Below, piece after piece: positions 1 to 64,000 of a stretch of DNA of 64,000 bases. Numbering within the stretch: the first letter of the stretch is position 1; the number at the start of each line of letters is the position of its first letter. The notes under the pieces are model-generated. The model worked only from the letters and a program-made list of their open reading frames with translations. It was not told the DNA's origin and did no database searches. Source of the stretch: Gammaproteobacteria bacterium. GTDB taxonomy: Bacteria > Pseudomonadota > Gammaproteobacteria > Xanthomonadales > Wenzhouxiangellaceae. The stretch is taken from contig JAJFKY010000001.1 of assembly GCA_021772975.1 (NCBI GenBank), positions 1 through 64,000 on the forward strand, read 5' to 3'. The position numbers and the translations under genes were made by a program.

Positions 1-2
1 AG

Positions 3-66
3 ATGGTCGCGCCCGGGTGCGCTCCTACAACCGTTTTAACGTAGGAGCGCACCCGGGCGCGACCAT
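3..66. repeat. REP-type palindrome (26-bp perfect inverted repeat)
   Basis: Two 26-bp arms (3-28 and 41-66) are exact reverse complements around a 12-nt loop. The inner ends read GTAGGAGC and the outer ends GCGACC, the same head and tail as the REP copies near 62007-62404, so this looks like another member of that family in the opposite arrangement. There is no T-tract, so a simple intrinsic terminator is less likely. It lies just past the 3' end of the minus-strand aidB-like gene. Confidence 0.8.
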
Positions 67-118
67 CAAATAAACCGGTTGCAGGAAGGCGCGACCGAGC
101 ATTAACACATAACCTTTA

Positions 119-1762
119 TTATTTATCGGCTGGCGACGCTCGTTGGATGATTGCTTCGATCATATCCTGATTAATTCTAACCGCTCCATAACCATAACTG
201 CGGTCACTCTGCAATCGTCCGATAATAAAAGCATCGGCAATATATTCCGGCGCGTGAATCAGCAATAATCCGGCTTGTAAACACAATGCCACTTGCTCAA
301 CCCAATGACGAGCAGTATCCAGCGATAATTGCTCATTAACTATTGCATCCTTAATAGCCTGCACCCGTTTTTTCAGCAGGATATGTCCGGCGGACAGTGT
401 CTCCAATTCGCTAATCATTACTTCTACCGTGCGCGGATCCCGACCAATCGCCCGCAGCACATCCAGGCACATAATATTGCCCGAACCTTCCCAGATACCG
501 TTCAATGGTGCTTGCCGATAATAACGTGCCAGCTCAAATTCTTCGATATACCCACTGCCCCCATGACATTCCATGGCTTCATGCACAAAACCGGTAACCC
601 GCTTGTTCAACCAGTACTTGGCGATCGGGGTGATAATTCTGCTTAATAAAGCTGCTTGCTCATTGCCCGCCGCCTGATCGAAACTGTGGGCCACATGAAA
701 TGCCAATACGGTAGCCGCTTCGGATTCCAGCGCCAGATCAGCCAGCACCTGACGCATCAGCGGCTGCTCAATTAAACGCTTGCCAAAAGCCTGCCGGTGC
801 CGGCAGTGCCAGCCCGCCAGGCTGAGTGTTTTACGCATATAGGCGGCCGGTGCAATGGTGCAGTCCAGGCGGGTGTGATGGACCATGTCAATAATGGTTT
901 GTATGCCCTGTCCGTCGGCACCAACCATTTGTGCGTAAGCGCCATCATATTCAATTTCCGCAGACGCATTGGCCCAGTCACCGAGCTTGTCTTTCAGTTG
1001 CATGATATGCATGGCATTGCGGGTATTGTCCGGACGCCAGCGCGGCACCAGAAAGCAGCTCAATCCCGCCTGGGTTTGCGCCAATGTCAGAAAGCCATCG
1101 CTCATTGGCGCGGAGCAGAACCATTTATGTCCGGTCAGCTCGTATTGCGTGCCGGGCCCGCCGCTACCGATACTGACGGCCTGGGTGGTATTGGCCCTGA
1201 CATCCGAACCACCCTGTTTTTCAGTCATCGCCATGCCCAGCGTGGCCGCGGTTTTATGACTGATCGGCTGCACGCTGGCATCATACCGACCGGCCGTCAG
1301 TAACGGTTCCCAGGTTTGGGCCAATTCCGGCTGGTGACGCAAGGCTGCGACCCCCGCATAAGTCATACTGATGGGACAGCAAACCCCCGGTTCCGCCTGC
1401 GCCAGTATATAAATCAATGCGGAATGTGCACTGTGCCCGCCCCGATCCGCCGTCCAGGCAATGGAGGACACCTGATGACTCAGCGCCATATCCATCAACC
1501 GATGATAGGCCGGATGATACTCGACTTCGTTGATGCGATGACCGTAACGATCAAAGGACTTTAATTGAGGTTTATTGTGATTGGCCTGATCAGCCAACTG
1601 CGCGGTCAACGCCGAACCGCAGATACCTGCGAATTCACTGATGAGCTCACCATGCTCCAGCGCGGCAGAACGCTTGACCGCTTCCCGCAGCGGCAAGTCT
1701 ACCGCGTACAGATTGACATCGGTCAGCGGTAACGGCTGATTGTGAACGTCATGCGTCTTCAC
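119..1762 (-). CDS. aidB: AidB-like acyl-CoA dehydrogenase
   Basis: A 547-residue flavoprotein of the acyl-CoA dehydrogenase superfamily, AidB branch (E. coli AidB is about the same length). The diagnostic stretch GMAMTEKQGGSDVRANT sits near residue 175, followed by the GHKWFCSAP strand and, near the C-terminal third, ECHGGSGYIEE and IWEGSGNIMCLDVLR, all typical of AidB. Known family role: FAD-binding protein of the adaptive response to alkylation that binds DNA; its in vivo substrate is not settled. It is the last gene of a minus-strand run after secreted-protein genes and has no ada or alkB beside it. The tag glycosylase at 13.3 kb is the only other alkylation gene in the window. Confidence 0.92.
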   Translation of the reverse strand: MKTHDVHNQPLPLTDVNLYAVDLPLREAVKRSAALEHGELISEFAGICGSALTAQLADQANHNKPQLKSFDRYGHRINEVEYHPAYHRLMDMALSHQVSSIAWTADRGGHSAHSALIYILAQAEPGVCCPISMTYAGVAALRHQPELAQTWEPLLTAGRYDASVQPISHKTAATLGMAMTEKQGGSDVRANTTQAVSIGSGGPGTQYELTGHKWFCSAPMSDGFLTLAQTQAGLSCFLVPRWRPDNTRNAMHIMQLKDKLGDWANASAEIEYDGAYAQMVGADGQGIQTIIDMVHHTRLDCTIAPAAYMRKTLSLAGWHCRHRQAFGKRLIEQPLMRQVLADLALESEAATVLAFHVAHSFDQAAGNEQAALLSRIITPIAKYWLNKRVTGFVHEAMECHGGSGYIEEFELARYYRQAPLNGIWEGSGNIMCLDVLRAIGRDPRTVEVMISELETLSAGHILLKKRVQAIKDAIVNEQLSLDTARHWVEQVALCLQAGLLLIHAPEYIADAFIIGRLQSDRSYGYGAVRINQDMIEAIIQRASPADK

Positions 1763-1795
1763 ATGCTCCGTCTGTCCGGCATCCGTGCTGGCCGG

Positions 1796-2824
1796 TCAAT
1801 CATAATACAGCCGCCAGGCTCGAAAGGAGCCCACGCCAAAAAAGTCTTCGTTATCCGCACGCCGCCGGAGCACCTCTCCCTGGATACCGCTGTCACTGCT
1901 GCTGTTGGGTACAAATTTGAACATGAATTCCTGCATTTCCCGCGGCACATCCTGATTGGCGCGTAGCATACACACCGGCATGGTTTCCTCATCTTCGATG
2001 ACTTCGCAGACCATCTGCGCGGAAGCAAAAAAAGTATACACTGGCGGCGTGCACTGGGGGGTGATGGTGACACCATTGCCAGCGTCTCCCGCCAGCAGCT
2101 CGACCAGCGGATTATTCTTGGGCTGCGACAGCACAGAGGCTTGCATGTCCGGAACTACAAAGATGGGATCAACCGTTTGGGTTTCGTCTACTCGGTGCGT
2201 AACCCTTGCGGGGTTGTCTTCAATCTGCCGTTCAAAGATATTCAATACCGTGGCAAATTGAGGATTGGAACAGAGTGAGTGCATAGTATATTCAACGGCC
2301 CACCTACCTTGAAAATCAGGCAGCAGCTGATCCGGAAAGTCCTCAAACAAGGCCTCGGCGCGGTTGCCGTAGCTGAGTGGTGAGATCGGCTGAAAGTCAT
2401 TATCGTTGACCCGGAAGCGGCCTGCACTGCGTCCGTCAAACTCGATATCAATCGTGCCAACAGTTTCTATGCTATGCCCACCATTATTATTACCCCTGTC
2501 ACAATCAATTATGCAACCGCCACCAGTGGAACGGGTCAACTCGCCGGAATAAATAAAATGCCCTGTTTGATCAATGCTCAGCTGCCCGGAAAATAATAGC
2601 CAGACCTGATCGCCATTGCCGTTGTAACCATAATAGGCGCCACTCAATACACCATCCTGGATTTCCAGGTTCAATCCGGTTTTATCGTTGGCATCACGGT
2701 TGAACCAGCTACCGGTCTCAGGAAAAATCAACGGGAAGGACGCCTGTGCGTTGCCTGCCATAATGGCGCACAACAGTTGGCACACCATCAAACTGACCAG
2801 AATTTTATTTTTGCATAACTGCAT
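1796..2824 (-). CDS. Exported hypothetical protein
   Basis: The ORF track starts at a GTG; I prefer the ATG at 2824 (MQLCKNKILV), preceded by AAGGG and followed directly by a hydrophobic signal peptide ending near AQA. The mature region begins with ETGSWFNRDANDKTG and continues to DQVWLLFSGQL, which resembles the short beta-rich module (GxWWNP..SGxG...TWLxxSG) found in many secreted gammaproteobacterial proteins. Several cysteines (for example CIIDCD) could form disulphides after export. No catalytic motif is visible. It lies 33 bp before aidB and 72 bp after the BNR-repeat gene on the same strand, so it may be co-transcribed. Function unknown. Confidence 0.75.
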   Translation of the reverse strand: MQLCKNKILVSLMVCQLLCAIMAGNAQASFPLIFPETGSWFNRDANDKTGLNLEIQDGVLSGAYYGYNGNGDQVWLLFSGQLSIDQTGHFIYSGELTRSTGGGCIIDCDRGNNNGGHSIETVGTIDIEFDGRSAGRFRVNDNDFQPISPLSYGNRAEALFEDFPDQLLPDFQGRWAVEYTMHSLCSNPQFATVLNIFERQIEDNPARVTHRVDETQTVDPIFVVPDMQASVLSQPKNNPLVELLAGDAGNGVTITPQCTPPVYTFFASAQMVCEVIEDEETMPVCMLRANQDVPREMQEFMFKFVPNSSSDSGIQGEVLRRRADNEDFFGVGSFRAWRLYYD

Positions 2825-2896
2825 AAAGCTGACCCTTACATTCGAGCCCACTGATCATTATAACCGCCTCTGTATGAACACAACCGACACGGGCGG

Positions 2897-5854
2897 TTAT
2901 TTTCCGCCCCGCAGTTTTGGTTCGGGTTTGCCGCGCGGCTCAAAATCCCTGGGGGGTTTGATCTTCAGCTTACCGATCGCACTGTTATCACCCAGTGACA
3001 CGCGCACCTCATAATCACCCGGCAAAATGTATAGTGGGTGTCCCAGCTCGACAGATTGTTGCAGCGGCATATCCCTGATCTGTACCGCCTCTTTATCAGC
3101 GTTGCCTGCCTGCTCCGCCTGCAGGGCCAGTTCCCGATCCACAAGCAAATCCCAACTGAAAGTATTGATACCCTGTTGCACCGTCAAAGGACCAGTCTGT
3201 AAGACCCGCTGGGCGTTATCGAGGATGGCAAATTCGCCCTCTCCATCTGCCTGTGACCAGAACTTAACAGTAAGCTTGTCAGCCTCATCCTCGCGGAAAA
3301 ACCAACGCGAGCGCTGACTGCGCCAGCGACGACTGGCCTGGACTTCGTCGATGTAAAACACATGCAGCGCTGAATCGCGCACCTGCTCGGATAATTCCTG
3401 CACCGGCAGCGCGTCAATAATCCAGATGCTGCGGCCATGGGTGCCAGCGACTAACTCGCGCTCGCGCGGATGCACCACCAGATCGTGCACCGGTACTTTG
3501 GGCAGGCCGCTGCCCAGCAGACTCCACTGCTCACCGCCATCCAGGCTGACATACACGCCGCGGTCAGTGCCGACGTATAAAACATTTTCATTAACCGGGT
3601 CTTCACGGATAACATTCACCGCTTCGGCTGGTAAGTTGGCGCTGATATCCTGCCAGCTTTCACCACTGTTATCGGTGCGATACAAATATGCGGTGATATC
3701 GTCATTGCGATAACCGTTCAGGCTCAGATAAGCGCGCTCATGGTTAAAACTCGAAGCCTCCACCCGGCTTACCCAGCGATCTTTAGGCAGGTCATCAGCG
3801 ACATTGCTCCATTCGTTGCCGGCACTGGCGCTCATCCAAACCTGGCCATCATCGGTGCCCGCCCATAAAACCCCAAACTTCTGCGCCGATTCGGAAATGC
3901 TGGTAATAGTGGCAAAGGGCACATCACCGCGCTGCTCGCTGATGCTTAAATCGGGACTGATGGCGGCCCAGGAATCACCTTCGTCCATGGAACGGAACAG
4001 TTTGTTGGCGCCAAAGTAGACCACGTCAGGATTGTGTGGCGACAGCAGGATGGGCGACATCCAGTTATAGCGCAGCGCCTGCTCACCCAGCGCGTCGCGC
4101 GGTCGGACATCGGCCGGTGCACCATTACCCAGGCGGGCGTAGTTACCAAACTGGAAACCGGCATAGGTTTGCCCGTCAGCATCATCGATGGCCGCGTAGA
4201 ATCCGTCACCGCCATAGATGCGTGTCCACGACGCGCCATCACGCCAGTCATTCTGACTTGATCCCTTGAGGGTACCGTTATCCTGCAGACCGCCATAAAT
4301 GTTGTAGGGCTCGGCCATATCCACGGCAATGGCATAGAACTGTCCGACCGGCTGCGCATCCAGCTTGAGCCAACTTTTGCCGCCGTCATAGGTCATATCA
4401 ATTCCGCCGTCATTGCCCAGGATCATATGCCGGGCATTGTCGGGGTTAACCCACCAGGCGTGATAGTCCACATGCACGCCGGGATCATTGATTCCACCGT
4501 CAAAAGTTCTGCCGCCGTCGGTGGAGCTGATGATGGGCACGCCCACCACATAGATATGCTCGGGATCATCCGGCGCAACCCGGATCTGGCCAAAATAATA
4601 ACCATAACTGTAGACCACTTCGCTGACCGGCCCGGCATGGGTTTTATACCAGCTGTCTCCGCCGTCATCGCTGCGGTAAATCTGCAGACCCTGAATATCA
4701 GTATTGAACAGGTTGGCATTGGCTTCGCCGAGTTCCGAGAGTAAATCCTGGAGAGTGATGGCATCGTTTTCCAGCATCTCAATCAGACCATCCGCATCCA
4801 GCGTGACATCCAGGTCATTGCCGCGGATGAATAACTCGATTTCGTCCCTGCTGTGCGCCAGGAACTGCTGTTTGGTCATATTCTTCAGGCGCTTGGCATT
4901 GAGTGGACGATCACCCAGGTCCCATTCAGACTCCGGCAACGGTTCCTGATTATCAATTGCGGCATACAGTGTTTGTGGTTGACTGGGTGCAATGGCCAGA
5001 CCAATCCGGCCAATGTACTCACCGGAAGGCAGCCCGCTGCCAGCAAGCTTATCCAGACGGGTCCAGCTATTGCCGCCATCTTCAGAACGCCAGATACCGG
5101 AGCCCTCGCCGCCTTCAGTAAATTCCCAGGGGCTGCGTTTGCGCTCCCAGGTAGCGGCATAGACGATATCCGGATTGGCCGGATTCATGCTCAGATCAAT
5201 CGCGCCTGTCCAGGCTCCGCCGGGCAATGTATTGCTCCAGCTCTGGCCACCATCGTTGCTGATAAATACACCACGCTGCCCCCCACTGGTATACAGCTTG
5301 CCCAGTGCCGCCACCAGAATGCGATCGCTGTTGCGCGGATCAACCAGTACCCGGCTGATGCGATCGGTTTCGGCCAATCCCATGTGTTGCCAACTGCCGC
5401 CGCCATCATTGGAACGGTAAATGCCCAGGCCGCCATAGGACGAGCGCGATGAGTTCGGTTCTCCGGTGCCGACCCAGACCGTTTCCGGTTGGTTGGGGTC
5501 AATCGCTATATCGCCCATAATCATGCTTGGCATATCATCAAATAACGGTTTAAAGGTGACCCCGTTATTGGTGGTCTTCCATAAGCCCCCGGATGCATAG
5601 GCCGCATAAAAAGTGTACGGCTGACCGGGCATCACCTCGATATCCACCACCCGGCCACCCTGCACCACCGGGCCCACATCGCGCCACTGCAGGCCTTTGA
5701 AGCGGCTCTCCTGCGCCAGCGCCTGATGCTGCTCCCAACTGGACTGCCTGGCGTCGAAGTCAGCCGGATCAGCGCCATTCGGACGCCTGGCCTGTAACGG
5801 CAGGCTGATTAAAAAAGCCAATAAAATAATGCTGATACGCTGGTTTACGAACAT
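2897..5854 (-). CDS. Secreted BNR/sortilin-type beta-propeller protein
   Basis: The track ORF begins at 6037, but the ATG at 5854 (MFVNQRISIILLAFL) starts a clear signal peptide ending near LQARR, so the earlier 61 residues are probably not translated. The roughly 985-residue protein carries many Asp-box motifs of the form S-x-D-G-G-x-S/T-W (SNDGGGSWQH, SEDGGNSWTR, SDDGGDSWYK, SMDEGDSWAA, SLDGGEQWSL), typical of VPS10/sortilin or glycosidase-like ten-bladed propellers. A C-terminal beta-sandwich part (about residues 830-985) contains VKFWSQADGEG. Such proteins are usually exported; the substrate cannot be told from sequence. Sialidase activity is not implied, because Asp boxes are structural. 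Confidence 0.88.
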   Translation of the reverse strand: MFVNQRISIILLAFLISLPLQARRPNGADPADFDARQSSWEQHQALAQESRFKGLQWRDVGPVVQGGRVVDIEVMPGQPYTFYAAYASGGLWKTTNNGVTFKPLFDDMPSMIMGDIAIDPNQPETVWVGTGEPNSSRSSYGGLGIYRSNDGGGSWQHMGLAETDRISRVLVDPRNSDRILVAALGKLYTSGGQRGVFISNDGGQSWSNTLPGGAWTGAIDLSMNPANPDIVYAATWERKRSPWEFTEGGEGSGIWRSEDGGNSWTRLDKLAGSGLPSGEYIGRIGLAIAPSQPQTLYAAIDNQEPLPESEWDLGDRPLNAKRLKNMTKQQFLAHSRDEIELFIRGNDLDVTLDADGLIEMLENDAITLQDLLSELGEANANLFNTDIQGLQIYRSDDGGDSWYKTHAGPVSEVVYSYGYYFGQIRVAPDDPEHIYVVGVPIISSTDGGRTFDGGINDPGVHVDYHAWWVNPDNARHMILGNDGGIDMTYDGGKSWLKLDAQPVGQFYAIAVDMAEPYNIYGGLQDNGTLKGSSQNDWRDGASWTRIYGGDGFYAAIDDADGQTYAGFQFGNYARLGNGAPADVRPRDALGEQALRYNWMSPILLSPHNPDVVYFGANKLFRSMDEGDSWAAISPDLSISEQRGDVPFATITSISESAQKFGVLWAGTDDGQVWMSASAGNEWSNVADDLPKDRWVSRVEASSFNHERAYLSLNGYRNDDITAYLYRTDNSGESWQDISANLPAEAVNVIREDPVNENVLYVGTDRGVYVSLDGGEQWSLLGSGLPKVPVHDLVVHPRERELVAGTHGRSIWIIDALPVQELSEQVRDSALHVFYIDEVQASRRWRSQRSRWFFREDEADKLTVKFWSQADGEGEFAILDNAQRVLQTGPLTVQQGINTFSWDLLVDRELALQAEQAGNADKEAVQIRDMPLQQSVELGHPLYILPGDYEVRVSLGDNSAIGKLKIKPPRDFEPRGKPEPKLRGGK

Positions 5855-5975
5855 CGCACTTCCCGGCAAGAACAAGGCCCGCCAAGGTAGCCTGCCTGAG
5901 ACCCGAATGCAATCGTCACAGCAAGAGCCAACAGCAGCATCGCCAGCAGAATACATCAAGCTGATTGATAGTGAA

Positions 5976-6004
5976 TTGACCGCTAAACAGGCACTGGATA
6001 TAGT
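5976..6004 (+). promoter_or_regulatory. Candidate sigma-70 promoter for an intergenic RNA
   Basis: TTGACC (5976-5981), a 17-bp spacer and TATAGT (5999-6004) make a good sigma-70 match on the plus strand, with a predicted start near 6011. No plus-strand gene follows, but a terminator-like hairpin does at 6261-6294. Inferred from motif only. Confidence 0.4.
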
Positions 6005-6010
6005 TTCCCA

Positions 6011-6294
6011 GAGCTTTAAAAAAAGCCGTGGCAGCAATATGAATACAGCTATTCAGACAGCACCGTCCGGCAGCTTCAGCAATACATGATGGAGTATTGC
6101 ACCGTGACCGGATGGCGGCTTGGAACCAGGCCTTTAATCAGTTCCCGGAAGCTCGACATTTTAGCGGCAATGTCGATGTTTACGGCTTCCTGAGGTCGGT
6201 TAGCAGCACGATAAAAAATCGCTAAGGTACGTGGCCAACAGCCGTTGGTCTGAGCGATATTGCGGGGCGGTTGAGGTACCGCTCCGCATTTTTT
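6011..6294 (+). ncRNA. Candidate intergenic small RNA
   Basis: About 284 nt of non-coding plus-strand sequence between divergent-side gene starts and convergent ends is framed by a sigma-70-like promoter and an intrinsic-terminator-like hairpin with six T. Inside are further hairpins: CGACATT/AATGTCG (6154-6175) and CCAAC/GTTGG (near 6235-6248). No SD-preceded ORF is evident. It does not match 6S, tmRNA, RNase P RNA or SRP RNA landmarks that I know. This is inference from structure alone. Confidence 0.3.
6261..6294 (+). terminator. Intrinsic terminator-like hairpin
   Basis: An 11-bp stem with one mismatch (TGCGGGGCGGT / ACCGCTCCGCA), a 6-nt loop and an immediate run of six T on the plus strand. 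No plus-strand coding gene ends here, which is why it supports the candidate small RNA. Confidence 0.55.
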
Positions 6295-6325
6295 GTGAAC
6301 CGGCGCCGATAATTATTGCAGGTGA

Positions 6326-7486
6326 TCAATTAATCGCCTCAAACCCGTTCTCAAAAAAAGTCTCCAGGCGCAAAGTCGCCTGTCGCGGTGGAACGGTGAC
6401 AATACGTTCCATATCCTGAATGGTGATCAGAAATATATCGTCACCGTTGGCGGCGGTTACCGTCAACAAAGCGGTATAACTACCATCGCCATTGTCCTGA
6501 ACCGGACCAATAGTGGTGTTATTGGCGCTTTCGGGTGCATGCACAACAGTCACATCGTCTACTCCGTTCAGCAATGCCTGACCGGTGTGGTCACGCAATT
6601 CCAGAGTCAGCAGATAGCCCTCCTGTACCGGAATAAATGCCACCTCGCTCTGGACCGCATCAGGCCGGCCCAGCAGTTCATTTCTGAGCACGTCAAACTG
6701 ATTGCGTATCTGAATCACCGGGTCCAGCGCCGCCGCCGGCTGATCAGCGATATTGATATTCAGATAATAATCACCGTCGGCACAGCCATTGCTGTTACAC
6801 AGCGGATCATCACTATCGCCAAACCGGGACATGATAAAAAAGCCCACGTGCGCGGCTTTATCAAATGCTGGCGGCGGTGAACCACAGGAATTGGCATTGG
6901 GACCCATCGGGCAGGAACAGCGGCCATCACCACCAAATGTCCGGGCAGTTTCCATCGCGGCCAGCAGCCGATCCGATAAGTCTCCGGCCGCAGACAGCAG
7001 GGTTTGCTCAGCCATGCTGACCACCTCAGGCCCGGTCAGCACATTGCCCTGAATGGCGTAATATAAATCACCAATGCTACCGGCCACCCCGGAAGCATGC
7101 GGAAAATTGTTAACACCGGTCTGGGTGGCGGAACTTTCATTCGCACCGGCAATGCCATGCTGATGCAAGCCGGTATTCGGTAAGCTTATCAACTGCGCGA
7201 CAATATCGTCACCGCTCATACCCGCCCGGATACCAGCATCGATAATTCCCCGCCGCTGCCCCGAACCATCCTGCGCGGATTGCGCCGCACCCGAGCCCTC
7301 ACCCACCACCACCACCGGCAATAATGCGCGTAAATCAATACCCGGCAATTGCTCGCTGGAAATACAGGTGGCCGAGGACACACCCACTTCCTGGGATTGG
7401 CTATCCAAAACCACAATCGACCAGGTGGCGCTGGCCGGAATGCTGGCGATTAATATCAACAATGCCAATAGTTTTTGATAGGTCAT
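6326..7486 (-). CDS. DUF1028 family secreted Ntn-like protein with GFE tail
   Basis: A 386-residue protein with an N-terminal signal peptide (MTYQKLLALLILIASIPASA) directly followed by TWSIVVLDSQSQEVGVSSAT, the characteristic DUF1028 opening (T-[FW]-S-I-V-x-x-D). The family has an N-terminal-nucleophile-hydrolase-like fold and is of unknown function; the new N-terminal Thr after cleavage could be the nucleophile, which is inference. The repeated glycine-rich strands and the SGAAQSAQDGSGQRRG segment fit the family. The C-terminal part is a beta-sandwich-like extension ending FFENGFEAIN. A similar GFE tail ends the unrelated beta-helix protein at 62.4 kb. The SD-like GGGAA precedes the ATG. It lies upstream of the BNR-repeat gene on the same strand, with about 470 bp between them. 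Confidence 0.85.
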   Translation of the reverse strand: MTYQKLLALLILIASIPASATWSIVVLDSQSQEVGVSSATCISSEQLPGIDLRALLPVVVVGEGSGAAQSAQDGSGQRRGIIDAGIRAGMSGDDIVAQLISLPNTGLHQHGIAGANESSATQTGVNNFPHASGVAGSIGDLYYAIQGNVLTGPEVVSMAEQTLLSAAGDLSDRLLAAMETARTFGGDGRCSCPMGPNANSCGSPPPAFDKAAHVGFFIMSRFGDSDDPLCNSNGCADGDYYLNINIADQPAAALDPVIQIRNQFDVLRNELLGRPDAVQSEVAFIPVQEGYLLTLELRDHTGQALLNGVDDVTVVHAPESANNTTIGPVQDNGDGSYTALLTVTAANGDDIFLITIQDMERIVTVPPRQATLRLETFFENGFEAIN

Positions 7487-7586
7487 GGTTAATATTCCCG
7501 GGTTTGAATGAATCAGGCAGGCTGGGAATATAAACCCTGTCGGCCCGCGGCACTTCGATCGACGGTCACAGTATTCTCAACATAAC

Positions 7587-8534
7587 TTAAGCATAGTGAA
7601 TACCCTGCAAAGCCTGAGCGTGACTGACCACGCTGGCGGCCAGCGCGGCCAGGTCATAACCACCTTCCAGGCTGGAGACGATCCGTCCCCGGGCATGACG
7701 CACCGCTATCCGCACCAGTTTTTCGGTCAGCCAGCCAAAATCGTCGGTGTGCAGATTGCACTGCGCCAGCGGATCGGCCTGATGAGCATCAAATCCGGCC
7801 GAGACCAATAACAATTCCGGCTGATAATTATCCAGGCGGGGCAACAACTGCTCGCTCCACAGCCGCCGGAAAGTTGCGCTGTCACAGCCCGCCGGCAAGC
7901 CGCGGTAAGTCAGGTTATCCGGACGGCTTTTCACCTGCTGATCAGCAAAGGGATACAACGGCACCTGGTGCGAAGCGAAGTAATGGATGTTCGCATGCCC
8001 GCCCAGCACATCTTCACTGCCGTTGCCTTGATGCACATCAAAATCAACCACCGCCACGCGCTGCAGAGCATATTGATCAACGGCATATAAGGCCCCCACC
8101 GCCACTGTTGAATAGAAGCAAAAACCCATCGCCCTGGCCCGTTCAGCATGGTGCCCGGGCGGCCGCACAGCACAAAAAACCCGCCTGACGGATGTTTGCA
8201 TGACCTGCTCGATACCGGCACAAACCGCACCAGCGGCACGCCGGGCGGCGGCCAGACTGGCTGGTCCCAGCCAGGTATCCGGGTCCAGCGCGATCGGTTG
8301 CTCCGCTACCGCCGCCTGATATTGTTCAAGCGCGGCAAGATAATCCGCTGGATGGGCGCGCAGCAGTTGCGCGCGGCTGGCCAGCGGCGCCTGCCGCCAA
8401 CTCAGCTCCGGCAACGCCTGTAGCGCTTGCAGAACTGTCTGCAAACGGGCCGGGGATTCCGGGTGTCCGGCGACCGGTTGATGGGCCAGACAATCAGGAT
8501 GACTTAAAACCAGCAGCTTATCTGCCGCGCTCAT
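7587..8534 (-). CDS. Histone deacetylase family (acetylpolyamine/acetoin-utilisation type) hydrolase
   Basis: A zinc-dependent deacetylase of the HDAC/AcuC/AphA superfamily, about 315 residues from the ATG at 8534. The catalytic His pair is in RPPGHHAE, the zinc ligands are in DFDVHQGNG and AGFDAHQADPL, and the C-terminal glycine-rich loop is SLEGGYDL. Bacterial members act on acetylpolyamines, acetylated proteins or small amides; the substrate is not predictable here. The start codon lies 17 bp inside the end of the upstream cobalamin adenosyltransferase gene, so the two are translationally linked. The longer track start (8561) would overlap more and has no better SD. Confidence 0.9.
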   Translation of the reverse strand: MSAADKLLVLSHPDCLAHQPVAGHPESPARLQTVLQALQALPELSWRQAPLASRAQLLRAHPADYLAALEQYQAAVAEQPIALDPDTWLGPASLAAARRAAGAVCAGIEQVMQTSVRRVFCAVRPPGHHAERARAMGFCFYSTVAVGALYAVDQYALQRVAVVDFDVHQGNGSEDVLGGHANIHYFASHQVPLYPFADQQVKSRPDNLTYRGLPAGCDSATFRRLWSEQLLPRLDNYQPELLLVSAGFDAHQADPLAQCNLHTDDFGWLTEKLVRIAVRHARGRIVSSLEGGYDLAALAASVVSHAQALQGIHYA

Positions 8535-9069
8535 GGTCCCACTGCACTTCCGGTTCCGCATCGGTCCGGCTCAATATCCGGGCGATCACAAACAACAGGT
8601 CCGATAAGCGATTCAGATAGTGCAATACCGGTTCGTTCAACGGCGCTTCCCGCGACAGCGATAACACCCGCCGTTCACAACGGCGGCAAATGGTGCGGGC
8701 CAGATGAGCATGCGCCGCCGCCGGGCCACCACCCGGCAGGATAAATTCCTTTAGCGGCGGTAGCGTATCGTTAAAAGCGTCCAGTTGCTGCTCCAGCAGT
8801 TCGACCTGATTGTCCGCCAGCAAAGTCAGGCCGGGGGCGCACAATTCACCACCGATATTGAACAGTTGATGCTGAACCTGCTCCAGACACTCGTCCACCT
8901 GCTGCTGCCGGGCGAAGCTGCGCACCAGCCCGATGGCACTGTTAAGCTCGTCAACCGTGCCGAAGGCTTCCACCCGCATGCTGTCTTTGGTTGTGCGGCT
9001 GCCATCACCCAGGCCGGTACTGCCATCATCACCGGTACGGGTATAAATTTTAGATAAGCGATTGCCCAT
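8518..9069 (-). CDS. Cob(I)yrinic acid a,c-diamide/cobalamin adenosyltransferase, PduO type
   Basis: A 183-residue PduO/MMAB-type ATP:cob(I)alamin adenosyltransferase, which transfers the adenosyl group of ATP to the corrinoid to make adenosylcobalamin. The ATP-binding N-terminus IYTRTGDDGSTGLGDG, the VDELNSAIG helix and the C-terminal RTICRRCERRV segment are hallmark regions. No cobalamin biosynthesis or B12-dependent enzyme gene is in the window, so the enzyme may act in salvage. It is first of a two-gene unit with the HDAC-family gene, overlapping it by 17 bp, and divergent from the hydrolase-OsmC gene at 9141. Confidence 0.93.
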   Translation of the reverse strand: MGNRLSKIYTRTGDDGSTGLGDGSRTTKDSMRVEAFGTVDELNSAIGLVRSFARQQQVDECLEQVQHQLFNIGGELCAPGLTLLADNQVELLEQQLDAFNDTLPPLKEFILPGGGPAAAHAHLARTICRRCERRVLSLSREAPLNEPVLHYLNRLSDLLFVIARILSRTDAEPEVQWDHERGR

Positions 9070-9140
9070 AACATTTATGCCTGCAATAAACGTAGAATAA
9101 TGTTAACAATGTTTGAGAACGATAGTTCAAGAGTTTGCGC

Positions 9141-10364
9141 ATGACACAGGTTCAATTCAAAAATCAGGCAGGCTTACTGCTGAGCGGTGATCTGGAAATG
9201 CCGACTGCCGGTGAACCACGCGCATTCGCGCTGTTTGCGCACTGCTTTTCCTGTACCCGTAAAATCCGTGCCGCGGTACATATCGCCCGCGCCATGGCCG
9301 ATCAGGGCATCGCGGTACTGCGGTTTGATTTTACCGGGCTGGGTGACAGTGAAGGTCAATTTTCTGACAGCAGTTTTTCCGCCAATGTTGATGATCTGCT
9401 GGCCGCGGCAGACTGGCTGGCCAGCGAGCATCAACCCGTCCAGATACTGGTCGGACACTCACTCGGTGGTACCGCGGTACTGGCCGCGGCGCCGCATATC
9501 GATAGCTGCCGCGCGGTCGCCAGCATCAACGCACCGTCTGAACCCAGGCATGTGCTGCGGCATATGGAAGAAAATCTGGAGGCTATCCGGGAGCAGGGTT
9601 CGGCGGTGGTCAATCTGGGTGGGCGTCCGTTCCGAATCCGTCAGGAGTTTGTGGATGACGTGCGTAATCAGGATGTCGCCAACCGGCTGCGCAACCTCAA
9701 GCGTGCCTTGCTGGTGTTACATGCACCGCTGGATAAAACCGTGGCTGTCAGTCACGCATCAACCATTTTCGAGGCCGCACTGCATCCGAAAAGCTTTATC
9801 AGTCTGGATCAGGCCGATCATCTGCTCAGCAACCCGGACGATTCCCGCTATGCCGGCGTCATGATTGCCCAATGGGCCAGCCGTTATTTTGACCCCATTG
9901 CGGCACAACCTGCCACTGGACACGATAGCGACGATGCCCCCCAGGGGGTGACGGTTACCGGCCGCACCGCGGATGGCTTTGTCTGTAAGGTACAATCCGG
10001 CCAACATGAATGGGTTGCCGATGAGCCTGCTGATATAGGCACCGATGCCGGACCCGACCCGTATGCGCATTTATGCGCGGCCCTGGGCACCTGCACCGTG
10101 ATGACGCTGAATATGTATGCCCGGCACAAGCAATTGCCGGTTGAACAGGTGATGGCCAGGGTCAGCCATGCACGGATACACGCCAAAGACTGTCAGGATT
10201 GCCACCAGACCGAGGGCAAAATTGATGTCCTGAACCGGGAAATCTCAATCACCGGAGACCTCAGTGATGCCCAGCGCCAGCGGATGCTGGAAATCGCTGA
10301 TCGCTGTCCTGTTCATCGCACGCTCGAAAATGAAATCAAGGTGACTACCGCCCTGGCTGACTGA
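9141..10364 (+). CDS. Bifunctional alpha/beta hydrolase - OsmC fusion protein
   Basis: About 407 residues from the ATG at 9141 (the track starts two codons earlier at a TTG). Residues 1-255 form a serine alpha/beta hydrolase with the nucleophile elbow GHSLGG and the strand FDFTGLGDSEG; residues 270-407 form an OsmC/Ohr-like domain with the peroxidatic-type Cys in CAALGTCTVMTLNMYA and the second Cys in DRCPVHRTLEN. OsmC/Ohr proteins reduce organic hydroperoxides with paired cysteines. This fused architecture is known in proteobacteria; the hydrolase may release a fatty acyl hydroperoxide for the OsmC half (inference). It is followed after 41 bp by gcvT on the same strand. Confidence 0.9.
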   Translation: MTQVQFKNQAGLLLSGDLEMPTAGEPRAFALFAHCFSCTRKIRAAVHIARAMADQGIAVLRFDFTGLGDSEGQFSDSSFSANVDDLLAAADWLASEHQPVQILVGHSLGGTAVLAAAPHIDSCRAVASINAPSEPRHVLRHMEENLEAIREQGSAVVNLGGRPFRIRQEFVDDVRNQDVANRLRNLKRALLVLHAPLDKTVAVSHASTIFEAALHPKSFISLDQADHLLSNPDDSRYAGVMIAQWASRYFDPIAAQPATGHDSDDAPQGVTVTGRTADGFVCKVQSGQHEWVADEPADIGTDAGPDPYAHLCAALGTCTVMTLNMYARHKQLPVEQVMARVSHARIHAKDCQDCHQTEGKIDVLNREISITGDLSDAQRQRMLEIADRCPVHRTLENEIKVTTALAD

Positions 10365-10405
10365 TTTGACTGACCAAGCTGTCCAACCCAACGGAATTTT
10401 TCAAT

Positions 10406-11497
10406 ATGACGCAACAAACCCCGCTGTATCAACAGCATCTTGAACTGCATGGCCAGATGGTCGACTTTGCCGGCTGGCAACTGCCGGCACGCTATCAGGG
10501 CGTAATGGAAGAACACCACGCGGTGCGCCAGGCAGCGGGAATATTTGATGTTTCGCATATGACCATCGTAGATATCAGCGGCGCCGACGCGGCGGCTTTT
10601 CTACGCCGGCTGGTGGCCAACAATATCGATAAGCTGACCACCCCGGGTAAAGCGTTGTACACCTGCATGCTCAATGAGGAAGGTGGCATTCTGGACGACC
10701 TGATTGTGTACTATTTTGCCGAGGGCGATTACCGCATCGTGGTCAACGCCGCTACCCGGGCTCAGGACCTGATCTGGATTCACCAGCAGGCCGCCGGTTT
10801 CGAGGTGGATATTGCCGAGCGGGCGGAGTTGGCTTTGCTGGCGGTACAGGGACCGCGGGCGGAGCAGCAGCTGTGTCAGCAAATGAGTGAACAGGCTGAT
10901 GCCATCCGGTCACTTAAACCGTTCAACGCCCTGCGGGACGGCGAAACCACCATTGCCAGGACCGGTTACACCGGTGAGGACGGTTTTGAAATCATGCTGC
11001 CGGCCGCTGCGGCTGTCGCGCTGTGGCAGGGTTTGATTGAGGCTGGGGTAACGCCCTGCGGCCTGGGTGCGCGTGACACGCTACGGCTGGAAGCGGGTAT
11101 GTGCCTGTATGGACAGGATATGGACACCTCGGTGTCACCGTTGGAGTGCGGGCTTGGCTGGACAGTGGCCTGGGAGCCGCAGGACCGGAATTTTATCGGT
11201 CGCGACGCGCTTGAAGTGCAAAAATCGCAGGGCGTCACACGTCAACTGGTCGGTCTGGTGATTGATCAACGCACGGTGATGCGCAGCGGCTACAAGGTTT
11301 TTGTGGCTGGCAGCGAAGCAGGCGAGATTACCAGCGGCACTTTCTCACCCAGCCTGGAGAAGCCTATCGGCATGGCTCGCGTCAGCAGCACGGTCGAGGC
11401 TCACTGCGAGGTGGAAATCCGTGGTAAACGGCTACCCGCCAGGGTGGTCAAGCCGGTTTTTGTGCGACGTGGGAAAATCCAGCCAGGCATCGCCTAG
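10406..11497 (+). CDS. gcvT: Glycine cleavage system T protein (aminomethyltransferase)
   Basis: A 363-residue tetrahydrofolate-dependent aminomethyltransferase, the same length as E. coli GcvT (364). It takes the aminomethyl group from lipoyl-GcvH, releases ammonia and forms methylene-tetrahydrofolate. The sequence shows FDVSHMTIVDISG near residue 47, RTGYTGEDGFEI near residue 190, GLGARDTLRLEAGMCLYG and the C-terminal barrel SGTFSPSLEKPIGMARV. gcvH follows 1.3 kb downstream on the same strand, but a convergent methyltransferase gene is placed between them and gcvP is not in the window. I see no glycine riboswitch upstream. Confidence 0.96.
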   Translation: MTQQTPLYQQHLELHGQMVDFAGWQLPARYQGVMEEHHAVRQAAGIFDVSHMTIVDISGADAAAFLRRLVANNIDKLTTPGKALYTCMLNEEGGILDDLIVYYFAEGDYRIVVNAATRAQDLIWIHQQAAGFEVDIAERAELALLAVQGPRAEQQLCQQMSEQADAIRSLKPFNALRDGETTIARTGYTGEDGFEIMLPAAAAVALWQGLIEAGVTPCGLGARDTLRLEAGMCLYGQDMDTSVSPLECGLGWTVAWEPQDRNFIGRDALEVQKSQGVTRQLVGLVIDQRTVMRSGYKVFVAGSEAGEITSGTFSPSLEKPIGMARVSSTVEAHCEVEIRGKRLPARVVKPVFVRRGKIQPGIA

Positions 11498-11507
11498 CAG
11501 GCTCTGG

Positions 11508-12401
11508 TTAAGTCAGCGGTTTCCTGCCGAGTACTGATCTGACCCGCTTTCTCAGACTGATGGCCAGTGGCTGGCTGATCAGCAGGGCTACGGCTGTATA
11601 CAACACGTAATTCAACCGGGTCAGGTAGGAATATTCGTTAAAATCTTCCGGTTCCGGTTCAGGTTGCTGCACTGCAGGAGGCTCATCCCGAGCGGTATCA
11701 GCATCGGGCTCGAGTGGTATTTCCGCGGCAAACGGATGATTACCAGGTTCATATTGATAATTTTGCAGCACGGCAAAAACATCCGCCTTGCGGCGTTCGT
11801 TATTGTAGCCCTGCAGCCACCAGTTATCCTGATCTGGAGGAAAAACAGGTGCACTGGTCCGGCGCAGAAAACCGGTGGCATAGATCACATTCTCGAGCAC
11901 GAACATGTCGTCTTCGCAGAGTATCGAAAACATATTGGCAATGCTGGGTATATGAATGTCATCAATCACCAGCAGGCCACCCTGGCGCAGGTGCGGATAG
12001 AGATAGTAATACTCCAGTTCGGGAAATGGATAAGCATGGGGTCCGTCCAGCAGCACGATATCCAGCTGGCTGGTAAACCGATAAGCGGGCAAGGTGGTTT
12101 GGGTGGGGCCGATAATGTACTCGGTTGAACCTGTTTCAAGCAGTTCGGATTGCTGCACCGCCGAGATACTCTGAGTATCTGCTCCGCCTACCATATCCAG
12201 CGCAAACACCTTATGGCTGGGGCTGATATTTGAAAACAGCAGCGTCGATTGTCCGGAACCCGTTTCCGCGGTCTGCCGGATATCCATCTCAGCCGCATAA
12301 TCCGTGATGGCCCGCAGTACCGGTTCGCCCAGAATGCCGACTTTATGAAAAGTTGCCGGCAGCTGATAAATTTTTTCCAGTGTTTCTGTTAGATTTTTCA
12401 C
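11508..12401 (-). CDS. Class I SAM-dependent methyltransferase with C-terminal membrane anchor
   Basis: A 297-residue protein starting at GTG. Residues 35-180 form a Rossmann-type methyltransferase fold: AETGSGQSTLLFS (motif I), VFALDMVGG, IVLLDGPHAYPFPELEYYY and GGLLVIDDIHIPS, resembling the Methyltransf_24 group. An acidic, proline-rich linker (about 225-250) leads to a single C-terminal hydrophobic helix (VLYTAVALLISQPLAIS) followed by a basic tail, suggesting a tail-anchored inner-membrane enzyme. The substrate is unknown; relatives act on glycans or small molecules. It is convergent with gcvT (10 bp apart) and lies inside what would normally be the gcvT-gcvH unit, so it looks like an insertion there. 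Confidence 0.75.
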   Translation of the reverse strand: MKNLTETLEKIYQLPATFHKVGILGEPVLRAITDYAAEMDIRQTAETGSGQSTLLFSNISPSHKVFALDMVGGADTQSISAVQQSELLETGSTEYIIGPTQTTLPAYRFTSQLDIVLLDGPHAYPFPELEYYYLYPHLRQGGLLVIDDIHIPSIANMFSILCEDDMFVLENVIYATGFLRRTSAPVFPPDQDNWWLQGYNNERRKADVFAVLQNYQYEPGNHPFAAEIPLEPDADTARDEPPAVQQPEPEPEDFNEYSYLTRLNYVLYTAVALLISQPLAISLRKRVRSVLGRKPLT

Positions 12402-12813
12402 TTGCTGTATCCAGTTCTGAGTGTCCCTACTCGCTTTACAGAAAATGTTCAGGCCGTTGATGAGTCAGAATTCTCATCAGCCGGCGCTCGATGGTCCGCT
12501 GGCTGATCACTGCCGCTATGAGTGACTCCGAGCACAGATTGTTGCTTGCCGATGCCCATTGTTTGCGGCGCTGTGTGTCCAGCCGCCGATGATAAAACAG
12601 CGGCCGGATAAGCAGTGTCAACGCCACACAGGCCTATGATTTTACTAAGCTTTATGTCTTTTCAGCAGCACCGATACGAGCTGGTGCAAAGCCCGTCTGC
12701 TCAATCCGGGATGGTCGCCCGGACGATTGTTCGGGAATATCGCGCCAAGTCTTGAAGATAACCCCGACATCCGGCACTATTCCGCTATTCGTCAACAACA
12801 CGGGAAGCAAGCC
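12402..12813. other. Intergenic region upstream of gcvH
   Basis: About 410 bp between the divergent methyltransferase and gcvH. The only ORF (12436-12627, minus, 63 codons) has no recognisable domain and no SD. I looked for the conserved glycine-riboswitch cores and did not see them. Promoters for both flanking genes must lie here, but no strong consensus stands out. Confidence 0.5.
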
Positions 12814-13200
12814 ATGAGTGATATACCCAAAGACCTGGTCTATACCGAAAGCCACGAGTGGCTGGAGGAACAGGACGATGGCAACTGGCGGGTGGGTATT
12901 ACCGATCATGCCCAGAGCCAATTGGGCGAGCTGGTTTATGTGGAGCTACCGGAAGTTGATGCTGAGATCGGCAGCGGCGATGCCTGCGGAGTGGTGGAAT
13001 CAGTCAAGGCCGCGTCGGATATCTATGCGCCCATCACCGGTACCATTGTGGCGGTTAATGAAAGCCTGACGGACGAACCGGACCTGATCAATACCGATTG
13101 CTACGGTGACGGCTGGCTGTTCGATATCAAGCCCGATGATTCCGAACAGCTGGAAGCACTGCTGAGCGCCGACGATTACGCGGATTTGACCTCCGAATAA
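12814..13200 (+). CDS. gcvH: Glycine cleavage system H protein
   Basis: A 128-residue lipoyl carrier that shuttles the methylamine group between GcvP, GcvT and the dihydrolipoamide dehydrogenase. The N-terminus YTESHEWLE, the core ITDHAQSQLGELVYVELPE and the lipoylation site VVESVKAASD (Lys near residue 65) are diagnostic, and the length matches E. coli GcvH (129). The ATG at 12814 is preceded by GGGAAG; the track start at 12727 adds 29 non-homologous residues. The stop codon region overlaps a possible ATG (13200) of the following tag locus. Confidence 0.96.
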   Translation: MSDIPKDLVYTESHEWLEEQDDGNWRVGITDHAQSQLGELVYVELPEVDAEIGSGDACGVVESVKAASDIYAPITGTIVAVNESLTDEPDLINTDCYGDGWLFDIKPDDSEQLEALLSADDYADLTSE

Positions 13201-13288
13201 TGGCTTCCGACCGACCCATGGATACCGTACCATCGCTTCACTAAAGGACGCAGACAGCAGGCCACGCTGCTTTGGCCAGGGCAAGCCA

Positions 13289-13804
13289 GTGTACGCCGAG
13301 TACCATGACAATGAATGGGGTATTCCGGTTTATGATGACCGGGTGTTGTTTGAGTTTCTGATTCTGGAGGGTGCCCAGGCGGGACTTTCCTGGGAGACCA
13401 TTCTGAATAAGCGCGCGGGCTATCGAGCTGCTTTTTGTGATTTTGATCCTGCGCGTGTCGCTAACATGAGTGACGACGAGCTGAACGCACAAAAAGACAA
13501 TAGCGCCATTGTGCGCAACCGGCTGAAAATCTTCTCCACCCGTAAAAATGCCCGGGCATTTATAGCCATACAAGAGGAGTTTGGCAGCTTTTCCGACTAC
13601 CTGTGGCGTTTCGTGGATGGCACGCCTGTCAAAAATCATTGGGAGGCCTTTCAGCAAGTCCCGGTATCGACCCCGGTCAGCGATGCCTTGTGCAAAGATT
13701 TAAAACAGCGCGGCATGACGTTTGTCGGCTCAACCATCATATATGCCTATATGCAGGCGGTGGGTCTGGTGGATGACCATTTGACCAGTTGCTGGCGTTA
13801 TTGA
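13289..13804 (+). CDS. tag: DNA-3-methyladenine glycosylase I, N-terminus apparently damaged
   Basis: Tag excises 3-methyladenine from alkylated DNA. The core YHDNEWGIPVYDDRVLFEFL, EGAQAGLSWETIL, FVGSTIIYAYMQAVGLVDDH and the terminal H..TSC zinc ligands are clear. The track start is a GTG, giving 171 residues against 187 in E. coli. Immediately upstream, in the same frame, RPRCFGQGKP supplies the conserved N-terminal zinc-snap Cys, but this extension has no ATG, GTG or TTG back to the stop. An ATG at 13200 overlapping the gcvH stop (TAATG) is in another frame and runs only 14 codons. A one-base deletion near 13220-13245 would explain both facts. The protein may be non-functional or start at a rare codon. 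Confidence 0.85.
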   Translation: MYAEYHDNEWGIPVYDDRVLFEFLILEGAQAGLSWETILNKRAGYRAAFCDFDPARVANMSDDELNAQKDNSAIVRNRLKIFSTRKNARAFIAIQEEFGSFSDYLWRFVDGTPVKNHWEAFQQVPVSTPVSDALCKDLKQRGMTFVGSTIIYAYMQAVGLVDDHLTSCWRY

Positions 13805-13843
13805 GGGCTGTGCCGGTCAGCATGCGGTCAGACCGGTAAATGC

Positions 13844-13874
13844 AAAAATCAGTCACCGTCTGGGCGGTGACTGA
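13844..13874 (-). terminator. Intrinsic terminator of the metzincin operon
   Basis: A perfect 10-bp stem (TCAGTCACCG / CGGTGACTGA, 13849-13874) with a 6-nt loop, followed on the minus strand by TTTTT. It lies downstream of the minus-strand metalloprotease gene ending at 13941. Confidence 0.75.
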
Positions 13875-13940
13875 CCATCAACTGCTGAAATATTCAGCAT
13901 CGGTTTTAGCGCTCTAGCAGGCTAAGAACCAGCCCTGGTC

Positions 13941-14864
13941 TCACTGCGCGGTGGTACTCAGTGTATCCAGTAGTATCCCGCCGGCATAACCGCTGGCAGT
14001 ATTGGGTGGTGTATTGAGGTGGGCTAGCAGCTCAAAGTTATCCCTGGATCCAATCCGGGCATGTGGCCAGCTGTAGTCTCGCTGACTGCTGTCACAACCA
14101 ACCAAGGCTACCGGCAAGTCACTGGTGGTACGCCATAAACAAGATACTGGCGTATTGGCATGGCTGCTGCTGATGGTAACCGTGCAGGTGGTCGCACCGG
14201 TGGCCACTGTGCAGGGACTGTCGCTGCTTAACGTGCCATTAGGATTATTACCTTGTGGCTCCTGTGCGGTGGTGTTGAGTGTATCCAGCAGTACTCCGCC
14301 GGCATAACCATTGGCATCATTAGGCGGCGTACTGACATGAGCACGCAATTCAAAACTATCACTGGACTCTACCCGCGCGTGCGGCCAGGCATAATCACGA
14401 TCAACATTGCCACAACCCACATAGGAAATCGGCAAGCCACTGGTGGTACGCCATAAACAAGATACCGGCGTATTGGTATGCGTGCTGCTGGTGGTAACCG
14501 TGCAGGTGGTCGCACCGATAGCCACTGTGCAGGGACTGTCGCTGTTCAATATACCACTGGCGTTATTGCCTTGCGGAGCCTGTGCGGTGGTGTTCAGCGT
14601 ATCCAGCAATACACCGGCGGTATAACCGCTGGCATTATTGGGCGGCGTACTGGCATGGGCACGCAGCTCAAAACTATCACTGGATCCAACCTGGGCATGC
14701 GGCCAGCTGTAGTCCCGCTGACTGCTGCCACAGCCAACCAAAGCCACTGACAGACCGCTGGTGGTGCGCCACAGGCAAGCTATCGGTGTATTTATGTGAG
14801 TGCTGCTGATGATGACTGTACAGGTCGTCGCGCCAGACGCCAATGTGCAGGGGCTGTCACTGGT
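13941..14864 (-). repeat. Three 318-bp in-frame tandem repeats
   Basis: Each unit encodes about 106 residues running from SDSPC to the next SDSPC; the last copy stops early at the gene end. The units keep long identical stretches at the DNA level, such as TGGTGGTACGCCATAAACAA in two copies, so the amplification is fairly recent. A fourth, diverged unit precedes them in the protein. Confidence 0.85.
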
Positions 14865-16892
14865 TAAGGTGCCGGTGATCTGAGTACTCTGTCCAAACGC
14901 TGACTCGGTAGCCAGGGTGGGCGCCGCACTGTAAATAGCCTGGGCAACTGTGCTGCCAATCGCATAGCCAGGCTCGTCAAATGGCCTGCTGGAGTGCGCT
15001 TTTAAAGTAAGCAGACAACAGTTACTGTTGGCATGCGGCCACGCAAATGCAAAATTCGCTGTATTCCAGCACTCGGTCGCAGCCAGACCTGAACCACTGC
15101 CGATCCAGGTACATGCCCAGAGCGTATTGGTTTTGGAACCCGTCACCTGCACCGTGCAATTACCTCCCGGAGTGGATGACAGACTACACGGCGCATCACT
15201 GCTTAGCGAACCCGCGGGGGTTCCATAAATGACCTCCACAGCGACCGGGCCATGCAATAATCCAGCTGGCGCTTCAATCACGCCAAAGTTCTCACGGTAT
15301 TGAAATACCGCCAGTTCGGCAGGCAATTCGGTTGCCGCAAGCGTCACCGATAATGTCCCGCTCTCACCCTGGACAGCTGCAACCAGTTGCCATTCATTAT
15401 TAGGCAAGGTTTTTTTGTATAACCCGGTACCCACATCCAGGAAATGATCCCGCCAATCAATATCCACACTGCAATGGCTCGCACCGTCGCTCAGATCGCA
15501 GATCAATGCATCTGTATTCACGCGTATATTGGTATTTGCAATAGATACTGTACCGACTCGATTAACGATGTTGGTCAGACTGCCAAATCTTGATAACTGT
15601 TCGGTAAAGCGATATTGATCAATGCGTGAATCGTCGGCATACAGCCAGGTATACGCATCGGAGCTCAGGATATCCTGAGAACAATCCAGATTACTTTCCT
15701 GCAAAGCTATCTCGAAGGCTTCTCCGGTCTGCTCATCAATCGAAAAGAAAGCGCTTTGATAACCGGTACAGGCCAGGGTGGGGTTCAGCAAAAAATCCAG
15801 ACTATAGTGCAGCAGGCATCTACCATCGGGGTCCCCTGCCAATCTGATACAGGGCAGCGGAGAGAGATTTGCCAGTTCCTGGGTATCACTAATAACGGAT
15901 ACCCTGACCAGGGATGTGACCGTTTCATTGGTCTGGGGGTCAATCACGCTGGCGGTCAGAAGATGCTCTCCAGGGCGCAAAAAGCCTTGGATGTCAGCAC
16001 CACTGCCAAGCTCACCATCAATGCTCGACTCCCATACCGGTGTCAGCGATCCGCCCGCGCCAAAACCGGCACCGAAGCTGGACCCAAAACCTGTATTGTC
16101 AGCAACATCAGCCAACAGACGGTTTCGCCCCGCCGGTAGTACATTTCCGTTGCGAGGTTCCAATATACTGACATTGACGGTCTGGTTAAAAAATACATTG
16201 TTAAAGTGACCAATGTCTCTTTGAGTAATACTCGTATGTGGATCACAGCCACCGTTCTGCCTGGTCATGATATGGTCAGCTTTACCAATGATATTAAGAT
16301 GTCCAAGTCCGATCGCATGACCGGCTTCGTGCTTAAGCACCTCAATGGCATTAGAAAAAATGATTGCGCAACCAGCTGGCCTACTTCCGGTATAGAACAC
16401 GAAGTTTTCAACATTAACGTAGATATCTACTTCCAGTAACTTTGGAACCTGACCAAAGCCTGGAGTGGACACTGTATTCTGCGCTGACATACGCCTAATG
16501 GCAGCCGCGGCCTCAACCCCCAGGCCGATATTGTTAAGCCAGTGATTTAGAGTGATCTCGTTTTTGCCATTGCGGATTGCACTTGTATTGGGTGGGCCTG
16601 ATACCGGACAACCAGGCACACCATTGAGGCCATCCACAAAAGTACATCCGGGTGAAATTTCAAGATAGTCTTGCGGACGCAGATTGTTCCAGTCGCTCAT
16701 CGCATTAAGCAACTGGTTGCGGGGCATTATACTGTCCCCGCCTTGATCGGGCAGTTCACCATGGCCGATCGTCATCCGTACCGGGTAAGTGTCCCATTTC
16801 GCGACACTATCACTGCCACCGGCATATACACTCACGCTACCCAGTAATAGCATAACGAGAACCATGCTTTTGATTGTATTAAGGATTTGCAT
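13941..16892 (-). CDS. Secreted metzincin-type metalloprotease with C-terminal tandem repeats
   Basis: The track start is a TTG; the ATG at 16892 (MQILNTIKSMV) is preceded by GGAGG at 8 nt, giving 983 residues. A signal peptide ends near VYAGG. The zinc site HEAGHAIGLGH (residues 188-198) matches HExxHxxGxxH of metzincins, with a downstream Met in HIMTRQ as a plausible Met-turn, resembling matrixins. Middle regions look like Ig-like beta domains (NVSILEPRNGNVLPAG). The C-terminal third has one diverged and three close copies of a roughly 106-residue Cys-containing repeat (SDSPCT...CLWRTTS...SWPHA...LLDTLNTTAQ). It overlaps the upstream exported-protein gene by 14 bp, so the two form an operon. 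The substrate is unknown. Confidence 0.88.
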   Translation of the reverse strand: MQILNTIKSMVLVMLLLGSVSVYAGGSDSVAKWDTYPVRMTIGHGELPDQGGDSIMPRNQLLNAMSDWNNLRPQDYLEISPGCTFVDGLNGVPGCPVSGPPNTSAIRNGKNEITLNHWLNNIGLGVEAAAAIRRMSAQNTVSTPGFGQVPKLLEVDIYVNVENFVFYTGSRPAGCAIIFSNAIEVLKHEAGHAIGLGHLNIIGKADHIMTRQNGGCDPHTSITQRDIGHFNNVFFNQTVNVSILEPRNGNVLPAGRNRLLADVADNTGFGSSFGAGFGAGGSLTPVWESSIDGELGSGADIQGFLRPGEHLLTASVIDPQTNETVTSLVRVSVISDTQELANLSPLPCIRLAGDPDGRCLLHYSLDFLLNPTLACTGYQSAFFSIDEQTGEAFEIALQESNLDCSQDILSSDAYTWLYADDSRIDQYRFTEQLSRFGSLTNIVNRVGTVSIANTNIRVNTDALICDLSDGASHCSVDIDWRDHFLDVGTGLYKKTLPNNEWQLVAAVQGESGTLSVTLAATELPAELAVFQYRENFGVIEAPAGLLHGPVAVEVIYGTPAGSLSSDAPCSLSSTPGGNCTVQVTGSKTNTLWACTWIGSGSGLAATECWNTANFAFAWPHANSNCCLLTLKAHSSRPFDEPGYAIGSTVAQAIYSAAPTLATESAFGQSTQITGTLTSDSPCTLASGATTCTVIISSTHINTPIACLWRTTSGLSVALVGCGSSQRDYSWPHAQVGSSDSFELRAHASTPPNNASGYTAGVLLDTLNTTAQAPQGNNASGILNSDSPCTVAIGATTCTVTTSSTHTNTPVSCLWRTTSGLPISYVGCGNVDRDYAWPHARVESSDSFELRAHVSTPPNDANGYAGGVLLDTLNTTAQEPQGNNPNGTLSSDSPCTVATGATTCTVTISSSHANTPVSCLWRTTSDLPVALVGCDSSQRDYSWPHARIGSRDNFELLAHLNTPPNTASGYAGGILLDTLSTTAQ

Positions 16893-17481
16893 GAGCAATC
16901 ACCTCCAGCAGATCGGATACACGAACGTCCGGCGCAGCCGCTGACGGTTCACCACTGTAATAAGACTCGACCTGCGCATCCGTCTTAAAAATGGGCAACC
17001 CTGATTTTGATTTCAGCAGCGTTTCACCGCTGCTGCTGGTATCGATATTGAACACTGTGGCTTTTCTGGCCACCGAAACGTTGATAGCGTTAAGCCTGTC
17101 CTGCATAAGCATCACCACCACTTGTTCACCGATATCCAGCTCATAAAAATCTGAATGCTCGATTCGATAACGCTGACCTTCGGCATCGGTGTACTCACCA
17201 CCCAGGACATAAACTTCAATGTTCTGATTGGCGTTGATCGCTTTGTAACCTTGCACGGCGCGTAAGGTATAAATGGTCACCACATGCACTTCATCGGAAT
17301 ACAGATAGCCTTCCTGGCTGGCGTATTCTAGTTGTAATTCACGCTCAGCGTAGTGCTTGCCCAGAACTTCAAAATGCCCGGCAATTTCAGTGTAACCGGC
17401 ATAATATTCCAGCGAGCGTTGCGCATTAATACCACTGCTGAATAGCAATATGGCGATTGTTAATAGGTATTTTTTTTTCAT
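16879..17481 (-). CDS. Exported hypothetical protein, partner of the metzincin
   Basis: A 200-residue protein with a clear signal peptide (MKKKYLLTIAILLFSSGINAQ) and an AAGGAAAG ribosome site. The mature part is beta-rich and acidic, with VHVVTIYTLRAVQGYKAINANQNIEVYVLGGEYTDAEGQRYRIEHS, reminiscent of a small beta-barrel or OB-like secreted domain, but I recognise no family. A C-terminal segment (SKSGLPIFKTDAQ...SDLLEVIAHANP) follows a Ser-rich linker. Its stop codon overlaps the metzincin start by 14 bp, so translation is coupled. It might be an inhibitor, chaperone or co-secreted substrate of the protease; that is inference from position only. Confidence 0.75.
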   Translation of the reverse strand: MKKKYLLTIAILLFSSGINAQRSLEYYAGYTEIAGHFEVLGKHYAERELQLEYASQEGYLYSDEVHVVTIYTLRAVQGYKAINANQNIEVYVLGGEYTDAEGQRYRIEHSDFYELDIGEQVVVMLMQDRLNAINVSVARKATVFNIDTSSSGETLLKSKSGLPIFKTDAQVESYYSGEPSAAAPDVRVSDLLEVIAHANP

Positions 17482-17500
17482 TTTCTTTCCTTAATTCATT

Positions 17501-17528
17501 ACTACAAAATTACGAATAATTTCGTAGT
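17501..17528 (-). promoter_or_regulatory. Palindrome / hairpin upstream of the metzincin operon
   Basis: Two 12-bp arms (ACTACGAAATTA and TAATTTTGTAGT on the minus strand, one G-T wobble) flank TTCG, 20 bp upstream of the start at 17481. As DNA it is a plausible operator; as RNA it is a hairpin with a UUCG loop in the 5' leader. Confidence 0.45.
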
Positions 17529-17588
17529 TAGATCACATAGTTTCCCTGCCGTGCTCATTTTTAAGCTTCTCCGGATAGGTTTTTTAAA

Positions 17589-18008
17589 TTATCTTGGCAG
17601 TCGGTACAGAGCGACTAAATCAAGCACTAAGATGACTGAAATCGACACCAGACTGATGGCGAAAAAAATCGAACGCAAGCGCTTGATACTGGCGTAATAA
17701 GCCAACATGTGCAGCACTCTGCTGATCAGCCAAACGCCAGCCAGAATGGTCAGCCAGTAAGGCTCAACACTGACAACGACCCCCACTCCGGTAAGCATGC
17801 CAAAGGCATAAATACTTTCATTGGTATTGGCGTGAGCGCGTGCAGACCGGAACAAGAAACGGCGATGATCAGGTGTTATCGGATATCCGGCGATGTGTCC
17901 ACTGAATATACCGACCAGATCCGCAACCACCAGCTGAATGACCAACAGCGCACCGGATAACGCCAGGCAAAACAGCACACCTGCATACGCTGTAGTATCA
18001 ATCTGCAT
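17589..18008 (-). CDS. MAPEG family integral membrane protein
   Basis: A 139-residue protein with four predicted membrane helices. The loop RSARAHANTNESIYAFGML after helix 1 contains the MAPEG signature (R-x-x-x-A-x-x-N-x-x-E), and RVLHMLAYY follows in helix 3. MAPEG proteins include glutathione-dependent microsomal transferases and eicosanoid enzymes; bacterial members are mostly of unknown substrate. It is divergent from a TetR regulator whose operator lies in the shared 240-bp spacer, so it is a likely target of that regulator. Confidence 0.85.
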   Translation of the reverse strand: MQIDTTAYAGVLFCLALSGALLVIQLVVADLVGIFSGHIAGYPITPDHRRFLFRSARAHANTNESIYAFGMLTGVGVVVSVEPYWLTILAGVWLISRVLHMLAYYASIKRLRSIFFAISLVSISVILVLDLVALYRLPR

Positions 18009-18197
18009 GCGGGACTGCAGGTCCGGTGAAAAAATCCAGCGCCACCGATACCTGGTGATGTTGTTGCTGTGCTGTTCGCATACTTGATACTCCTGTTTTA
18101 GGCGTCTTATCTAAACGGCTACCGGTAGCAGCGCGTTGACTTACCATCCCAATATTCAAAATTCTGGCGGACCGGATTAGCTGGCCAACAACATAAT

Positions 18198-18240
18198 GTT
18201 GACGGTGACAATATTGACTTATTATATTGTCGCTGTCAAC
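18198..18240. promoter_or_regulatory. TetR operator palindrome overlapping promoters
   Basis: Two 17-bp arms (left GTTGACGGTGACAATAT; the right arm differs at two positions when reversed) flank a 9-bp centre and end 8 bp before the tetR start. A TTGACG box with a TTATAT box 17 bp away lies inside it on the plus strand. Position and symmetry suggest autorepression and control of the divergent MAPEG gene. Confidence 0.65.
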
Positions 18241-18248
18241 ATCTGGCG

Positions 18249-18845
18249 ATGAAAACAAAAAAAACCTACCATCACGGCAACCTGCGGGAAGTATTGCTGA
18301 ACGCGGCATTGGAGATTCTGGATAGCAGCGGCGTAGAAGCTGTCAGTATTCGCGCTATTGCACGTATGGCGAATGTCAGTCATGCCGCTCCGGCCAATCA
18401 TTTTGCTGATCGGCGGGCTTTACTAACAGCCATCAGCGTGCTCATATTCAAGCAACTGGCGACTACCATCGACACCGCATTAGCCAGCGGTCCGGCTGCC
18501 CGCAAGAAGCGTATTAAGGTATTTGCCGATAGCCTGCTGGAATTTGGATTGAACTATCCACATCGATACAAGCTGATGTGGCGGCGCGATCTGTTGGATG
18601 ACGACGATTTAGAACTGCAACAGACCATGGACGGCATTTATGCGGCTTTACTGGCAGAATTAAGCAGCAACTCATTTCCCAGTAACTACAGCAGCGACAC
18701 CTTTGCAATCGCTCTATGGTCGCTGGTGCATGGTTATGTTTCCATGCGCCTGGACGGCAATTTTGAAGCCCGGCAGGATGAGATCAGCGGCCAGCCGCGC
18801 CATCATGCCATGCTGGATTTATTTTTGCAGGTGGTTGATTGTTGA
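18249..18845 (+). CDS. TetR/AcrR family transcriptional regulator
   Basis: A 198-residue regulator. Residues 1-60 form the TetR helix-turn-helix: YHHGNLREVLLNAALEILDSSGVEAVSIRAIARMANVS followed by the recognition helix HAAPANHFADRRALL. The C-terminal ligand domain contains WSLVHGYVSMRLDG, near the TetR_C WHG-type motif. It is divergently placed from the MAPEG membrane protein. A strong palindrome directly upstream of its start points to autoregulation. The ligand is unknown. Confidence 0.93.
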   Translation: MKTKKTYHHGNLREVLLNAALEILDSSGVEAVSIRAIARMANVSHAAPANHFADRRALLTAISVLIFKQLATTIDTALASGPAARKKRIKVFADSLLEFGLNYPHRYKLMWRRDLLDDDDLELQQTMDGIYAALLAELSSNSFPSNYSSDTFAIALWSLVHGYVSMRLDGNFEARQDEISGQPRHHAMLDLFLQVVDC

Positions 18846-18881
18846 GCCAGACAGACTGCCGGAAGATGCTACATGCTCATC

Positions 18882-20267
18882 TTAATCAAGCACATCCTGG
18901 CTGAGGATAAAATGCAGCAAATTGTCCTGGAAGGTAGCGTTCTGGGTTAAGCGCTGATGGCCCTCGCAGACAAATACCGGGTACTCAGCGGGAAAGAAGC
19001 TGTATTGATGTCTTGGCACTGAGGGGTCGAGTGATTCACGCGCCAGCAGTGATGCCTTGGTCACCGTCCCGTCACCAGGCTCCAGCATAATCCGGTTGTA
19101 ATCAATACCATCAACCGGTCTGGCAATTTCATCCGGCCACAGGCGAATCTCAAAATTATCCTCCACCCGTTCCACCACCAGCCGGGCCGGTGTCAGCGAG
19201 CAGTCACCGCCGAACACCACCATCTTATAAGGCACTTCAGGCGCGGGTACGGTCAGTGACCAGCCAAACCGCCTGGCACGCTCCAGTTGTTTGTGAAAAT
19301 AGTCGCGCAGCACGGCGACATACTGCCGTCCTTCTTCCGGATCATCAAAACGATCGGCAATACGCTCCGCCACCTGCTCATCAAACACCGACCAGCCAAA
19401 CCGCTCCCAGATGCGTCGGCTGAACAAATCCCGATCCAGCGGTTTGCCTTCCTCGCTGACAATCCAATTATTGATAGCATGCGGGAACAACTGATAAACG
19501 CTGGGAAAGGTGGCGACCGTTTCGGTAGGAATCCGGGTCAAACCGACTTCAAAGCCCCGGATAAAAGTCCGGATTGAATTGACCGAACCCAGATTCGGCG
19601 TACCCAGCAGCACCACTCTTCTGACCGTGCGTGCGCCTTCCAGCGTGACCGGAAAATCATTCCGGTTGAGCACATCCAGTTCACCATAACGCAGATAATA
19701 ACGCGCCACCAGGCCACCCATGCTGTGGGCGATAATATCCACCTTTAATTCCGGATCGTTGTAATCCCTGCGAATATTCTTGATCAGTTGACTTAATTTC
19801 CGCGCGCTTTCGACATTATCCATGCGCCAGTCGTAGGCAAAAATATAATATCGACGCATGCCTTTGGGGGCAGACTCACCAACAACGCCCCGCTGATAGC
19901 CGGCTGAATCACGCAGGGTATCGATGATCGAACCATAAAAATCCTGACCGGCCACCTTGTCGGTAATTCCAGTCACGTATTGGTCCGGTTCAACAGGTTC
20001 AAGCGTCTCCGGGTCAATGGTCAGGCGCAGCTCATCAAAATCGGAAAACAGCACCCGTGTGATGGGCCCGATCCAGACTTCTTTATCGTTGTGCTTATTG
20101 GCAATCCTGCTGCCCAGGATACCGGGAATGATAATCACCGGCGGTTGTTCGGCGGCATCGGAAAGTTCATACAGGCGTGCCAGATCCGGTTTCAACTGGC
20201 GCCCGCAACCGGGTAATAACAGGATCGCCAACAGGCATGTCAATAAAATACGCTTGGGTAATGACAT
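18882..20267 (-). CDS. LCAT/PGAP1-like alpha/beta hydrolase lipoprotein
   Basis: About 461 residues from the ATG at 20267 (MSLPKRILLTCLLAILLLPGC), which gives a lipoprotein signal with lipobox LPGC; the longer track start adds 42 residues that break this signal. The mature protein resembles lecithin:cholesterol acyltransferase-type lipases: PPVIIIPGILGSRIAN (oxyanion region), FAYDWRMDN, the nucleophile elbow IIAHSMGGLVARYYL, VVLLGTPNLGS and a possible catalytic Asp in the EPGDGTVTKASL segment, with a late His (EGHQRL). It probably acts on lipids or acyl esters at the outer membrane. It stands alone between tetR (convergent) and the Mpo1-like gene. Confidence 0.88.
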   Translation of the reverse strand: MSLPKRILLTCLLAILLLPGCGRQLKPDLARLYELSDAAEQPPVIIIPGILGSRIANKHNDKEVWIGPITRVLFSDFDELRLTIDPETLEPVEPDQYVTGITDKVAGQDFYGSIIDTLRDSAGYQRGVVGESAPKGMRRYYIFAYDWRMDNVESARKLSQLIKNIRRDYNDPELKVDIIAHSMGGLVARYYLRYGELDVLNRNDFPVTLEGARTVRRVVLLGTPNLGSVNSIRTFIRGFEVGLTRIPTETVATFPSVYQLFPHAINNWIVSEEGKPLDRDLFSRRIWERFGWSVFDEQVAERIADRFDDPEEGRQYVAVLRDYFHKQLERARRFGWSLTVPAPEVPYKMVVFGGDCSLTPARLVVERVEDNFEIRLWPDEIARPVDGIDYNRIMLEPGDGTVTKASLLARESLDPSVPRHQYSFFPAEYPVFVCEGHQRLTQNATFQDNLLHFILSQDVLD

Positions 20268-20337
20268 TATTGCAAGACTCCGGTGCTGCAGCTTGGCATT
20301 TTTAATGGTCGGACAGATAAGGTGCTGATGATCCCGA

Positions 20338-20805
20338 TTAATATTTCCAGCCCAGCCGCTGATATAAATGCGCCGTGCACCATAATGGACCAATCAATAA
20401 GAACCTCAGATCATCAAACAGCGCCGGGCGTTTGCCTTCGTAATGATGACCAATAAACTGGCCTATCCAGGCCAGCACGAAAACAATCAACGCCAGCAGC
20501 CAGACTGCGATACCCAAGGCTGCGGCCAATTGCTCGCCCAGCCATAGCATAGCCGCCACCAGCACCAGCACGCCCAGTGCCAGGCGCCAGGACAACACCA
20601 GGTAATACAGCGTGAACACCGCCAGCATCAGCGTAGCTGCATTGGCGGGCACCGGCGGGCCGTCTAAGATCGGCAGCCGGATAACGGATAACAGCGCAAA
20701 CAGGCTCCAGACAATCAGCGGTACGCAGATCCAATGAATTTTTTTATTGGTCGGATTCTGATGGCATACCGCGTATTCGTCCAGCCAGGTTTGTATATTT
20801 TTCAT
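20338..20805 (-). CDS. Mpo1-like (DUF962) membrane protein
   Basis: A 155-residue membrane protein with about four helices. The N-terminal motif [20 protein letters not shown] and the later [26 protein letters not shown] are the conserved His-containing parts of the DUF962/Mpo1 family; yeast Mpo1 is an iron-dependent dioxygenase of 2-hydroxy fatty acids. The bacterial role is unproven. The ATG overlaps the purC stop by 4 bp and its SD (GGAG) lies inside purC, so the two are coupled. Confidence 0.88.
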
Positions 20806-21692
20806 GTTTTGCTCCAGGCCTGACCGGTCAGGGTTGTATAAGCAGTTTGATAACGGGCTGCGGTTGCCTGAATCACTTCAGCCGGCAGGCGTGGGCCGGG
20901 AGCGGTCTTGTTCCAGTCCAGGGTTTCCAGATAGTCGCGCACAAACTGCTTGTCATAACTGGGGGGGCTCTGGCCAGGCGAATAACTGTCCAGCGGCCAG
21001 AAACGCGATGAGTCCGGGGTAAAAATTTCATCCATCAAGACCAGATTCTGATGCTCATCCAGGCCAAACTCGAACTTGGTATCCGCGATAATGATGCCCC
21101 GCTGCAGTGCATATTCGGCGGCCTGCTGATACAGACGCAGGCTGATCGCGCGAATCCGATCAGCCAGTTCGTGACCAATTTGCGCTTCCAGCGCTGCCTG
21201 ACTGATGTTCTCGTCATGGCTGCCCACCGCAGCCTTGCTGGATGGCGTAAAGATAGGTTCAGGCAACCTGGCGGCCTGCGCCAGGTCTGACGGCAAACGG
21301 ATTCCGCAGACACTTCCGCTGTTCTGGTAGTCTTTCCAACCCGAGCCGATCAGATAACCGCGCACAATAGCTTCGGCCGCCACCGGCTGCAGCCTGATGA
21401 CAATGACAGCGCGCCGGCGCAGTGTGTGTGCCAGTTCAGGCGACAGCATCTGATCCAGCGGGATGCCGGTCAAATGGTTGCGCACAATCTGCCCGGTCCG
21501 GGCAAACCAGAAGTTGGATAACTGCGTCAGGATTTCACCTTTGCCAGGAATCGGATCCGGCAACACCACGTCAAACGCGGACAGTCTGTCGCTGGCAACC
21601 ATCAGTAAAAGCTGCTCGTCCAGTGCATATACGTCGCGGACTTTACCGCGATGCACCAGCGTCAGATCATCCAGGGAACGTAGTGCGGTCAA
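20802..21692 (-). CDS. purC: Phosphoribosylaminoimidazole-succinocarboxamide synthase
   Basis: SAICAR synthase joins aspartate to CAIR with ATP in de novo purine synthesis. At 296 residues it belongs to the longer (yeast-like) subgroup rather than the 237-residue E. coli form. Visible hallmarks are [66 protein letters not shown] and [14 protein letters not shown]. No ATG precedes these motifs in frame, so a TTG start at 21692 is accepted. It overlaps the DUF962 gene by 4 bp and is divergent from djlA. Confidence 0.95.
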
Positions 21693-21768
21693 ATTTATTA
21701 CTGCCGATGTGACTAAGCTCCAATTTTAACCGTGTCGCGGGCTGTCGCAAGCAGCAGAATCTGCGACA

Positions 21769-22572
21769 ATGCGTTTTGTTCTTGCTTTTGCCTTATCTAT
21801 CGTGTGGAAGTTAATTGGATTTACCGTCGGCCTGCTGTTTAAAGGCCCGCTGGGCGCGGCGCTTGGGCTGTGGGTCGGCTGGTGGCTGGATCGAAATATC
21901 AACCGGGTGCTGGCCGGTGACGGGTTTAAGGTTTTTGCCGGCGGGCAACATGCCCAGGCCATCTTTCAGCGCGCGTTGTTTGGCAGTCTGGGCCACCTTG
22001 CTAAAGCCGACGGGCGGGTAACTGAGCGTGAAATCGCTGTAGCTGAGCAGGTTATGAACCAGCTGCACCTTAATAAGCGCCAGCGTCAGGCAGCGGTCAA
22101 TAACTTCCGGTTGGGCAAAAGCGACCGCTACCCGCTGGAGAGAGAACTCGAAGCGTTTTTTACGCTCACCCGGAATCAGCCTCATTTACGCCGGTTGTTC
22201 ATTGAAATTTTGTTGAACGGCGCGCTCGCTGACGGTGTGATCACCGATTCCGAGCAGCAGGTGCTGCACCGGGTTGCACAGGCACTGGGTATGTCCAGCC
22301 AACAGCTGAACGATCTGATCGGGCAGCGGCAGGCACATCGTCAACCTTCCCGAAGCACCGATCATCCGGACCCCTACCGGGTGCTGGGTGTTGATTCGGA
22401 GGCTACCGAAAAAGACATCAAACAAGCCTATCGCCGCTTGATGTCGCGTTATCATCCGGACAAAATGTCGGGGCGCGAGGTGCCGGTAAAAATGCGCGAA
22501 TACGCTCACGAGCAAGTCCGTGTGGTGCGTGCTGCGTATGATCAGATCCGCAAACAGCGCAACTTTCGTTAA
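21769..22572 (+). CDS. djlA: Membrane-anchored co-chaperone DjlA
   Basis: A 267-residue protein with the DjlA layout: an N-terminal glycine-containing membrane segment (KLIGFTVGLLFKGPLGAALGLWVGWWLD), a TerB-like central domain (FGSLGHLAKADGRVTEREI) and a C-terminal J domain with YHPDKM near residue 230. DjlA stimulates DnaK from the inner membrane and is linked to envelope stress signalling. The length is close to E. coli DjlA (271). It lies just upstream of rpe on the same strand and is divergent from purC. Confidence 0.95.
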   Translation: MRFVLAFALSIVWKLIGFTVGLLFKGPLGAALGLWVGWWLDRNINRVLAGDGFKVFAGGQHAQAIFQRALFGSLGHLAKADGRVTEREIAVAEQVMNQLHLNKRQRQAAVNNFRLGKSDRYPLERELEAFFTLTRNQPHLRRLFIEILLNGALADGVITDSEQQVLHRVAQALGMSSQQLNDLIGQRQAHRQPSRSTDHPDPYRVLGVDSEATEKDIKQAYRRLMSRYHPDKMSGREVPVKMREYAHEQVRVVRAAYDQIRKQRNFR

Positions 22573-22617
22573 CTTCCCGGACCCTTATCGCTACCATACC
22601 GCTAATCGAGACCATTT

Positions 22618-23295
22618 ATGCAACAACCCTACGTGATTGCCCCTTCTATACTGTCCGCCGACTTTGCCCGGCTGGGGGCCGATACTCAGGCGGTACTGGA
22701 TGCCGGCGCTGACTGGGTACATTTTGATGTTATGGATAATCATTATGTCCCCAACCTGACGATCGGACCGATGGTCTGTAAGGCCCTGCGCGACTTCGGC
22801 ATCAGCGCACCGATCGACGTGCATCTGATGGTTGAGCCAGTGGATGCGCTGGTGCCCGAATTTGCCCGGGCAGGCGCCAGCACCATCAGTTTTCACCCGG
22901 AGGCCAGCCGGCATGTGGACCGCACCATTCAGATTATCCGCGAACACGGCTGTCAGGCCGGACTGGTGCTGAACCCCGCCACGCCGCTGCAGTGGCTGGA
23001 TGATACGCTGGAGCAGCTGGATCTGGTCCTGATGATGTCAGTTAACCCGGGTTTTGGCGGGCAGGCTTTTATCCCACGGGTGTTAGACAGGATTGCGCGG
23101 GTACGCAGTCTGCTGGATAACTGTGGCAGAAACATCCGCCTGGAAGTCGATGGCGGAGTCAAAACCGACAATATCGCGCAGGTTGCCGCTGCCGGCGCGG
23201 ATACTTTCGTCGCGGGCTCAGCCATCTTTGGCAGTGCTGACTACGCTGCCACCATAACCGACATGCGCACCGCGCTGCGGACCGCAACCGCCTGA
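22618..23295 (+). CDS. rpe: Ribulose-phosphate 3-epimerase
   Basis: A 225-residue TIM barrel of the pentose phosphate pathway that interconverts ribulose 5-phosphate and xylulose 5-phosphate. The sequence shows [32 protein letters not shown] (metal-binding), [23 protein letters not shown] and [11 protein letters not shown] with the phosphate-binding VAGSAIFG, all canonical. The length equals E. coli Rpe. It starts 45 bp after djlA and is followed by a DUF748 gene. No gph or trpE follows, unlike in many relatives. Confidence 0.97.
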
Positions 23296-23382
23296 ACGAT
23301 CAGTAATCCTGGCCGGTCCGAGCGCTTGACCTTCATTCAATTGCGCTATAGTTAACTGGTTAAACCAACTACACAGAACAGC

Positions 23383-24507
23383 ATGAAGAAACGTTATTTG
23401 CTGCTACTGATTCTGGCCGGCATCGTACTGATCCTGATCGGCCTGCGCATCTACCTGCCTTATTACCTGACCGATTATGTCAATGCCCAGATCAACCAGT
23501 TGGACAATCATACCGGCAAAATTGATGACGTCGACGTGCATTTGTGGCGGGGCGCCTATCAGGTTGAAGGGCTGGAAATCTGGCGCACCGATGTTGAACT
23601 GGAAGACCCCTTGCTGGATGCCGCCACCATTGATTTCTCGATCTTCTGGCGCCAACTGCTGCGCGGTCACCTGGTGGCTGAAATTGATCTGCGGCAACCG
23701 ATTATCCATTTAATTGACAGCCCGGCCGAACAACCTGATCAGACCGGCGCAGATGCCAACTGGGTTTCCCTGACCAACAATCTGGTGCCTTTCCGGATTG
23801 ACCGCATCGAGGTGCATGACGGCACGGTGCGGTTTCATAATTATCACAGTGAGACCCCGGTCGATCTGTCCATGACCGGTTTTAATGCCATTGCCAGCAA
23901 CTTTACCAACAGTCTGGAAATCAGCGAAACCCTGATCGCCAGCATTACCGCCAGCGGACTGATCGAAGAGCAAAGCGAGTTGTCGCTGGAGATGCGCCTG
24001 AATCCCCAGCAGAGCCGCACGGATTTTGACTTTAATCTGGAGTTTGAGCCTTTATCGCTGAGCAAACTTGACAGTCTGATCAAGACCTACGCACCGTTTG
24101 ATGCCGAAGGCGGCACGCTCGCGCTGGCCAGCGAACTGGTGGCCGAAAACGGACAACTCGACGGCTATATCAAGCCGGTAATTAAAAATCTTAATGTGTT
24201 CAACTGGAAAGCCGATGTAGCACAGGATGGTGACAATCCCTTCCAGGTTATCTGGGAAAATCTGGTGGATGTGTTCGGCGAGATTTTTGAAAATCAGCCG
24301 CGTGACCAGATCGCCACCCGGATTCCGGTATCCGGCAATCTGAACGATTTTGAGACCGATATCTTTGCCACGATCATCAATATCCTGCGCAATGCTTTTA
24401 TCCAGGCCATCAACCCCAGCGTAGATGACAGCATCGATTTCAGCCAGCAGACATCTGAAGACGGCGGTGATGACGGTGATACTGATAAGCAGATTGATGA
24501 ACAGTAG
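23383..24507 (+). CDS. DUF748 (AsmA-like) envelope protein
   Basis: A 374-residue protein with one N-terminal membrane helix (YLLLLILAGIVLILIGLRIYL) followed by a periplasmic beta-rich region. The stretch YVNAQINQLDNHTGKIDDVDVHLWRGAYQVEGLEIWR is the DUF748/AsmA-type start, related to inner-membrane-anchored bridge-like proteins of lipid transport. The C-terminus is acidic (SEDGGDDGDTDKQIDEQ). Located before PqiA-like and MgtC-like membrane genes. The function in lipid trafficking is inferred from family resemblance. Confidence 0.8.
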   Translation: MKKRYLLLLILAGIVLILIGLRIYLPYYLTDYVNAQINQLDNHTGKIDDVDVHLWRGAYQVEGLEIWRTDVELEDPLLDAATIDFSIFWRQLLRGHLVAEIDLRQPIIHLIDSPAEQPDQTGADANWVSLTNNLVPFRIDRIEVHDGTVRFHNYHSETPVDLSMTGFNAIASNFTNSLEISETLIASITASGLIEEQSELSLEMRLNPQQSRTDFDFNLEFEPLSLSKLDSLIKTYAPFDAEGGTLALASELVAENGQLDGYIKPVIKNLNVFNWKADVAQDGDNPFQVIWENLVDVFGEIFENQPRDQIATRIPVSGNLNDFETDIFATIINILRNAFIQAINPSVDDSIDFSQQTSEDGGDDGDTDKQIDEQ

Positions 24508-24618
24508 CTTATTGTTCCTGGATGCCGGGGTTCTGGACCTTGGGGTTCTGGGTGCCGGACTGCACAGACTGGCCCAGGCGACACATTTTGTGATTAATCT
24601 GCGATAGACTGTCAGGCT

Positions 24619-25611
24619 ATGCAAATCGAAGCCGATATCCGCCAACTCCAGTTTGGCCCAAACGATTATTGGTTTTTATTGACCCTGAGCAGCGCCATCA
24701 TTTTGTTGCTGACAGGTTTGACCATCCCCGCCTTTACCAATGACCGCCTGGCCCAGGATCTGCAGTCGTTCTCGATTATCGGTGGCGCACTGAATCTGGG
24801 CCGCCAGGGCAGTCCGGTATTCATGCTGATCATCCTGTTATTTTCCGCGGTATTCCCAATCACCAAACTGGCAGCCATGTTATTCATGTGGCTGACAAAA
24901 TTAACTGAATCGATGGCCAGTCAGGGCATGCACTGGCTGGAGATTCTGGGCAAGTGGTCAATGCTGGATGTGTTTGTGGTCACCATCACCATCGGCGCCG
25001 CGCATCTGGAATTACTCAACAAAACCATACCCGAATCCGGTATTTATATATTTGGTCTGGCGATCATATTGTCGATGCTGGCCAGCGTGTTTTTACGGCG
25101 CCAGCTGAAGGTTGAAGTGATACTTGAAGTCAAGCATATTTCGGTGCCGGCAAGGATGTTGGGGATCAGTATCGGACTGCTTACTCTGCTGGTTTTTTTT
25201 CTGGGCATCACCTTGCCTCTGTTTCAGGTGGAAAAATGGGTTTTCTGGGATAAGCAATACTCTGTTATTACCGCATTACCCCGGATGATGGCACAGGGTG
25301 AGTATCTGTTGCCACTGGTCATCGCGCTGTTTGTTATCCTGTTACCGTTGCTTCGCTTTGTGGCGCTTTCCATCACCCGGCTGCAACAACGGCCCTCCAG
25401 GCGTTTGATCAAATTCAGCTTCGGACTGGAAAAGTGGGCGATGTGGGAAGTGTATGTTTTTGCCTTGATCATTGTAGTCATCAAGCTGGCCGACTTCGCT
25501 CAGCTTGAACTCAAACTGGGTTTTTGGTTGATTGCCGCTGTTGCGCCACTATCGATGCTGGATGGATGGCTGTTCAAACGACGACTGCGTATTACCTACA
25601 AGGACGATTAA
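24619..25611 (+). CDS. PqiA-like (paraquat-inducible protein A) membrane protein
   Basis: A 330-residue protein with two PqiA-type modules of membrane helices. The characteristic motif LGKWSMLDVFVVTITIG is present in the first half, and a second related segment LEKWAMWEVYVFALIIV in the second. PqiA/LetA proteins partner with MCE proteins in inter-membrane lipid transport; no MCE gene is adjacent here. E. coli PqiA has zinc-binding cysteine pairs, which I do not see in this protein. The MgtC gene starts one base after its stop. Confidence 0.85.
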   Translation: MQIEADIRQLQFGPNDYWFLLTLSSAIILLLTGLTIPAFTNDRLAQDLQSFSIIGGALNLGRQGSPVFMLIILLFSAVFPITKLAAMLFMWLTKLTESMASQGMHWLEILGKWSMLDVFVVTITIGAAHLELLNKTIPESGIYIFGLAIILSMLASVFLRRQLKVEVILEVKHISVPARMLGISIGLLTLLVFFLGITLPLFQVEKWVFWDKQYSVITALPRMMAQGEYLLPLVIALFVILLPLLRFVALSITRLQQRPSRRLIKFSFGLEKWAMWEVYVFALIIVVIKLADFAQLELKLGFWLIAAVAPLSMLDGWLFKRRLRITYKDD

Positions 25612-25612
25612 G

Positions 25613-26056
25613 ATGCTCGAATGGCAACAGGGTCTGACCCTTTTTACAGCTTTTGTGCTGGCATTGCCGATTGCAATCAATCGCGAGATGCATAGCCGCA
25701 TCATGGGACTGCGTACCTATCCGCTGGTTTCACTGGGCGCCTGCGCTTATGTGCTGATCGGTGTGCAGTTTATCGGCATGGACAATCCTGATGCGCTGGC
25801 GCGGATTATTCAGGGCCTGCTGGGCGGGATCGGTTTTCTGGGTGGCGGCGCGATTTTGAAAAGCAATGACCGGGTACGCGGCACCGCCTCAGCCGCCTGT
25901 ATCTGGATACTGGGAGCTGTCGGCGCTGCCTGCGCATTGCAGCAATGGATTATTGCCATTGCCCTGAGCCTGACCGCACTGTTTGTACTGAATGTATTTT
26001 ACGCCGCCAAGAAGCAGCTTGATGGCAAGAATATGCCGGGCGATGCGTCGGATTGA
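25613..26056 (+). CDS. MgtC/SapB family membrane protein
   Basis: About 147 residues from the ATG at 25613, one base after the PqiA-like stop, so the pair is coupled. The signature RIMGLRTYPLVSLGACAYVLIG and RIIQGLLGGIGFLGGGAILKS followed by VRGTASAACIWILGAVGAACA is the MgtC transmembrane domain. Family members affect magnesium limitation and ATP synthase activity in some pathogens; in others their role is unclear. The track start at 25532 overlaps the upstream gene and is not supported. Confidence 0.9.
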   Translation: MLEWQQGLTLFTAFVLALPIAINREMHSRIMGLRTYPLVSLGACAYVLIGVQFIGMDNPDALARIIQGLLGGIGFLGGGAILKSNDRVRGTASAACIWILGAVGAACALQQWIIAIALSLTALFVLNVFYAAKKQLDGKNMPGDASD

Positions 26057-26113
26057 ACGGCATCAGCGCCGCTTGAGACGGGTTATTTCTCTGCTGTTCG
26101 GACGAGTCGGTTA

Positions 26114-27298
26114 ATGTCAGATCAACCACCATCAATAACATCGGACTCAGCTTCGGTCAGCGATTTTTTCAGTGCCTGTATGGGCTCGACATTTATCGAG
26201 GGTAACCAGGTCCGGGTATTACGCAATGGTGATGCTATTTTTCCTGCGATGCTCGATGCCATTGACCAGGCACAAGACAATATTGAGTTTTTGACCTTTG
26301 TATACTGGCAGGGTGAGATCGCCATTGAGTTTGCCCGCCATCTCGCACAGGCGGCGCAACGCGGCGTGGTTGTGCGCGTGCTGCTGGACAGCTTTGGTGC
26401 GGCCAGCATGGACCGCCAGGCCCGCCAGTTACTGACAAAAAACTGCCAACTGCGCTGGTTTCGGCCATTGCGCACAGTGCGTTTCTGGCAGAATTTCAAA
26501 CGCACCCATCGCAAGATCATGGTCTGCGATGGCCAACTGGCATTTACCGGCGGGGTCGGTATTGCCCAGCAATGGACCGGCAACGCGGACAAACCGGAAA
26601 ACTGGCGGGAAACCCATTTTAGCGTGCGGGGACCGGCGGTCACCCCTATTCGCGCAGCTTTTCTGGAAAACTGGCTGGAAGCAGGCCCTGACGATGCCAG
26701 TTTATTCACGCTGGTGGCCGATAACCCGCAGCCTGGCTGTGGCGAGCAGGCTATTATGGTGGTGGCATCCACGGCCAGTGACTACTGGAGCTCGGCCGGC
26801 ACTTTGCTATTAACAGCGATCCATGCAGCTGAACACAGCCTGCGTATTTCTACGCCCTATTTTGTCCCGGACAATAACTTGCAGAACAATCTGATCGCGG
26901 CTCAACAACGCGGCGTGAATATTGAAATCATTATTCCGGAAGCATCCCGCTCGGACTCCAAACTAGCCGCCCTGGCGGCACATGGCAGTCTGGCCAGGCT
27001 GGTCAGCCACGGCATTCGCATCCACGCTTATCAGCCGACCTTGATTCATACCAAATGCATTCTTGTTGACGAACAGATAGCCATTGTAGGCTCAATTAAT
27101 TTTAACCAGCGCTCGCAGCGCAAGGACGATGAAATCAGCCTGCTGTTAAAGCAGGGCGAAGCGATGCAGACGCTGCTCCAGGATTTCAACCACGACTTGC
27201 AGCAATCCATCGAATTTAACCAGCGGAATCTGCGCAAAAGACCCGCTTTACTGACTACCGCCGCACGCTTAATTCAACCCTTCAGAAGGAATCTTTAA
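26114..27298 (+). CDS. Cardiolipin synthase B-like phospholipase D family protein
   Basis: A 394-residue phosphatidyltransferase of the phospholipase D superfamily. Two HKD motifs are seen: HRKIMVCDGQLAFTGG near residue 135 and HTKCILVDEQIAIVGSINFNQRS near residue 315. There are no N-terminal membrane helices, as in ClsB rather than ClsA. It probably makes cardiolipin or related phospholipids from phosphatidylglycerol at the inner membrane. It follows the PqiA-MgtC pair on the same strand and precedes the small stress-gene island. Confidence 0.92.
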   Translation: MSDQPPSITSDSASVSDFFSACMGSTFIEGNQVRVLRNGDAIFPAMLDAIDQAQDNIEFLTFVYWQGEIAIEFARHLAQAAQRGVVVRVLLDSFGAASMDRQARQLLTKNCQLRWFRPLRTVRFWQNFKRTHRKIMVCDGQLAFTGGVGIAQQWTGNADKPENWRETHFSVRGPAVTPIRAAFLENWLEAGPDDASLFTLVADNPQPGCGEQAIMVVASTASDYWSSAGTLLLTAIHAAEHSLRISTPYFVPDNNLQNNLIAAQQRGVNIEIIIPEASRSDSKLAALAAHGSLARLVSHGIRIHAYQPTLIHTKCILVDEQIAIVGSINFNQRSQRKDDEISLLLKQGEAMQTLLQDFNHDLQQSIEFNQRNLRKRPALLTTAARLIQPFRRNL

Positions 27299-27384
27299 CA
27301 TAGGTTATATTCGTTATTATTTAATGCACATTTAACATATTCGTGTTAGTCTTGGCGCTCTAAAATAACTGAAGAGGTGCTGTC

Positions 27385-27561
27385 ATGTTGAGCTGGGCGT
27401 TAACTTTTTTCATTATTGCAGTCATTGCTGCTGTCTTTGGTTTTTCCGGTATTGCTGCAGGTGCGGCATCCATAGCAAAAATTATCTTTTTCATTTTCCT
27501 GGTATTGTTCGTCATTAGCCTGATCGCCAATGCGGTGCGCGGACGCGGCCCTAGAATTTAG
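27385..27561 (+). CDS. DUF1328 (YtjA-like) small membrane protein
   Basis: A 58-residue ORF missed by the track, beginning [20 protein letters not shown] with GAGGTG upstream. It has two hydrophobic helices separated by a Gly/Ala-rich turn ([15 protein letters not shown]), which is the DUF1328/YtjA pattern. Homologues are often induced by general or osmotic stress. It is the first gene of the stress island. Function unknown. Confidence 0.88.
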
Positions 27562-27633
27562 CAGTTCCGATTAACCGTTAAGTTTAATTGTTGTACGAAG
27601 TGATAATTAATTTAAAACCATAGGATATATATC

Positions 27634-27792
27634 ATGAAATTTTTAACCAGAAGCCTGTATCTGCTGATGCTGATAGCCTGTCTCGGCTTAACCGCATGCG
27701 ATAACGATGGACCAATGGAAGAAGCTGGTGAGAGCATTGATGAAGCCGCCGAAGAAGTCGGTGATGAAATCGATGATGCCACTGACGGCTGA
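27634..27792 (+). CDS. Small acidic lipoprotein
   Basis: A 52-residue ORF below the track cutoff, with AGGA upstream. The signal ends in the lipobox GLTAC; the mature part is only about 30 residues and very acidic (EEAGESIDEAAEEVGDEIDDA). It matches the start of the repeat pattern of the longer lipoprotein at 31134, so the two are probably paralogs. It is entericidin-like in size only. A strong terminator follows. Confidence 0.8.
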   Translation: MKFLTRSLYLLMLIACLGLTACDNDGPMEEAGESIDEAAEEVGDEIDDATDG

Positions 27793-27821
27793 TTAAATTG
27801 CGTCAGGTTTATCCTGACCGT

Positions 27822-27852
27822 AAAGCCGGCGTTTCTTAGCGTCGGCTTTTTT
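27822..27852 (+). terminator. Intrinsic terminator
   Basis: A 10-bp stem (AAAGCCGGCG / CGTCGGCTTT, one wobble), an 8-nt loop and a T-tract, 29 bp after the small lipoprotein stop. It separates the first two small genes from the DUF502 unit. Confidence 0.8.
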
Positions 27853-27880
27853 AACTCACCGCCATTCAGATAGCAGGGCA

Positions 27881-28522
27881 ATGACTTACCGTTACATCTG
27901 GCGCACATTACTGACCGGGCTGTTGACCATATTGCCCATGATACTGACCGTGTATCTGGTGATATGGCTGGGCCGGGCGGCTGAATCCTTTGTGGGCGGT
28001 TTACTGCTGGTGCTTATACCCGATGCCTGGTACGTGCCCGGGCTGGGCCTGCTAACCGGTCTGGTGCTGGTATTTTTTCTGGGTTTGATGACCAAGTCCT
28101 TATTGCTGCAGCGGACGTTGGATTACAGTGAACAGGTTTTCTACCGCATACCTGTCATTAAAGGTATTTATAGCTCATTAAAAGATCTGACTGAATTTTT
28201 TGCCAAGCCTGGACAGGACGACTTTCATGAAGTGGTCCTGGTGAATCTGAACATCGCCGGCGTGGAAGCCAATCTGATGGGATTCGTCACATCCAGTTGC
28301 GATATACACTCACCGGCCACAACTGGACGGGCTAATGACATGATTATGGTCTATCTGCCGATGAGCTATCAGATCGGCGGCTACACCATCACCATTTCCA
28401 GATCCAAGGTGACCACCATAGATATACCATTGGATGAAGCGATGCGTTATGTGCTGACCGCCGGCATGGCCAAGCCCGAGGTACTTCGGGCTAAAAAATT
28501 ATTGACCGAGAAAACTATTTAG
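27881..28522 (+). CDS. DUF502 family membrane protein
   Basis: A 213-residue protein with two N-terminal membrane helices (LLTGLLTILPMILTVYLVIWL and GLGLLTGLVLVFFLGLMTKS) and a soluble C-terminal domain. The sequence RIPVIKGIYSSLKDLTEFF and MVYLPMSYQIGGYTI match the DUF502 core. The role is unknown; the family is widespread in proteobacteria and plants. It heads the run leading to the YqjD-like gene, 11 bp downstream. Confidence 0.9.
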   Translation: MTYRYIWRTLLTGLLTILPMILTVYLVIWLGRAAESFVGGLLLVLIPDAWYVPGLGLLTGLVLVFFLGLMTKSLLLQRTLDYSEQVFYRIPVIKGIYSSLKDLTEFFAKPGQDDFHEVVLVNLNIAGVEANLMGFVTSSCDIHSPATTGRANDMIMVYLPMSYQIGGYTITISRSKVTTIDIPLDEAMRYVLTAGMAKPEVLRAKKLLTEKTI

Positions 28523-28533
28523 GAGAAATATTT

Positions 28534-28848
28534 ATGCCTGAGAAAGATGTACAAAAACAGTTGGACAGCGTACGTGAAGATCTTAGCCAGCTGCACGGCG
28601 ATGTCTCCTCTTTGGCAGCCAGCCTGCGCTCACTGGGACTGGACAAAATATCCCAGGCAGGTGAATCCGCCAAGGAAACCGCTGAACAGCAATTGGAAAA
28701 ACTGCGCAGTGCTATCAACAAGGCAAAAAATCAGGGCGCCGGCCAATTGGATAACCTGCAGACTGAAGTCAGTGAGCGGCCTTTGACCAGTGTAGCCACG
28801 GCTTTTGCGATTGGCTTTATTATCAGCAAATTGCTCGACCGGAGTTAA
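28534..28848 (+). CDS. ElaB/YqjD (DUF883)-like ribosome- or membrane-associated protein
   Basis: A 104-residue protein with a strong AGGAG site. A charged helical N-terminus (VREDLSQLHGDVSSLAASLRSLG) leads to a C-terminal hydrophobic anchor ending in SVATAFAIGFIISKLLDRS. This is the ElaB/YqjD pattern: tail-anchored stationary-phase proteins, some of which bind ribosomes in E. coli. The order here (D-, E-, K-like) copies the E. coli yqjD-yqjE-yqjK cluster. Its end supplies the SD of the next gene. Confidence 0.88.
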   Translation: MPEKDVQKQLDSVREDLSQLHGDVSSLAASLRSLGLDKISQAGESAKETAEQQLEKLRSAINKAKNQGAGQLDNLQTEVSERPLTSVATAFAIGFIISKLLDRS

Positions 28849-28851
28849 GTT

Positions 28852-29133
28852 CTGAATTACCTGGCAGAAATACTGATCGCTGTCATCGAGCTGATACAGG
28901 CGGAGATCAGACAGGCTAAGCAGCAGTTTTTGCGGCTTGGCGTGGCACTGGGCATGGTGCTGGCGGCAGCTGCCATGCTGACCGCCGGCGGGTTGTTGTT
29001 GATTTACTCCCTATACGGGTGGCTGGCAACGCTGGTCCCGGCGGCCCTGGCCGCCTGTCTGTGCGGATTGACCGCGCTGCTGATCGCCTGGCTATTGATC
29101 AGCCTTGCACAACGTTATGCTGATCAGGAATAA
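28852..29133 (+). CDS. YqjE-like holin-superfamily membrane protein with probable CTG start
   Basis: The track starts at a TTG (28930), which would remove the conserved helix before the membrane pair. In frame upstream, NYLAEILIAVIELIQAEIRQAKQQFLRLG continues to the stop at 28846, and the only start with a good SD is a CTG at 28852, 7 nt after GGAG at the end of the previous ORF. The 93-residue product has two membrane helices (LGMVLAAAAMLTAGGLLLIYSL and AALAACLCGLTALLIAWLLI), typical of YqjE. It overlaps the YqjK-like gene. Confidence 0.75.
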   Translation: MNYLAEILIAVIELIQAEIRQAKQQFLRLGVALGMVLAAAAMLTAGGLLLIYSLYGWLATLVPAALAACLCGLTALLIAWLLISLAQRYADQE

Positions 29134-29329
29134 AACCAGGCCACATCGGCCCAGTGTTGCCCAGGCCCGGCAAAAATTACGCTTGCTGACACAGCAGCAA
29201 CCATACGCTCAGAAGCAGTTGCTGGCCCAGGCCTTCGCGGCTGGTTTACGGGCTGGCGCCAGCAGCAAAGGCAACAGCAATACATCAGCAATGCTGGAAT
29301 TCGCCAGCAGGTTATTGGGCTGGCGCTAA
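29117..29329 (+). CDS. YqjK-like small protein
   Basis: A 70-residue, basic, Gln-rich protein from the ATG at 29117; the track's earlier start is a TTG. It overlaps the YqjE-like gene by 17 bp. It begins MLIRNKTRPHRPSVAQARQKLRLLTQQ and ends LEFASRLLGWR; position and composition match YqjK, the third member of the yqjDEK cluster. Sequence similarity alone is weak, so the call depends on context. Confidence 0.7.
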   Translation: MLIRNKTRPHRPSVAQARQKLRLLTQQQPYAQKQLLAQAFAAGLRAGASSKGNSNTSAMLEFASRLLGWR

Positions 29330-29363
29330 TCGCGACTGGCTGCTACCAGTCCAGCTTTTGCTG

Positions 29364-29380
29364 ACAATGTTTAACATTGT
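29364..29380. promoter_or_regulatory. 17-bp perfect palindrome
   Basis: ACAATGTTTAACATTGT is a perfect inverted repeat (8-bp arms around one T) in the 180-bp spacer before the DUF4398 gene. A preceding hairpin, GACTGG/CCAGTC (29334-29351), may end the yqjDEK-like transcript. Possible regulator-binding site. Confidence 0.4.
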
Positions 29381-29510
29381 TAATTTCTGGTGACAAACAC
29401 AGCATGTGCCTTGTAAAACAAGACCGGCATCACCAGTACTCAGCCAGGATTTAAGCATTAACCCCTTCATACAGTTTAAGTTTTAACCAGATAGGCAGGA
29501 GTATTCTCGT

Positions 29511-29885
29511 ATGACCATGATTAGAACAAATATCGCTCTATTATTACTGTTACTACTGACCGTGACCGCCTGTGCAACCCGCAACACCATTGAGCCCGCC
29601 AGCGAACAGCTGGGCGCAGCCAAAGCAGCCCTTCAGCAGGCCAGGGTCAGTGACGCTGAAAGCCTGGTCCCGGCCCTTTTTCAGCGTGCCGAAGACAAGA
29701 TTGCTTCCGCTGAGAATGCCATCAGTGACCGCGAAGCAACCCGCGCTGAAACCCTGGCACACGAAGCCGAACTGGATGCCCGTCTGGCCCGTCTGCAGGC
29801 TGACCGCATTACTCAGCAAAGACTGGTTGATGAAATCCAGGCAGGGATCAATGCGCTGCAGCAGGAAATTAACGCTGCGCGCTGA
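29511..29885 (+). CDS. DUF4398 domain lipoprotein
   Basis: A 124-residue protein with an AGGAG site and a lipoprotein signal ending in the lipobox TVTAC. The mature helix-rich region ASEQLGAAKAALQQARVSDAESLVPALFQRAEDKIASAENAI is the DUF4398 pattern (paired helices with A-x-x-A repeats). The downstream OmpA-like protein begins with a related region, so these two are probably a functional pair at the outer membrane. Confidence 0.87.
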   Translation: MTMIRTNIALLLLLLLTVTACATRNTIEPASEQLGAAKAALQQARVSDAESLVPALFQRAEDKIASAENAISDREATRAETLAHEAELDARLARLQADRITQQRLVDEIQAGINALQQEINAAR

Positions 29886-29975
29886 ACTGCATCGTTGGCT
29901 GTAAGCCATTGCATATAAATTTGGACCGGTATCCGGTCACCATTGATTAATCGAACATCATCAGGAGCCACGATC

Positions 29976-31025
29976 ATGTTACGTAATACCATTATTGCGC
30001 TATTCACCACAGCCCTGTTGCTGGGTTGCGCCACCACCCCCCGCGAAACCAATTCAGAACTGGTCGCGGCACAGCAACGTTTGCTGGCATTGGAAAACGA
30101 CACCACCACCCAACGCTATGCAGGCACTCAACTGGATATCGCCGCCAACGCGGTCGGCCAGGCCACTTCTACCTGGCGCGAATCAGGCGTCAGCAGCCAG
30201 TTCCGGCATCATCTCTATGTAGCCCAGCGCCAGCTGGATATCGCCGAAGCCCAGACCAGTGTTAAAGCCCTGCAGGCCAGCAGTACCGAGCTGGCGGAGC
30301 AACGTGAACAGCTGCAATTACAGGCACGCGCCGTGCGGGCGGAACTGGCGGAAGCAAGATCAGCGGCACAGGCTGCCAGCGCGGCACAACAAGCGGCACT
30401 GTCCGCGGCCGAAGCCGCCGAAGCCCGCCAGGAACGCCTGGCCGCCGAACAGCGGCGCGAGTTGGCGGAACAGCAGCAGCTGGCTGCCGAGCGTCAGCGT
30501 ATTGAGGCGGAACAGCAGCGTCTTGCAGCGGAACAGCAGCGCGCTCAGGCGGAAGCCCGGGCGGAAGCAGCAGCGGCTGAAGCCCAGCAGGCTCAACGCG
30601 AATTGGCTGAACTGCGCCGTCAGGTTGAAGAGCTGCAGGCCAAGGAAACTGAACGCGGCCTGCAGTTAACACTGCAGGATGTATTGTTTGATTTTAATGC
30701 CGCGGACCTGAAATCAGGCGCGGAACGGCAAATGGCCAAACTGGCTGATTTCTTAAGTGCCTATCCCAACCGTCAGGTCAGTATCGAAGGCTTTACCGAC
30801 AGCGTGGGTTCAGACACCTACAACCAGAATTTGTCTGAACAGCGGGCTGGCTCGGTACGCGACGCATTGATTACCAATGGTGTCGCCGCTGACAGGATCA
30901 TGACGCGTGGTTACGGCGAGGAATTCCCGTTAGCCAGCAATAACACTGAGACCGGCAGAGCGCAGAACCGCCGGGTGGAAATTATTATTTCCTACGATGA
31001 TCAACCGGTACCGGAACGTAGTTGA
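29976..31025 (+). CDS. OmpA-family peptidoglycan-binding lipoprotein with DUF4398 region
   Basis: About 349 residues from the ATG at 29976, with CAGGAG upstream; the earlier track start adds 11 residues before the signal. The lipobox is LLGC. Residues 25-100 resemble DUF4398, 100-235 form a long Gln/Glu/Ala-rich coiled coil (AEQQRLAAEQQRAQAEAR), and 245-345 form an OmpA C-terminal domain with FDFNAADLKSGAERQMAKLADFL, IEGFTDSVGSDTYNQNLSEQRA and the final NRRVEIII, which binds diaminopimelate of peptidoglycan. The layout is that of a long spacer tethering the outer membrane to the cell wall. Confidence 0.92.
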   Translation: MLRNTIIALFTTALLLGCATTPRETNSELVAAQQRLLALENDTTTQRYAGTQLDIAANAVGQATSTWRESGVSSQFRHHLYVAQRQLDIAEAQTSVKALQASSTELAEQREQLQLQARAVRAELAEARSAAQAASAAQQAALSAAEAAEARQERLAAEQRRELAEQQQLAAERQRIEAEQQRLAAEQQRAQAEARAEAAAAEAQQAQRELAELRRQVEELQAKETERGLQLTLQDVLFDFNAADLKSGAERQMAKLADFLSAYPNRQVSIEGFTDSVGSDTYNQNLSEQRAGSVRDALITNGVAADRIMTRGYGEEFPLASNNTETGRAQNRRVEIIISYDDQPVPERS

Positions 31026-31133
31026 TATTGGCTTGTTGAGATACCAGTGCCTGCCCGGCAGGCACCCGGAACCTGATATGTCAGCAGGCGTGTCAGGGAA
31101 GCATAAACCTAACCATATAAACGGGAGTATTGT

Positions 31134-31436
31134 ATGTCTACTATTTTGAAAACCATCGGCATTATCGTACTAGCAACCTTGCTGGCCGCCTGTGAAGACA
31201 ATGGCTCTGTCGAACAGGCCGGCGAAAATATTGACAATGCATTGGAACGTGCCGGCGAATCCCTGGAAGAAGCGGGTGAAAATACGCTGGAAGCACTGGA
31301 AGATGCCGGTGAGGCCACCGCCGATGCTCTGGAAGACGCTGGTGAGTCAATCCAGCGCGGCTTTGAGCAGGCCGGTGAAAAACTTGAAGAAGCCGCCGAA
31401 GATGCGGACGATAACGATGATGCCAGTCATCAGTAA
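31134..31436 (+). CDS. Acidic hendecad-repeat lipoprotein
   Basis: A 100-residue protein with GGGAG upstream and a lipobox LLAAC. The mature part is built of an 11-residue period starting AGE: AGENIDNALER, AGENTLEALED, AGEATADALED, AGESIQRGFEQ, AGEKLEEAAED, with one 7-residue partial unit. It should form a very acidic amphipathic helix, similar in kind to LEA or apolipoprotein repeats. No family name is certain. Its shorter relative is at 27634. It precedes csbD by 32 bp. Confidence 0.8.
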   Translation: MSTILKTIGIIVLATLLAACEDNGSVEQAGENIDNALERAGESLEEAGENTLEALEDAGEATADALEDAGESIQRGFEQAGEKLEEAAEDADDNDDASHQ

Positions 31437-31468
31437 TTTTGAGCATAACTGAGAGTAAGGAGAATATT

Positions 31469-31666
31469 GTGGATAATGATCGTATTCAAGGAAAATGGAA
31501 GCAGCTCAAGGGCCGGATCAAAGAGCACTGGGGCGCATTGACCGATGATGACCTGCAGGAAGCAGAAGGCCATAGTGATTATCTGATCGGTAAAGTTCAG
31601 GAAAAATACGGCATCAGCAAAGACGAAGCACGCGAGCAGGTGCGTAAATTCGAGCAAAGCCTCTAG
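31469..31666 (+). CDS. CsbD family stress protein
   Basis: A 65-residue protein. The track begins ten codons earlier, but the GTG at 31469 has AAGGAG at ideal spacing and gives the usual CsbD start, DNDRIQGKWKQLKGRIKEHWG. The rest, LTDDDLQEAEGHSDYLIGKVQEKYGISKDEAREQVRKF, is canonical CsbD. Homologues rise under general, osmotic or acid stress. It ends the stress island. Confidence 0.93.
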   Translation: MDNDRIQGKWKQLKGRIKEHWGALTDDDLQEAEGHSDYLIGKVQEKYGISKDEAREQVRKFEQSL

Positions 31667-31725
31667 GCAAGCACCCTGAGAGGCCACCTGACAGGCGACC
31701 AGCAGTCAGGTTGTTGCATTATCGG

Positions 31726-31748
31726 CGCCGGCCGCCTTGCGGCTGGCG
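31726..31748. terminator. Hairpin between convergent csbD and apaH
   Basis: A 10-bp GC-rich stem (CGCCGGCCGC / GCGGCTGGCG, one mismatch) with a 3-nt loop lies between convergent genes. There is no T-tract, so it is at best a weak bidirectional terminator. Confidence 0.4.
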
Positions 31749-31799
31749 TCAGTTACCCAGGTTGATCTGATCCGGATTCATCACCGCCACCCCGATAGC

Positions 31800-32618
31800 T
31801 TAGCCGGTCTGCCCTTTTACCTGAATAAGATCAAATTTTTCTCCGATTCGCAGGGCAGTTAACTTACCCCCCCATACACAACCGCTGTCCAGACACACCG
31901 CCTGGTGACCAAAATACAGCCCGAGGGTAGACCAGTGCCCGAAAATGATGGTGTAGTCGCTGCTGCGCCGAAGCTGTGTAAACCAGGGTTGATAGCCTTT
32001 TTTCTGGGTGCCCGGCGGCCCGTTATCCGTTAACGACATCAACCCATCCGGAGCGCAATAGCGCATCCGGGTCAGCGTGTTGGTGATTACCCGCAACTCA
32101 TCTTCAGCATTCAGACCCGGCTGCCACACCGCCGGACGATCACCATACATCGCGGTGTAGAATCGCCGCCGCTGTTTAGGCTTGCCGGCCAGTCGCTCAC
32201 TCACCTTGGCTGCCAGCCGCTGGGCTTTTTTGACTGTCCAGCCAGGGGCCAGTCCGGCATGCACCAGAATCAGACGACGCTCATCGTCGACCCTCAACAG
32301 CGGTTGTTGACGTAACCAGTCTAATAATTCGTCACCATCCGAGGCGCGAAAAATCCGGGTAAATTCCGGGTTCCGATGCCGTCCGGTCTTGACCTCAGCA
32401 GCGGCCAGCAGATGTAGATCATGATTACCCAGCACACAGCTTACTGAATCCCGGATGGTATGAATCTGGCGTAAAACCTCCAGCGATTTGCCGCCCCGAT
32501 TGACCAGATCACCCACCAGCCATAAGCGGTCAACGGCAGGATCAAATTTAAGCTTATCCAGCAGTTTACAGAATGCGGTATAGCACCCCTGGATATCGCC
32601 GATGGCATAAATACTCAT
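31800..32618 (-). CDS. apaH: Diadenosine tetraphosphatase
   Basis: Symmetrical Ap4A hydrolase that cuts Ap4A into two ADP; bacterial ApaH also decaps Np4-capped RNA. The phosphoesterase motifs are YAIGDIQGCY, GDLVNRGGKSLEVLR, LGNHDLHLLA and IFGHWSTLGL, the last with the metal-binding His. It is 272 residues against 280 in E. coli. It is the last gene of the lptD-surA-pdxA-rsmA-apaH run. apaG, normally between rsmA and apaH, is absent; only 151 bp separate them. Confidence 0.96.
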   Translation of the reverse strand: MSIYAIGDIQGCYTAFCKLLDKLKFDPAVDRLWLVGDLVNRGGKSLEVLRQIHTIRDSVSCVLGNHDLHLLAAAEVKTGRHRNPEFTRIFRASDGDELLDWLRQQPLLRVDDERRLILVHAGLAPGWTVKKAQRLAAKVSERLAGKPKQRRRFYTAMYGDRPAVWQPGLNAEDELRVITNTLTRMRYCAPDGLMSLTDNGPPGTQKKGYQPWFTQLRRSSDYTIIFGHWSTLGLYFGHQAVCLDSGCVWGGKLTALRIGEKFDLIQVKGQTG

Positions 32619-32769
32619 AGCAGGATTGCTTGGCTTAAGCGTTTAACAGCATAGATACGGTCAGCCTGAAACCAGTATCAGACCGGTCGTTCAGCCTGGT
32701 TCGGGCAGCTCGGCGCTTATCGGTATGCCAGTCCTTATCAGCATTATCAGCTGTCTAGGATACTGTTTT

Positions 32770-33573
32770 TCAGCTACCTGCGCAGCCCTCGCGCTGGATT
32801 TGAAGCAAACGTTTGAAATCGCTGACACTCAGCGTTTGCGCACGCCGTCCGGGATCAATATCCGCGCGTTCAATGAGCTCACGATCAAGTACGCCCTTGA
32901 AGTTATTCGCTAGAGTTTTGCGGCGTTGCGCGAAGGCGGTTTTAACCAGCTCAGAGAAGCTCCGGCGCCACCCAGGTCCCGGCAATGGGTTGTCTGAGGG
33001 GCGTAGACGCACGATGCTGGAGGTTACTTTAGGGGCCGGGTAAAAAGCCTCCGGCGGTACGTCAAAAACAATCTCTGCATCCACATACAAACCGGTCATA
33101 ACTGTTAAACGGCTGTATTCAGAACTGCCGACAGCCGCGGTCATCCGCACGGCCACTTCCTTCTGCAACATGATATGGGCGTCCTGCCAGGCGCCGATAT
33201 GATCAAAAAAGTGAAACAGCAAAGGAGTCGAAATGTTGTAAGGCAGGTTGCCCAATAAACGATATGGCTGCGCCGTCAAAGCGGATAAATCAGCTTGCAG
33301 GGCATCCTGTTCGATCACTTCCAGCTGATCGCCGGCATACTGCCGGCGCAATCTGGCGGCCAGGTCACGATCCAGCTCGATCACGATCAGACGCTGACAC
33401 TGAAGCAGCAGATGTCTGGTCAGCGCGCCCTCACCTGGCCCGATTTCCACCACCGTATCGTCAGGCTGAATACCAGCCGATGATATGATCTGCTGGATAA
33501 TCCGTTGATCACGTAAAAAGTTCTGCCCAAAACGGCGGCGCGGTTGGTGCCGGGTGGCGGTTCCGTCAGACAT
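32770..33573 (-). CDS. rsmA: 16S rRNA dimethyladenosine transferase
   Basis: RsmA (KsgA) dimethylates two adjacent adenosines near the 3' end of 16S rRNA during 30S maturation. About 267 residues from the ATG at 33573, which has GGGGTGG upstream; the track start is a GTG three codons earlier. Motifs are RFGQNFLRD, VVEIGPGEGALTRHLL, the NLPYNIS catalytic motif near residue 110, and the C-terminal KTAFAQRRKTLANNFKG. The gene begins 24 bp after pdxA. Confidence 0.97.
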   Translation of the reverse strand: MSDGTATRHQPRRRFGQNFLRDQRIIQQIISSAGIQPDDTVVEIGPGEGALTRHLLLQCQRLIVIELDRDLAARLRRQYAGDQLEVIEQDALQADLSALTAQPYRLLGNLPYNISTPLLFHFFDHIGAWQDAHIMLQKEVAVRMTAAVGSSEYSRLTVMTGLYVDAEIVFDVPPEAFYPAPKVTSSIVRLRPSDNPLPGPGWRRSFSELVKTAFAQRRKTLANNFKGVLDRELIERADIDPGRRAQTLSVSDFKRLLQIQREGCAGS

Positions 33574-33597
33574 ACTGACCACCCCGAGCAGTTTTGC

Positions 33598-34623
33598 TCA
33601 TTGGATATCGGCCGACCGGCACATCGCCAGTGCCTGATGACAGGCAAATACCAGACTGTCCGCGCTGGCCCGATGCTGTGGATCGGTATCCGCGGGCAAA
33701 GCGGCCAGATCCAAAGCCGTGCCGTGATCCACTGAAGTTCGAATCACCGGCAAACCCAGCGTGATATTGGCAATATGTCCAAAACTGCGGGCTTTAATGG
33801 GCGTCAGACCCTGATCGTGATACATCGCCAATACCACGTCACAACCAGCCAGTTGGCGGTCGGAAAACGCGGTATCGGCGGGCACCGGGCCGCTCACAGC
33901 GACTCCCTGCTGCACCAGTTCTGACAGCAATGGCGCAATAATCACCTGCTCCTCTTGGCCGAGATGGCCCTGCTCACCGGCATGCGGATTCAGACCCAGC
34001 ACCAGGATACGCGGCTGCTCCAGACCAAAGCGCTGCTGCAGGTCATGCTGCAATATCCGGATGCAACATTGCAGGCGTTCCCGGGTAATCGCCGCGGGTA
34101 CCTGTTTAAGCGGCAGATGGGTGGTCACCAGCGCCACCCGCAGATCTTTGTCAGCCAGCATCATGACCACCTGCTCAACCCCCAGGCGGCGAGCCAGATA
34201 TTCAGTATGTCCGGTAAACGCAATACCGGCATCGTTGATGATGCCTTTATGCACCGGGCCCGTGATTAAAGCGGTGTGTGGCTGGCTGGCGCACCAGTCC
34301 ACCGCAACATCCAGACAACTGAGCACGTAGCGTGCGTTGTCGGTGTTAAGTTCTCCGGGGACCGGCGCAACCGCCAGGGGAACATGCTGGACAGCCAGGC
34401 GGCCCGGCTGATGTTCCTGCCGGGCTGCTGTTTGCGTATCAGCCGGGTACAACTCAACCGGAATGCTCAAGCGCTGCGCAACCTGTCGCAGCCAGTCGTA
34501 ATCAGCCACCGCGGTCAACTGTGCCGCCCAGGACTGAGTGGCCAGCCGCAGTACCAGTTCGGGACCGATTCCGGCCGGTTCACCGGGGGTCAGCAGCAAA
34601 TGCGGCAGCTTGGAATCTAGCAT
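33598..34623 (-). CDS. pdxA: 4-hydroxythreonine-4-phosphate dehydrogenase
   Basis: PdxA oxidises 4-phosphohydroxy-threonine for pyridoxal phosphate synthesis (DXP-dependent route). 341 residues, slightly longer than E. coli PdxA (329). The start LLLTPGEPAGIGPELVLRL, ALITGPVHKGIINDAG with substrate-binding residues, FTGHTEYLA, and the metal-binding AMYHDQGLTPIKARSFG and RTSVDHGTALDLA are all diagnostic. It sits between surA (48 bp) and rsmA (24 bp), as in E. coli. Confidence 0.97.
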   Translation of the reverse strand: MLDSKLPHLLLTPGEPAGIGPELVLRLATQSWAAQLTAVADYDWLRQVAQRLSIPVELYPADTQTAARQEHQPGRLAVQHVPLAVAPVPGELNTDNARYVLSCLDVAVDWCASQPHTALITGPVHKGIINDAGIAFTGHTEYLARRLGVEQVVMMLADKDLRVALVTTHLPLKQVPAAITRERLQCCIRILQHDLQQRFGLEQPRILVLGLNPHAGEQGHLGQEEQVIIAPLLSELVQQGVAVSGPVPADTAFSDRQLAGCDVVLAMYHDQGLTPIKARSFGHIANITLGLPVIRTSVDHGTALDLAALPADTDPQHRASADSLVFACHQALAMCRSADIQ

Positions 34624-34671
34624 GCCGCCACTGTCTGATTGATTAAATGCAGATAGCGCCCTGGCGTCCGC

Positions 34672-36105
34672 CTAGAGACGGATATCAACGTAGGATTCGT
34701 CACGCAGGCGGCGCAAAAAGCGATCATATTCTTCCTCGGCTTTTTGGGTTCTGATGGTTTCCCGCGCGCGCGCGCGCAGGGCCAGGTCAGTCACATCCGA
34801 TTCGCGCTCACCATCTACTTTGACCAGATGCCAGCCGGACTCATCCTGGAATGGCTCACTGATTTGACCTTGTTCCAGACTGTCAACAATCTGTTGAAAG
34901 CGCGGGCCATACTGGGCAGGCTGGATCCAGCCCATGTTACCACCCAGATTAGCAGTCAGTTTGTCATCGGAATTACGACGCGCCATTTCCTCAAAATCAC
35001 CACCGTTATCCAGTTCGGATTTCATTTCCATGATGTGCTTACGGGCTTCATCACTGCTCATCAGTTCATTGATGGCCACCATCATATGCCGGACTTTGAC
35101 TTCTTCAACCACCACGCTGGATTCATCGCGCCGGTCATTCAGGTACAGGATGTGATAACCCACCGGACTGCGGATCGGTTCACTGAACTGACCGGCTTGC
35201 AGATCCTCAATGGTGGTGGCGAATACCTTCGGCATGGTATTCAAATCACGCCAGCCAATGACGCCTCCGTCCAAAGCATCCTGCGCATCCGAAAAACTGA
35301 TGGCCGCGGCGGTAAACTCCAGGCCGTTCTGCAAACGTTCATACACATCGCGAACTTCCTGCTGAGCGCTCTGAACTTCCGCCGGAGTGGCGCCATCGGT
35401 CACTCCGATCAGGATATGCGACAGATTATATTGCGCACCGCCGAAGCGGTCCGAAGCCAGCAAAATCTCAATTTCCGTATCGGTAATTTCAGGGATCGAA
35501 TCGCTGACCCGCTCACGCATGCGGTTGATCAGCAGCTCATCACGCAATTCATCACGGAAGTCGGAAAAGTTAAAGCCATCATTTTCCAACGTCTGGCGCA
35601 ACTGCAGAATACTGATATTGTTCTGCTGGGCCACCGCGCCCAGCGCCTGATCGACGTCGGTGTCACTCACCCGGATACCGGTGCCCAGCGCACGCTGAAC
35701 CTGCAGTTTGTTCATCACCATGCGCTCCAGCACCTGCTCGCGCAACAGCGCCTCCGGAGGCATCGAACCGCCCCGGGCCTGGACCTGATCACGCACGCCC
35801 TGCATGCTCAGTTCCAGCTCACTTTCCAGAATAACGTCTTCCTCGGCAACCGCCACAATACGGTCAATACTGCTGGCGTCAACCGGCAGAATAGCGCGTT
35901 GCTGATTGCTGTCCGGCTCCGTGGTTTGCGCGTCGGCGGGCGGAGCATCAGCTTCCGCTGGACTGACTGGAGCGGGTTCACTGGCGGCGGGCGGATTAAC
36001 CGGAGCATCCTCGCGGGCGCGGATAAAATCACTTTGCGCCAGCGCGGTTAAAGACACCATCAACGTCGACAATATCAAAACCAAACCTACTAAACATCTG
36101 TTCAT
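34672..36105 (-). CDS. surA: Periplasmic chaperone/peptidyl-prolyl isomerase SurA
   Basis: SurA escorts unfolded outer-membrane proteins across the periplasm. The ATG at 36105 (MNRCLVGLVLILSTLMVSLTALAQ) has GGAG upstream and begins the signal peptide; the track start 34 residues earlier does not. About 477 residues, longer than the E. coli protein (428), partly because of a Pro/Ala/Glu-rich linker after the signal (about residues 30-70). The SurA N-domain (DRIVAVAEEDVILESELEL) and two parvulin domains (YNLSHILIGV...PVGYHILYLNDRR and VKVRHMMVAI...SGWHLVKVDG) follow. Next to lptD, whose product is a SurA client. Confidence 0.96.
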   Translation of the reverse strand: MNRCLVGLVLILSTLMVSLTALAQSDFIRAREDAPVNPPAASEPAPVSPAEADAPPADAQTTEPDSNQQRAILPVDASSIDRIVAVAEEDVILESELELSMQGVRDQVQARGGSMPPEALLREQVLERMVMNKLQVQRALGTGIRVSDTDVDQALGAVAQQNNISILQLRQTLENDGFNFSDFRDELRDELLINRMRERVSDSIPEITDTEIEILLASDRFGGAQYNLSHILIGVTDGATPAEVQSAQQEVRDVYERLQNGLEFTAAAISFSDAQDALDGGVIGWRDLNTMPKVFATTIEDLQAGQFSEPIRSPVGYHILYLNDRRDESSVVVEEVKVRHMMVAINELMSSDEARKHIMEMKSELDNGGDFEEMARRNSDDKLTANLGGNMGWIQPAQYGPRFQQIVDSLEQGQISEPFQDESGWHLVKVDGERESDVTDLALRARARETIRTQKAEEEYDRFLRRLRDESYVDIRL

Positions 36106-36181
36106 TACCAAACTCCAAAAAACGCTTGTTACAGTATAAAATCGCTCTTGTATGGCTGCAGTTAAACAGCCCTGTCCGTAG

Positions 36182-38419
36182 CTAGAAATTACGTTGATTA
36201 ATTCCAAATAAATCGTATGGCTGCCGGCCCAGGCTACCCAGACCTTTCAAGTGCAGTTCCACAAACACCCCCACCTGATCACTGCCATCACGAGCATTGA
36301 CAAATTCGCGGCCAATGAGTTGCAAAGCCCAGCAGCAGCTCTCGTATTCAAAACCCAGTACCGCTTCCAGCGTGGTGTTATCGCGGAAGGAATAGTTCCA
36401 GCGGCCAAGCAGATTCCAGGAATCGGAAATCGGATAACGCACCCGTACGTCGAACTGGTCGACCTGCCGGGTGCGGAAACGATAGCCGGTCTGGACCCGC
36501 AAACCACTCTCGCCGATATAGCTCAAACCCAGCAAGCCGACGTCAATCTCGGTGTCTTCCGGGTCATATTGAATTCCGGCGGTAACCGCCCAGTTGGAAA
36601 ACGGCCGGTAATTGACTTCCGCCAGCACCGCCGAGCTCTCAAAACTGGTGGCCGCCACGCCGGGTAACTGTACCTGCTGATCTTCAAAAAACAGAATCTG
36701 CCCGAGGGTGACATCCAGATACTGACGACCGGTATTGCCATCGATCAAACGCGAAGTTACCGCCCAGGACAGCTGGTTGGTATCGGACTGCCGATCAGCA
36801 CCGGTAAAACGATTGGTGTTAAACAGCTGACTGACACCGAAGGTGAGTTCGGCGGTATCAAAATCCGGCAGATCGTTCTGCTCCTCAAACGGTACGTAGG
36901 CGTAAAACAGCCGCGGTTCCAGCGTGATCCGGTCACCACTGTCCAAATCGCGCTCAAAAATCAGCCCCCCGTCGATGCTTAAAATTGGTACTGCCCGGGA
37001 CGGGCTGCTATCCAGCAACGGCACGGTCGATTCATCCAGATCACTCAGGGTGTAGGCGGTATAGCGGAAGCCTGCGCGCGGCTCGATAAACCAGCCGGGA
37101 CGCTCGTAGCGCCATTCGACCGTCGGATAGATATCCAGCCGTCCACCCACCGGTCCGACATCGCGTTCGAAGTAAACCGCTTCACTGTCCAGTACAAAAT
37201 CCAGATTACCGACGATGTTGTAACGCCAGTCGGCGGTCAACCGGGGTAAGCGTGAATAAGGTTCGGCGGTATCGGGAATACTGCTGTCCAGTTCCTGGAA
37301 ATCATCAAACACCAGCGCGGTATTCCAGCCACGGCCGCTGGCATACAAACCAAAGTCACTGCGCAAAAACGAAATGGTCGTTTCGTTGATATCCGCGCCA
37401 AAGTTCAAAAAGTAATCTTCGTCACTGACTCGATGCACATTCAAACGTGACACAATGCCGCGCCCCAACCGATAGTTAGCCTGAGTGCGGTAACGATAGC
37501 GGTCCCGGCCGGCAAACTCGTCATCCCCGGGCAGATAGTCACCGTCCAGCACGCCATTGGCGCGGGAAGTCAAAAACCGATACTCCGCCCCCAGCGCCGC
37601 ACCGCGGCCGGAAATAAAACGGGGGATAATCGTAGCGTCCATATTGGGTGCAATATTCCAGTAATACGGCCATGCAAACGCCACCCCGTTATCCGATGTG
37701 GTGCTGAAACTGGGATACAGAAAACCGGATTTGCGCCGGTCATCCAGGGGAAAACTGATCCACGGCAGAAACATCAGCGGCACACCCTGAAAACGCAGGG
37801 TGGCATTACGCGCGGTGCCCACGCCGGCTTCACGATCCAGCTTGACCCGCGCGGCGGATAACTCCCAGGCAGGCTCGTCACCCGGGCAGGTGGTAAAATC
37901 AATACTGGTCAGGCGGGCAATCCCCCCCGATTCCAGCAACACGCTCTGCGCCCTGCCATTGGCGGTACTGCCAACCACTTCAAATTCGACTTCATTGAAA
38001 CTGGCGCTGCCGTCGGCGATAACGTAGGCGGCATTCTGCGCGCGCACCACGTAATCCTGATCGCGGTAGCTCAACGCTTCGGGCAGGACCACCTCGCCGA
38101 TACTGCGGTCATACAGCAGCCGGCCCGTCTCGACCTGCTGATCAGCACGCTCCAGCAATACGCTGCCGATAAACTCCGACTGTCCGAAACGCTCCAGATC
38201 AATTTCATCGGCATTCACGTAGACCGGCTGACCAACGCGGTTGGGTGTGGGGCCGCTGCGATTCATGCGTACATCATCGGTGCAGGTGGCGGCCACCGCG
38301 GTGCTGTCACTATCGCCCTGGTTGATACCACTGAATTGTGCCGCAGCGCCGGTCGCGATCACACACAGGATCAACAGACTCGCTCGGAGGGTATGGCTGA
38401 CAGGCAACAGGAAATCCAA
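36182..38419 (-). CDS. lptD: LPS-assembly protein LptD
   Basis: The outer-membrane barrel that inserts lipopolysaccharide into the outer leaflet with LptE. 745 residues: a signal peptide (ASLLILCVIATGAAAQ), an N-terminal OstA/LptA-like jellyroll (VYVNADEIDLERFG to about 170) and the barrel with VPLMFLPWISFPLDDRRKSGFLYPSF, RLTADWRY and IGLSYIGESG-type strands. A Cys near residue 45 and the C-terminal CC pair (YESCCWALQL) are consistent with the conserved interdomain disulphides. The only in-frame start is a TTG with a weak SD. It is the first gene of the run to apaH. Confidence 0.96.
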   Translation of the reverse strand: MDFLLPVSHTLRASLLILCVIATGAAAQFSGINQGDSDSTAVAATCTDDVRMNRSGPTPNRVGQPVYVNADEIDLERFGQSEFIGSVLLERADQQVETGRLLYDRSIGEVVLPEALSYRDQDYVVRAQNAAYVIADGSASFNEVEFEVVGSTANGRAQSVLLESGGIARLTSIDFTTCPGDEPAWELSAARVKLDREAGVGTARNATLRFQGVPLMFLPWISFPLDDRRKSGFLYPSFSTTSDNGVAFAWPYYWNIAPNMDATIIPRFISGRGAALGAEYRFLTSRANGVLDGDYLPGDDEFAGRDRYRYRTQANYRLGRGIVSRLNVHRVSDEDYFLNFGADINETTISFLRSDFGLYASGRGWNTALVFDDFQELDSSIPDTAEPYSRLPRLTADWRYNIVGNLDFVLDSEAVYFERDVGPVGGRLDIYPTVEWRYERPGWFIEPRAGFRYTAYTLSDLDESTVPLLDSSPSRAVPILSIDGGLIFERDLDSGDRITLEPRLFYAYVPFEEQNDLPDFDTAELTFGVSQLFNTNRFTGADRQSDTNQLSWAVTSRLIDGNTGRQYLDVTLGQILFFEDQQVQLPGVAATSFESSAVLAEVNYRPFSNWAVTAGIQYDPEDTEIDVGLLGLSYIGESGLRVQTGYRFRTRQVDQFDVRVRYPISDSWNLLGRWNYSFRDNTTLEAVLGFEYESCCWALQLIGREFVNARDGSDQVGVFVELHLKGLGSLGRQPYDLFGINQRNF

Positions 38420-38451
38420 CGAAAAAATAAGCTGCTATTGTAAGCCCAGTT

Positions 38452-39648
38452 TCATTGCGCTGCACACAGCACAGCCGGATTGGGGTAACCACCTTGCAGC
38501 CAGGCCTCGCGTTGTGCGGCGGGCCACTCGCCAATGCTGACGGCAGCCTGGTAAAAGGCAGCCAGGTCATAACGGTTGCAAATCAGCAGTTCAGTAAACG
38601 CCGCCACGCCCTGCTGATAAGTCGCCTGCAGTGCTAAATGGGCGTTGTTCAACGGCTGTGCAAACCATTCTCGCCAGGCCAGCAGGCCGCGCAGCAGGTC
38701 CGGATTCAACTCAGCGGCGCCGAGTTCATCCAGATAGGCCAGGCGCAGATCCATAAACACCTGCTGTTTGGCCTGCAGTGCCTGTTCCTGATCAGGGCTG
38801 GCGCGATCCGCCGCCTGGGCATAGATCCGCTGCAACTGACTGCGTGCGGATGTCAGCAGTTGATTAACCACGCTGTCCGCCTGCTGCCAGGCCTGCCAGC
38901 GCAGCAGCAGCGGATCAGGCGCCTGATCCGCTGGTGACCGATGCAGGCGTAGCCAGCGCGCCACGCCCTCGTTGGCAACGGTTTCCGCAAAGGCTTCGTT
39001 AAACCCGGTGGAACCGGCCACAAACAGTTGCTGATGGGCCAGTTCGTGAAAAATCAGACTGCCCAGCACCGGTTCCAGATAATCATCTGAATACGCCAGC
39101 ATGGTGTTGAGCACCGGATCATCAAACCAACCCAGGGTTGAATAAGCCGTTGCCGGACTGATCAGCACATCCAGTTCCCGGGCATGCAGCTGCCGTGCTT
39201 CACGCAGCGCTGAACTGCGCCGGTACCAGCCACGATAAGCCAGGCAGCCAGCCAGTGGATAACACCAGGTATGTGGTTGCAAAGACAGTGGCGGGGTTGC
39301 GATCACATTCCAGACCACCGCATCGCGCTGCAGATCGGCATAGCTGCGGTAACTGCCATTATCCGGCAAACCCAGCTCCGCACTGGCGAAATTCCGCAGC
39401 CGCAACGCCAGTTCCAGCTTAGCGCGCAAAGCCTCCGGCGTATCCGGGTCGCCGAGCAGTTCACTGATCGGCTCACGCTTTGACAATAAATCCAGATGCC
39501 CGCCCACCGCCTGAAACGTCCAGCGTACGCTCGTGCAACCGGCCAGAGCCGCTAACAGCACGGTAGCCATCAGCGCTGCGATGGCTAACAATAGCGTTCT
39601 TGGCGAAATTTTTTCGCGGCGTTTTTTATAAGCAGGTAAATGAAGCAT
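38452..39648 (-). CDS. Putative aminopeptidase lipoprotein (DUF2265)
   Basis: A 398-residue protein with a basic N-terminus, hydrophobic signal and lipobox LAGC near residue 38. The mature part matches the putative aminopeptidase family PF10023: TFQAVGGHLDLLSKREPI, YSTLGWFDDPVLNTML and the zinc-binding helix SLIFHELAHQQLFVAGSTGFNEAFAETVANEG, where HELAH and the downstream Glu form a gluzincin-like site. Substrate unknown. It lies 32 bp upstream of lptD. Its start codon overlaps that of the divergent methyltransferase by 2 bp (CATG), so either start may be further in. Confidence 0.88.
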   Translation of the reverse strand: MLHLPAYKKRREKISPRTLLLAIAALMATVLLAALAGCTSVRWTFQAVGGHLDLLSKREPISELLGDPDTPEALRAKLELALRLRNFASAELGLPDNGSYRSYADLQRDAVVWNVIATPPLSLQPHTWCYPLAGCLAYRGWYRRSSALREARQLHARELDVLISPATAYSTLGWFDDPVLNTMLAYSDDYLEPVLGSLIFHELAHQQLFVAGSTGFNEAFAETVANEGVARWLRLHRSPADQAPDPLLLRWQAWQQADSVVNQLLTSARSQLQRIYAQAADRASPDQEQALQAKQQVFMDLRLAYLDELGAAELNPDLLRGLLAWREWFAQPLNNAHLALQATYQQGVAAFTELLICNRYDLAAFYQAAVSIGEWPAAQREAWLQGGYPNPAVLCAAQ

Positions 39649-40399
39649 GCAGGATAACTGGTTTTTTGACGAACAACTGTGGCAGGATTTTTACGATTGT
39701 ATGTTTTCCAGCACAGACTTTCAGCGCGCTGAGCAGCAGATCGATGCCTTGTTTGCCTATCTGGGTTACCTGCCGGAAAGAATTCTCGATCTGGGTTGCG
39801 GTCCGGGCCGCCACGCCCTGCCACTGGCACAACGCGGCTGCCGGGTTACCGCGCTGGACAGCAGCGCCCTGCTGCTGGACAAACTGCGCAGCGCGATGGC
39901 GGCCAGCGATGTGGAAGCCAGTCAAATTGAAATTCTGCACCAGGACATGCGCACTTTCTCCCGCCCCGGGCATTACGACCTGATCACCTCGCTGTGGACT
40001 TCGTTCGGCTATTTTGACGATGAACAGGACAATCTTGAACTGTTGCGCCAGTGTCACAGCAATCTTAATGCTGAGGGCGTACTGCTGATCGACACCGTCG
40101 GCAAAGAATACCTGACCCGTAACCTGCAACCCGTGCATGCCCGCGATTATGATGACGGTCGCATCCTGATCGAACGTCCGGTACTCAATGACAACATGAC
40201 CCGGGTCAGCATCGAATGGCTGCTGATCAACGGTGAACAGGTCAAGCGTACGGAATTCAGTCACGCGATTTATTCCGGCGTAGAACTGGCCGACCGTCTG
40301 CACGATGCCGGCTTTGAGGATGTGGTGTTGTATGGTGACTGGGAAGCTGGTGATTACAATATTGACGCCGAGCGCCTGATCGCCGTAGCCAGGAAGTAG
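39647..40399 (+). CDS. Class I SAM-dependent methyltransferase
   Basis: A 250-residue methyltransferase of the Methyltransf_25/11 type. SAM-binding motif I is ERILDLGCGPGRHALPLAQRG near residue 45, followed by VTALDSSALLLDKL (motif post-I), EILHQDMRTF, YDLITSLWTSFGYFDDEQDNL and GVLLIDTVGKEY. The terminal DAGFEDVVLYGDWEAGDY is common in this group. The substrate is not known. The start codon overlaps that of the divergent aminopeptidase gene, and the gene-free repeat mosaic follows it. Confidence 0.88.
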   Translation: MQDNWFFDEQLWQDFYDCMFSSTDFQRAEQQIDALFAYLGYLPERILDLGCGPGRHALPLAQRGCRVTALDSSALLLDKLRSAMAASDVEASQIEILHQDMRTFSRPGHYDLITSLWTSFGYFDDEQDNLELLRQCHSNLNAEGVLLIDTVGKEYLTRNLQPVHARDYDDGRILIERPVLNDNMTRVSIEWLLINGEQVKRTEFSHAIYSGVELADRLHDAGFEDVVLYGDWEAGDYNIDAERLIAVARK

Positions 40400-40447
40400 A
40401 CCCGCATACCGGGTCTTGGCTCAACCTGCGATACTCTGTATTCCAAG

Positions 40448-40521
40448 CTGTCATCCTATGCTTGCAAATACCTGCTGCGGTAGGAAACTAGCAGCAGGTA
40501 TTTGCAAGCATAGGATGACAG
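40448..40521. repeat. 31-bp perfect inverted repeat with 12-nt loop
   Basis: Arms 40448-40478 and 40491-40521 are exact reverse complements (CTGTCATCCTATGCTTGCAA... outward). The pairing continues imperfectly outside the arms for about 30 bp each side (40411-40440 with 40521-40550), so the element is about 140 bp. No T-tract follows. Confidence 0.85.
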
Positions 40522-40880
40522 TACCGTAGGCCGGGTCAAGACCCAGCATGCAGATCTCTCAATTAACCCAGTACCCATCAGTGTTAGCACACAAAACGTA
40601 GCAACGAGAATCCAAATACCCTCCGTGCAATTCCGGCTGGTGGCAGGGTCCGGAGCCGGGGGTGGGAGTGCCAGGGATGGCGCGGACAGCCTGCTGTGAC
40701 GGGATGTCACATGCAGGCGTGCCCCGGCCGCAGGGCGCTGTCACCAGCTTCCTAGCGAAGCTGGGCGGAATGCCGGATGTGGCTCTTTGCTCCCTTTCTG
40801 TCTACACAAAAAGGGAGTCGCCTCAGCTCGCGCAGCGGGCGGCGAAACCTTACTGCGCTGAATGACGCGGATAGCATGGG

Positions 40881-40907
40881 GAGATTCTTCACCGCGTTCA
40901 GAATGAC
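40881..40907 (-). repeat. GTCATTCTGA-type dispersed repeat, copy 1
   Basis: Read on the minus strand it is GTCATTCTGAACGCGGTGAAG..., similar to the GTCATCCTGAGC copy at 40967 in the opposite orientation and to a short repeat seen in many bacterial genomes. Confidence 0.6.
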
Positions 40908-40966
40908 GGCCTTTGCTGAGACTGCAACCATTGAAAATGCCCATCACTTACAAAGAACCCATAGAT

Positions 40967-40995
40967 GTCATCCTGAGCACCAGCGAAGGATCTCC
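40967..40995 (+). repeat. GTCATCCTGAG-type dispersed repeat, copy 2
   Basis: GTCATCCTGAGCACCAGCGA followed by AGGATCTCC. It is inverted relative to copy 1, 60 bp away; together they could form a larger hairpin. Confidence 0.6.
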
Positions 40996-41079
40996 CCATC
41001 ACTACCTATCAACCCAGCCCAAGAGATTCTTAATCTGCGTTCAGTATGACCAATTAGAGTGCAGAAAAACCTCTGCGCA

Positions 41080-42351
41080 TCACCTCACCCGATCACTCTC
41101 CAGTTCCAGATTGGGAATCTGCGTAAACGCGATCCGCATCGGCGCACCCGCCAGACCTTCCTTGGCTCCGCCAAAAAACACCGACTGGGCACCGAAACGT
41201 TTGTTGATGTCGTCGGCGACCATGCTGAGATTGCCTGTCGCCATGTCTATATCACTCTGGCTGTTGTTAGCACGGTTGGTGAATAACTGACCACTGACCT
41301 CGGCGTCCGGGATCAGATCGTGCAACTGCACGCCCACGGCCAGGATTTTTTTGCCTTTCGGGCGCCGGTTCCAAAGTGCGCGCAACACGTAGTTCAAATC
41401 GCGGGTATCGTTGACCGGCGCGAAGCGGCCGTATTCACCCCAGCCTTTTCGCTGGCGCGGCTGAGCGGTATCAACCAGCCGCAGGTTGAGGCTCATGCCG
41501 CCGGTGTGGTAACCCATTTCACGCATGCGGAAAGCGGCTTTCTGCAACATTTTATGCAGTATCGCTAGGGCTTTATCCGGGCGGCGCATGTCTGGAGAAA
41601 GTACGTGGGAATGTCCGACGGTGCGCCGTTGCGTGGGCGGGCGGAAGGCACTGCGACCGCGCAGTTCCGCATACACCCGCTCGCCTTCAATGCCGCCCCA
41701 GATACCACGCAGAGTATCGCGTCGGGTGGCATACAGTTGCCGGATTGAGTCAATCCCCTCAGCCCTCAGACGCCGCACCATACTGCCGCCAATCCCGGTT
41801 AAGTCATTCAGCTCCAGATGCTCGAATGCGTGCGGCAGATCAGCCGGCACCAGAATCCGGACGCCATCGGGTTTATCCAGTTTAGAGGCCATTTTGGCCA
41901 GAAACCGGTTGGGCGCGATGCCGATGGAACAGGTCACCGCTAACACCTCGCTGACCGCCAGCTTGACCCGCCGGGCAATATCCAGTGCCGCTTCCGGTTG
42001 CTGTTGGGTTCCGGTCAGGCTGCAGACCATTTCATCAATGGACACTACCTTAGACACGGGAATGTGCTGCTCAATGGCCTTGATCATCTGCTGGTGATAG
42101 TGCACATAGCGGCTGGTGTCGGATAACACCAGCCTGATATCCGGACAGATTCGCCTGGCCTCCCAGACACTGGTGCCGGTTTTAACCCCCATATGCTTGG
42201 CTTCATAGCTGGTCGCGATACAGCAGGTACGATCAGTCATCACCGGCACCACAGCCACCGGATGACCACGTAGAGCAGGGTCCAGAGCCTGTTCTATACC
42301 GGCAAACCAGGCATCGAAATCAATAAACAGGACGCGTAGTGGTAATGACAT
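41080..42351 (-). CDS. Y-family DNA polymerase
   Basis: About 423 residues from the ATG at 42351 (the track uses a GTG 13 codons earlier; an ATG at 42360 is also possible). The translesion polymerase core is clear: FIDFDAWFAGIEQ (first metal Asp), TSYEAKHMGVKTG, SRYVHYHQQ and VVSIDEMVCSL, the Asp-Glu pair of motif III, so the catalytic residues are intact, unlike ImuB. Helix-hairpin-helix LTGIGGSMVRRLRAEG and a little-finger domain follow. It differs from typical DinB in length and C-terminus (about 420 against 351 residues) and has no umuD or imuA neighbour. No obvious LexA box was found. Mutagenic bypass role is inferred. Confidence 0.9.
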   Translation of the reverse strand: MSLPLRVLFIDFDAWFAGIEQALDPALRGHPVAVVPVMTDRTCCIATSYEAKHMGVKTGTSVWEARRICPDIRLVLSDTSRYVHYHQQMIKAIEQHIPVSKVVSIDEMVCSLTGTQQQPEAALDIARRVKLAVSEVLAVTCSIGIAPNRFLAKMASKLDKPDGVRILVPADLPHAFEHLELNDLTGIGGSMVRRLRAEGIDSIRQLYATRRDTLRGIWGGIEGERVYAELRGRSAFRPPTQRRTVGHSHVLSPDMRRPDKALAILHKMLQKAAFRMREMGYHTGGMSLNLRLVDTAQPRQRKGWGEYGRFAPVNDTRDLNYVLRALWNRRPKGKKILAVGVQLHDLIPDAEVSGQLFTNRANNSQSDIDMATGNLSMVADDINKRFGAQSVFFGGAKEGLAGAPMRIAFTQIPNLELESDRVR

Positions 42352-42443
42352 GACTATCATCAAATCGCTGATCGTCAGCTCATTAAACACACCTTGCAGG
42401 CGATGATCAACTGCCTTTTATCATCCCGCTCCGGAATCCTACG

Positions 42444-43346
42444 TTACGCGCATCTGGCCAGCAGATCAGCGTTGATACGCTCGACAATCTGGGCGGAAAC
42501 TTCGGGCGTGCGTAAAATCCGGCGATGTCCCAGCCCCTGGGTGGTGATCAGTTCGGCCTGAGGATAGGCCGCTTTGATCTCCAACGCATTTTCATAAGGG
42601 ACTTCAACATCACCCTGATCATGCACGACGGTCAATCTGCCGGACCAGTGCTGGCGCAGATCAGCACAGGACAACTGCTCAATCGGGCGCTGATCATTGG
42701 CCACCAGAAACTGTTCAAAATGCCGTTGTACGGCTTTGGACAGGGCAAGCTGACGCACCAGATAGCCAGCCGGACTGGACAGACTGGCCGGCGCGGCGAC
42801 CAGCACCAGATGCCCGGGCGCAGATTCGCAGGGTTTACCATCCGGCATGCGGGTTGCCATCATACTCATGGCGCCTCCGAATGAGTGTCCTATCTGAGCG
42901 GTCAAGGGCCCGATTTGCCATTGCACTTCCTGGATAGCAGCCACTGCCTGCCAGTATTGCAGAGTTTTTCCCGGTGAACGGCCATGCGCGGGGAAATCCA
43001 TGGCATAACAGGTGATCCCACGCTCCAGCAATAAAGGAACATAATTGAGCATATAGTCTGAGCGTGATGTCCAGCCGTGCAGCAGCAGTACTTTTGGCTC
43101 CGGCCTGCTGTTGGCCTGAGTGGCCCGCCAGCAATGCAGCATCACCGGCCCCACCGATGTTTCCACCAGGCGGCTGTCAGCCTGCGCCAGGCTGTGATCA
43201 ATCTGTGCCTGCATTTCCGGGCGCAGTTTTTTGGCCCGTGACATCGGACGAATAAATAATCTGAACGCGGCCCATCCGGCCAGCCTGGGGGCCAGCAGGC
43301 CAGTCACCTGAAAGCATAGCCTGATTAATTTAGCTACCATCGACAT
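42444..43346 (-). CDS. Alpha/beta hydrolase
   Basis: A 300-residue serine hydrolase. A short hydrophobic/basic N-terminus is followed by VLLLHGWTSRSDYMLNYVPLL (oxyanion HG), YAMDFPAHGRSPG, the nucleophile elbow IGHSFGGAMSMM near residue 152, the Asp strand VVHDQGDVEVPYENA and a late His in GLGHRRILRTPEV. The family includes esterases and lactonases; substrate unknown. It is divergent from a MarR regulator, and two operator-like palindromes lie between them, so it is probably under MarR control. Confidence 0.88.
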   Translation of the reverse strand: MSMVAKLIRLCFQVTGLLAPRLAGWAAFRLFIRPMSRAKKLRPEMQAQIDHSLAQADSRLVETSVGPVMLHCWRATQANSRPEPKVLLLHGWTSRSDYMLNYVPLLLERGITCYAMDFPAHGRSPGKTLQYWQAVAAIQEVQWQIGPLTAQIGHSFGGAMSMMATRMPDGKPCESAPGHLVLVAAPASLSSPAGYLVRQLALSKAVQRHFEQFLVANDQRPIEQLSCADLRQHWSGRLTVVHDQGDVEVPYENALEIKAAYPQAELITTQGLGHRRILRTPEVSAQIVERINADLLARCA

Positions 43347-43373
43347 CTGTTATTCCCGCGAAGTGGCATAATA

Positions 43374-43409
43374 GTTCACATGAGAACAAATAATAGTTCA
43401 CCTATGAAC
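43374..43409. promoter_or_regulatory. Two MarR operator-like palindromes
   Basis: GTTCACATGAGAAC (43374-43387) and GTTCACCTATGAAC (43396-43409) share GTTC....GAAC symmetry and lie 22 bp apart, about two helical turns. They are embedded in a direct repeat ATAATAGTTCAC. Each contains one of the two candidate marR start codons. Confidence 0.65.
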
Positions 43410-43901
43410 CAAATTCAAGGCGATACCGAACAGCCACATGCGCTGGCAAACATTGCCGGCCTGAGCGACTGGTTGACCGTGGTCAGCACCTATCAGGTAT
43501 GTGAAAAAGTGATGTCCAGACGGCTGATGGAGATTGGCCTGACACTGGCTCAATATGATGTGTTCGCCTCGCTGCTGGTCAAGGACGGTCAGACCCAGCA
43601 GGAAATTGCCGAGCGCAACCTGGTGGCCAAAAGCAACGTTTCCGGAATCCTCAAACGAATGCAGGCCAATAATTGGGTGCAACGCCTGCCGCATCATTCT
43701 GACGCACGCAAGAATCAGGTAAAACTGACCGCCAGCGGCCGGCAACTGGCGTTGCAGGGCGTGGCCATTCAGAAGCAGGTTATTAAAACCATGTGCGATG
43801 CCATTACTGTCCAGGAATCGGCGGCCGCGGCCGACATTTGCCGAAAAATGCGCACTGCGTTACTCAGCAGCACCGACGGTGAGCAAGTGGCCGTCGATTA
43901 A
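43404..43901 (+). CDS. MarR family transcriptional regulator
   Basis: About 165 residues from the ATG at 43404 (MNQIQGDTEQ); an ATG at 43380 would add eight residues, and neither has a clear SD, so the mRNA may be nearly leaderless. The winged helix-turn-helix covers TLAQYDVFASLLVKDGQTQQEIAERNLVAKSNVSGILKRMQANNWVQRLPHHSDARKNQVKLTASG, with the DxR wing of MarR proteins. The ligand is unknown. It lies between a divergent hydrolase and the convergent bufferin operon; the operators suggest control of itself and the hydrolase. Confidence 0.92.
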   Translation: MNQIQGDTEQPHALANIAGLSDWLTVVSTYQVCEKVMSRRLMEIGLTLAQYDVFASLLVKDGQTQQEIAERNLVAKSNVSGILKRMQANNWVQRLPHHSDARKNQVKLTASGRQLALQGVAIQKQVIKTMCDAITVQESAAAADICRKMRTALLSSTDGEQVAVD

Positions 43902-43913
43902 GCAGGGTTTAAA

Positions 43914-44753
43914 TCAGTCCAACCGGCCCGGGTCCTTATTGGACAGTTGGTTAATACCGGCAAGCAGCCCTTCAGCACACCACTGGGTTAAATAATCAAC
44001 CATCCGCTGACCAATCCGCGGCGCCGGATAATATCCGGTCAGGCTGGCGCACAGCCAGGCGAAATCCCGCCCTGCCAGCATAGCCTCCAGTAAACCATGC
44101 TCGTGGCCGGTCAGTGAGCGGAACTGCGTCAAGCGGTCACGATCACGCCACACCAGCCAGGCTTGCGCGTCCGCAGCGTCCAGCTGGGCGGCGGCCGGTG
44201 GCGGGCGCTCCGCCTTGATGGCCTGCCAGCTCGCCACGCTGTTCCAGTGCGCGCTGAAAAACTGCACGCTGGGATGTAACCGCAGCTGCATGCCCGGCCA
44301 CTGTTCAGCCGGCAGGGCCTGTACTTCCGAAAAATCCACGCGGCGCTGATCAGGCGCATCAAAACTGTCCAGCAGGATATTCTCAAACGCGGCAATCTCA
44401 GCCAGTATCGGATGGTCCGAGAAGGGTTTGTTGCCGCGCAGGTAAGCAGGCAGAGCGCGGCAAAAATACCGTAGCGACCGCACCTGCGAAGGGTGTTGCC
44501 CAAGATAGCCCTGCCATAACCTGGCAAACCACTCATCACCCAGATAAGTACACAGCACCGGGTGGTCGGTTTCGATCACTTTCCGTAAGCGCACCCGATA
44601 AGCGTTGGCATAGATTTCCAGGCGTTGTGCCGGGCTGATGCTGCCTTGCTCCACCACCTGATCCTGCAGCTCATGGGCTTCGTTTGATGGCTGCCGCTGG
44701 AGGTAATCCAAAAACTGATGCTGCAACCGGGCAAGCGAAACAGGCGCTGACAT
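43914..44753 (-). CDS. bufC: HvfC/BufC-type (DUF2063) RiPP maturase partner
   Basis: A 279-residue protein of the DUF2063 (HvfC/BufC N-terminal domain) family. The start LARLQHQFLDYLQ and SPAQRLEIYANAYRVRLRKVIETDHPVLCTYLGDEWFARLWQGYLGQHPS are the family core; these proteins bind the RiPP precursor and hand it to the MNIO enzyme. A C-terminal winged-helix-like region follows (LTGHEHGLLEAMLAGRDFAWLCAS). The start is 10 bp past the maturase stop, so the genes are a transcription unit. Family knowledge is from bufferin and methanobactin-type systems; partner binding here is inferred. Confidence 0.88.
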   Translation of the reverse strand: MSAPVSLARLQHQFLDYLQRQPSNEAHELQDQVVEQGSISPAQRLEIYANAYRVRLRKVIETDHPVLCTYLGDEWFARLWQGYLGQHPSQVRSLRYFCRALPAYLRGNKPFSDHPILAEIAAFENILLDSFDAPDQRRVDFSEVQALPAEQWPGMQLRLHPSVQFFSAHWNSVASWQAIKAERPPPAAAQLDAADAQAWLVWRDRDRLTQFRSLTGHEHGLLEAMLAGRDFAWLCASLTGYYPAPRIGQRMVDYLTQWCAEGLLAGINQLSNKDPGRLD

Positions 44754-44763
44754 AAACGTTTAA

Positions 44764-45654
44764 CTAAGCTGCTCTGGTGACGACCGAGCGGCTGTCCAGT
44801 TCGGGAAAAATCTCCACCGCCAGTTGCCTGGCCTGCTGTAACTCGGTATATAGATTCGCAAAGGGAGGAATGTGGTCGTCACGTTCCAGCAGTGTGCTGA
44901 CCGGGCCAAAGCGTTGCAGCGCACGCTGATACAGCTGCCAGACGGGATCAGGTACCGCCTGATCATGGGTGTCCACCACATAATCCCCATGATCAGTATG
45001 CCCGGCCAGATGAAATTGACGTACCCGGGCGGGATCAACGCCATGCAGATAGTCGAGTGGGTCAAAAGCATGATTGCGGGCGCTGACATACACATTGTTG
45101 AGATCAAATAACATCAGCGCATCAGCCCGCTCCACCACCTCACGATAAAACGCCCACTCGGTCATCTCAGATTGCTGATAAGTCAGGTAGCTGGAAACAT
45201 TTTCCAGCAGTAATTGCCGGCCCAGAAAATCCTGCACCTGACTGATACGGTCCACTACATGCGCGATGGTTTGGTCATCGTAGGGTAGCGGTAACAGGTC
45301 ATGACTGTTAACGCCACCGGCAATAGTGAAACACAGATGATCGGATATCCACTCCGGCTGCACATCGTTGGCCAGCGTTTTGAGCTGTCTGAGGTAATCC
45401 CAGTCCAGCGGATCGGTGCTGCCGATGGACAATGACACACCATGCATCACCACTGGATAATGTTCGCGGATACTGGTGAGGTAATGGCGGGGCTTGCCGC
45501 CCGCCACCATGAAGTTTTCAGAAATGACTTCGAACCAGTCCACCGCCGGGCGATGCTCCAGCACATACTGGAAATGCACCGTCCGCAGGCCCAGTCCAAA
45601 ACCTAGAAACGGACGCTCCAGCGGTTCTGTCCGTTCACTGTGTATGTTATCCAT
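44764..45654 (-). CDS. bufB: MNIO family (DUF692) bufferin maturase
   Basis: About 296 residues from the ATG at 45654; the track adds one TTG codon. This multinuclear non-heme iron oxidase family converts precursor cysteines to thiooxazole-type or oxazolone-type groups using oxygen. The opening FLGFGLGLRTVHFQYVLEHRPAVDWFEVISENFM, then VVMHGVSLSIG, WISDHLCFT, LLLENVSSYL, LMLFDLNNVYVSARN, QFHLAGHTDHGDYVVDTHDQ and TLLERDDHIPP show the conserved His, Asp and Glu iron ligands, so it should be active. It lies between the precursor gene and the BufC-type gene on the same strand. Confidence 0.95.
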   Translation of the reverse strand: MDNIHSERTEPLERPFLGFGLGLRTVHFQYVLEHRPAVDWFEVISENFMVAGGKPRHYLTSIREHYPVVMHGVSLSIGSTDPLDWDYLRQLKTLANDVQPEWISDHLCFTIAGGVNSHDLLPLPYDDQTIAHVVDRISQVQDFLGRQLLLENVSSYLTYQQSEMTEWAFYREVVERADALMLFDLNNVYVSARNHAFDPLDYLHGVDPARVRQFHLAGHTDHGDYVVDTHDQAVPDPVWQLYQRALQRFGPVSTLLERDDHIPPFANLYTELQQARQLAVEIFPELDSRSVVTRAA

Positions 45655-45691
45655 CAACGCCTAACGGTCCAGACTGCTCACTACTCACCAA

Positions 45692-45711
45692 CGGAGGGCC
45701 AAAGCCCTCCG
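45692..45711 (-). promoter_or_regulatory. Intercistronic hairpin between bufA and bufB
   Basis: A perfect 8-bp stem (CGGAGGGC / GCCCTCCG) with a 4-nt loop in the 90-bp gap after the precursor stop. There is no T-tract on the minus strand. Such hairpins often give partial termination or mRNA stability, so that precursor is made in excess over maturase. Confidence 0.6.
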
Positions 45712-45744
45712 CCAGATAGCTTAGTGTCCCATCCAGGCAGGTTA

Positions 45745-46203
45745 TCAGGGACCAACCTTGCCGCCCACATCAGCACAGGCTTTAGCACCCATGGCAACAA
45801 ATCCGGTACCTTTGCAGGAACCCTGACCGGCACAGGCATGTTCGGCCGTGGCGCAGTCATTGTGTCCACCGCAGACATTCACGCCATAGCAATGAATCAG
45901 ATCAGCCTTGGCCACGCTGCCTCGCCATTCATCACTGACTTCACCGCCGATATCGGCGCAGGCCTTGGATGGCATGCCTACAAATCCGGTGCCTTTGCAG
46001 GAACCCTGACCGGCACAGGCATGCTCGGCTGAGGCACAGTCGTTGTGACCGCCACAGGTATTAACGCCGTAGCAATGAACCAGATCCGTGCTGTCTGAAT
46101 CAACTGCCGTGGCGCCCACCGCATCGGACTGGTTGCTGGCGCAACCGGCGGCCATCATAGCCAACGCGACGCCCGAAAATGCGGGTGTGATTACATGTTT
46201 CAT
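45745..46203 (-). CDS. bufA: Bufferin-type (BufA2-like) RiPP metallophore precursor with two core units
   Basis: A 152-residue precursor from the ATG at 46203 with GGAG upstream (the track start adds 42 unlikely residues). Signal-like residues [21 protein letters not shown] end in a plausible lipobox (AAGC, Cys21). Then come two units 61 residues apart, [20 protein letters not shown] and [20 protein letters not shown], each with [12 protein letters not shown] and a later KAC, six Cys per unit, 12 in all. BufA2-type bufferins I know of have one such unit; family members are periplasmic copper-binding peptides modified by MNIO enzymes. The DNA of the units shares identical runs (CATGCCTGTGCCGGTCAGGG), so the duplication is recent. 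Lipidation, metal and modification pattern are inference. Confidence 0.88.
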
Positions 46204-46447
46204 AATAAAATCTCCATACAGGTTTTGGTCTATTATTGAATGATGAGTCAGCCCCGAGCATTCAGGCACTGCTGGCGACATAAACCGGCAATATCCCGGT
46301 TTGCTTTCGGCGCATCGGCAATTAGCCAATAGTTGTACAGCCTACCACGACTCTAAAACGGCTGTCGGGTGAGCTTCGGTCAGGCTTGCATCAGCGAATC
46401 ACCAACACCATAACAGGGGTTTGCAACAGTCATATCACGATGCCCCT

Positions 46448-47785
46448 ATGTCCCAAATGACCCCACGTGAAATCGTCCAGGAGCTGGATAAGTATATTAT
46501 CGGACAACATGATGCCAAGCGCGCCGTGGCCATTGCGCTGCGTAACCGCTGGCGCCGGATGCAGACGGAAGAACCGCTGCGCAACGAAATAACCCCCAAG
46601 AACATCCTGATGATTGGCCCCACCGGGGTGGGCAAAACCGAGATCGCAAGGCGTCTGGCGCAATTGGCCAATGCGCCGTTTATCAAGGTTGAGGCCACCA
46701 AGTTTACCGAGGTCGGTTACGTGGGCAAAGATGTCGAGTCCATCATTCGGGATCTGGCTGATGTGTCCATGAAGATTACCCGCGAGTCGGCTATGGCCAA
46801 GGTTGAGTCACGCGCCCAGGACGCTGCCATTGACAGAATCCTGGACCTGCTGCTGCCACAGCGTCAGACCCCCGCATTTGAGAATGAACCACAGGAAGCT
46901 GATGAATCAGCCCACCCCACCCGCCAGAAAATGCGCCGCAAACTGCTTGATGGTGAGCTGGATGATCGCGATATTGAACTGGAGGTCTCGGCCAACTTCG
47001 GCGTTGAAATCATGACACCTCCCGGCATGGAGGAAATGGCCGGTCAACTGCAGAATATGTTCAAGCATGTCGGCGGCAAACAAAAACATAAACGCCGGAT
47101 GAAAATCAAAGATGCCATTCCCGTGCTGACCGAGGAAGCGGCCAGCGAAATGATCAATGAGGAAGAAGTCAAACAACAGGCCATGAGCAATGCTGAACAG
47201 AACGGTATTGTGTTCATCGACGAAATGGATAAAGTGGTGCGGCGCGCCGAATACGCCGGCGCGGATGTCTCCCGGGAAGGCGTTCAGCGCGACCTGCTAC
47301 CGCTGGTCGAAGGCAGTACGGTCTCGACCCGCTATGGCATGATCCGCACGGATCATATCCTGTTCATTGCCTCTGGCGCGTTTCATATGTCCAAGCCATC
47401 CGATCTGATTCCCGAGCTGCAGGGCCGCCTGCCTATCCGGGTGGAACTCTCGGCCCTGGGTGCACACGAATTCGCCCGGATTCTGACCGAGCCGGAAGCC
47501 TCGCTGACCCGTCAATATAGCGCGTTGATGGCGACCGAGGGCGTGACGCTGAACTTTACCGAAGATGCAGTCAAACGGCTGGCGGAAATTGCCGCACAGG
47601 TTAATGACAATACCGAAAACATCGGCGCGCGGCGCCTGCACACCATGATGGAGCGTTTGCTGGATGAGTTGTCCTACAGTGCACCGGACCAGGACGGCGA
47701 CAGTATCACCGTGGACGCAGGTTACGTTAATCAGCGACTCAACGAGGTGGCTGATAATGAGGATTTAAGCCGCTATATTCTTTAA
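46448..47785 (+). CDS. hslU: ATP-dependent protease ATPase subunit HslU
   Basis: AAA+ unfoldase that feeds substrates to the HslV peptidase. 445 residues from the ATG at 46448 ([20 protein letters not shown]), matching the E. coli start; the track start is a TTG 9 codons earlier. Walker A is GPTGVGKTE, Walker [11 protein letters not shown], the pore-loop region is [11 protein letters not shown], and the charged I-domain lies between about 110 and 225. The C-terminus EDLSRYIL keeps the tail that docks into HslV. hslV, normally directly upstream, is absent: only about 240 bp separate hslU from the divergent bufferin gene. Confidence 0.97.
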
Positions 47786-47826
47786 ACCCGCAGCAGCCCA
47801 GAACCAATACCGATAGCAACGCCAGT

Positions 47827-47851
47827 CATGCACAGGCAGAGCCTGTGCATG
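47827..47851. terminator. Hairpin after hslU
   Basis: A perfect 11-bp stem (CATGCACAGGC / GCCTGTGCATG) with a 3-nt loop lies 42 bp after the hslU stop and before the convergent DUF11 pseudogene. No T-tract follows, so termination strength is uncertain. Confidence 0.5.
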
Positions 47852-47936
47852 CTTATATCCGCTGGGCCGATCAATTGCAGAGGCCGGTCAAAACCGAACC
47901 ACCTGTCAACAGCCGGACGTCACAGGGTCCGGATTA

Positions 47937-49476
47937 TTAGGACTTCGCCATCACTGTCCCGCTGACGCTGGTCTGATTATTGTCCTGATCAGGATCGTAA
48001 GTACCAGAAGATACGCCGACGGCGGTGCTGATTGCACCCATGCTATTAGCCCTGGTATTGATATTGATAGTCACTGAACCTGACGAGGCCAGCGCGGTTC
48101 CACTGCAACTGACCTGCTGGCCGGTGTGATTGCAGCTGATGCCCGCGCCAGCCCGGACCGCCAGGATGGACAGCCTGGCTGGCAGCGTGACGCTGACCAC
48201 ATAATCAGCAGCGTCATCCGGGCCGTCGTTATAAACATCGACCTTATAGTTCAGAACATTACCGACAATCACCTGCTGAGTGGAGGGGGTAAGGTTGACG
48301 CTCAGGTCACTACTGAAAGGTTCTACCTGCATGCTAAGCACCGACCAGTTATTGTCTGACACCGGATCGTTACTGCCGGCGTTGACCTCAACCCTGTTGG
48401 TGAATACGCCATCGGTATTCGGGGTAACCGTGATTTCAGCTGAAGCCTTGGCGCCGCTGGCCAGGGAACTGGCGATACAGGCAATCTGATTGACGATTCT
48501 GGCGCAATTGACACCTGGACCAGGGTTGATCGAATTAATGCTCAACTCAACCGGCACAATGTCCGTAATCACCAGATTGGCGGCTTGATCAGGGCCGTTA
48601 TTGCTCACTTCAATGGTGTACGTGAGTGGTTCACCAATAATAACCGGGCTGCGGGTTGCATCTAAGCCTACCGATAAATCCGCGCTGACGGATTCCGCGC
48701 AATCGGTGACTGCCGCGCTGCTTCTGCCGAAAGCCACATCTCCGCTCAACTCGATATCAAATACAGAGACATCGAATACCACCCGCAAGGCAGTGGTGAC
48801 AATCCGTAACTCATCCTGGCCGTTGCCGGTTATGATCTGCTCATTCAGCACAATCATGGTGCCCGGCCAGCCCAGCGGATCGAGATCGATCACGGTATTG
48901 GGTTCCGGGTCTTCCGGCAGCGCCATGACATTGTCATCAATGCTGACTTCAGCATTAATTAATGGTGCTGGATGCACTGGCCTGCAAATCGCCGCAACTG
49001 CCGGTAATGATTGATTCAGAGTTAACACTGCCGGCATCCACGAAGGTACCCGAACCCGGGCTATCGATAACCGCCGTCATGACATGTACGTCTTGCGCCT
49101 CACCCAAGCTGCTGGCGGTCAGAGTAGAGTCATCAAAGTTAACCATACCGGTCAGACTTCCGGATTCGACGATCACGATATCGGACAGATTGATAGCCAC
49201 TCCCTCCGCGCTCTCCTCCAATGGACCGTAACTGGCAATTCCCTGACTGTTCACCGCCGGCGCCGGCGCAAACTGCCCGTACTCGGAACCACCGGATAAT
49301 ATTTGCAGGTGAATATTAACTTCCCCGCCGTAACCACTGGTATAGGCTGTCTGCGCCCAACCGGCAGTGGCCGCGTAGCAACACAACATAGCGATCAGTA
49401 AAGTAACGACAGCATGACGTGATGAAACCCTTGCATAACCCCAGGGGATCACTTTTGAATGATGAAATGCTTTCAT
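47937..49476 (-). pseudogene. Secreted DUF11-repeat protein broken by a 4-bp duplication
   Basis: Two overlapping ORFs (48955-49563 and 47937-49037) together align over their length with the intact paralog at 49941-51506. The first part begins MKAFHHSKVIPWG at 49476 with AGGAG, has a signal peptide ending AGWAQ and stops at SCGDLQASASSTIN; the second continues INAEVSIDDNVMAL...LDPLGWPGT. At 48954-48963 the sequence ATTAATTAAT holds an extra 4 bp; removing one unit restores a frame reading SSTINAEVSIDDN, as in the paralog (SSIVNGIVNIDG). The second ORF has two DUF11 domains (TYTIEVSNNGPDQAANLVITD and NYKVDVYNDGPDDAADYVV). It would have been a secreted adhesin-like protein. An assembly error is possible. 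Confidence 0.85.
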
Positions 49477-49940
49477 CAGGTACTCCTTTACAACCAAAAA
49501 TTGCAGTGACATCAGTGTCACTGATATGTGTGATGTGAAAACTGTCTGATGGCCCCTTCTCATTAAGAAACCAGAGTCGATAGATTCTGGTTGTTTTTGA
49601 TGCAGGCAATTTCAGCACCGGCACACACACCCTTAGCGTCAAGGTTGACGCTTAATGCGACTTTAGTCCTATTGCTCTGATAAAGCAATAGATTTGAAAA
49701 CAATTTAATGGTCGCGCGGATCAGGCCTGGCAGCCGATTTTTGAGCTCGGCGGATGACCTGAAACGGTGCTGAAATGCATCATCGCAGGGTTTGTCTGCG
49801 CGACATCCGAGCTTGCAATGCCGCCGACACAGCCGGGCTGCTGATTGATTTCAAGCACCTCGCAAACGACACCCGGACAGCCAGAGCTGCCCGGGAATTA
49901 TGCTATCGGCTTAACTTAATGACCGGCACGTACCGGATCA
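49477..49940. other. Intergenic region between the DUF11 paralogs
   Basis: About 460 bp. It holds the leader of the broken paralog, including hairpins AGCGTCAA/TTGACGCT (49634-49651) and ATTGCT/AGCAAT (near 49671-49689), and the shared element at 49661. The rest, near the end of the downstream paralog, holds no gene I can support; the ORF at 49775-49984 has no SD. Confidence 0.5.
49661..49690 (-). promoter_or_regulatory. Shared upstream element of DUF11 genes, copy 1
   Basis: Plus-strand AGTCCTATTGCTCTGATAAA..GCAA closely matches copy 2 (AGGCCTATAGTTGGGATAAAGCAA). Both lie 185 bp upstream of their gene start. Likely a promoter or activator site kept after gene duplication. Confidence 0.5.
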
Positions 49941-51506
49941 CTATGTACCCGGAACAGCGCCCCTGCGCCCCAGACCAAAGCTGATGTTGCTGCTGACACT
50001 GGCCTGATTATTACTGACATCAGAATCCGGCGTGGCTGAAGTAACACTGGCGGTATTGGTCACCATGCCGATGCTGTCCGCCCGGGTATTGATGATCACC
50101 GTCACCACCTCACCGGCCGGCAACGCCGCTCCACTGCAGCTCACCTGCTGACCGAACTGGCTGCAATCTACCCCCGCAGCGGCGTTGATCGAGACAATGC
50201 TCAACTGCTCGGGCAGCACATCATCGATCACATATGCGACCGCCTCAGCAGGCCCGGTATTCTCAACCTGAATGGTGTAGTTGAGCGCCGCGCCCACACT
50301 GACGCCGCCATCGGACGCGCTCAGGCTTAGACTCAGATCGGCCTCATCAGGCAGAACTTCCGTGCTGACAACCGCCACATTATTACTGCCGTCCGGGTCA
50401 CTGCTCTCGGCATACGCTTCAACACTGTTGCTGATAGTCCCGGGCGCTTGCGGAATAACCGATAGCGTCACATTAGCGGTATCGCCGACCTCCAACAGTT
50501 CAGCCACACAGATCACCTGCTGCGTAATCTGGGCACAGTTAAGCCCTGCTGCTGGTTCAATCGATGCGATGCTCAGTGTGTCATCCAGGGCATCGGTTAT
50601 GACCAGGTTAATCGCCGGATCGGGGCCTGAATTGGTGACCTCAATGCGGTATTCCAGAGCTTGCCCCACCACCACTGAATCGGCGGAAGCCACCTGGTTT
50701 AAGGCCAGATCGGCAACGCCCGGTTCCAGGCAATCAGTCACCCTGGCTGTACTGCTGCCGAAAATGACATCGCCGCTGAGACTGGCGCCCGGCTGGGCTA
50801 TGTTGAATCTGATACGCATGGCATTAACGATTACCCGCATTTCACCCAGGCTATTCTGAGTAATGGTCTGCTCGTTAAGGGTAACCACCGTGCCGGCCCA
50901 GCCCAGCAGGCCAAGATCGAGCCTGGTATTGGGTGATGGATTCTGCGGCAGATTGATCAGCACGCCATCAATATTGACAATGCCATTGACAATGCTGCTG
51001 ACCGGATTGGCCACCAGCGAACCACAACTGCCGAATATCAGAGCCTCAGAACTGACGCTGTCAGCCACTATGAAAGTACCGTCGTTGAAGCTGTCCACCA
51101 GTGCGGTACTGATGAATATATTGTCAGCCTGACCTATACCGCTGACGCGCCCGGCGCTCTGGTCATAGCTAACCGAACCATGCAGACTGCCCGATTCCAC
51201 TATCGCCAGTTCGGATAGATCAATAGCCACGCCGGCAGCACTATCCTGCAACGGGCCATAATCAGACTGGCCTTGTCCGGAAACCACCGGGGCCGGCAGA
51301 AAAACACCCTGCTGGGAACCGCCGGGTCCTAACTCCAGCCGGATATTAACTTCCGCCCCGCTGGCCCGGCTGAAGGCCGTATCTGCCCAGCCTGGTGTGG
51401 CCGCGCAGGTATACAACAAGATCAGAGCGGTAGAGAAAATTACGAAGCGTGGTGCATTCCTTATGCACAGAAAAACGGACAACATTGAAGAATCAAATGC
51501 TTTCAT
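49941..51506 (-). CDS. Secreted protein with two DUF11 domains
   Basis: About 521 residues from the ATG at 51506 (MKAFDSSMLSVFLC), where GGAG lies 6 nt upstream exactly as in the paralog; the ATG at 51509 is closer than ideal. A signal peptide ends near AATPGWA. An N-terminal domain (residues 45-290) of unknown type, shared with the broken paralog, contains AEVNIRLELGPGGSQQG and LLGWAGTVVTLNEQ. Two DUF11 (beta-sandwich, conserved-repeat) domains follow: LEYRIEVTNSGPDPAINLVITD and LNYTIQVENTGPAEAVAYVIDD. DUF11 units are common in large cell-surface proteins. The end is FGLGRRGAVPGT, with no sorting signal I recognise. Function unknown. Confidence 0.85.
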   Translation of the reverse strand: MKAFDSSMLSVFLCIRNAPRFVIFSTALILLYTCAATPGWADTAFSRASGAEVNIRLELGPGGSQQGVFLPAPVVSGQGQSDYGPLQDSAAGVAIDLSELAIVESGSLHGSVSYDQSAGRVSGIGQADNIFISTALVDSFNDGTFIVADSVSSEALIFGSCGSLVANPVSSIVNGIVNIDGVLINLPQNPSPNTRLDLGLLGWAGTVVTLNEQTITQNSLGEMRVIVNAMRIRFNIAQPGASLSGDVIFGSSTARVTDCLEPGVADLALNQVASADSVVVGQALEYRIEVTNSGPDPAINLVITDALDDTLSIASIEPAAGLNCAQITQQVICVAELLEVGDTANVTLSVIPQAPGTISNSVEAYAESSDPDGSNNVAVVSTEVLPDEADLSLSLSASDGGVSVGAALNYTIQVENTGPAEAVAYVIDDVLPEQLSIVSINAAAGVDCSQFGQQVSCSGAALPAGEVVTVIINTRADSIGMVTNTASVTSATPDSDVSNNQASVSSNISFGLGRRGAVPGT

Positions 51507-51690
51507 CATGTACTCCTTTACATGTCCGGCGGCAGGCCTATGACTGCCGCCATTTTTCGCAGCGCTGGCCAATGGCTGAACATTCCTTTATCCAGCCGGG
51601 ATCAGACAGTTGATGCGCTGATCCCTTATTACAGGCACGTTACAGGCCAGCACCCTGATGTACACCGTAGAGCGGCGCACATAATATATA

Positions 51691-51716
51691 TAGGCCTATA
51701 GTTGGGATAAAGCAAC
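51691..51716 (-). promoter_or_regulatory. Shared upstream element of DUF11 genes, copy 2
   Basis: TAGGCCTATAGTTGGGATAA followed by AGCAAC, including the perfect palindrome TATAGGCCTATA and an AT-rich stretch next to it. It lies 185 bp upstream of the 51506 start, like copy 1. It is in the 363-bp spacer shared with divergent ubiE, in which I see no other gene. Confidence 0.5.
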
Positions 51717-51869
51717 CGAGGCAGCGAATATTTTACGGTTGCTTGCAAATCAGCTCCGGCGGCGCAACTTGCTTTAACTGTCGCCCGATGAGCTGCTGGT
51801 TAGGCTTTTTTGGATCGGCATGCGAAACTAGCCCGAATAACCTGAAGCAACAGCACGTTACAGTAAGCC

Positions 51870-52640
51870 ATGACCGAACCCGAACCCAAATCAACATCAA
51901 CATCAACTACCCACTTCGGCTTCAAGGATGTGCCCGTCAGCGACAAGCAACAACTGGTGGATCAGGTATTCAGTTCGGTAGCGCGCCGTTATGATGTCAT
52001 GAACGACATGATGTCACTGGGCGTACACCGCCTGTGGAAACGGCATTTTGTCGCCACCAGTGCTATCCGTGCCGGCGCCAGCGTGCTGGATCTGGCTGGC
52101 GGCACCGGCGATATCGCCGCATTGTTATACCGGCACCTGGGCGGTCAGTGCCGGATCATACTGGCTGATATCAATGCTGATATGCTCGGGGTCGGCCGCC
52201 AGCGACTGCAGGATCGTGGCCTGATCAAAGGCCTTGAATATGTGCAGACCAACGCCGAACAACTGCCTTTTCCCAACGCACACTTTGATGCTGTCACGAT
52301 GGCCTTCGGGCTGCGCAATGTCACCGACAAAGCGGTCGCGCTGAGTGAAATGCGCCGGATATTAAAACCGGGTGGGCGGGCTTTGGTGCTGGAATTCTCA
52401 CAGGTCCGCGACGCGGCGCCACGCAAGCTGTATGACTGGTATTCATTTCATGTTCTGCCCAGGCTGGGCAAAGCCATCGCCAATGATGCGGACAGCTATC
52501 AATATCTGGCTGAATCCATCCGCAAGCATCCTGCTCAGGAAGAATTGCAGACCATGTTTCTGGACGCCGGCTTTGCCGCTGCTGATTACCGTAATCTCAG
52601 TGGCGGAATGGTTGCCATCCATCGCGGGGTAACCAGCTGA
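51870..52640 (+). CDS. ubiE: Ubiquinone/menaquinone C-methyltransferase UbiE
   Basis: SAM-dependent C-methyltransferase of ubiquinone (and menaquinone) synthesis. 256 residues against 251 in E. coli. A short Thr/Ser-rich N-terminus is followed by HFGFKDVPVSDKQQLVDQVFSSVARRYDVMNDMMSLGVHRLWKR, the SAM motif VLDLAGGTGDIA, MAFGLRNVTDKAVALSEMRRILKPGGRALVLEFS and ESIRKHPAQEELQTMFLDAGF. The stop overlaps the ubiJ start (TGATG), so ubiE-ubiJ-ubiB is coupled. Confidence 0.97.
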   Translation: MTEPEPKSTSTSTTHFGFKDVPVSDKQQLVDQVFSSVARRYDVMNDMMSLGVHRLWKRHFVATSAIRAGASVLDLAGGTGDIAALLYRHLGGQCRIILADINADMLGVGRQRLQDRGLIKGLEYVQTNAEQLPFPNAHFDAVTMAFGLRNVTDKAVALSEMRRILKPGGRALVLEFSQVRDAAPRKLYDWYSFHVLPRLGKAIANDADSYQYLAESIRKHPAQEELQTMFLDAGFAAADYRNLSGGMVAIHRGVTS

Positions 52641-53257
52641 TGTCCGCACGCGCTTTCATCACGCCACTGCCCCGGCTCGCAGCCAGCCTGCTGCAATCAG
52701 CTCTGCAGCGCGCCCGGCGCTGGCAGACCGGCAAATTACCAGCCATCCCGGACGCGCCATTGGCCGTGGAATTGCAGGGTCTGGGCCTGGTATTGGAGTT
52801 CAGCGCTGACCCTGCAGACAGCACTGGCCGGGTCAGCGTTACCAGCCAGCCAGCCACCACCGTTGAGACCGTCATCCAGGCAAGCCCTGCCAGCCTGGCC
52901 TTACAGGCAGCCAACGGGGTACCCGGCGGGCGCATAGAAATTCAGGGCAATGCCAGTCTGGCGCAACGCTGGCAGCAATACTTCGCCGCGCTCAACCCGG
53001 ACTGGGAACAGGCCCTGAGCGCGCGGCTGGGCCCGGTTGCCGGCTATCAGCTGGCCCAGGTATTTTCACAATTGTCCGCCGGTGCGCGTCAACAGGGCCA
53101 GGACAGCGCCGCCATGGTCGCTGAGTATCTGCAGGAAGAAGCGCGCTGGCTGGTTACGCGGGTTGAAATGCAGCAGTTTCTGGATGCAGTCGACGATCTT
53201 ACCGAGCGCACCGAGCGCCTGCTGGCACGCTATGCCGCCGGATCAACCGCAAGATGA
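52640..53257 (+). CDS. ubiJ: Ubiquinone biosynthesis accessory factor UbiJ
   Basis: A 205-residue SCP2-type lipid-binding protein (E. coli 201). UbiJ with UbiK organises the soluble ubiquinone complex and binds isoprenoid intermediates. Sequence marks are the SCP2 fold with LGLVLEFSADPADSTGRVSV and the helical C-terminal DSAAMVAEYLQEEARWLVTRVEMQQFLDAVDDLTERTERL, which fits UbiJ's coiled coil. It is flanked by ubiE (1-bp overlap) and ubiB (4-bp overlap), the conserved order. Confidence 0.93.
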   Translation: MSARAFITPLPRLAASLLQSALQRARRWQTGKLPAIPDAPLAVELQGLGLVLEFSADPADSTGRVSVTSQPATTVETVIQASPASLALQAANGVPGGRIEIQGNASLAQRWQQYFAALNPDWEQALSARLGPVAGYQLAQVFSQLSAGARQQGQDSAAMVAEYLQEEARWLVTRVEMQQFLDAVDDLTERTERLLARYAAGSTAR

Positions 53258-54900
53258 GCAATCCATTGCGCCAGGGCTGGCGATTGCTGACCATCACCGC
53301 CACGCTAAGCCGTTACCGGCTGGATGAAGTGGCGCGCAGCGCCCACTGGTTCCGGCCAGTTGCCTGGCTGACCCCGGGCCGGCGCGACAGCAAGGCGCTC
53401 AGCCGTGGTGAACGTTTGCGGCTGGCGCTGCAGGAACTGGGACCGGTGTTCGTCAAGTTCGGCCAGGTGCTATCCACCCGGCGCGATCTGTTACCACTCG
53501 ATATTGCCGATGAACTGGCCAAATTGCAGGATGCGGTAGAACCTTTCCCCGGCGCACAGGCGCAGGCGATCATCGAAGCGCAGCTGCAGCAACCCATCGA
53601 CAGCCTGTTCAACAGTTTTCAGCAGCAACCGCTGGCCTCGGCTTCCATTGCCCAGGTGCATGCCGCTGAACTCAAAGACGGCCAATCGGTGGTGGTCAAA
53701 GTCGTCCGCCCGGGCATTAAACAGCGCATCCGCCAGGATGTCTCGCTGCTCAGAACGCTGGCAGGTCTGGCGCAGCGCTATCATCCGGAAGGCCAGCGCA
53801 TCCGCCCGCTGGAGGTGGTGCATGAGTTCGAAACCTATATTTTCGATGAACTGGATATGCAACGGGAAGCAGCCAATGCCAGCCTGCTGCGGCGTTATCA
53901 TCAGCACTCCCGCGATGTGTATATCCCGAAGATTTACTGGAGTTACTGCAAACAGCACGTGCTGGTGATGGAGCGCGTACATGGCATTCCCATCAAGGAC
54001 AAACAGACTCTGCAGGAACGCGGCTTTAATCTGGAACGGCTGGCCAAACGCGGTATCCGGTTATTTTATACCCAGGTGTTTCGCGACAACCTGTTCCATG
54101 CCGACATGCATCCCGGCAATCTGCTGGTGGCCGAGGATAACCCGGATGATCCGCGCATCATTGCGCTGGATTTTGGCATTGTCGCATCGCTGTCGCCCAA
54201 AGATCTGTACTACATCGGCGAGAACTTTCTGGCGATTTTTGAGCAGCAGTACCGGCGGGTGGCTGAACTGCATGTGGAGGCGGGCTGGGTGCCAGCCGAT
54301 ACCCGCCTGGACGAGATGGAAGCCAGCGTGCGCACCGTATGCGAATCCAGCTTTACCCGCCCGCTGAACGAGATTTCGTTTGGCGAAATGCTGCTGAAAC
54401 TGTTTCAGGTGGCCAGGCGCTTCAAACTGACCATCCAGCCGCAGCTGATCATGCTGCAAAAAACCTTACTCAACATCGAAGGCCTGGGCCGTGATCTGTA
54501 TCCCGAGCTGGATTTGTGGGCGGTCGCCAAACCCGAACTGGAAGCCATCGTGCGCCACAAGCGCAGTCCGGCAGCCACGCTGAAAGCCTTGCGGCGACGT
54601 TTGCCAATGCTGTTGGAGCGCACTCCGGATATGCCGGAGCTGATTCACCAGACGCTCAAAAAAGCGGTTGCCGGTGAACTCGAGACACGGCTCAGGCATC
54701 CGCAGCTGGATGAGTTGCCAAACTTACTGAAACAGCAACGACGGGCCACCGGTCTGGCCATATTCGGCGGCGCCCTGCTGATCAGTGGCGTGTTATTGCT
54801 GGATTATCGCTCCGGTCCCGTGATACTGAATATTGCCCTGCCCAGCTGGCTGTGTTTTCTGGCCGCGCTGGGTGCGGCGGTCAGCCTCTGGCGGCGCTGA
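53254..54900 (+). CDS. ubiB: Ubiquinone biosynthesis regulatory ATPase/kinase-like UbiB
   Basis: 548 residues (E. coli 546), ADCK/ABC1 atypical kinase family needed for ubiquinone synthesis. The KxGQ region is VFVKFGQVLSTRRDLLP; A-rich loop PLASASIAQVHAAEL; conserved EMD-type DELDMQREAANA; catalytic-loop-like FHADMHPGNLLV and metal-binding ALDFGIV. Two C-terminal membrane helices (GLAIFGGALLISGVLLLDY and SWLCFLAALGAAVSLWRR) anchor it in the inner membrane. It ends the ubiEJB unit. Confidence 0.97.
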   Translation: MSNPLRQGWRLLTITATLSRYRLDEVARSAHWFRPVAWLTPGRRDSKALSRGERLRLALQELGPVFVKFGQVLSTRRDLLPLDIADELAKLQDAVEPFPGAQAQAIIEAQLQQPIDSLFNSFQQQPLASASIAQVHAAELKDGQSVVVKVVRPGIKQRIRQDVSLLRTLAGLAQRYHPEGQRIRPLEVVHEFETYIFDELDMQREAANASLLRRYHQHSRDVYIPKIYWSYCKQHVLVMERVHGIPIKDKQTLQERGFNLERLAKRGIRLFYTQVFRDNLFHADMHPGNLLVAEDNPDDPRIIALDFGIVASLSPKDLYYIGENFLAIFEQQYRRVAELHVEAGWVPADTRLDEMEASVRTVCESSFTRPLNEISFGEMLLKLFQVARRFKLTIQPQLIMLQKTLLNIEGLGRDLYPELDLWAVAKPELEAIVRHKRSPAATLKALRRRLPMLLERTPDMPELIHQTLKKAVAGELETRLRHPQLDELPNLLKQQRRATGLAIFGGALLISGVLLLDYRSGPVILNIALPSWLCFLAALGAAVSLWRR

Positions 54901-55053
54901 ACAAAACCATTCGCCGCACACCACCCGCACTGCATCATCCGGCGCGCGTCAATCAGTGCCGGCTGCCGAAGCAGACTCACGTTTTATCGTATTTCTGACT
55001 ATCCCGCCCGCAACCGGTGAACCTTGTTAAGGGGTTATCATCGAAACACGGGT

Positions 55054-56511
55054 ATGCCTATAAAATTGACACGCTTGATATTCATCCTGGCAGTGACCGC
55101 AATGCTCCCGCTCAGCGCATTGACAGGCAGTGCGCTGGCCACCGTCAGCTATACCGTTGAGGTTAATCCAGACCTTAAGCAAGCAGCCGTGCAGGCCTGC
55201 TTTTCCGGCGACCCGGACGATCCACACCTGGCTGATCTGTATCTCAGCGGTACCGCCCGCCGCGCCATCAGCCGACTACGCTGGAATGATCAGCCAGTGC
55301 CGGATCTGCGCCGCTGGGGCGGACTGCAGGTCAGCCCTGATCAGCAAACCGGCTGCCTCAGCTATCAGGTCAAGTTGAGCAGCAGCAGCGAGCGCTGGGG
55401 CTACACTTCCAGCGCCTACATGCTGACCGACCCTAAACACTGGTTACTCAGCCCGCCGCCCGGCGCTGACGCGATGGTGCGTTTTGTGCTGCCCGATGAG
55501 GTTGCCGTCTCACACCCCTGGCCACGGGCGGAAACTCAGCCTGTGCAGGGATCAGTCTGGTACCGGTTGGGCCTGACTGATCCATCCTGGAGCTCCAACG
55601 TTGCCTTCGGCCGTTTTGCGATCCACAACATACCGATTGCCGATACGTTTCTACGCCTGGCGGTACTGCCGGGCACGCCCTTGCCGGATCTCAACGTGAC
55701 CCGTCAGTGGGTCACCGAGTCGGCCCGGGCCGTGTTGTATTCACACGGCGATCTGCCACAGTCCGAACCGCAGGTGCTGGTAATGCCGATAGGCCGCCAG
55801 CGTGAAGCCATCCCCTTCGCACGGGTACTGCGCGGCGGCGGGGTCGGATTGCAGTTTTTTATCGACCCGGCTCAACGCTTGCGGGATTATCGTGATGACT
55901 GGAAGCCCACCCATGAATTCAGCCATCTGCTGCTACCCTATATCAGCCGCCGGGACGCGTGGCTGTCGGAAGGCCTGGCCTCGTATTATCAGAATGTGAT
56001 GCGCGCCCGCGATGGCCGGCTAAGCGAACGAGAGGCCTGGGACAAGCTGCTGGCTGGTTTTGAACGCGGCCGCGACGGCGTCACTTCCAACCGCACGCTG
56101 GCCGAAGAAGCCAGTGGCATGCATCGTAATCAATCTTATAAGCGGGTTTACTGGAGCGGCGCGGCGATGCTGTTTCTGGCCGATGTGGAACTGCGTAAAA
56201 GCACCAACGGCCGGCACAGTCTGGATACCGCGCTGGCCGGCGTGGCCGCTTGCTGCATGCAACTGGGCAAGGTTTGGCGGGCCCAGGATATGATGCGTGA
56301 AATGGATCGCATCACTGGCACCGACGTGTTTACCAGCATCTATCGCCGGCATACGCGCTCCAACCGTTTCCCCGCTGTTGAAACGGTGCTGAATGAGTTG
56401 GGCGTCAGCCACCGGCGCGGCAGAGTCAGCCTGAATGACGACGCCAGTTCAGCCCACCTGCGTGGTCAGATTATGCGCCCGGTCGTGCCGCCGTCTGAAC
56501 CGGGCGGCTAG
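55054..56511 (+). CDS. Exported gluzincin-like peptidase protein
   Basis: About 485 residues from the ATG at 55054; the track start is a TTG. A signal peptide ends near GSALA. A beta-rich N-terminal half (VSYTVEVNPDLKQAAVQACFSG) precedes the zinc helix THEFSHLLLPYISRRDAWLSEGLASYYQNVM: HExxH with a downstream SEG(L)ASYY, the M1/M61 gluzincin layout with the third ligand Glu. M61 glycyl aminopeptidases have a similar N-terminal beta domain. A Cys pair (ACCMQLG) is late in the sequence. Substrate unknown. It stands between ubiB and the AsmA gene. Confidence 0.85.
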   Translation: MPIKLTRLIFILAVTAMLPLSALTGSALATVSYTVEVNPDLKQAAVQACFSGDPDDPHLADLYLSGTARRAISRLRWNDQPVPDLRRWGGLQVSPDQQTGCLSYQVKLSSSSERWGYTSSAYMLTDPKHWLLSPPPGADAMVRFVLPDEVAVSHPWPRAETQPVQGSVWYRLGLTDPSWSSNVAFGRFAIHNIPIADTFLRLAVLPGTPLPDLNVTRQWVTESARAVLYSHGDLPQSEPQVLVMPIGRQREAIPFARVLRGGGVGLQFFIDPAQRLRDYRDDWKPTHEFSHLLLPYISRRDAWLSEGLASYYQNVMRARDGRLSEREAWDKLLAGFERGRDGVTSNRTLAEEASGMHRNQSYKRVYWSGAAMLFLADVELRKSTNGRHSLDTALAGVAACCMQLGKVWRAQDMMREMDRITGTDVFTSIYRRHTRSNRFPAVETVLNELGVSHRRGRVSLNDDASSAHLRGQIMRPVVPPSEPGG

Positions 56512-56617
56512 CCAGCCGGTAGTTGGCCGGAGGCGCCGACGAATGTGACAATTCTTAACCATCTGCTAGCGTCTGATTTGCGATACTGGACGCCACTTCC
56601 CAGCAATACCCTGATGT

Positions 56618-58960
56618 ATGAAAAAGTTATTCAAGCTGCTTGCCTATCTGGTTGCCGGCCTTGTCGGCCTATTGGTCGTGGCCGCGATTGCATTGAAATT
56701 TTTTATCGATCCGAACGATTATCGGGAACAGATTTCCGCCCAGGCCAGCCAGTCAGCCGGCCGTGAGATCAATATTACCGGCGACTTGTCGCTGTCTGTT
56801 TTCCCCTGGCTGGGTATTGAACTGGGCCGCGTCGAGATTGGTAACCCAGCGGGGTTTTCCGGCCAGTTCGCCACGGTTCAAAATGCCGGCGCCGCGGTTA
56901 AGCTGTTGCCCCTGCTGGGCAAGGATATTCAGATTAACCGCGTTCTGCTTGATGGCCTGGCTGCCGATCTACAGGTCAAAGCCGACGGCAGCAACAACTG
57001 GTCCGGTTTCGGTGCGTCCTCAGACTCTGCAGCCACCCCTGAAGACGCCGACAGCGGGGTTCGTTCACTCAGCATTGCAGCGGTTGATATCAGTAACAGT
57101 GCATTGACACTGGACAATGCGCAGACCGGGCAGCGACTGGAAATTTCCGAATTCAATCTGAGCGCCAACGGCATCAGTTCCGGCAAACCGTTTGCCATCG
57201 ATGCCGGTTTACTGCTGAACATGCCCAGGCAATCCAGCCAGTATCAACTGCAACTGGATGGCCAGATTTTATTTGATCAGTCCTCCGGTCAATGGGATAT
57301 GGACGAGCTGCAGCTGGAGGTGACGGATCAGTCCGCACAGCCACTGCCGCCGGTGGCACTCAGCCTTAGCGGCGAATTGAATACCCAGACCGAAATCCTC
57401 AACCTGCCGGAACTGGAACTGACGGTGGACGACCTGACCCTGTCCGGCAATATCACCGGCCGTAAAGTACTCAGCGATGCGGCATTCAACGGCAGCCTGC
57501 AACTGGCGCCATTTAATCCAAAATCGGTTGCCGCGGCATTTGGTTCAGCGCTACCCGAACTGGCTGACAGCGATGTGATGGAGGACTTTTCCGGGCAGTT
57601 GCAACTGGCTATGACGGCACAGCAGATACAACTCAGCGAACTGCGCGCCAAGCTGGATGACACCAGCCTGGATGGCGATCTTACGGTAACGCTGGGCGAA
57701 CGCCCGAATTACCGCTTTGACCTGAATGTGGATCAAATCAATCTGGATCGTTATCTGCCTAAAAGGTCTGAGAACGCCGTGCGCAGCAATCCTCAGGGCA
57801 ATGCCGAATCAGGCGTCAGCGCCATTCCGGTGGAAACCTTCCGAGCACTTGACGCCACCGGTCAACTGGCGCTGGGCGCGGTCACCATCAATAACCTGAA
57901 TGCCAGCAACATTACGGTACAGATGCAGGCCAACCGCAGTGGCTGGCGCTTTGATCCGCTCAGCGCTGATTTCTATAAAGGCCGCTTCACCGGCGCGGTT
58001 GCTATCGACGCCACTGGCAACTCACCGATATTACGCACCGATGACAACCTGAACCAGGTGGTTGCCCAGGCCATGTTGTCAGATATGCTGGGCACCGACT
58101 TTGTGAATGGTCTGGCACTGTTCGATGCCGATCTGAATGCTGACCTGAATCAACCCACCGAGACACTGACCGGCGAAGTCAGCTTTGATATCCGCGACGG
58201 CTCCATCCAGGGCGTGAATATTGCTGAACTGCTGCGCAAGGGTTTCAGTATTGCCAATAACCTGGCGCCCGGCGCGGTCAACGTGGATGAAGAGTTTCTG
58301 CAAGGCGGCGGACAAACTGATTTTGCCAGCCTGTCGGGCCGGTTCATAGCCGACAACGGAATTATCCGCAATAACGATCTAAGCATGTTGTCACCTTTGT
58401 TAAGAATGCAGGGCGAAGGCATGGTTGACCTGCCCAATAACACCATTGACTATCGCATTACCGCGGTGCTGGTCAAAACCCTGCAGGGCCAGGGCGGCGC
58501 CGGTCTTGAGCAGTTGACCGGTAAGCAGATTCCGATTCACATCACCGGCACCCTTGATGCACCTAAATACGGCGTTGATCCGCGCGCCATTCTGCAGATT
58601 CTGGCGGGTGAGCGAATCCAGCAGCAAAAAGATAAGTTGCTGGAAAAAGTCGGCGCCAAACTGGGTGGCGAAGACGGTGCCGCGACTGGCCTGCTGGATA
58701 GCGTACTCAGCGATGCACTGGGTACCCGGACCCGTGACCCTGAACAGGCCGCGGACAACCAGACCCCACAAGCTGACGATGACGCTGACCCGGCCGACAC
58801 CGGCACAGACAACCCAGATGCTGCTGCTGAAACCGAGCAGGCAGACGATGAATTGAGCACCGAAGAAAAAATCGGAGGTGCTTTATTGAACAGCCTGTTC
58901 CAGCAGCAGCAAGAGGATGACCCGCCACCTGATGAGGAAGACGGTGACACTGGAAATTGA
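56618..58960 (+). CDS. AsmA family protein
   Basis: A 780-residue AsmA-type protein. It has one N-terminal helix (LLAYLVAGLVGLLVVAAIALKFFIDPNDYR), then the AsmA start INITGDLSLSVFPWLGIELGRVEIGNPAGFSGQFATVQNA. The C-terminal domain has ALFDADLNADLNQPTETLTGEVSFDIRDGSIQGVNIAELLRK and VDLPNNTIDYRITAVLVKTLQGQGGAGLEQLTGKQIPIHITGTLDAPKYGVD, both strong AsmA_2 marks. A low-complexity acidic tail (ADDDADPADTGTD..., residues 710-780) is longer than usual. Family members form periplasmic bridges for phospholipid transport to the outer membrane. It follows the gluzincin gene by 106 bp. Confidence 0.93.
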   Translation: MKKLFKLLAYLVAGLVGLLVVAAIALKFFIDPNDYREQISAQASQSAGREINITGDLSLSVFPWLGIELGRVEIGNPAGFSGQFATVQNAGAAVKLLPLLGKDIQINRVLLDGLAADLQVKADGSNNWSGFGASSDSAATPEDADSGVRSLSIAAVDISNSALTLDNAQTGQRLEISEFNLSANGISSGKPFAIDAGLLLNMPRQSSQYQLQLDGQILFDQSSGQWDMDELQLEVTDQSAQPLPPVALSLSGELNTQTEILNLPELELTVDDLTLSGNITGRKVLSDAAFNGSLQLAPFNPKSVAAAFGSALPELADSDVMEDFSGQLQLAMTAQQIQLSELRAKLDDTSLDGDLTVTLGERPNYRFDLNVDQINLDRYLPKRSENAVRSNPQGNAESGVSAIPVETFRALDATGQLALGAVTINNLNASNITVQMQANRSGWRFDPLSADFYKGRFTGAVAIDATGNSPILRTDDNLNQVVAQAMLSDMLGTDFVNGLALFDADLNADLNQPTETLTGEVSFDIRDGSIQGVNIAELLRKGFSIANNLAPGAVNVDEEFLQGGGQTDFASLSGRFIADNGIIRNNDLSMLSPLLRMQGEGMVDLPNNTIDYRITAVLVKTLQGQGGAGLEQLTGKQIPIHITGTLDAPKYGVDPRAILQILAGERIQQQKDKLLEKVGAKLGGEDGAATGLLDSVLSDALGTRTRDPEQAADNQTPQADDDADPADTGTDNPDAAAETEQADDELSTEEKIGGALLNSLFQQQQEDDPPPDEEDGDTGN

Positions 58961-58991
58961 TCACCAGCGGTCGAGCGTTACGAGCTGCTAT

Positions 58992-59420
58992 TCAGCCGGA
59001 AATATATTGCTGTAAGGCATCAATTTCCTGTCGCTGCTCCTCAATGACCACCTTAAGCAGGTCACCAATCGACAGTACGCCGATAACCTGCTCGTCCTCG
59101 ACCACCGGTAGGTGCCGAATGCGTTTTTCGGTCATTAATTGCATGCAGACATTGCTGCGCTGATCGGGGCTGATGGTGATCACGGGTGTCGACATAATGT
59201 CCCGGACCGGTGTGTCCGCCGAGGCACGGCGCTTAAGGATCACCTTGCGGGCGTAATCCCGCTCGGTGGCGATCCCCACCAGTTGATCGCCTTCCAGCAC
59301 CAACACCGAGCCGATTTCGTGCTCGGCCATGGTTTGAATCATCTGCAGTACCGGCGCATCCGGCGTCACACTGATAATCCGCTGCTGTTTGCTGTCCAGA
59401 ATTTGCTTAACACTGCGCAT
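58992..59420 (-). CDS. Tandem CBS domain protein
   Basis: A 142-residue protein made of two CBS domains. The first is VKQILDSKQQRIISVTPDAPVLQMIQTMAEHEIGSVLVLEGDQLVGIATERDYARKV; the second VRDIMSTPVITISPDQRSNVCMQLMTEKRIRHLPVVEDEQVIGVLSIGDLLK. Such stand-alone pairs bind adenosine nucleotides such as AMP or ATP and often act as energy sensors, but the partner is not encoded nearby. It ends IDALQQYISG and is convergent with the AsmA gene. Confidence 0.94.
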   Translation of the reverse strand: MRSVKQILDSKQQRIISVTPDAPVLQMIQTMAEHEIGSVLVLEGDQLVGIATERDYARKVILKRRASADTPVRDIMSTPVITISPDQRSNVCMQLMTEKRIRHLPVVEDEQVIGVLSIGDLLKVVIEEQRQEIDALQQYISG

Positions 59421-59537
59421 ATTGCCTCCGTTTTATCGAGACTCAGTCTGATCATACGCCTATTTATCACAACGAGTATATGCATAGAGTTTTAATCCGT
59501 GCCGGATCAGCCACCTTTATTATGCTTATACATACAC

Positions 59538-60527
59538 TTATAGGCACTCACTCTGACCTTCGCGTGCAACCCTGAAACCTTTATCTTTGACCGTTTGTGC
59601 GGCAACACTGCCGGGCACATGCAACGGATTGGTATGATTAAGATGAATAAAGTGCACTTTGGCTTTGTGCTGTGCGGCAAGACCTGCCAGACGCTGCATG
59701 CTGTGGCTCACCAGTGGATGCGGGAAACCACGCATATCACGGCCCGGCAGTTCTCCGTCGTCGTAAAAAGTGGCATCGATAAACGCCAGATCGTTTTCCG
59801 CTAATACAGTTTCGATGCGCGTACCCTGCTTATCCCAGGCCTCCCAGCTATCGATATCCGGCAGGTAAATGACTGAACGCCCGGGGCCCTGGATTCGAAA
59901 CCCGACCACTTCGGAATATTCCTGCCGGTGGGGAACCGTGAAGGGCGTCACCTGGAGATTCCTGGCTAATTCGACCGGCTGGTTATCCTGCAATGCCTGC
60001 AACTGAATATTACGATAGCGGATCAGTTGATCCCACGGACCGTTGCTGCTCAGAAACTCATCCATTCTGGGCATCGCATACACCACGACCTGCCTGGCTC
60101 CGGCAGCCTCGTGCCCCAGCAGCAGCAACCCGCTGTAATGCCCGATATGCGCATGGGTCAGAAAAATACCATCCAGACCGATCGGCCATTCTGCCGGCGC
60201 ATATTGATCCAGATGCTGTAACTGCTGTTTGAAATCCGGGGTGGCATCAAACAACCAGCGTCTGACCTGTTCGCCGCGCTGGTCAATCACCGCCACTGAT
60301 GCAGCCAGACGCTGCAAGCGGCTGTCCCGCCAGGCCGGATCATCCGGGTTGGCAAGCTGTGGTTTCCCGCCATCCTGGGCCACCCCCAAAACCAACAGAC
60401 TGACCTCACAGCCTTGCCGTTCAGCCGATTCCTGATTGCGAACCCCGGTCTGGGCCAGCGCTGAATGCATCCAGCATAGCTGCAAAAACAAAATGCCCGT
60501 TAATATCGCTTTGATCACCGTCCGCAT
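59538..60527 (-). CDS. Exported PqqB-like metallo-beta-lactamase fold protein
   Basis: A 329-residue protein with a signal peptide ending near ALAQ. The mature start VSLLVLGVAQDGGKPQLA is the PqqB-type opening (V-L-G-x-A-Q-D-G-G), then the metal loop FLTHAHIGHYSGLLLLG, PFTVPHRQEYSE, SVIYLPDIDSWE, AFIDATFYDDGELPGR and the C-terminal VHFIHLNHTNPLH. The first motif is HAHIGH where classical HxHxDH has Asp. No other pqq gene is nearby and PqqB itself has no signal peptide, so I do not call it PqqB; a periplasmic hydrolase is likely. Divergent from the M28 peptidase. Confidence 0.88.
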   Translation of the reverse strand: MRTVIKAILTGILFLQLCWMHSALAQTGVRNQESAERQGCEVSLLVLGVAQDGGKPQLANPDDPAWRDSRLQRLAASVAVIDQRGEQVRRWLFDATPDFKQQLQHLDQYAPAEWPIGLDGIFLTHAHIGHYSGLLLLGHEAAGARQVVVYAMPRMDEFLSSNGPWDQLIRYRNIQLQALQDNQPVELARNLQVTPFTVPHRQEYSEVVGFRIQGPGRSVIYLPDIDSWEAWDKQGTRIETVLAENDLAFIDATFYDDGELPGRDMRGFPHPLVSHSMQRLAGLAAQHKAKVHFIHLNHTNPLHVPGSVAAQTVKDKGFRVAREGQSECL

Positions 60528-60598
60528 CGCCTTTTTGTCGAGTCAGGTGATAAGAGTATATGCTTTACCCCCTTTGCCGCGGATATCCGGAGAGCCTG

Positions 60599-61972
60599 AT
60601 GCGTTGTTGCCTGTTATTAAGCCTGTATATTCTGATCAGCCTGACGGTGTTTGCCCAGCCTGCCGATAGCAGTCCGGGAACCTATACCACGCCACATCAA
60701 ATTGCTGCCGCGGTCTCCGCTCAGCGCATCCAGACGGATATTACTCAGCTGGTCAGTTTCGGTACCCGCCACACTTTATCGGAAACACATAGTGACAGCC
60801 GTGGAATCGGGGCGGCACGGCGCTGGATTGAGGCTGAATTCAAACGCATATCCGCTGCCTGTGGTGATTGCCTGGAGGTATTCACCGTGGCTGATTACGT
60901 GGAGGGCGAAGCACGCATTCCCAAGCGCACCGAGATTGTCAATGTCATTGCCATCCAGCGCGGCACACTGGACCCTGAGCGGATGGTAGTGATGAGCGGC
61001 GATATTGACAGCCGCATCAGCGATCCGCTGGACGGCACCTCGGACTCACCCGGCGCTAATGACAATGCCTCCGGCGTGGCCGGCACGTTAGAAGCAGCCA
61101 GAATTCTATCCAGATATCAATTCGCCGGCACCATTGTGTATGCGGCACTATCCGGCGAGGAGCAGGGTTTGTTTGGCGGTGCGATTCTGGCCGACCATGC
61201 TCTGGCTGAGGGCTGGCGCATCAAGGCAGTGCTCAACAACGACATGATCGGCAATATCAAGGGCGTGGACGGTGTCATCGACAACAGCACCGCGCGGGTA
61301 TTTTCCGAAGGCACCCGGGCCACCGAAACCCCGGAAGAAGCCCGGATACGCCGCTTTACCGGTGGTGAAGTTGATAGCCCATCCCGCAACCTGGCGCGCT
61401 ACGTTGACCGCATGGCCGATCAATATATTCCCAACCTGGATGTGATGATGATTTACCGCCTGGACCGTTTCGGGCGCGGTGGCCATCACCGGCCCTTCAA
61501 TGAAAAAGGCATGCCCGGTGTGCGCATTATGGAAACTCACGAAAACTATACCCAGCAGCACCAGGATCTGCGCAGTGAAGACGGCGTTGAATACGGTGAC
61601 GTGCTGGCAGCCGTGGACTTTGACTATGCCGCCAAACTGACCGCTTTGAACGCCGTCACACTGGCCAGCATGGCCGCCGCGCCCGCCTTCCCGTCCAATG
61701 TCACCATCAAAGGCGCAGTACAACCCAGCACCACGCTAAGCTGGACCCGGCCGACCGGCAGCGCCGCCGAAAATCTGGCCGGTTATCGCATTTACTGGCG
61801 TTTGACTGACCAGCCGCAATGGACCTACAGCCGCTGGGTCGGTGATGTGGAAACGTTTACGCTGGACAATATTGTGATTGATAATTTCTATTTCGGCGTT
61901 GCTTCAGTGGCCAAAAATGACGCGGAAAGCCCGGTGGTGTTTCCGGGGCCGGCGGGCAGCTTCGGGGACTAA
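60599..61972 (+). CDS. Secreted M28 family zinc aminopeptidase with FnIII-like tail
   Basis: About 457 residues from the ATG at 60599, preceded by GGAGAG; the track start is 13 codons earlier. Signal peptide CCLLLSLYILISLTVFAQ. The M28 catalytic core has VVMSGDIDSR and GANDNASGVAGTLEAARIL, with AALSGEEQGLFGG (Glu pair of the active site), NNDMIGN and a late His in the METHENYTQ segment. The first expected metal ligand, usually His in GHxD, appears as GDIDS. The last 90 residues (TTLSWTRPTGSAAENLAGYRIYWR) look like a fibronectin type III domain. Likely an exported aminopeptidase with reduced or altered metal binding. Confidence 0.9.
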   Translation: MRCCLLLSLYILISLTVFAQPADSSPGTYTTPHQIAAAVSAQRIQTDITQLVSFGTRHTLSETHSDSRGIGAARRWIEAEFKRISAACGDCLEVFTVADYVEGEARIPKRTEIVNVIAIQRGTLDPERMVVMSGDIDSRISDPLDGTSDSPGANDNASGVAGTLEAARILSRYQFAGTIVYAALSGEEQGLFGGAILADHALAEGWRIKAVLNNDMIGNIKGVDGVIDNSTARVFSEGTRATETPEEARIRRFTGGEVDSPSRNLARYVDRMADQYIPNLDVMMIYRLDRFGRGGHHRPFNEKGMPGVRIMETHENYTQQHQDLRSEDGVEYGDVLAAVDFDYAAKLTALNAVTLASMAAAPAFPSNVTIKGAVQPSTTLSWTRPTGSAAENLAGYRIYWRLTDQPQWTYSRWVGDVETFTLDNIVIDNFYFGVASVAKNDAESPVVFPGPAGSFGD

Positions 61973-62006
61973 AGGCAGCTGCGAATTTCAATCCACAGCC
62001 GACACC

Positions 62007-62029
62007 TGTAGGAGCCCGCTTGCGGGCGA
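62007..62029 (+). repeat. Single REP copy
   Basis: TGTAGGAGCCCGCTTGCGGG then CGA; the inner GCCCGC/GCGGGC forms a hairpin. The form GTAGGAGC..GCTTGC..GCGA resembles REPs of Pseudomonas. Confidence 0.85.
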
Positions 62030-62067
62030 TCTGACCTACGCAACAGGCAAGTAAAACCAAGCTCAAT

Positions 62068-62135
62068 TGTAGGAGCCCGCTTGCGGGCGACCAAACGCCT
62101 TTGATGCACCGGTCGCCCGCAAGCGGGCTCCTACA
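62068..62135. repeat. REPIN, copy 1 (two inverted REPs)
   Basis: TGTAGGAGCCCGCTTGCGGG.. (62068-62092), an 18-nt spacer AAACGCCTTTGATGCACC, and its exact reverse complement (62111-62135). 68 bp in total. Confidence 0.85.
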
Positions 62136-62145
62136 GTTTCGGGTT

Positions 62146-62320
62146 TTATGCAAAGTTAAACCCCGCACCAAACGTTTCAAACCCATCACACAATAACAAC
62201 TCAATCTGCTCTAATCTCACCAATTGCGACAGTTCCGAGCTGTTACCATCTGCGTCGGTCGCCATTAATGCCAGTTTACCGCCAAGGGCCGGCGAGGAAT
62301 AAATATAGCTGCGGATTTCT
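62146..62320 (-). pseudogene. 3'-end remnant of a beta-helix/GFE-tail gene
   Basis: On the minus strand the frame reads SYIYSSPALGGKLALMATDA then DGNSSELSQLVRLEQIELLL and CDGFETFGAGFNFA before TAA at 62146. It matches the last part of the neighbouring gene (GGKLALMVTDSDGNSSELSP...IELLLRDGFETF) but differs at many positions and lacks any start, so it is a leftover C-terminus of a related gene next to a REPIN. The upstream end is lost in repeat sequence. Confidence 0.75.
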
Positions 62321-62336
62321 ACCCGTCACCGGCACC

Positions 62337-62404
62337 TGTAAGAGCCCGCTTGCGGGCAACCAAACGCCTTTGATGCATCGGTCGCCCGCAAGCGGGCTCC
62401 TACA
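62337..62404. repeat. REPIN, copy 2 (two inverted REPs)
   Basis: Same layout and spacer as copy 1 (one spacer change, two changes in the first REP), 269 bp further on. It lies just after the 3' end of the truncated beta-helix gene. Confidence 0.85.
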
Positions 62405-62424
62405 GTTTCAGGTTTTATGCAAGG

Positions 62425-64000
62425 TTAAAAATCCGCATTGAACGTTTCAAACCCATCCCGCAACAATAACTCGATCTGACCAAACGTCACTGACGGCGAC
62501 AACTCAGAGCTGTTGCCATCGCTATCGGTAACCATCAGCGCCAGTTTACCGCCAGTGGTGGCAAAAGCAGGCAAGGTGAATACATTGTTCTGTATCGCCT
62601 GCGGGCTTGCATACTCCACGCTGGTCAGAAAAAACCGGCCCTGCATGGGTTCTTCTCTGTCGGTCCAGAAGGCCTGCACGGTTAATGGATAGGTCGCATT
62701 GGCAGCGGTGGTATCCACGCGGAAATCCACGCTCACTGCCGATGGACTGCCGGGAATAAACACCGAAGTCAAAATATCCGGGTAATTCATGCGGCGATTA
62801 GGCCCGCTGTCGGGGTCACCTGGATCATTCGCGCTCTGCCCATCACCGGCCAGATCAATCGCCAGGCCATTATTGCCATACATGGTATTGGCGGTAATGG
62901 CGTTGTTGGTGTCATTGCCCAATACCGTTATGCCCCGGTTACCGTTAAATGCTATCTGATTGAACTGCACCAGATAACTGCCGTTGCTGCCGTTGAATGG
63001 AATGGCCATGCCGGTATTGCCGTTTTGCAGTACTCTGTTGCCAATGATGTTGTAGCGCGTGGTATCACCGGGAATAGCATTGCCGGAAATACCGAAGCGG
63101 CCGTTATAAGCAATCACATTATTGGTGCCGATAAAATTATTGAGTCCGCCAGAATTGCCCTGCAGGATCAGCCCATCAAACTCATTACCCGCGTTAGCCC
63201 CTGAACGGTTGGTGCCGATATGGTTGTCGGCAATGGTATTATTACCGCCTCCCAGCGATACGCCGCTTCGATTAAAACCCACCGTATTGTTTTCCACCGT
63301 TGTAAAGCTGGTAGCCAGTGCCAGGCCGATAGACGGTTGACCGATATCAGAGCCATTCGGTGTGATACCAATATAATTACCGATAATCTGATGCTCGTTG
63401 CCTTGAATCTGCAGGCCGTGAAAAAACGGTGCAACATTGGCTCCATTATCGCCGATAATATTGGCATCACCTGCGTTATTGCCACCGATAATCGCGCGCA
63501 GCGCAGCGAAAGTAAAAATACCGTGCTCTGCGTTACCAAACCGGCTGCTGCCAAGTACACCGATTGAATTACCTCGGATAATGGTGTCATTGCCCATTGT
63601 CATAATTCCATTCCCGGCGTTATTGATAACGCGGTTATTAAGAATCCGCACATTATCGCCCCGCTCAACGCGTATACCGTCGTCAGCATTACCCAGGGCG
63701 CCGGCGGCAATACCGATGTTATTATTTTCTATGGTGGTCCCGTCACCGGCTGATCCCCCGGTAAACCCAACTCGAATGCCCGTAAGGTTATTGGCGATAT
63801 CGTTGCGCATATTGACAACCTGACCGCCGATGTAGTTGTTGGAGCCCGAGACGTTAATGCCGTTGCCAACATTGCCGAAAAATCCATCAACACTGCCCAG
63901 ACCAATACGGTTGGCGCCGATTGAGTTATCATTACCCAGCACACTGATACCATCGCCGGAATTACTGGCCACGATATTGCCCCCGCGCTCATCCTCGTCA
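62425..64000 (-). CDS. Secreted right-handed beta-helix protein, 5' end outside window
   Basis: At least 524 residues; the frame stays open to the window edge (DEDERGGNIVASNSGDG), so the track's GTG start is not the real one. Repeated short turns such as NNTIGIAAGALGNADDGIRV, GNGIMTMGNDTIIRGNSIG and NNTVGFNRSGVSLGGGNNTIADNHIGTNRSGAN, with N-x-I/V and G-N-x-x ladders, show a parallel beta-helix (NosD/PbH1 type). The last 110 residues are a beta-sandwich-like domain (VSVDFRVDTTAANATYPLTVQAFW) followed by LALMVTDSDGNSSELS and the tail LLLRDGFETFNADF. Such proteins are often polysaccharide-active or surface-exposed; no catalytic site can be assigned. Confidence 0.85.
   Translation of the reverse strand, partial: DEDERGGNIVASNSGDGISVLGNDNSIGANRIGLGSVDGFFGNVGNGINVSGSNNYIGGQVVNMRNDIANNLTGIRVGFTGGSAGDGTTIENNNIGIAAGALGNADDGIRVERGDNVRILNNRVINNAGNGIMTMGNDTIIRGNSIGVLGSSRFGNAEHGIFTFAALRAIIGGNNAGDANIIGDNGANVAPFFHGLQIQGNEHQIIGNYIGITPNGSDIGQPSIGLALATSFTTVENNTVGFNRSGVSLGGGNNTIADNHIGTNRSGANAGNEFDGLILQGNSGGLNNFIGTNNVIAYNGRFGISGNAIPGDTTRYNIIGNRVLQNGNTGMAIPFNGSNGSYLVQFNQIAFNGNRGITVLGNDTNNAITANTMYGNNGLAIDLAGDGQSANDPGDPDSGPNRRMNYPDILTSVFIPGSPSAVSVDFRVDTTAANATYPLTVQAFWTDREEPMQGRFFLTSVEYASPQAIQNNVFTLPAFATTGGKLALMVTDSDGNSSELSPSVTFGQIELLLRDGFETFNADF

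Follow-up and report, generated by a model that had tools for sequence, protein, structure and literature searches.

The window, by which we mean the whole 64,000-nucleotide stretch of DNA analyzed here, encodes a bufferin precursor with two complete six-cysteine units at the head of a bufABC operon. We consider it very probable that this operon is of the known Buf2 (12-Cys) type, with a product that would be modified in both units, exported and copper-sequestering, and with a two-unit form that would go back to one old origin followed by occasional conversion between the units. An earlier note on this DNA had observed the two units accurately; the form is a known one, and it is neither rare nor recent in the way that the note had claimed.

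The two-unit precursor and its operon

The precursor gene, bufA, comes first in a compact minus-strand operon and is followed downstream by bufB, which encodes an MNIO maturase, and bufC, which encodes a DUF2063 protein as partner:

45745–46203, minus strand: bufA, two-unit Buf2 (12-Cys) bufferin precursor of 152 aa with a predicted lipoprotein-type signal peptide (NF050166 and open reading frame)
45944–46086, minus strand: DNA repeat copy over unit 1, the N-terminal six-Cys unit (repeat search, 82% identical to the unit 2 copy)
45761–45903, minus strand: DNA repeat copy over unit 2, the C-terminal six-Cys unit (repeat search, reference copy)
44764–45657, minus strand: bufB, MNIO bufferin maturase with the ERDD motif of the Cys-Lys type (NF050167, 373.2 bits; PF05114, 372.5 bits; motif)
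43914–44753, minus strand: bufC, DUF2063 partner protein (PF09836, 66.7 bits against a cut-off of 27.2)

The bufA reading frame runs on the minus strand from an ATG at 46203 to 45745 and comprises 152 codons plus a stop. Its product matches NF050166, the NCBIfam BufA2 family, in two stretches with 131.9 bits (cut-off 60), which upholds its identification as a BufA2 bufferin precursor. The two six-Cys units start 61 aa (183 nt) apart, both retain SCKG and all six cysteines, and their DNA is 82% identical over 143 nt in a repeat search, far above chance. The product has 13 cysteines in total: the 12 of the units, and one in the lipobox that the earlier count had missed. By sequence pattern, the predicted signal peptide ends in a lipobox, MAAG/C, that fits the relaxed lipobox pattern and has Ala instead of Leu at −3.

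Features of Buf2/BufA2 precursors include 6 or 12 conserved cysteines, an N-terminal Sec or lipoprotein signal, and adjacent MNIO (BufB) and DUF2063 (BufC) genes. The window's precursor has 12 unit cysteines, a putative lipoprotein signal judged by its lipobox, and both neighbors; it contains no EGKCG-like repeats and so is not of the HvfA/oxazolin (EGKCG) type. BufB matches the NF050167 equivalog family over its full length, confirming that an intact MNIO adjoins the precursor, and the bufC product scores under the HvfC equivalog cut-off. At the catalytic motif, BufB reads ERDD, versus ERDF in a second MNIO of the same genome, whose gene adjoins that of an EGSCG-repeat precursor. In MNIOs of the Cys-Lys type, the Asp that follows the catalytic Asp has been modeled as contacting the substrate Lys (PMC13097082).

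A promoter and terminator scan of the window locus returned nothing beyond chance. We rejected a MarR gene (43380–43901, plus strand) as the operon's regulator, since it and bufC are arranged tail to tail; among related loci, a MarR match occurs only at that of a congener (L009). DoxX was likewise rejected as a fourth core gene: all DoxX matches of the window's own genome lie on other contigs, and of 63 two-unit loci only 7 have a DoxX-like frame nearby. Elsewhere in the window, a secreted repeat protein gene that looks DUF11-like (47937–49563, minus strand) is apparently split by a frameshift near 48955–49037, and an intact-looking paralogue lies at 49941–51572 on the same strand.

An AlphaFold2 model built on a 59-sequence alignment (mean pLDDT 69.8, pTM 0.60) predicts a strand-helix element once per unit, with strands at residues 74–77 and 135–138 and helices at 79–84 and 140–145. 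A sequence search found no solved structures related to the precursor, and a Foldseek search with this medium-confidence model found no fold relatives.

Two-unit precursors in the literature and among relatives

The earlier note held that BufA2-type precursors carry a single unit, which is wrong. A 2025 survey of the MNIO landscape, which names the family Buf2 (earlier Buf_6/12Cys), reports six conserved cysteines in 90% of precursors and 12 in the remaining ~10%, lipoprotein signals in about 16%, and an AlphaFold2 model of a 12-Cys Buf2 consisting of duplicated six-Cys domains; WP_077285100, from Cognaticolwellia aestuarii, is among the Buf2 proteins whose models it shows (PMC12452194). The two-unit precursor of the window is a published, ordinary form, and the claim of rarity fails.

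This 12-Cys type, exemplified by WP_077285100, likewise has duplicated six-Cys domains, a signal peptide, and neighboring MNIO and DUF2063 genes, and the window's precursor differs from it in sequence detail only. We also recovered a two-unit precursor of C. aestuarii (L068) and aligned it with the window's. Both units of the window's precursor read CGGHNDC, where most other 12-Cys precursors read CKGHNDC. The single-unit Buf2 precursors of Caulobacter (L084, L086 and L088) share the unit motif CYGVNTCKGTSDC..CKG..CKG and the downstream bufB and bufC, but have one unit with six cysteines and no lipobox. The window's gene adds one more 12-Cys bufferin, and alone changes nothing in existing knowledge.

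Across an even sample of the class, comprising 369 genomes, 67 have a BufA2 match above the NF050166 cut-off. Whole-unit two-unit genes occur in only two of these, the window's own (G000) and G198; G402 and G413 have internal expansions instead of a whole-unit duplication. By its own standard, the earlier note would have been refuted had two-unit precursors been the common form, which they are not across the class (2/67 genomes). A search of BufA2 homologues for multi-unit forms, combining a similarity search with the window's protein and a genome search, yielded 66 distinct two-unit precursors; since these loci were gathered mostly through similarity to the window, the sample is uneven. They come from many families, with Shewanella, Pseudoalteromonas, Microbulbifer, Marinobacterium, Colwellia, Endozoicomonas and Marinicella represented, and the two-unit form is common to many marine bacteria.

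The architecture of these precursors is strongly shared. The unit spacing is 61 aa in 64 of the 66, a conserved linker (DxWxG....ADLxH) recurs among them, and all 12 unit cysteines are invariant across 59 aligned sequences. The bufB gene adjoins every two-unit gene (66/66) and bufC all but one (65/66). A lipobox is present in 40/66 two-unit versus 7/36 single-unit precursors of this uneven sample, and is absent from the three Microbulbifer forms and from the majority of two-unit forms in Shewanella. We rejected an assembly duplication as unlikely: about 20% of bases differ between the window's two copies, and a separate genome of the window's genus carries the same two-unit gene.

Other arrangements occur in the family. 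Two BufA2-family precursors with 10 and 13 cysteines (L126:2278–2664, minus strand, and L127:2292–2756, plus strand, respectively) look like internal expansions of short CKG/CK segments, not whole-unit duplications, and their genes adjoin other BufA2-like precursor genes. Single-unit bufA2-like genes stand in tandem at five loci (L073, L075, L127, L129 and L130), some pairs having one member with and one without a lipobox. Fusion of such tandem genes may have given rise to two-unit genes.

Age of the duplication and the identical tract

When 107 BufB proteins were placed in a tree, the 65 that belong to two-unit clusters grouped in one clade with an SH-aLRT of 89, under the tool's starred level of 95, and the unit-count labels change once on this tree versus a mean of 33 when shuffled. 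Fixed spacing and maturases in one clade are what a single origin of the 12-Cys subtype would predict, and the maturase tree supports shared ancestry of the two-unit form. Units 1 and 2 also differ by position, most clearly at unit position 36, which is Ser/Thr in one and Ala/Glu in the other. A tree of the units themselves, at 44 columns too short to resolve, shows no clean split between unit 1 and unit 2 (20 and 18 changes). Because of the shared spacing and linker, the single maturase clade and the position-specific unit residues, these sequences are best read as products of one old duplication. They suggest that 12-Cys precursors make up a single old and widely shared lineage with its own maturase clade, not a set of scattered recent duplications.

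The earlier note had instead deduced a recent in-frame duplication from long identical runs between the two copies. One such run is real, an unbroken 32-nt tract, and the plural runs reduce mainly to it. Longest-run permutation tests between units gave low values in several lineages, and since this test leaves clustered amino-acid conservation uncontrolled, we added a count of synonymous codons. Synonymous sites are nearly saturated between the window's genome and its congener, with 182/393 same-residue codons identical in hslU (171 expected) and 58/125 in bufA (54 expected). Between units 1 and 2 of the window, identical codons stand at 27 of 41 same-residue positions, where saturation would give 18.2 (P 0.003), and much of this excess sits in the 32-nt tract. 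The tract and the codon excess are what would speak for a tandem duplication within this lineage, which we nonetheless regard as highly improbable: the same form, spacing and linker recur in 66 precursors of many families, their maturases form one clade, the units carry unit-specific residues, and the copies, differing at ~20% of bases, look nearly saturated outside the tract. Recent duplication as stated is refuted, and the tract is better read as local gene conversion between the units, or as codon-level constraint, than as a trace of recent whole-unit duplication.

Proposed function of the two units

Buf1-family bufferins bear thiooxazoles derived from Cys and retain copper in the periplasm. 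For Buf2 of Caulobacter, preliminary published data indicate a function similar to Buf1, with equal mass loss per Cys and absorbance at 305 nm. By analogy, the window's bufA product is most likely a lipid-anchored periplasmic copper bufferin with MNIO-made thiooxazoles on both units. The precursor would be synthesized with a Sec/lipoprotein signal, and cytoplasmic BufB, aided by BufC, would oxidize cysteines of both units (at Cys-Lys sites such as SCKG) to 5-thiooxazoles. The modified product would then be exported, with the lipobox probably providing a membrane anchor facing the periplasm, where it would sequester excess copper. The two-unit form itself probably dates from a single ancient event in a gene of an ancestral gammaproteobacterium, and would since have been retained with occasional conversion between the units.

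Among the 66 two-unit precursors, 10 have one unit that deviates from the CKG motif following the fifth Cys (such as CEG, CNG, CHG or CKA in unit 1 beside CKG in unit 2), and 54 of 66 have KG in both units by strict count. Such departures would fit a precursor in which one unit alone is modified and copper-loaded and the other serves as a structural or spacer domain. We think this improbable for the window, where both units retain SCKG and six cysteines; moreover, the 12 cysteines are invariant across 59 relatives, and the MNIO modifies every repeat of EGKCG-type precursors (PMC13097082, PMC12538549). It is also unlikely that selection for a division of labor keeps the units together, with domains modified or copper-loaded differently and gene conversion keeping the metal-site segment alike; we raise this because of the position-specific unit residues and the loss of the Cys-Lys site from one unit in some lineages. 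As to the ligand, we saw no copper gene beside the window's bufABC, and MerC-bufferin fusions hint at other metals in some relatives. A product mainly handling another metal, or redox or envelope stress, is nevertheless improbable too, given that the characterized bufferins, including Caulobacter Buf2, act on copper. The two-unit lineage offers a natural set for asking if a second unit increases the capacity for copper or the strength of its binding.

The EGKCG captophorins (oxazolin HvfA, fontiphorin FonA and MmrA) resemble the window's system in having many MNIO sites per precursor and an MNIO with a DUF2063 partner, and all their repeats are modified. They differ in carrying five-residue Lys-Cys repeats, versus 61-aa Cys-Lys units in the window, and in their MNIO the catalytic Asp is followed by Phe instead of Asp (PMC13097082). 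The EGKCG-like type is represented in the window's genome by a separate MNIO cluster, apart from bufABC, on contig C20 (36959–38973; locus L120, 1090–3145). It comprises an EGSCG-repeat precursor, with Ser replacing the Lys of EGKCG, an HvfB-type MNIO and an HvfC-type partner, with DoxX directly downstream.
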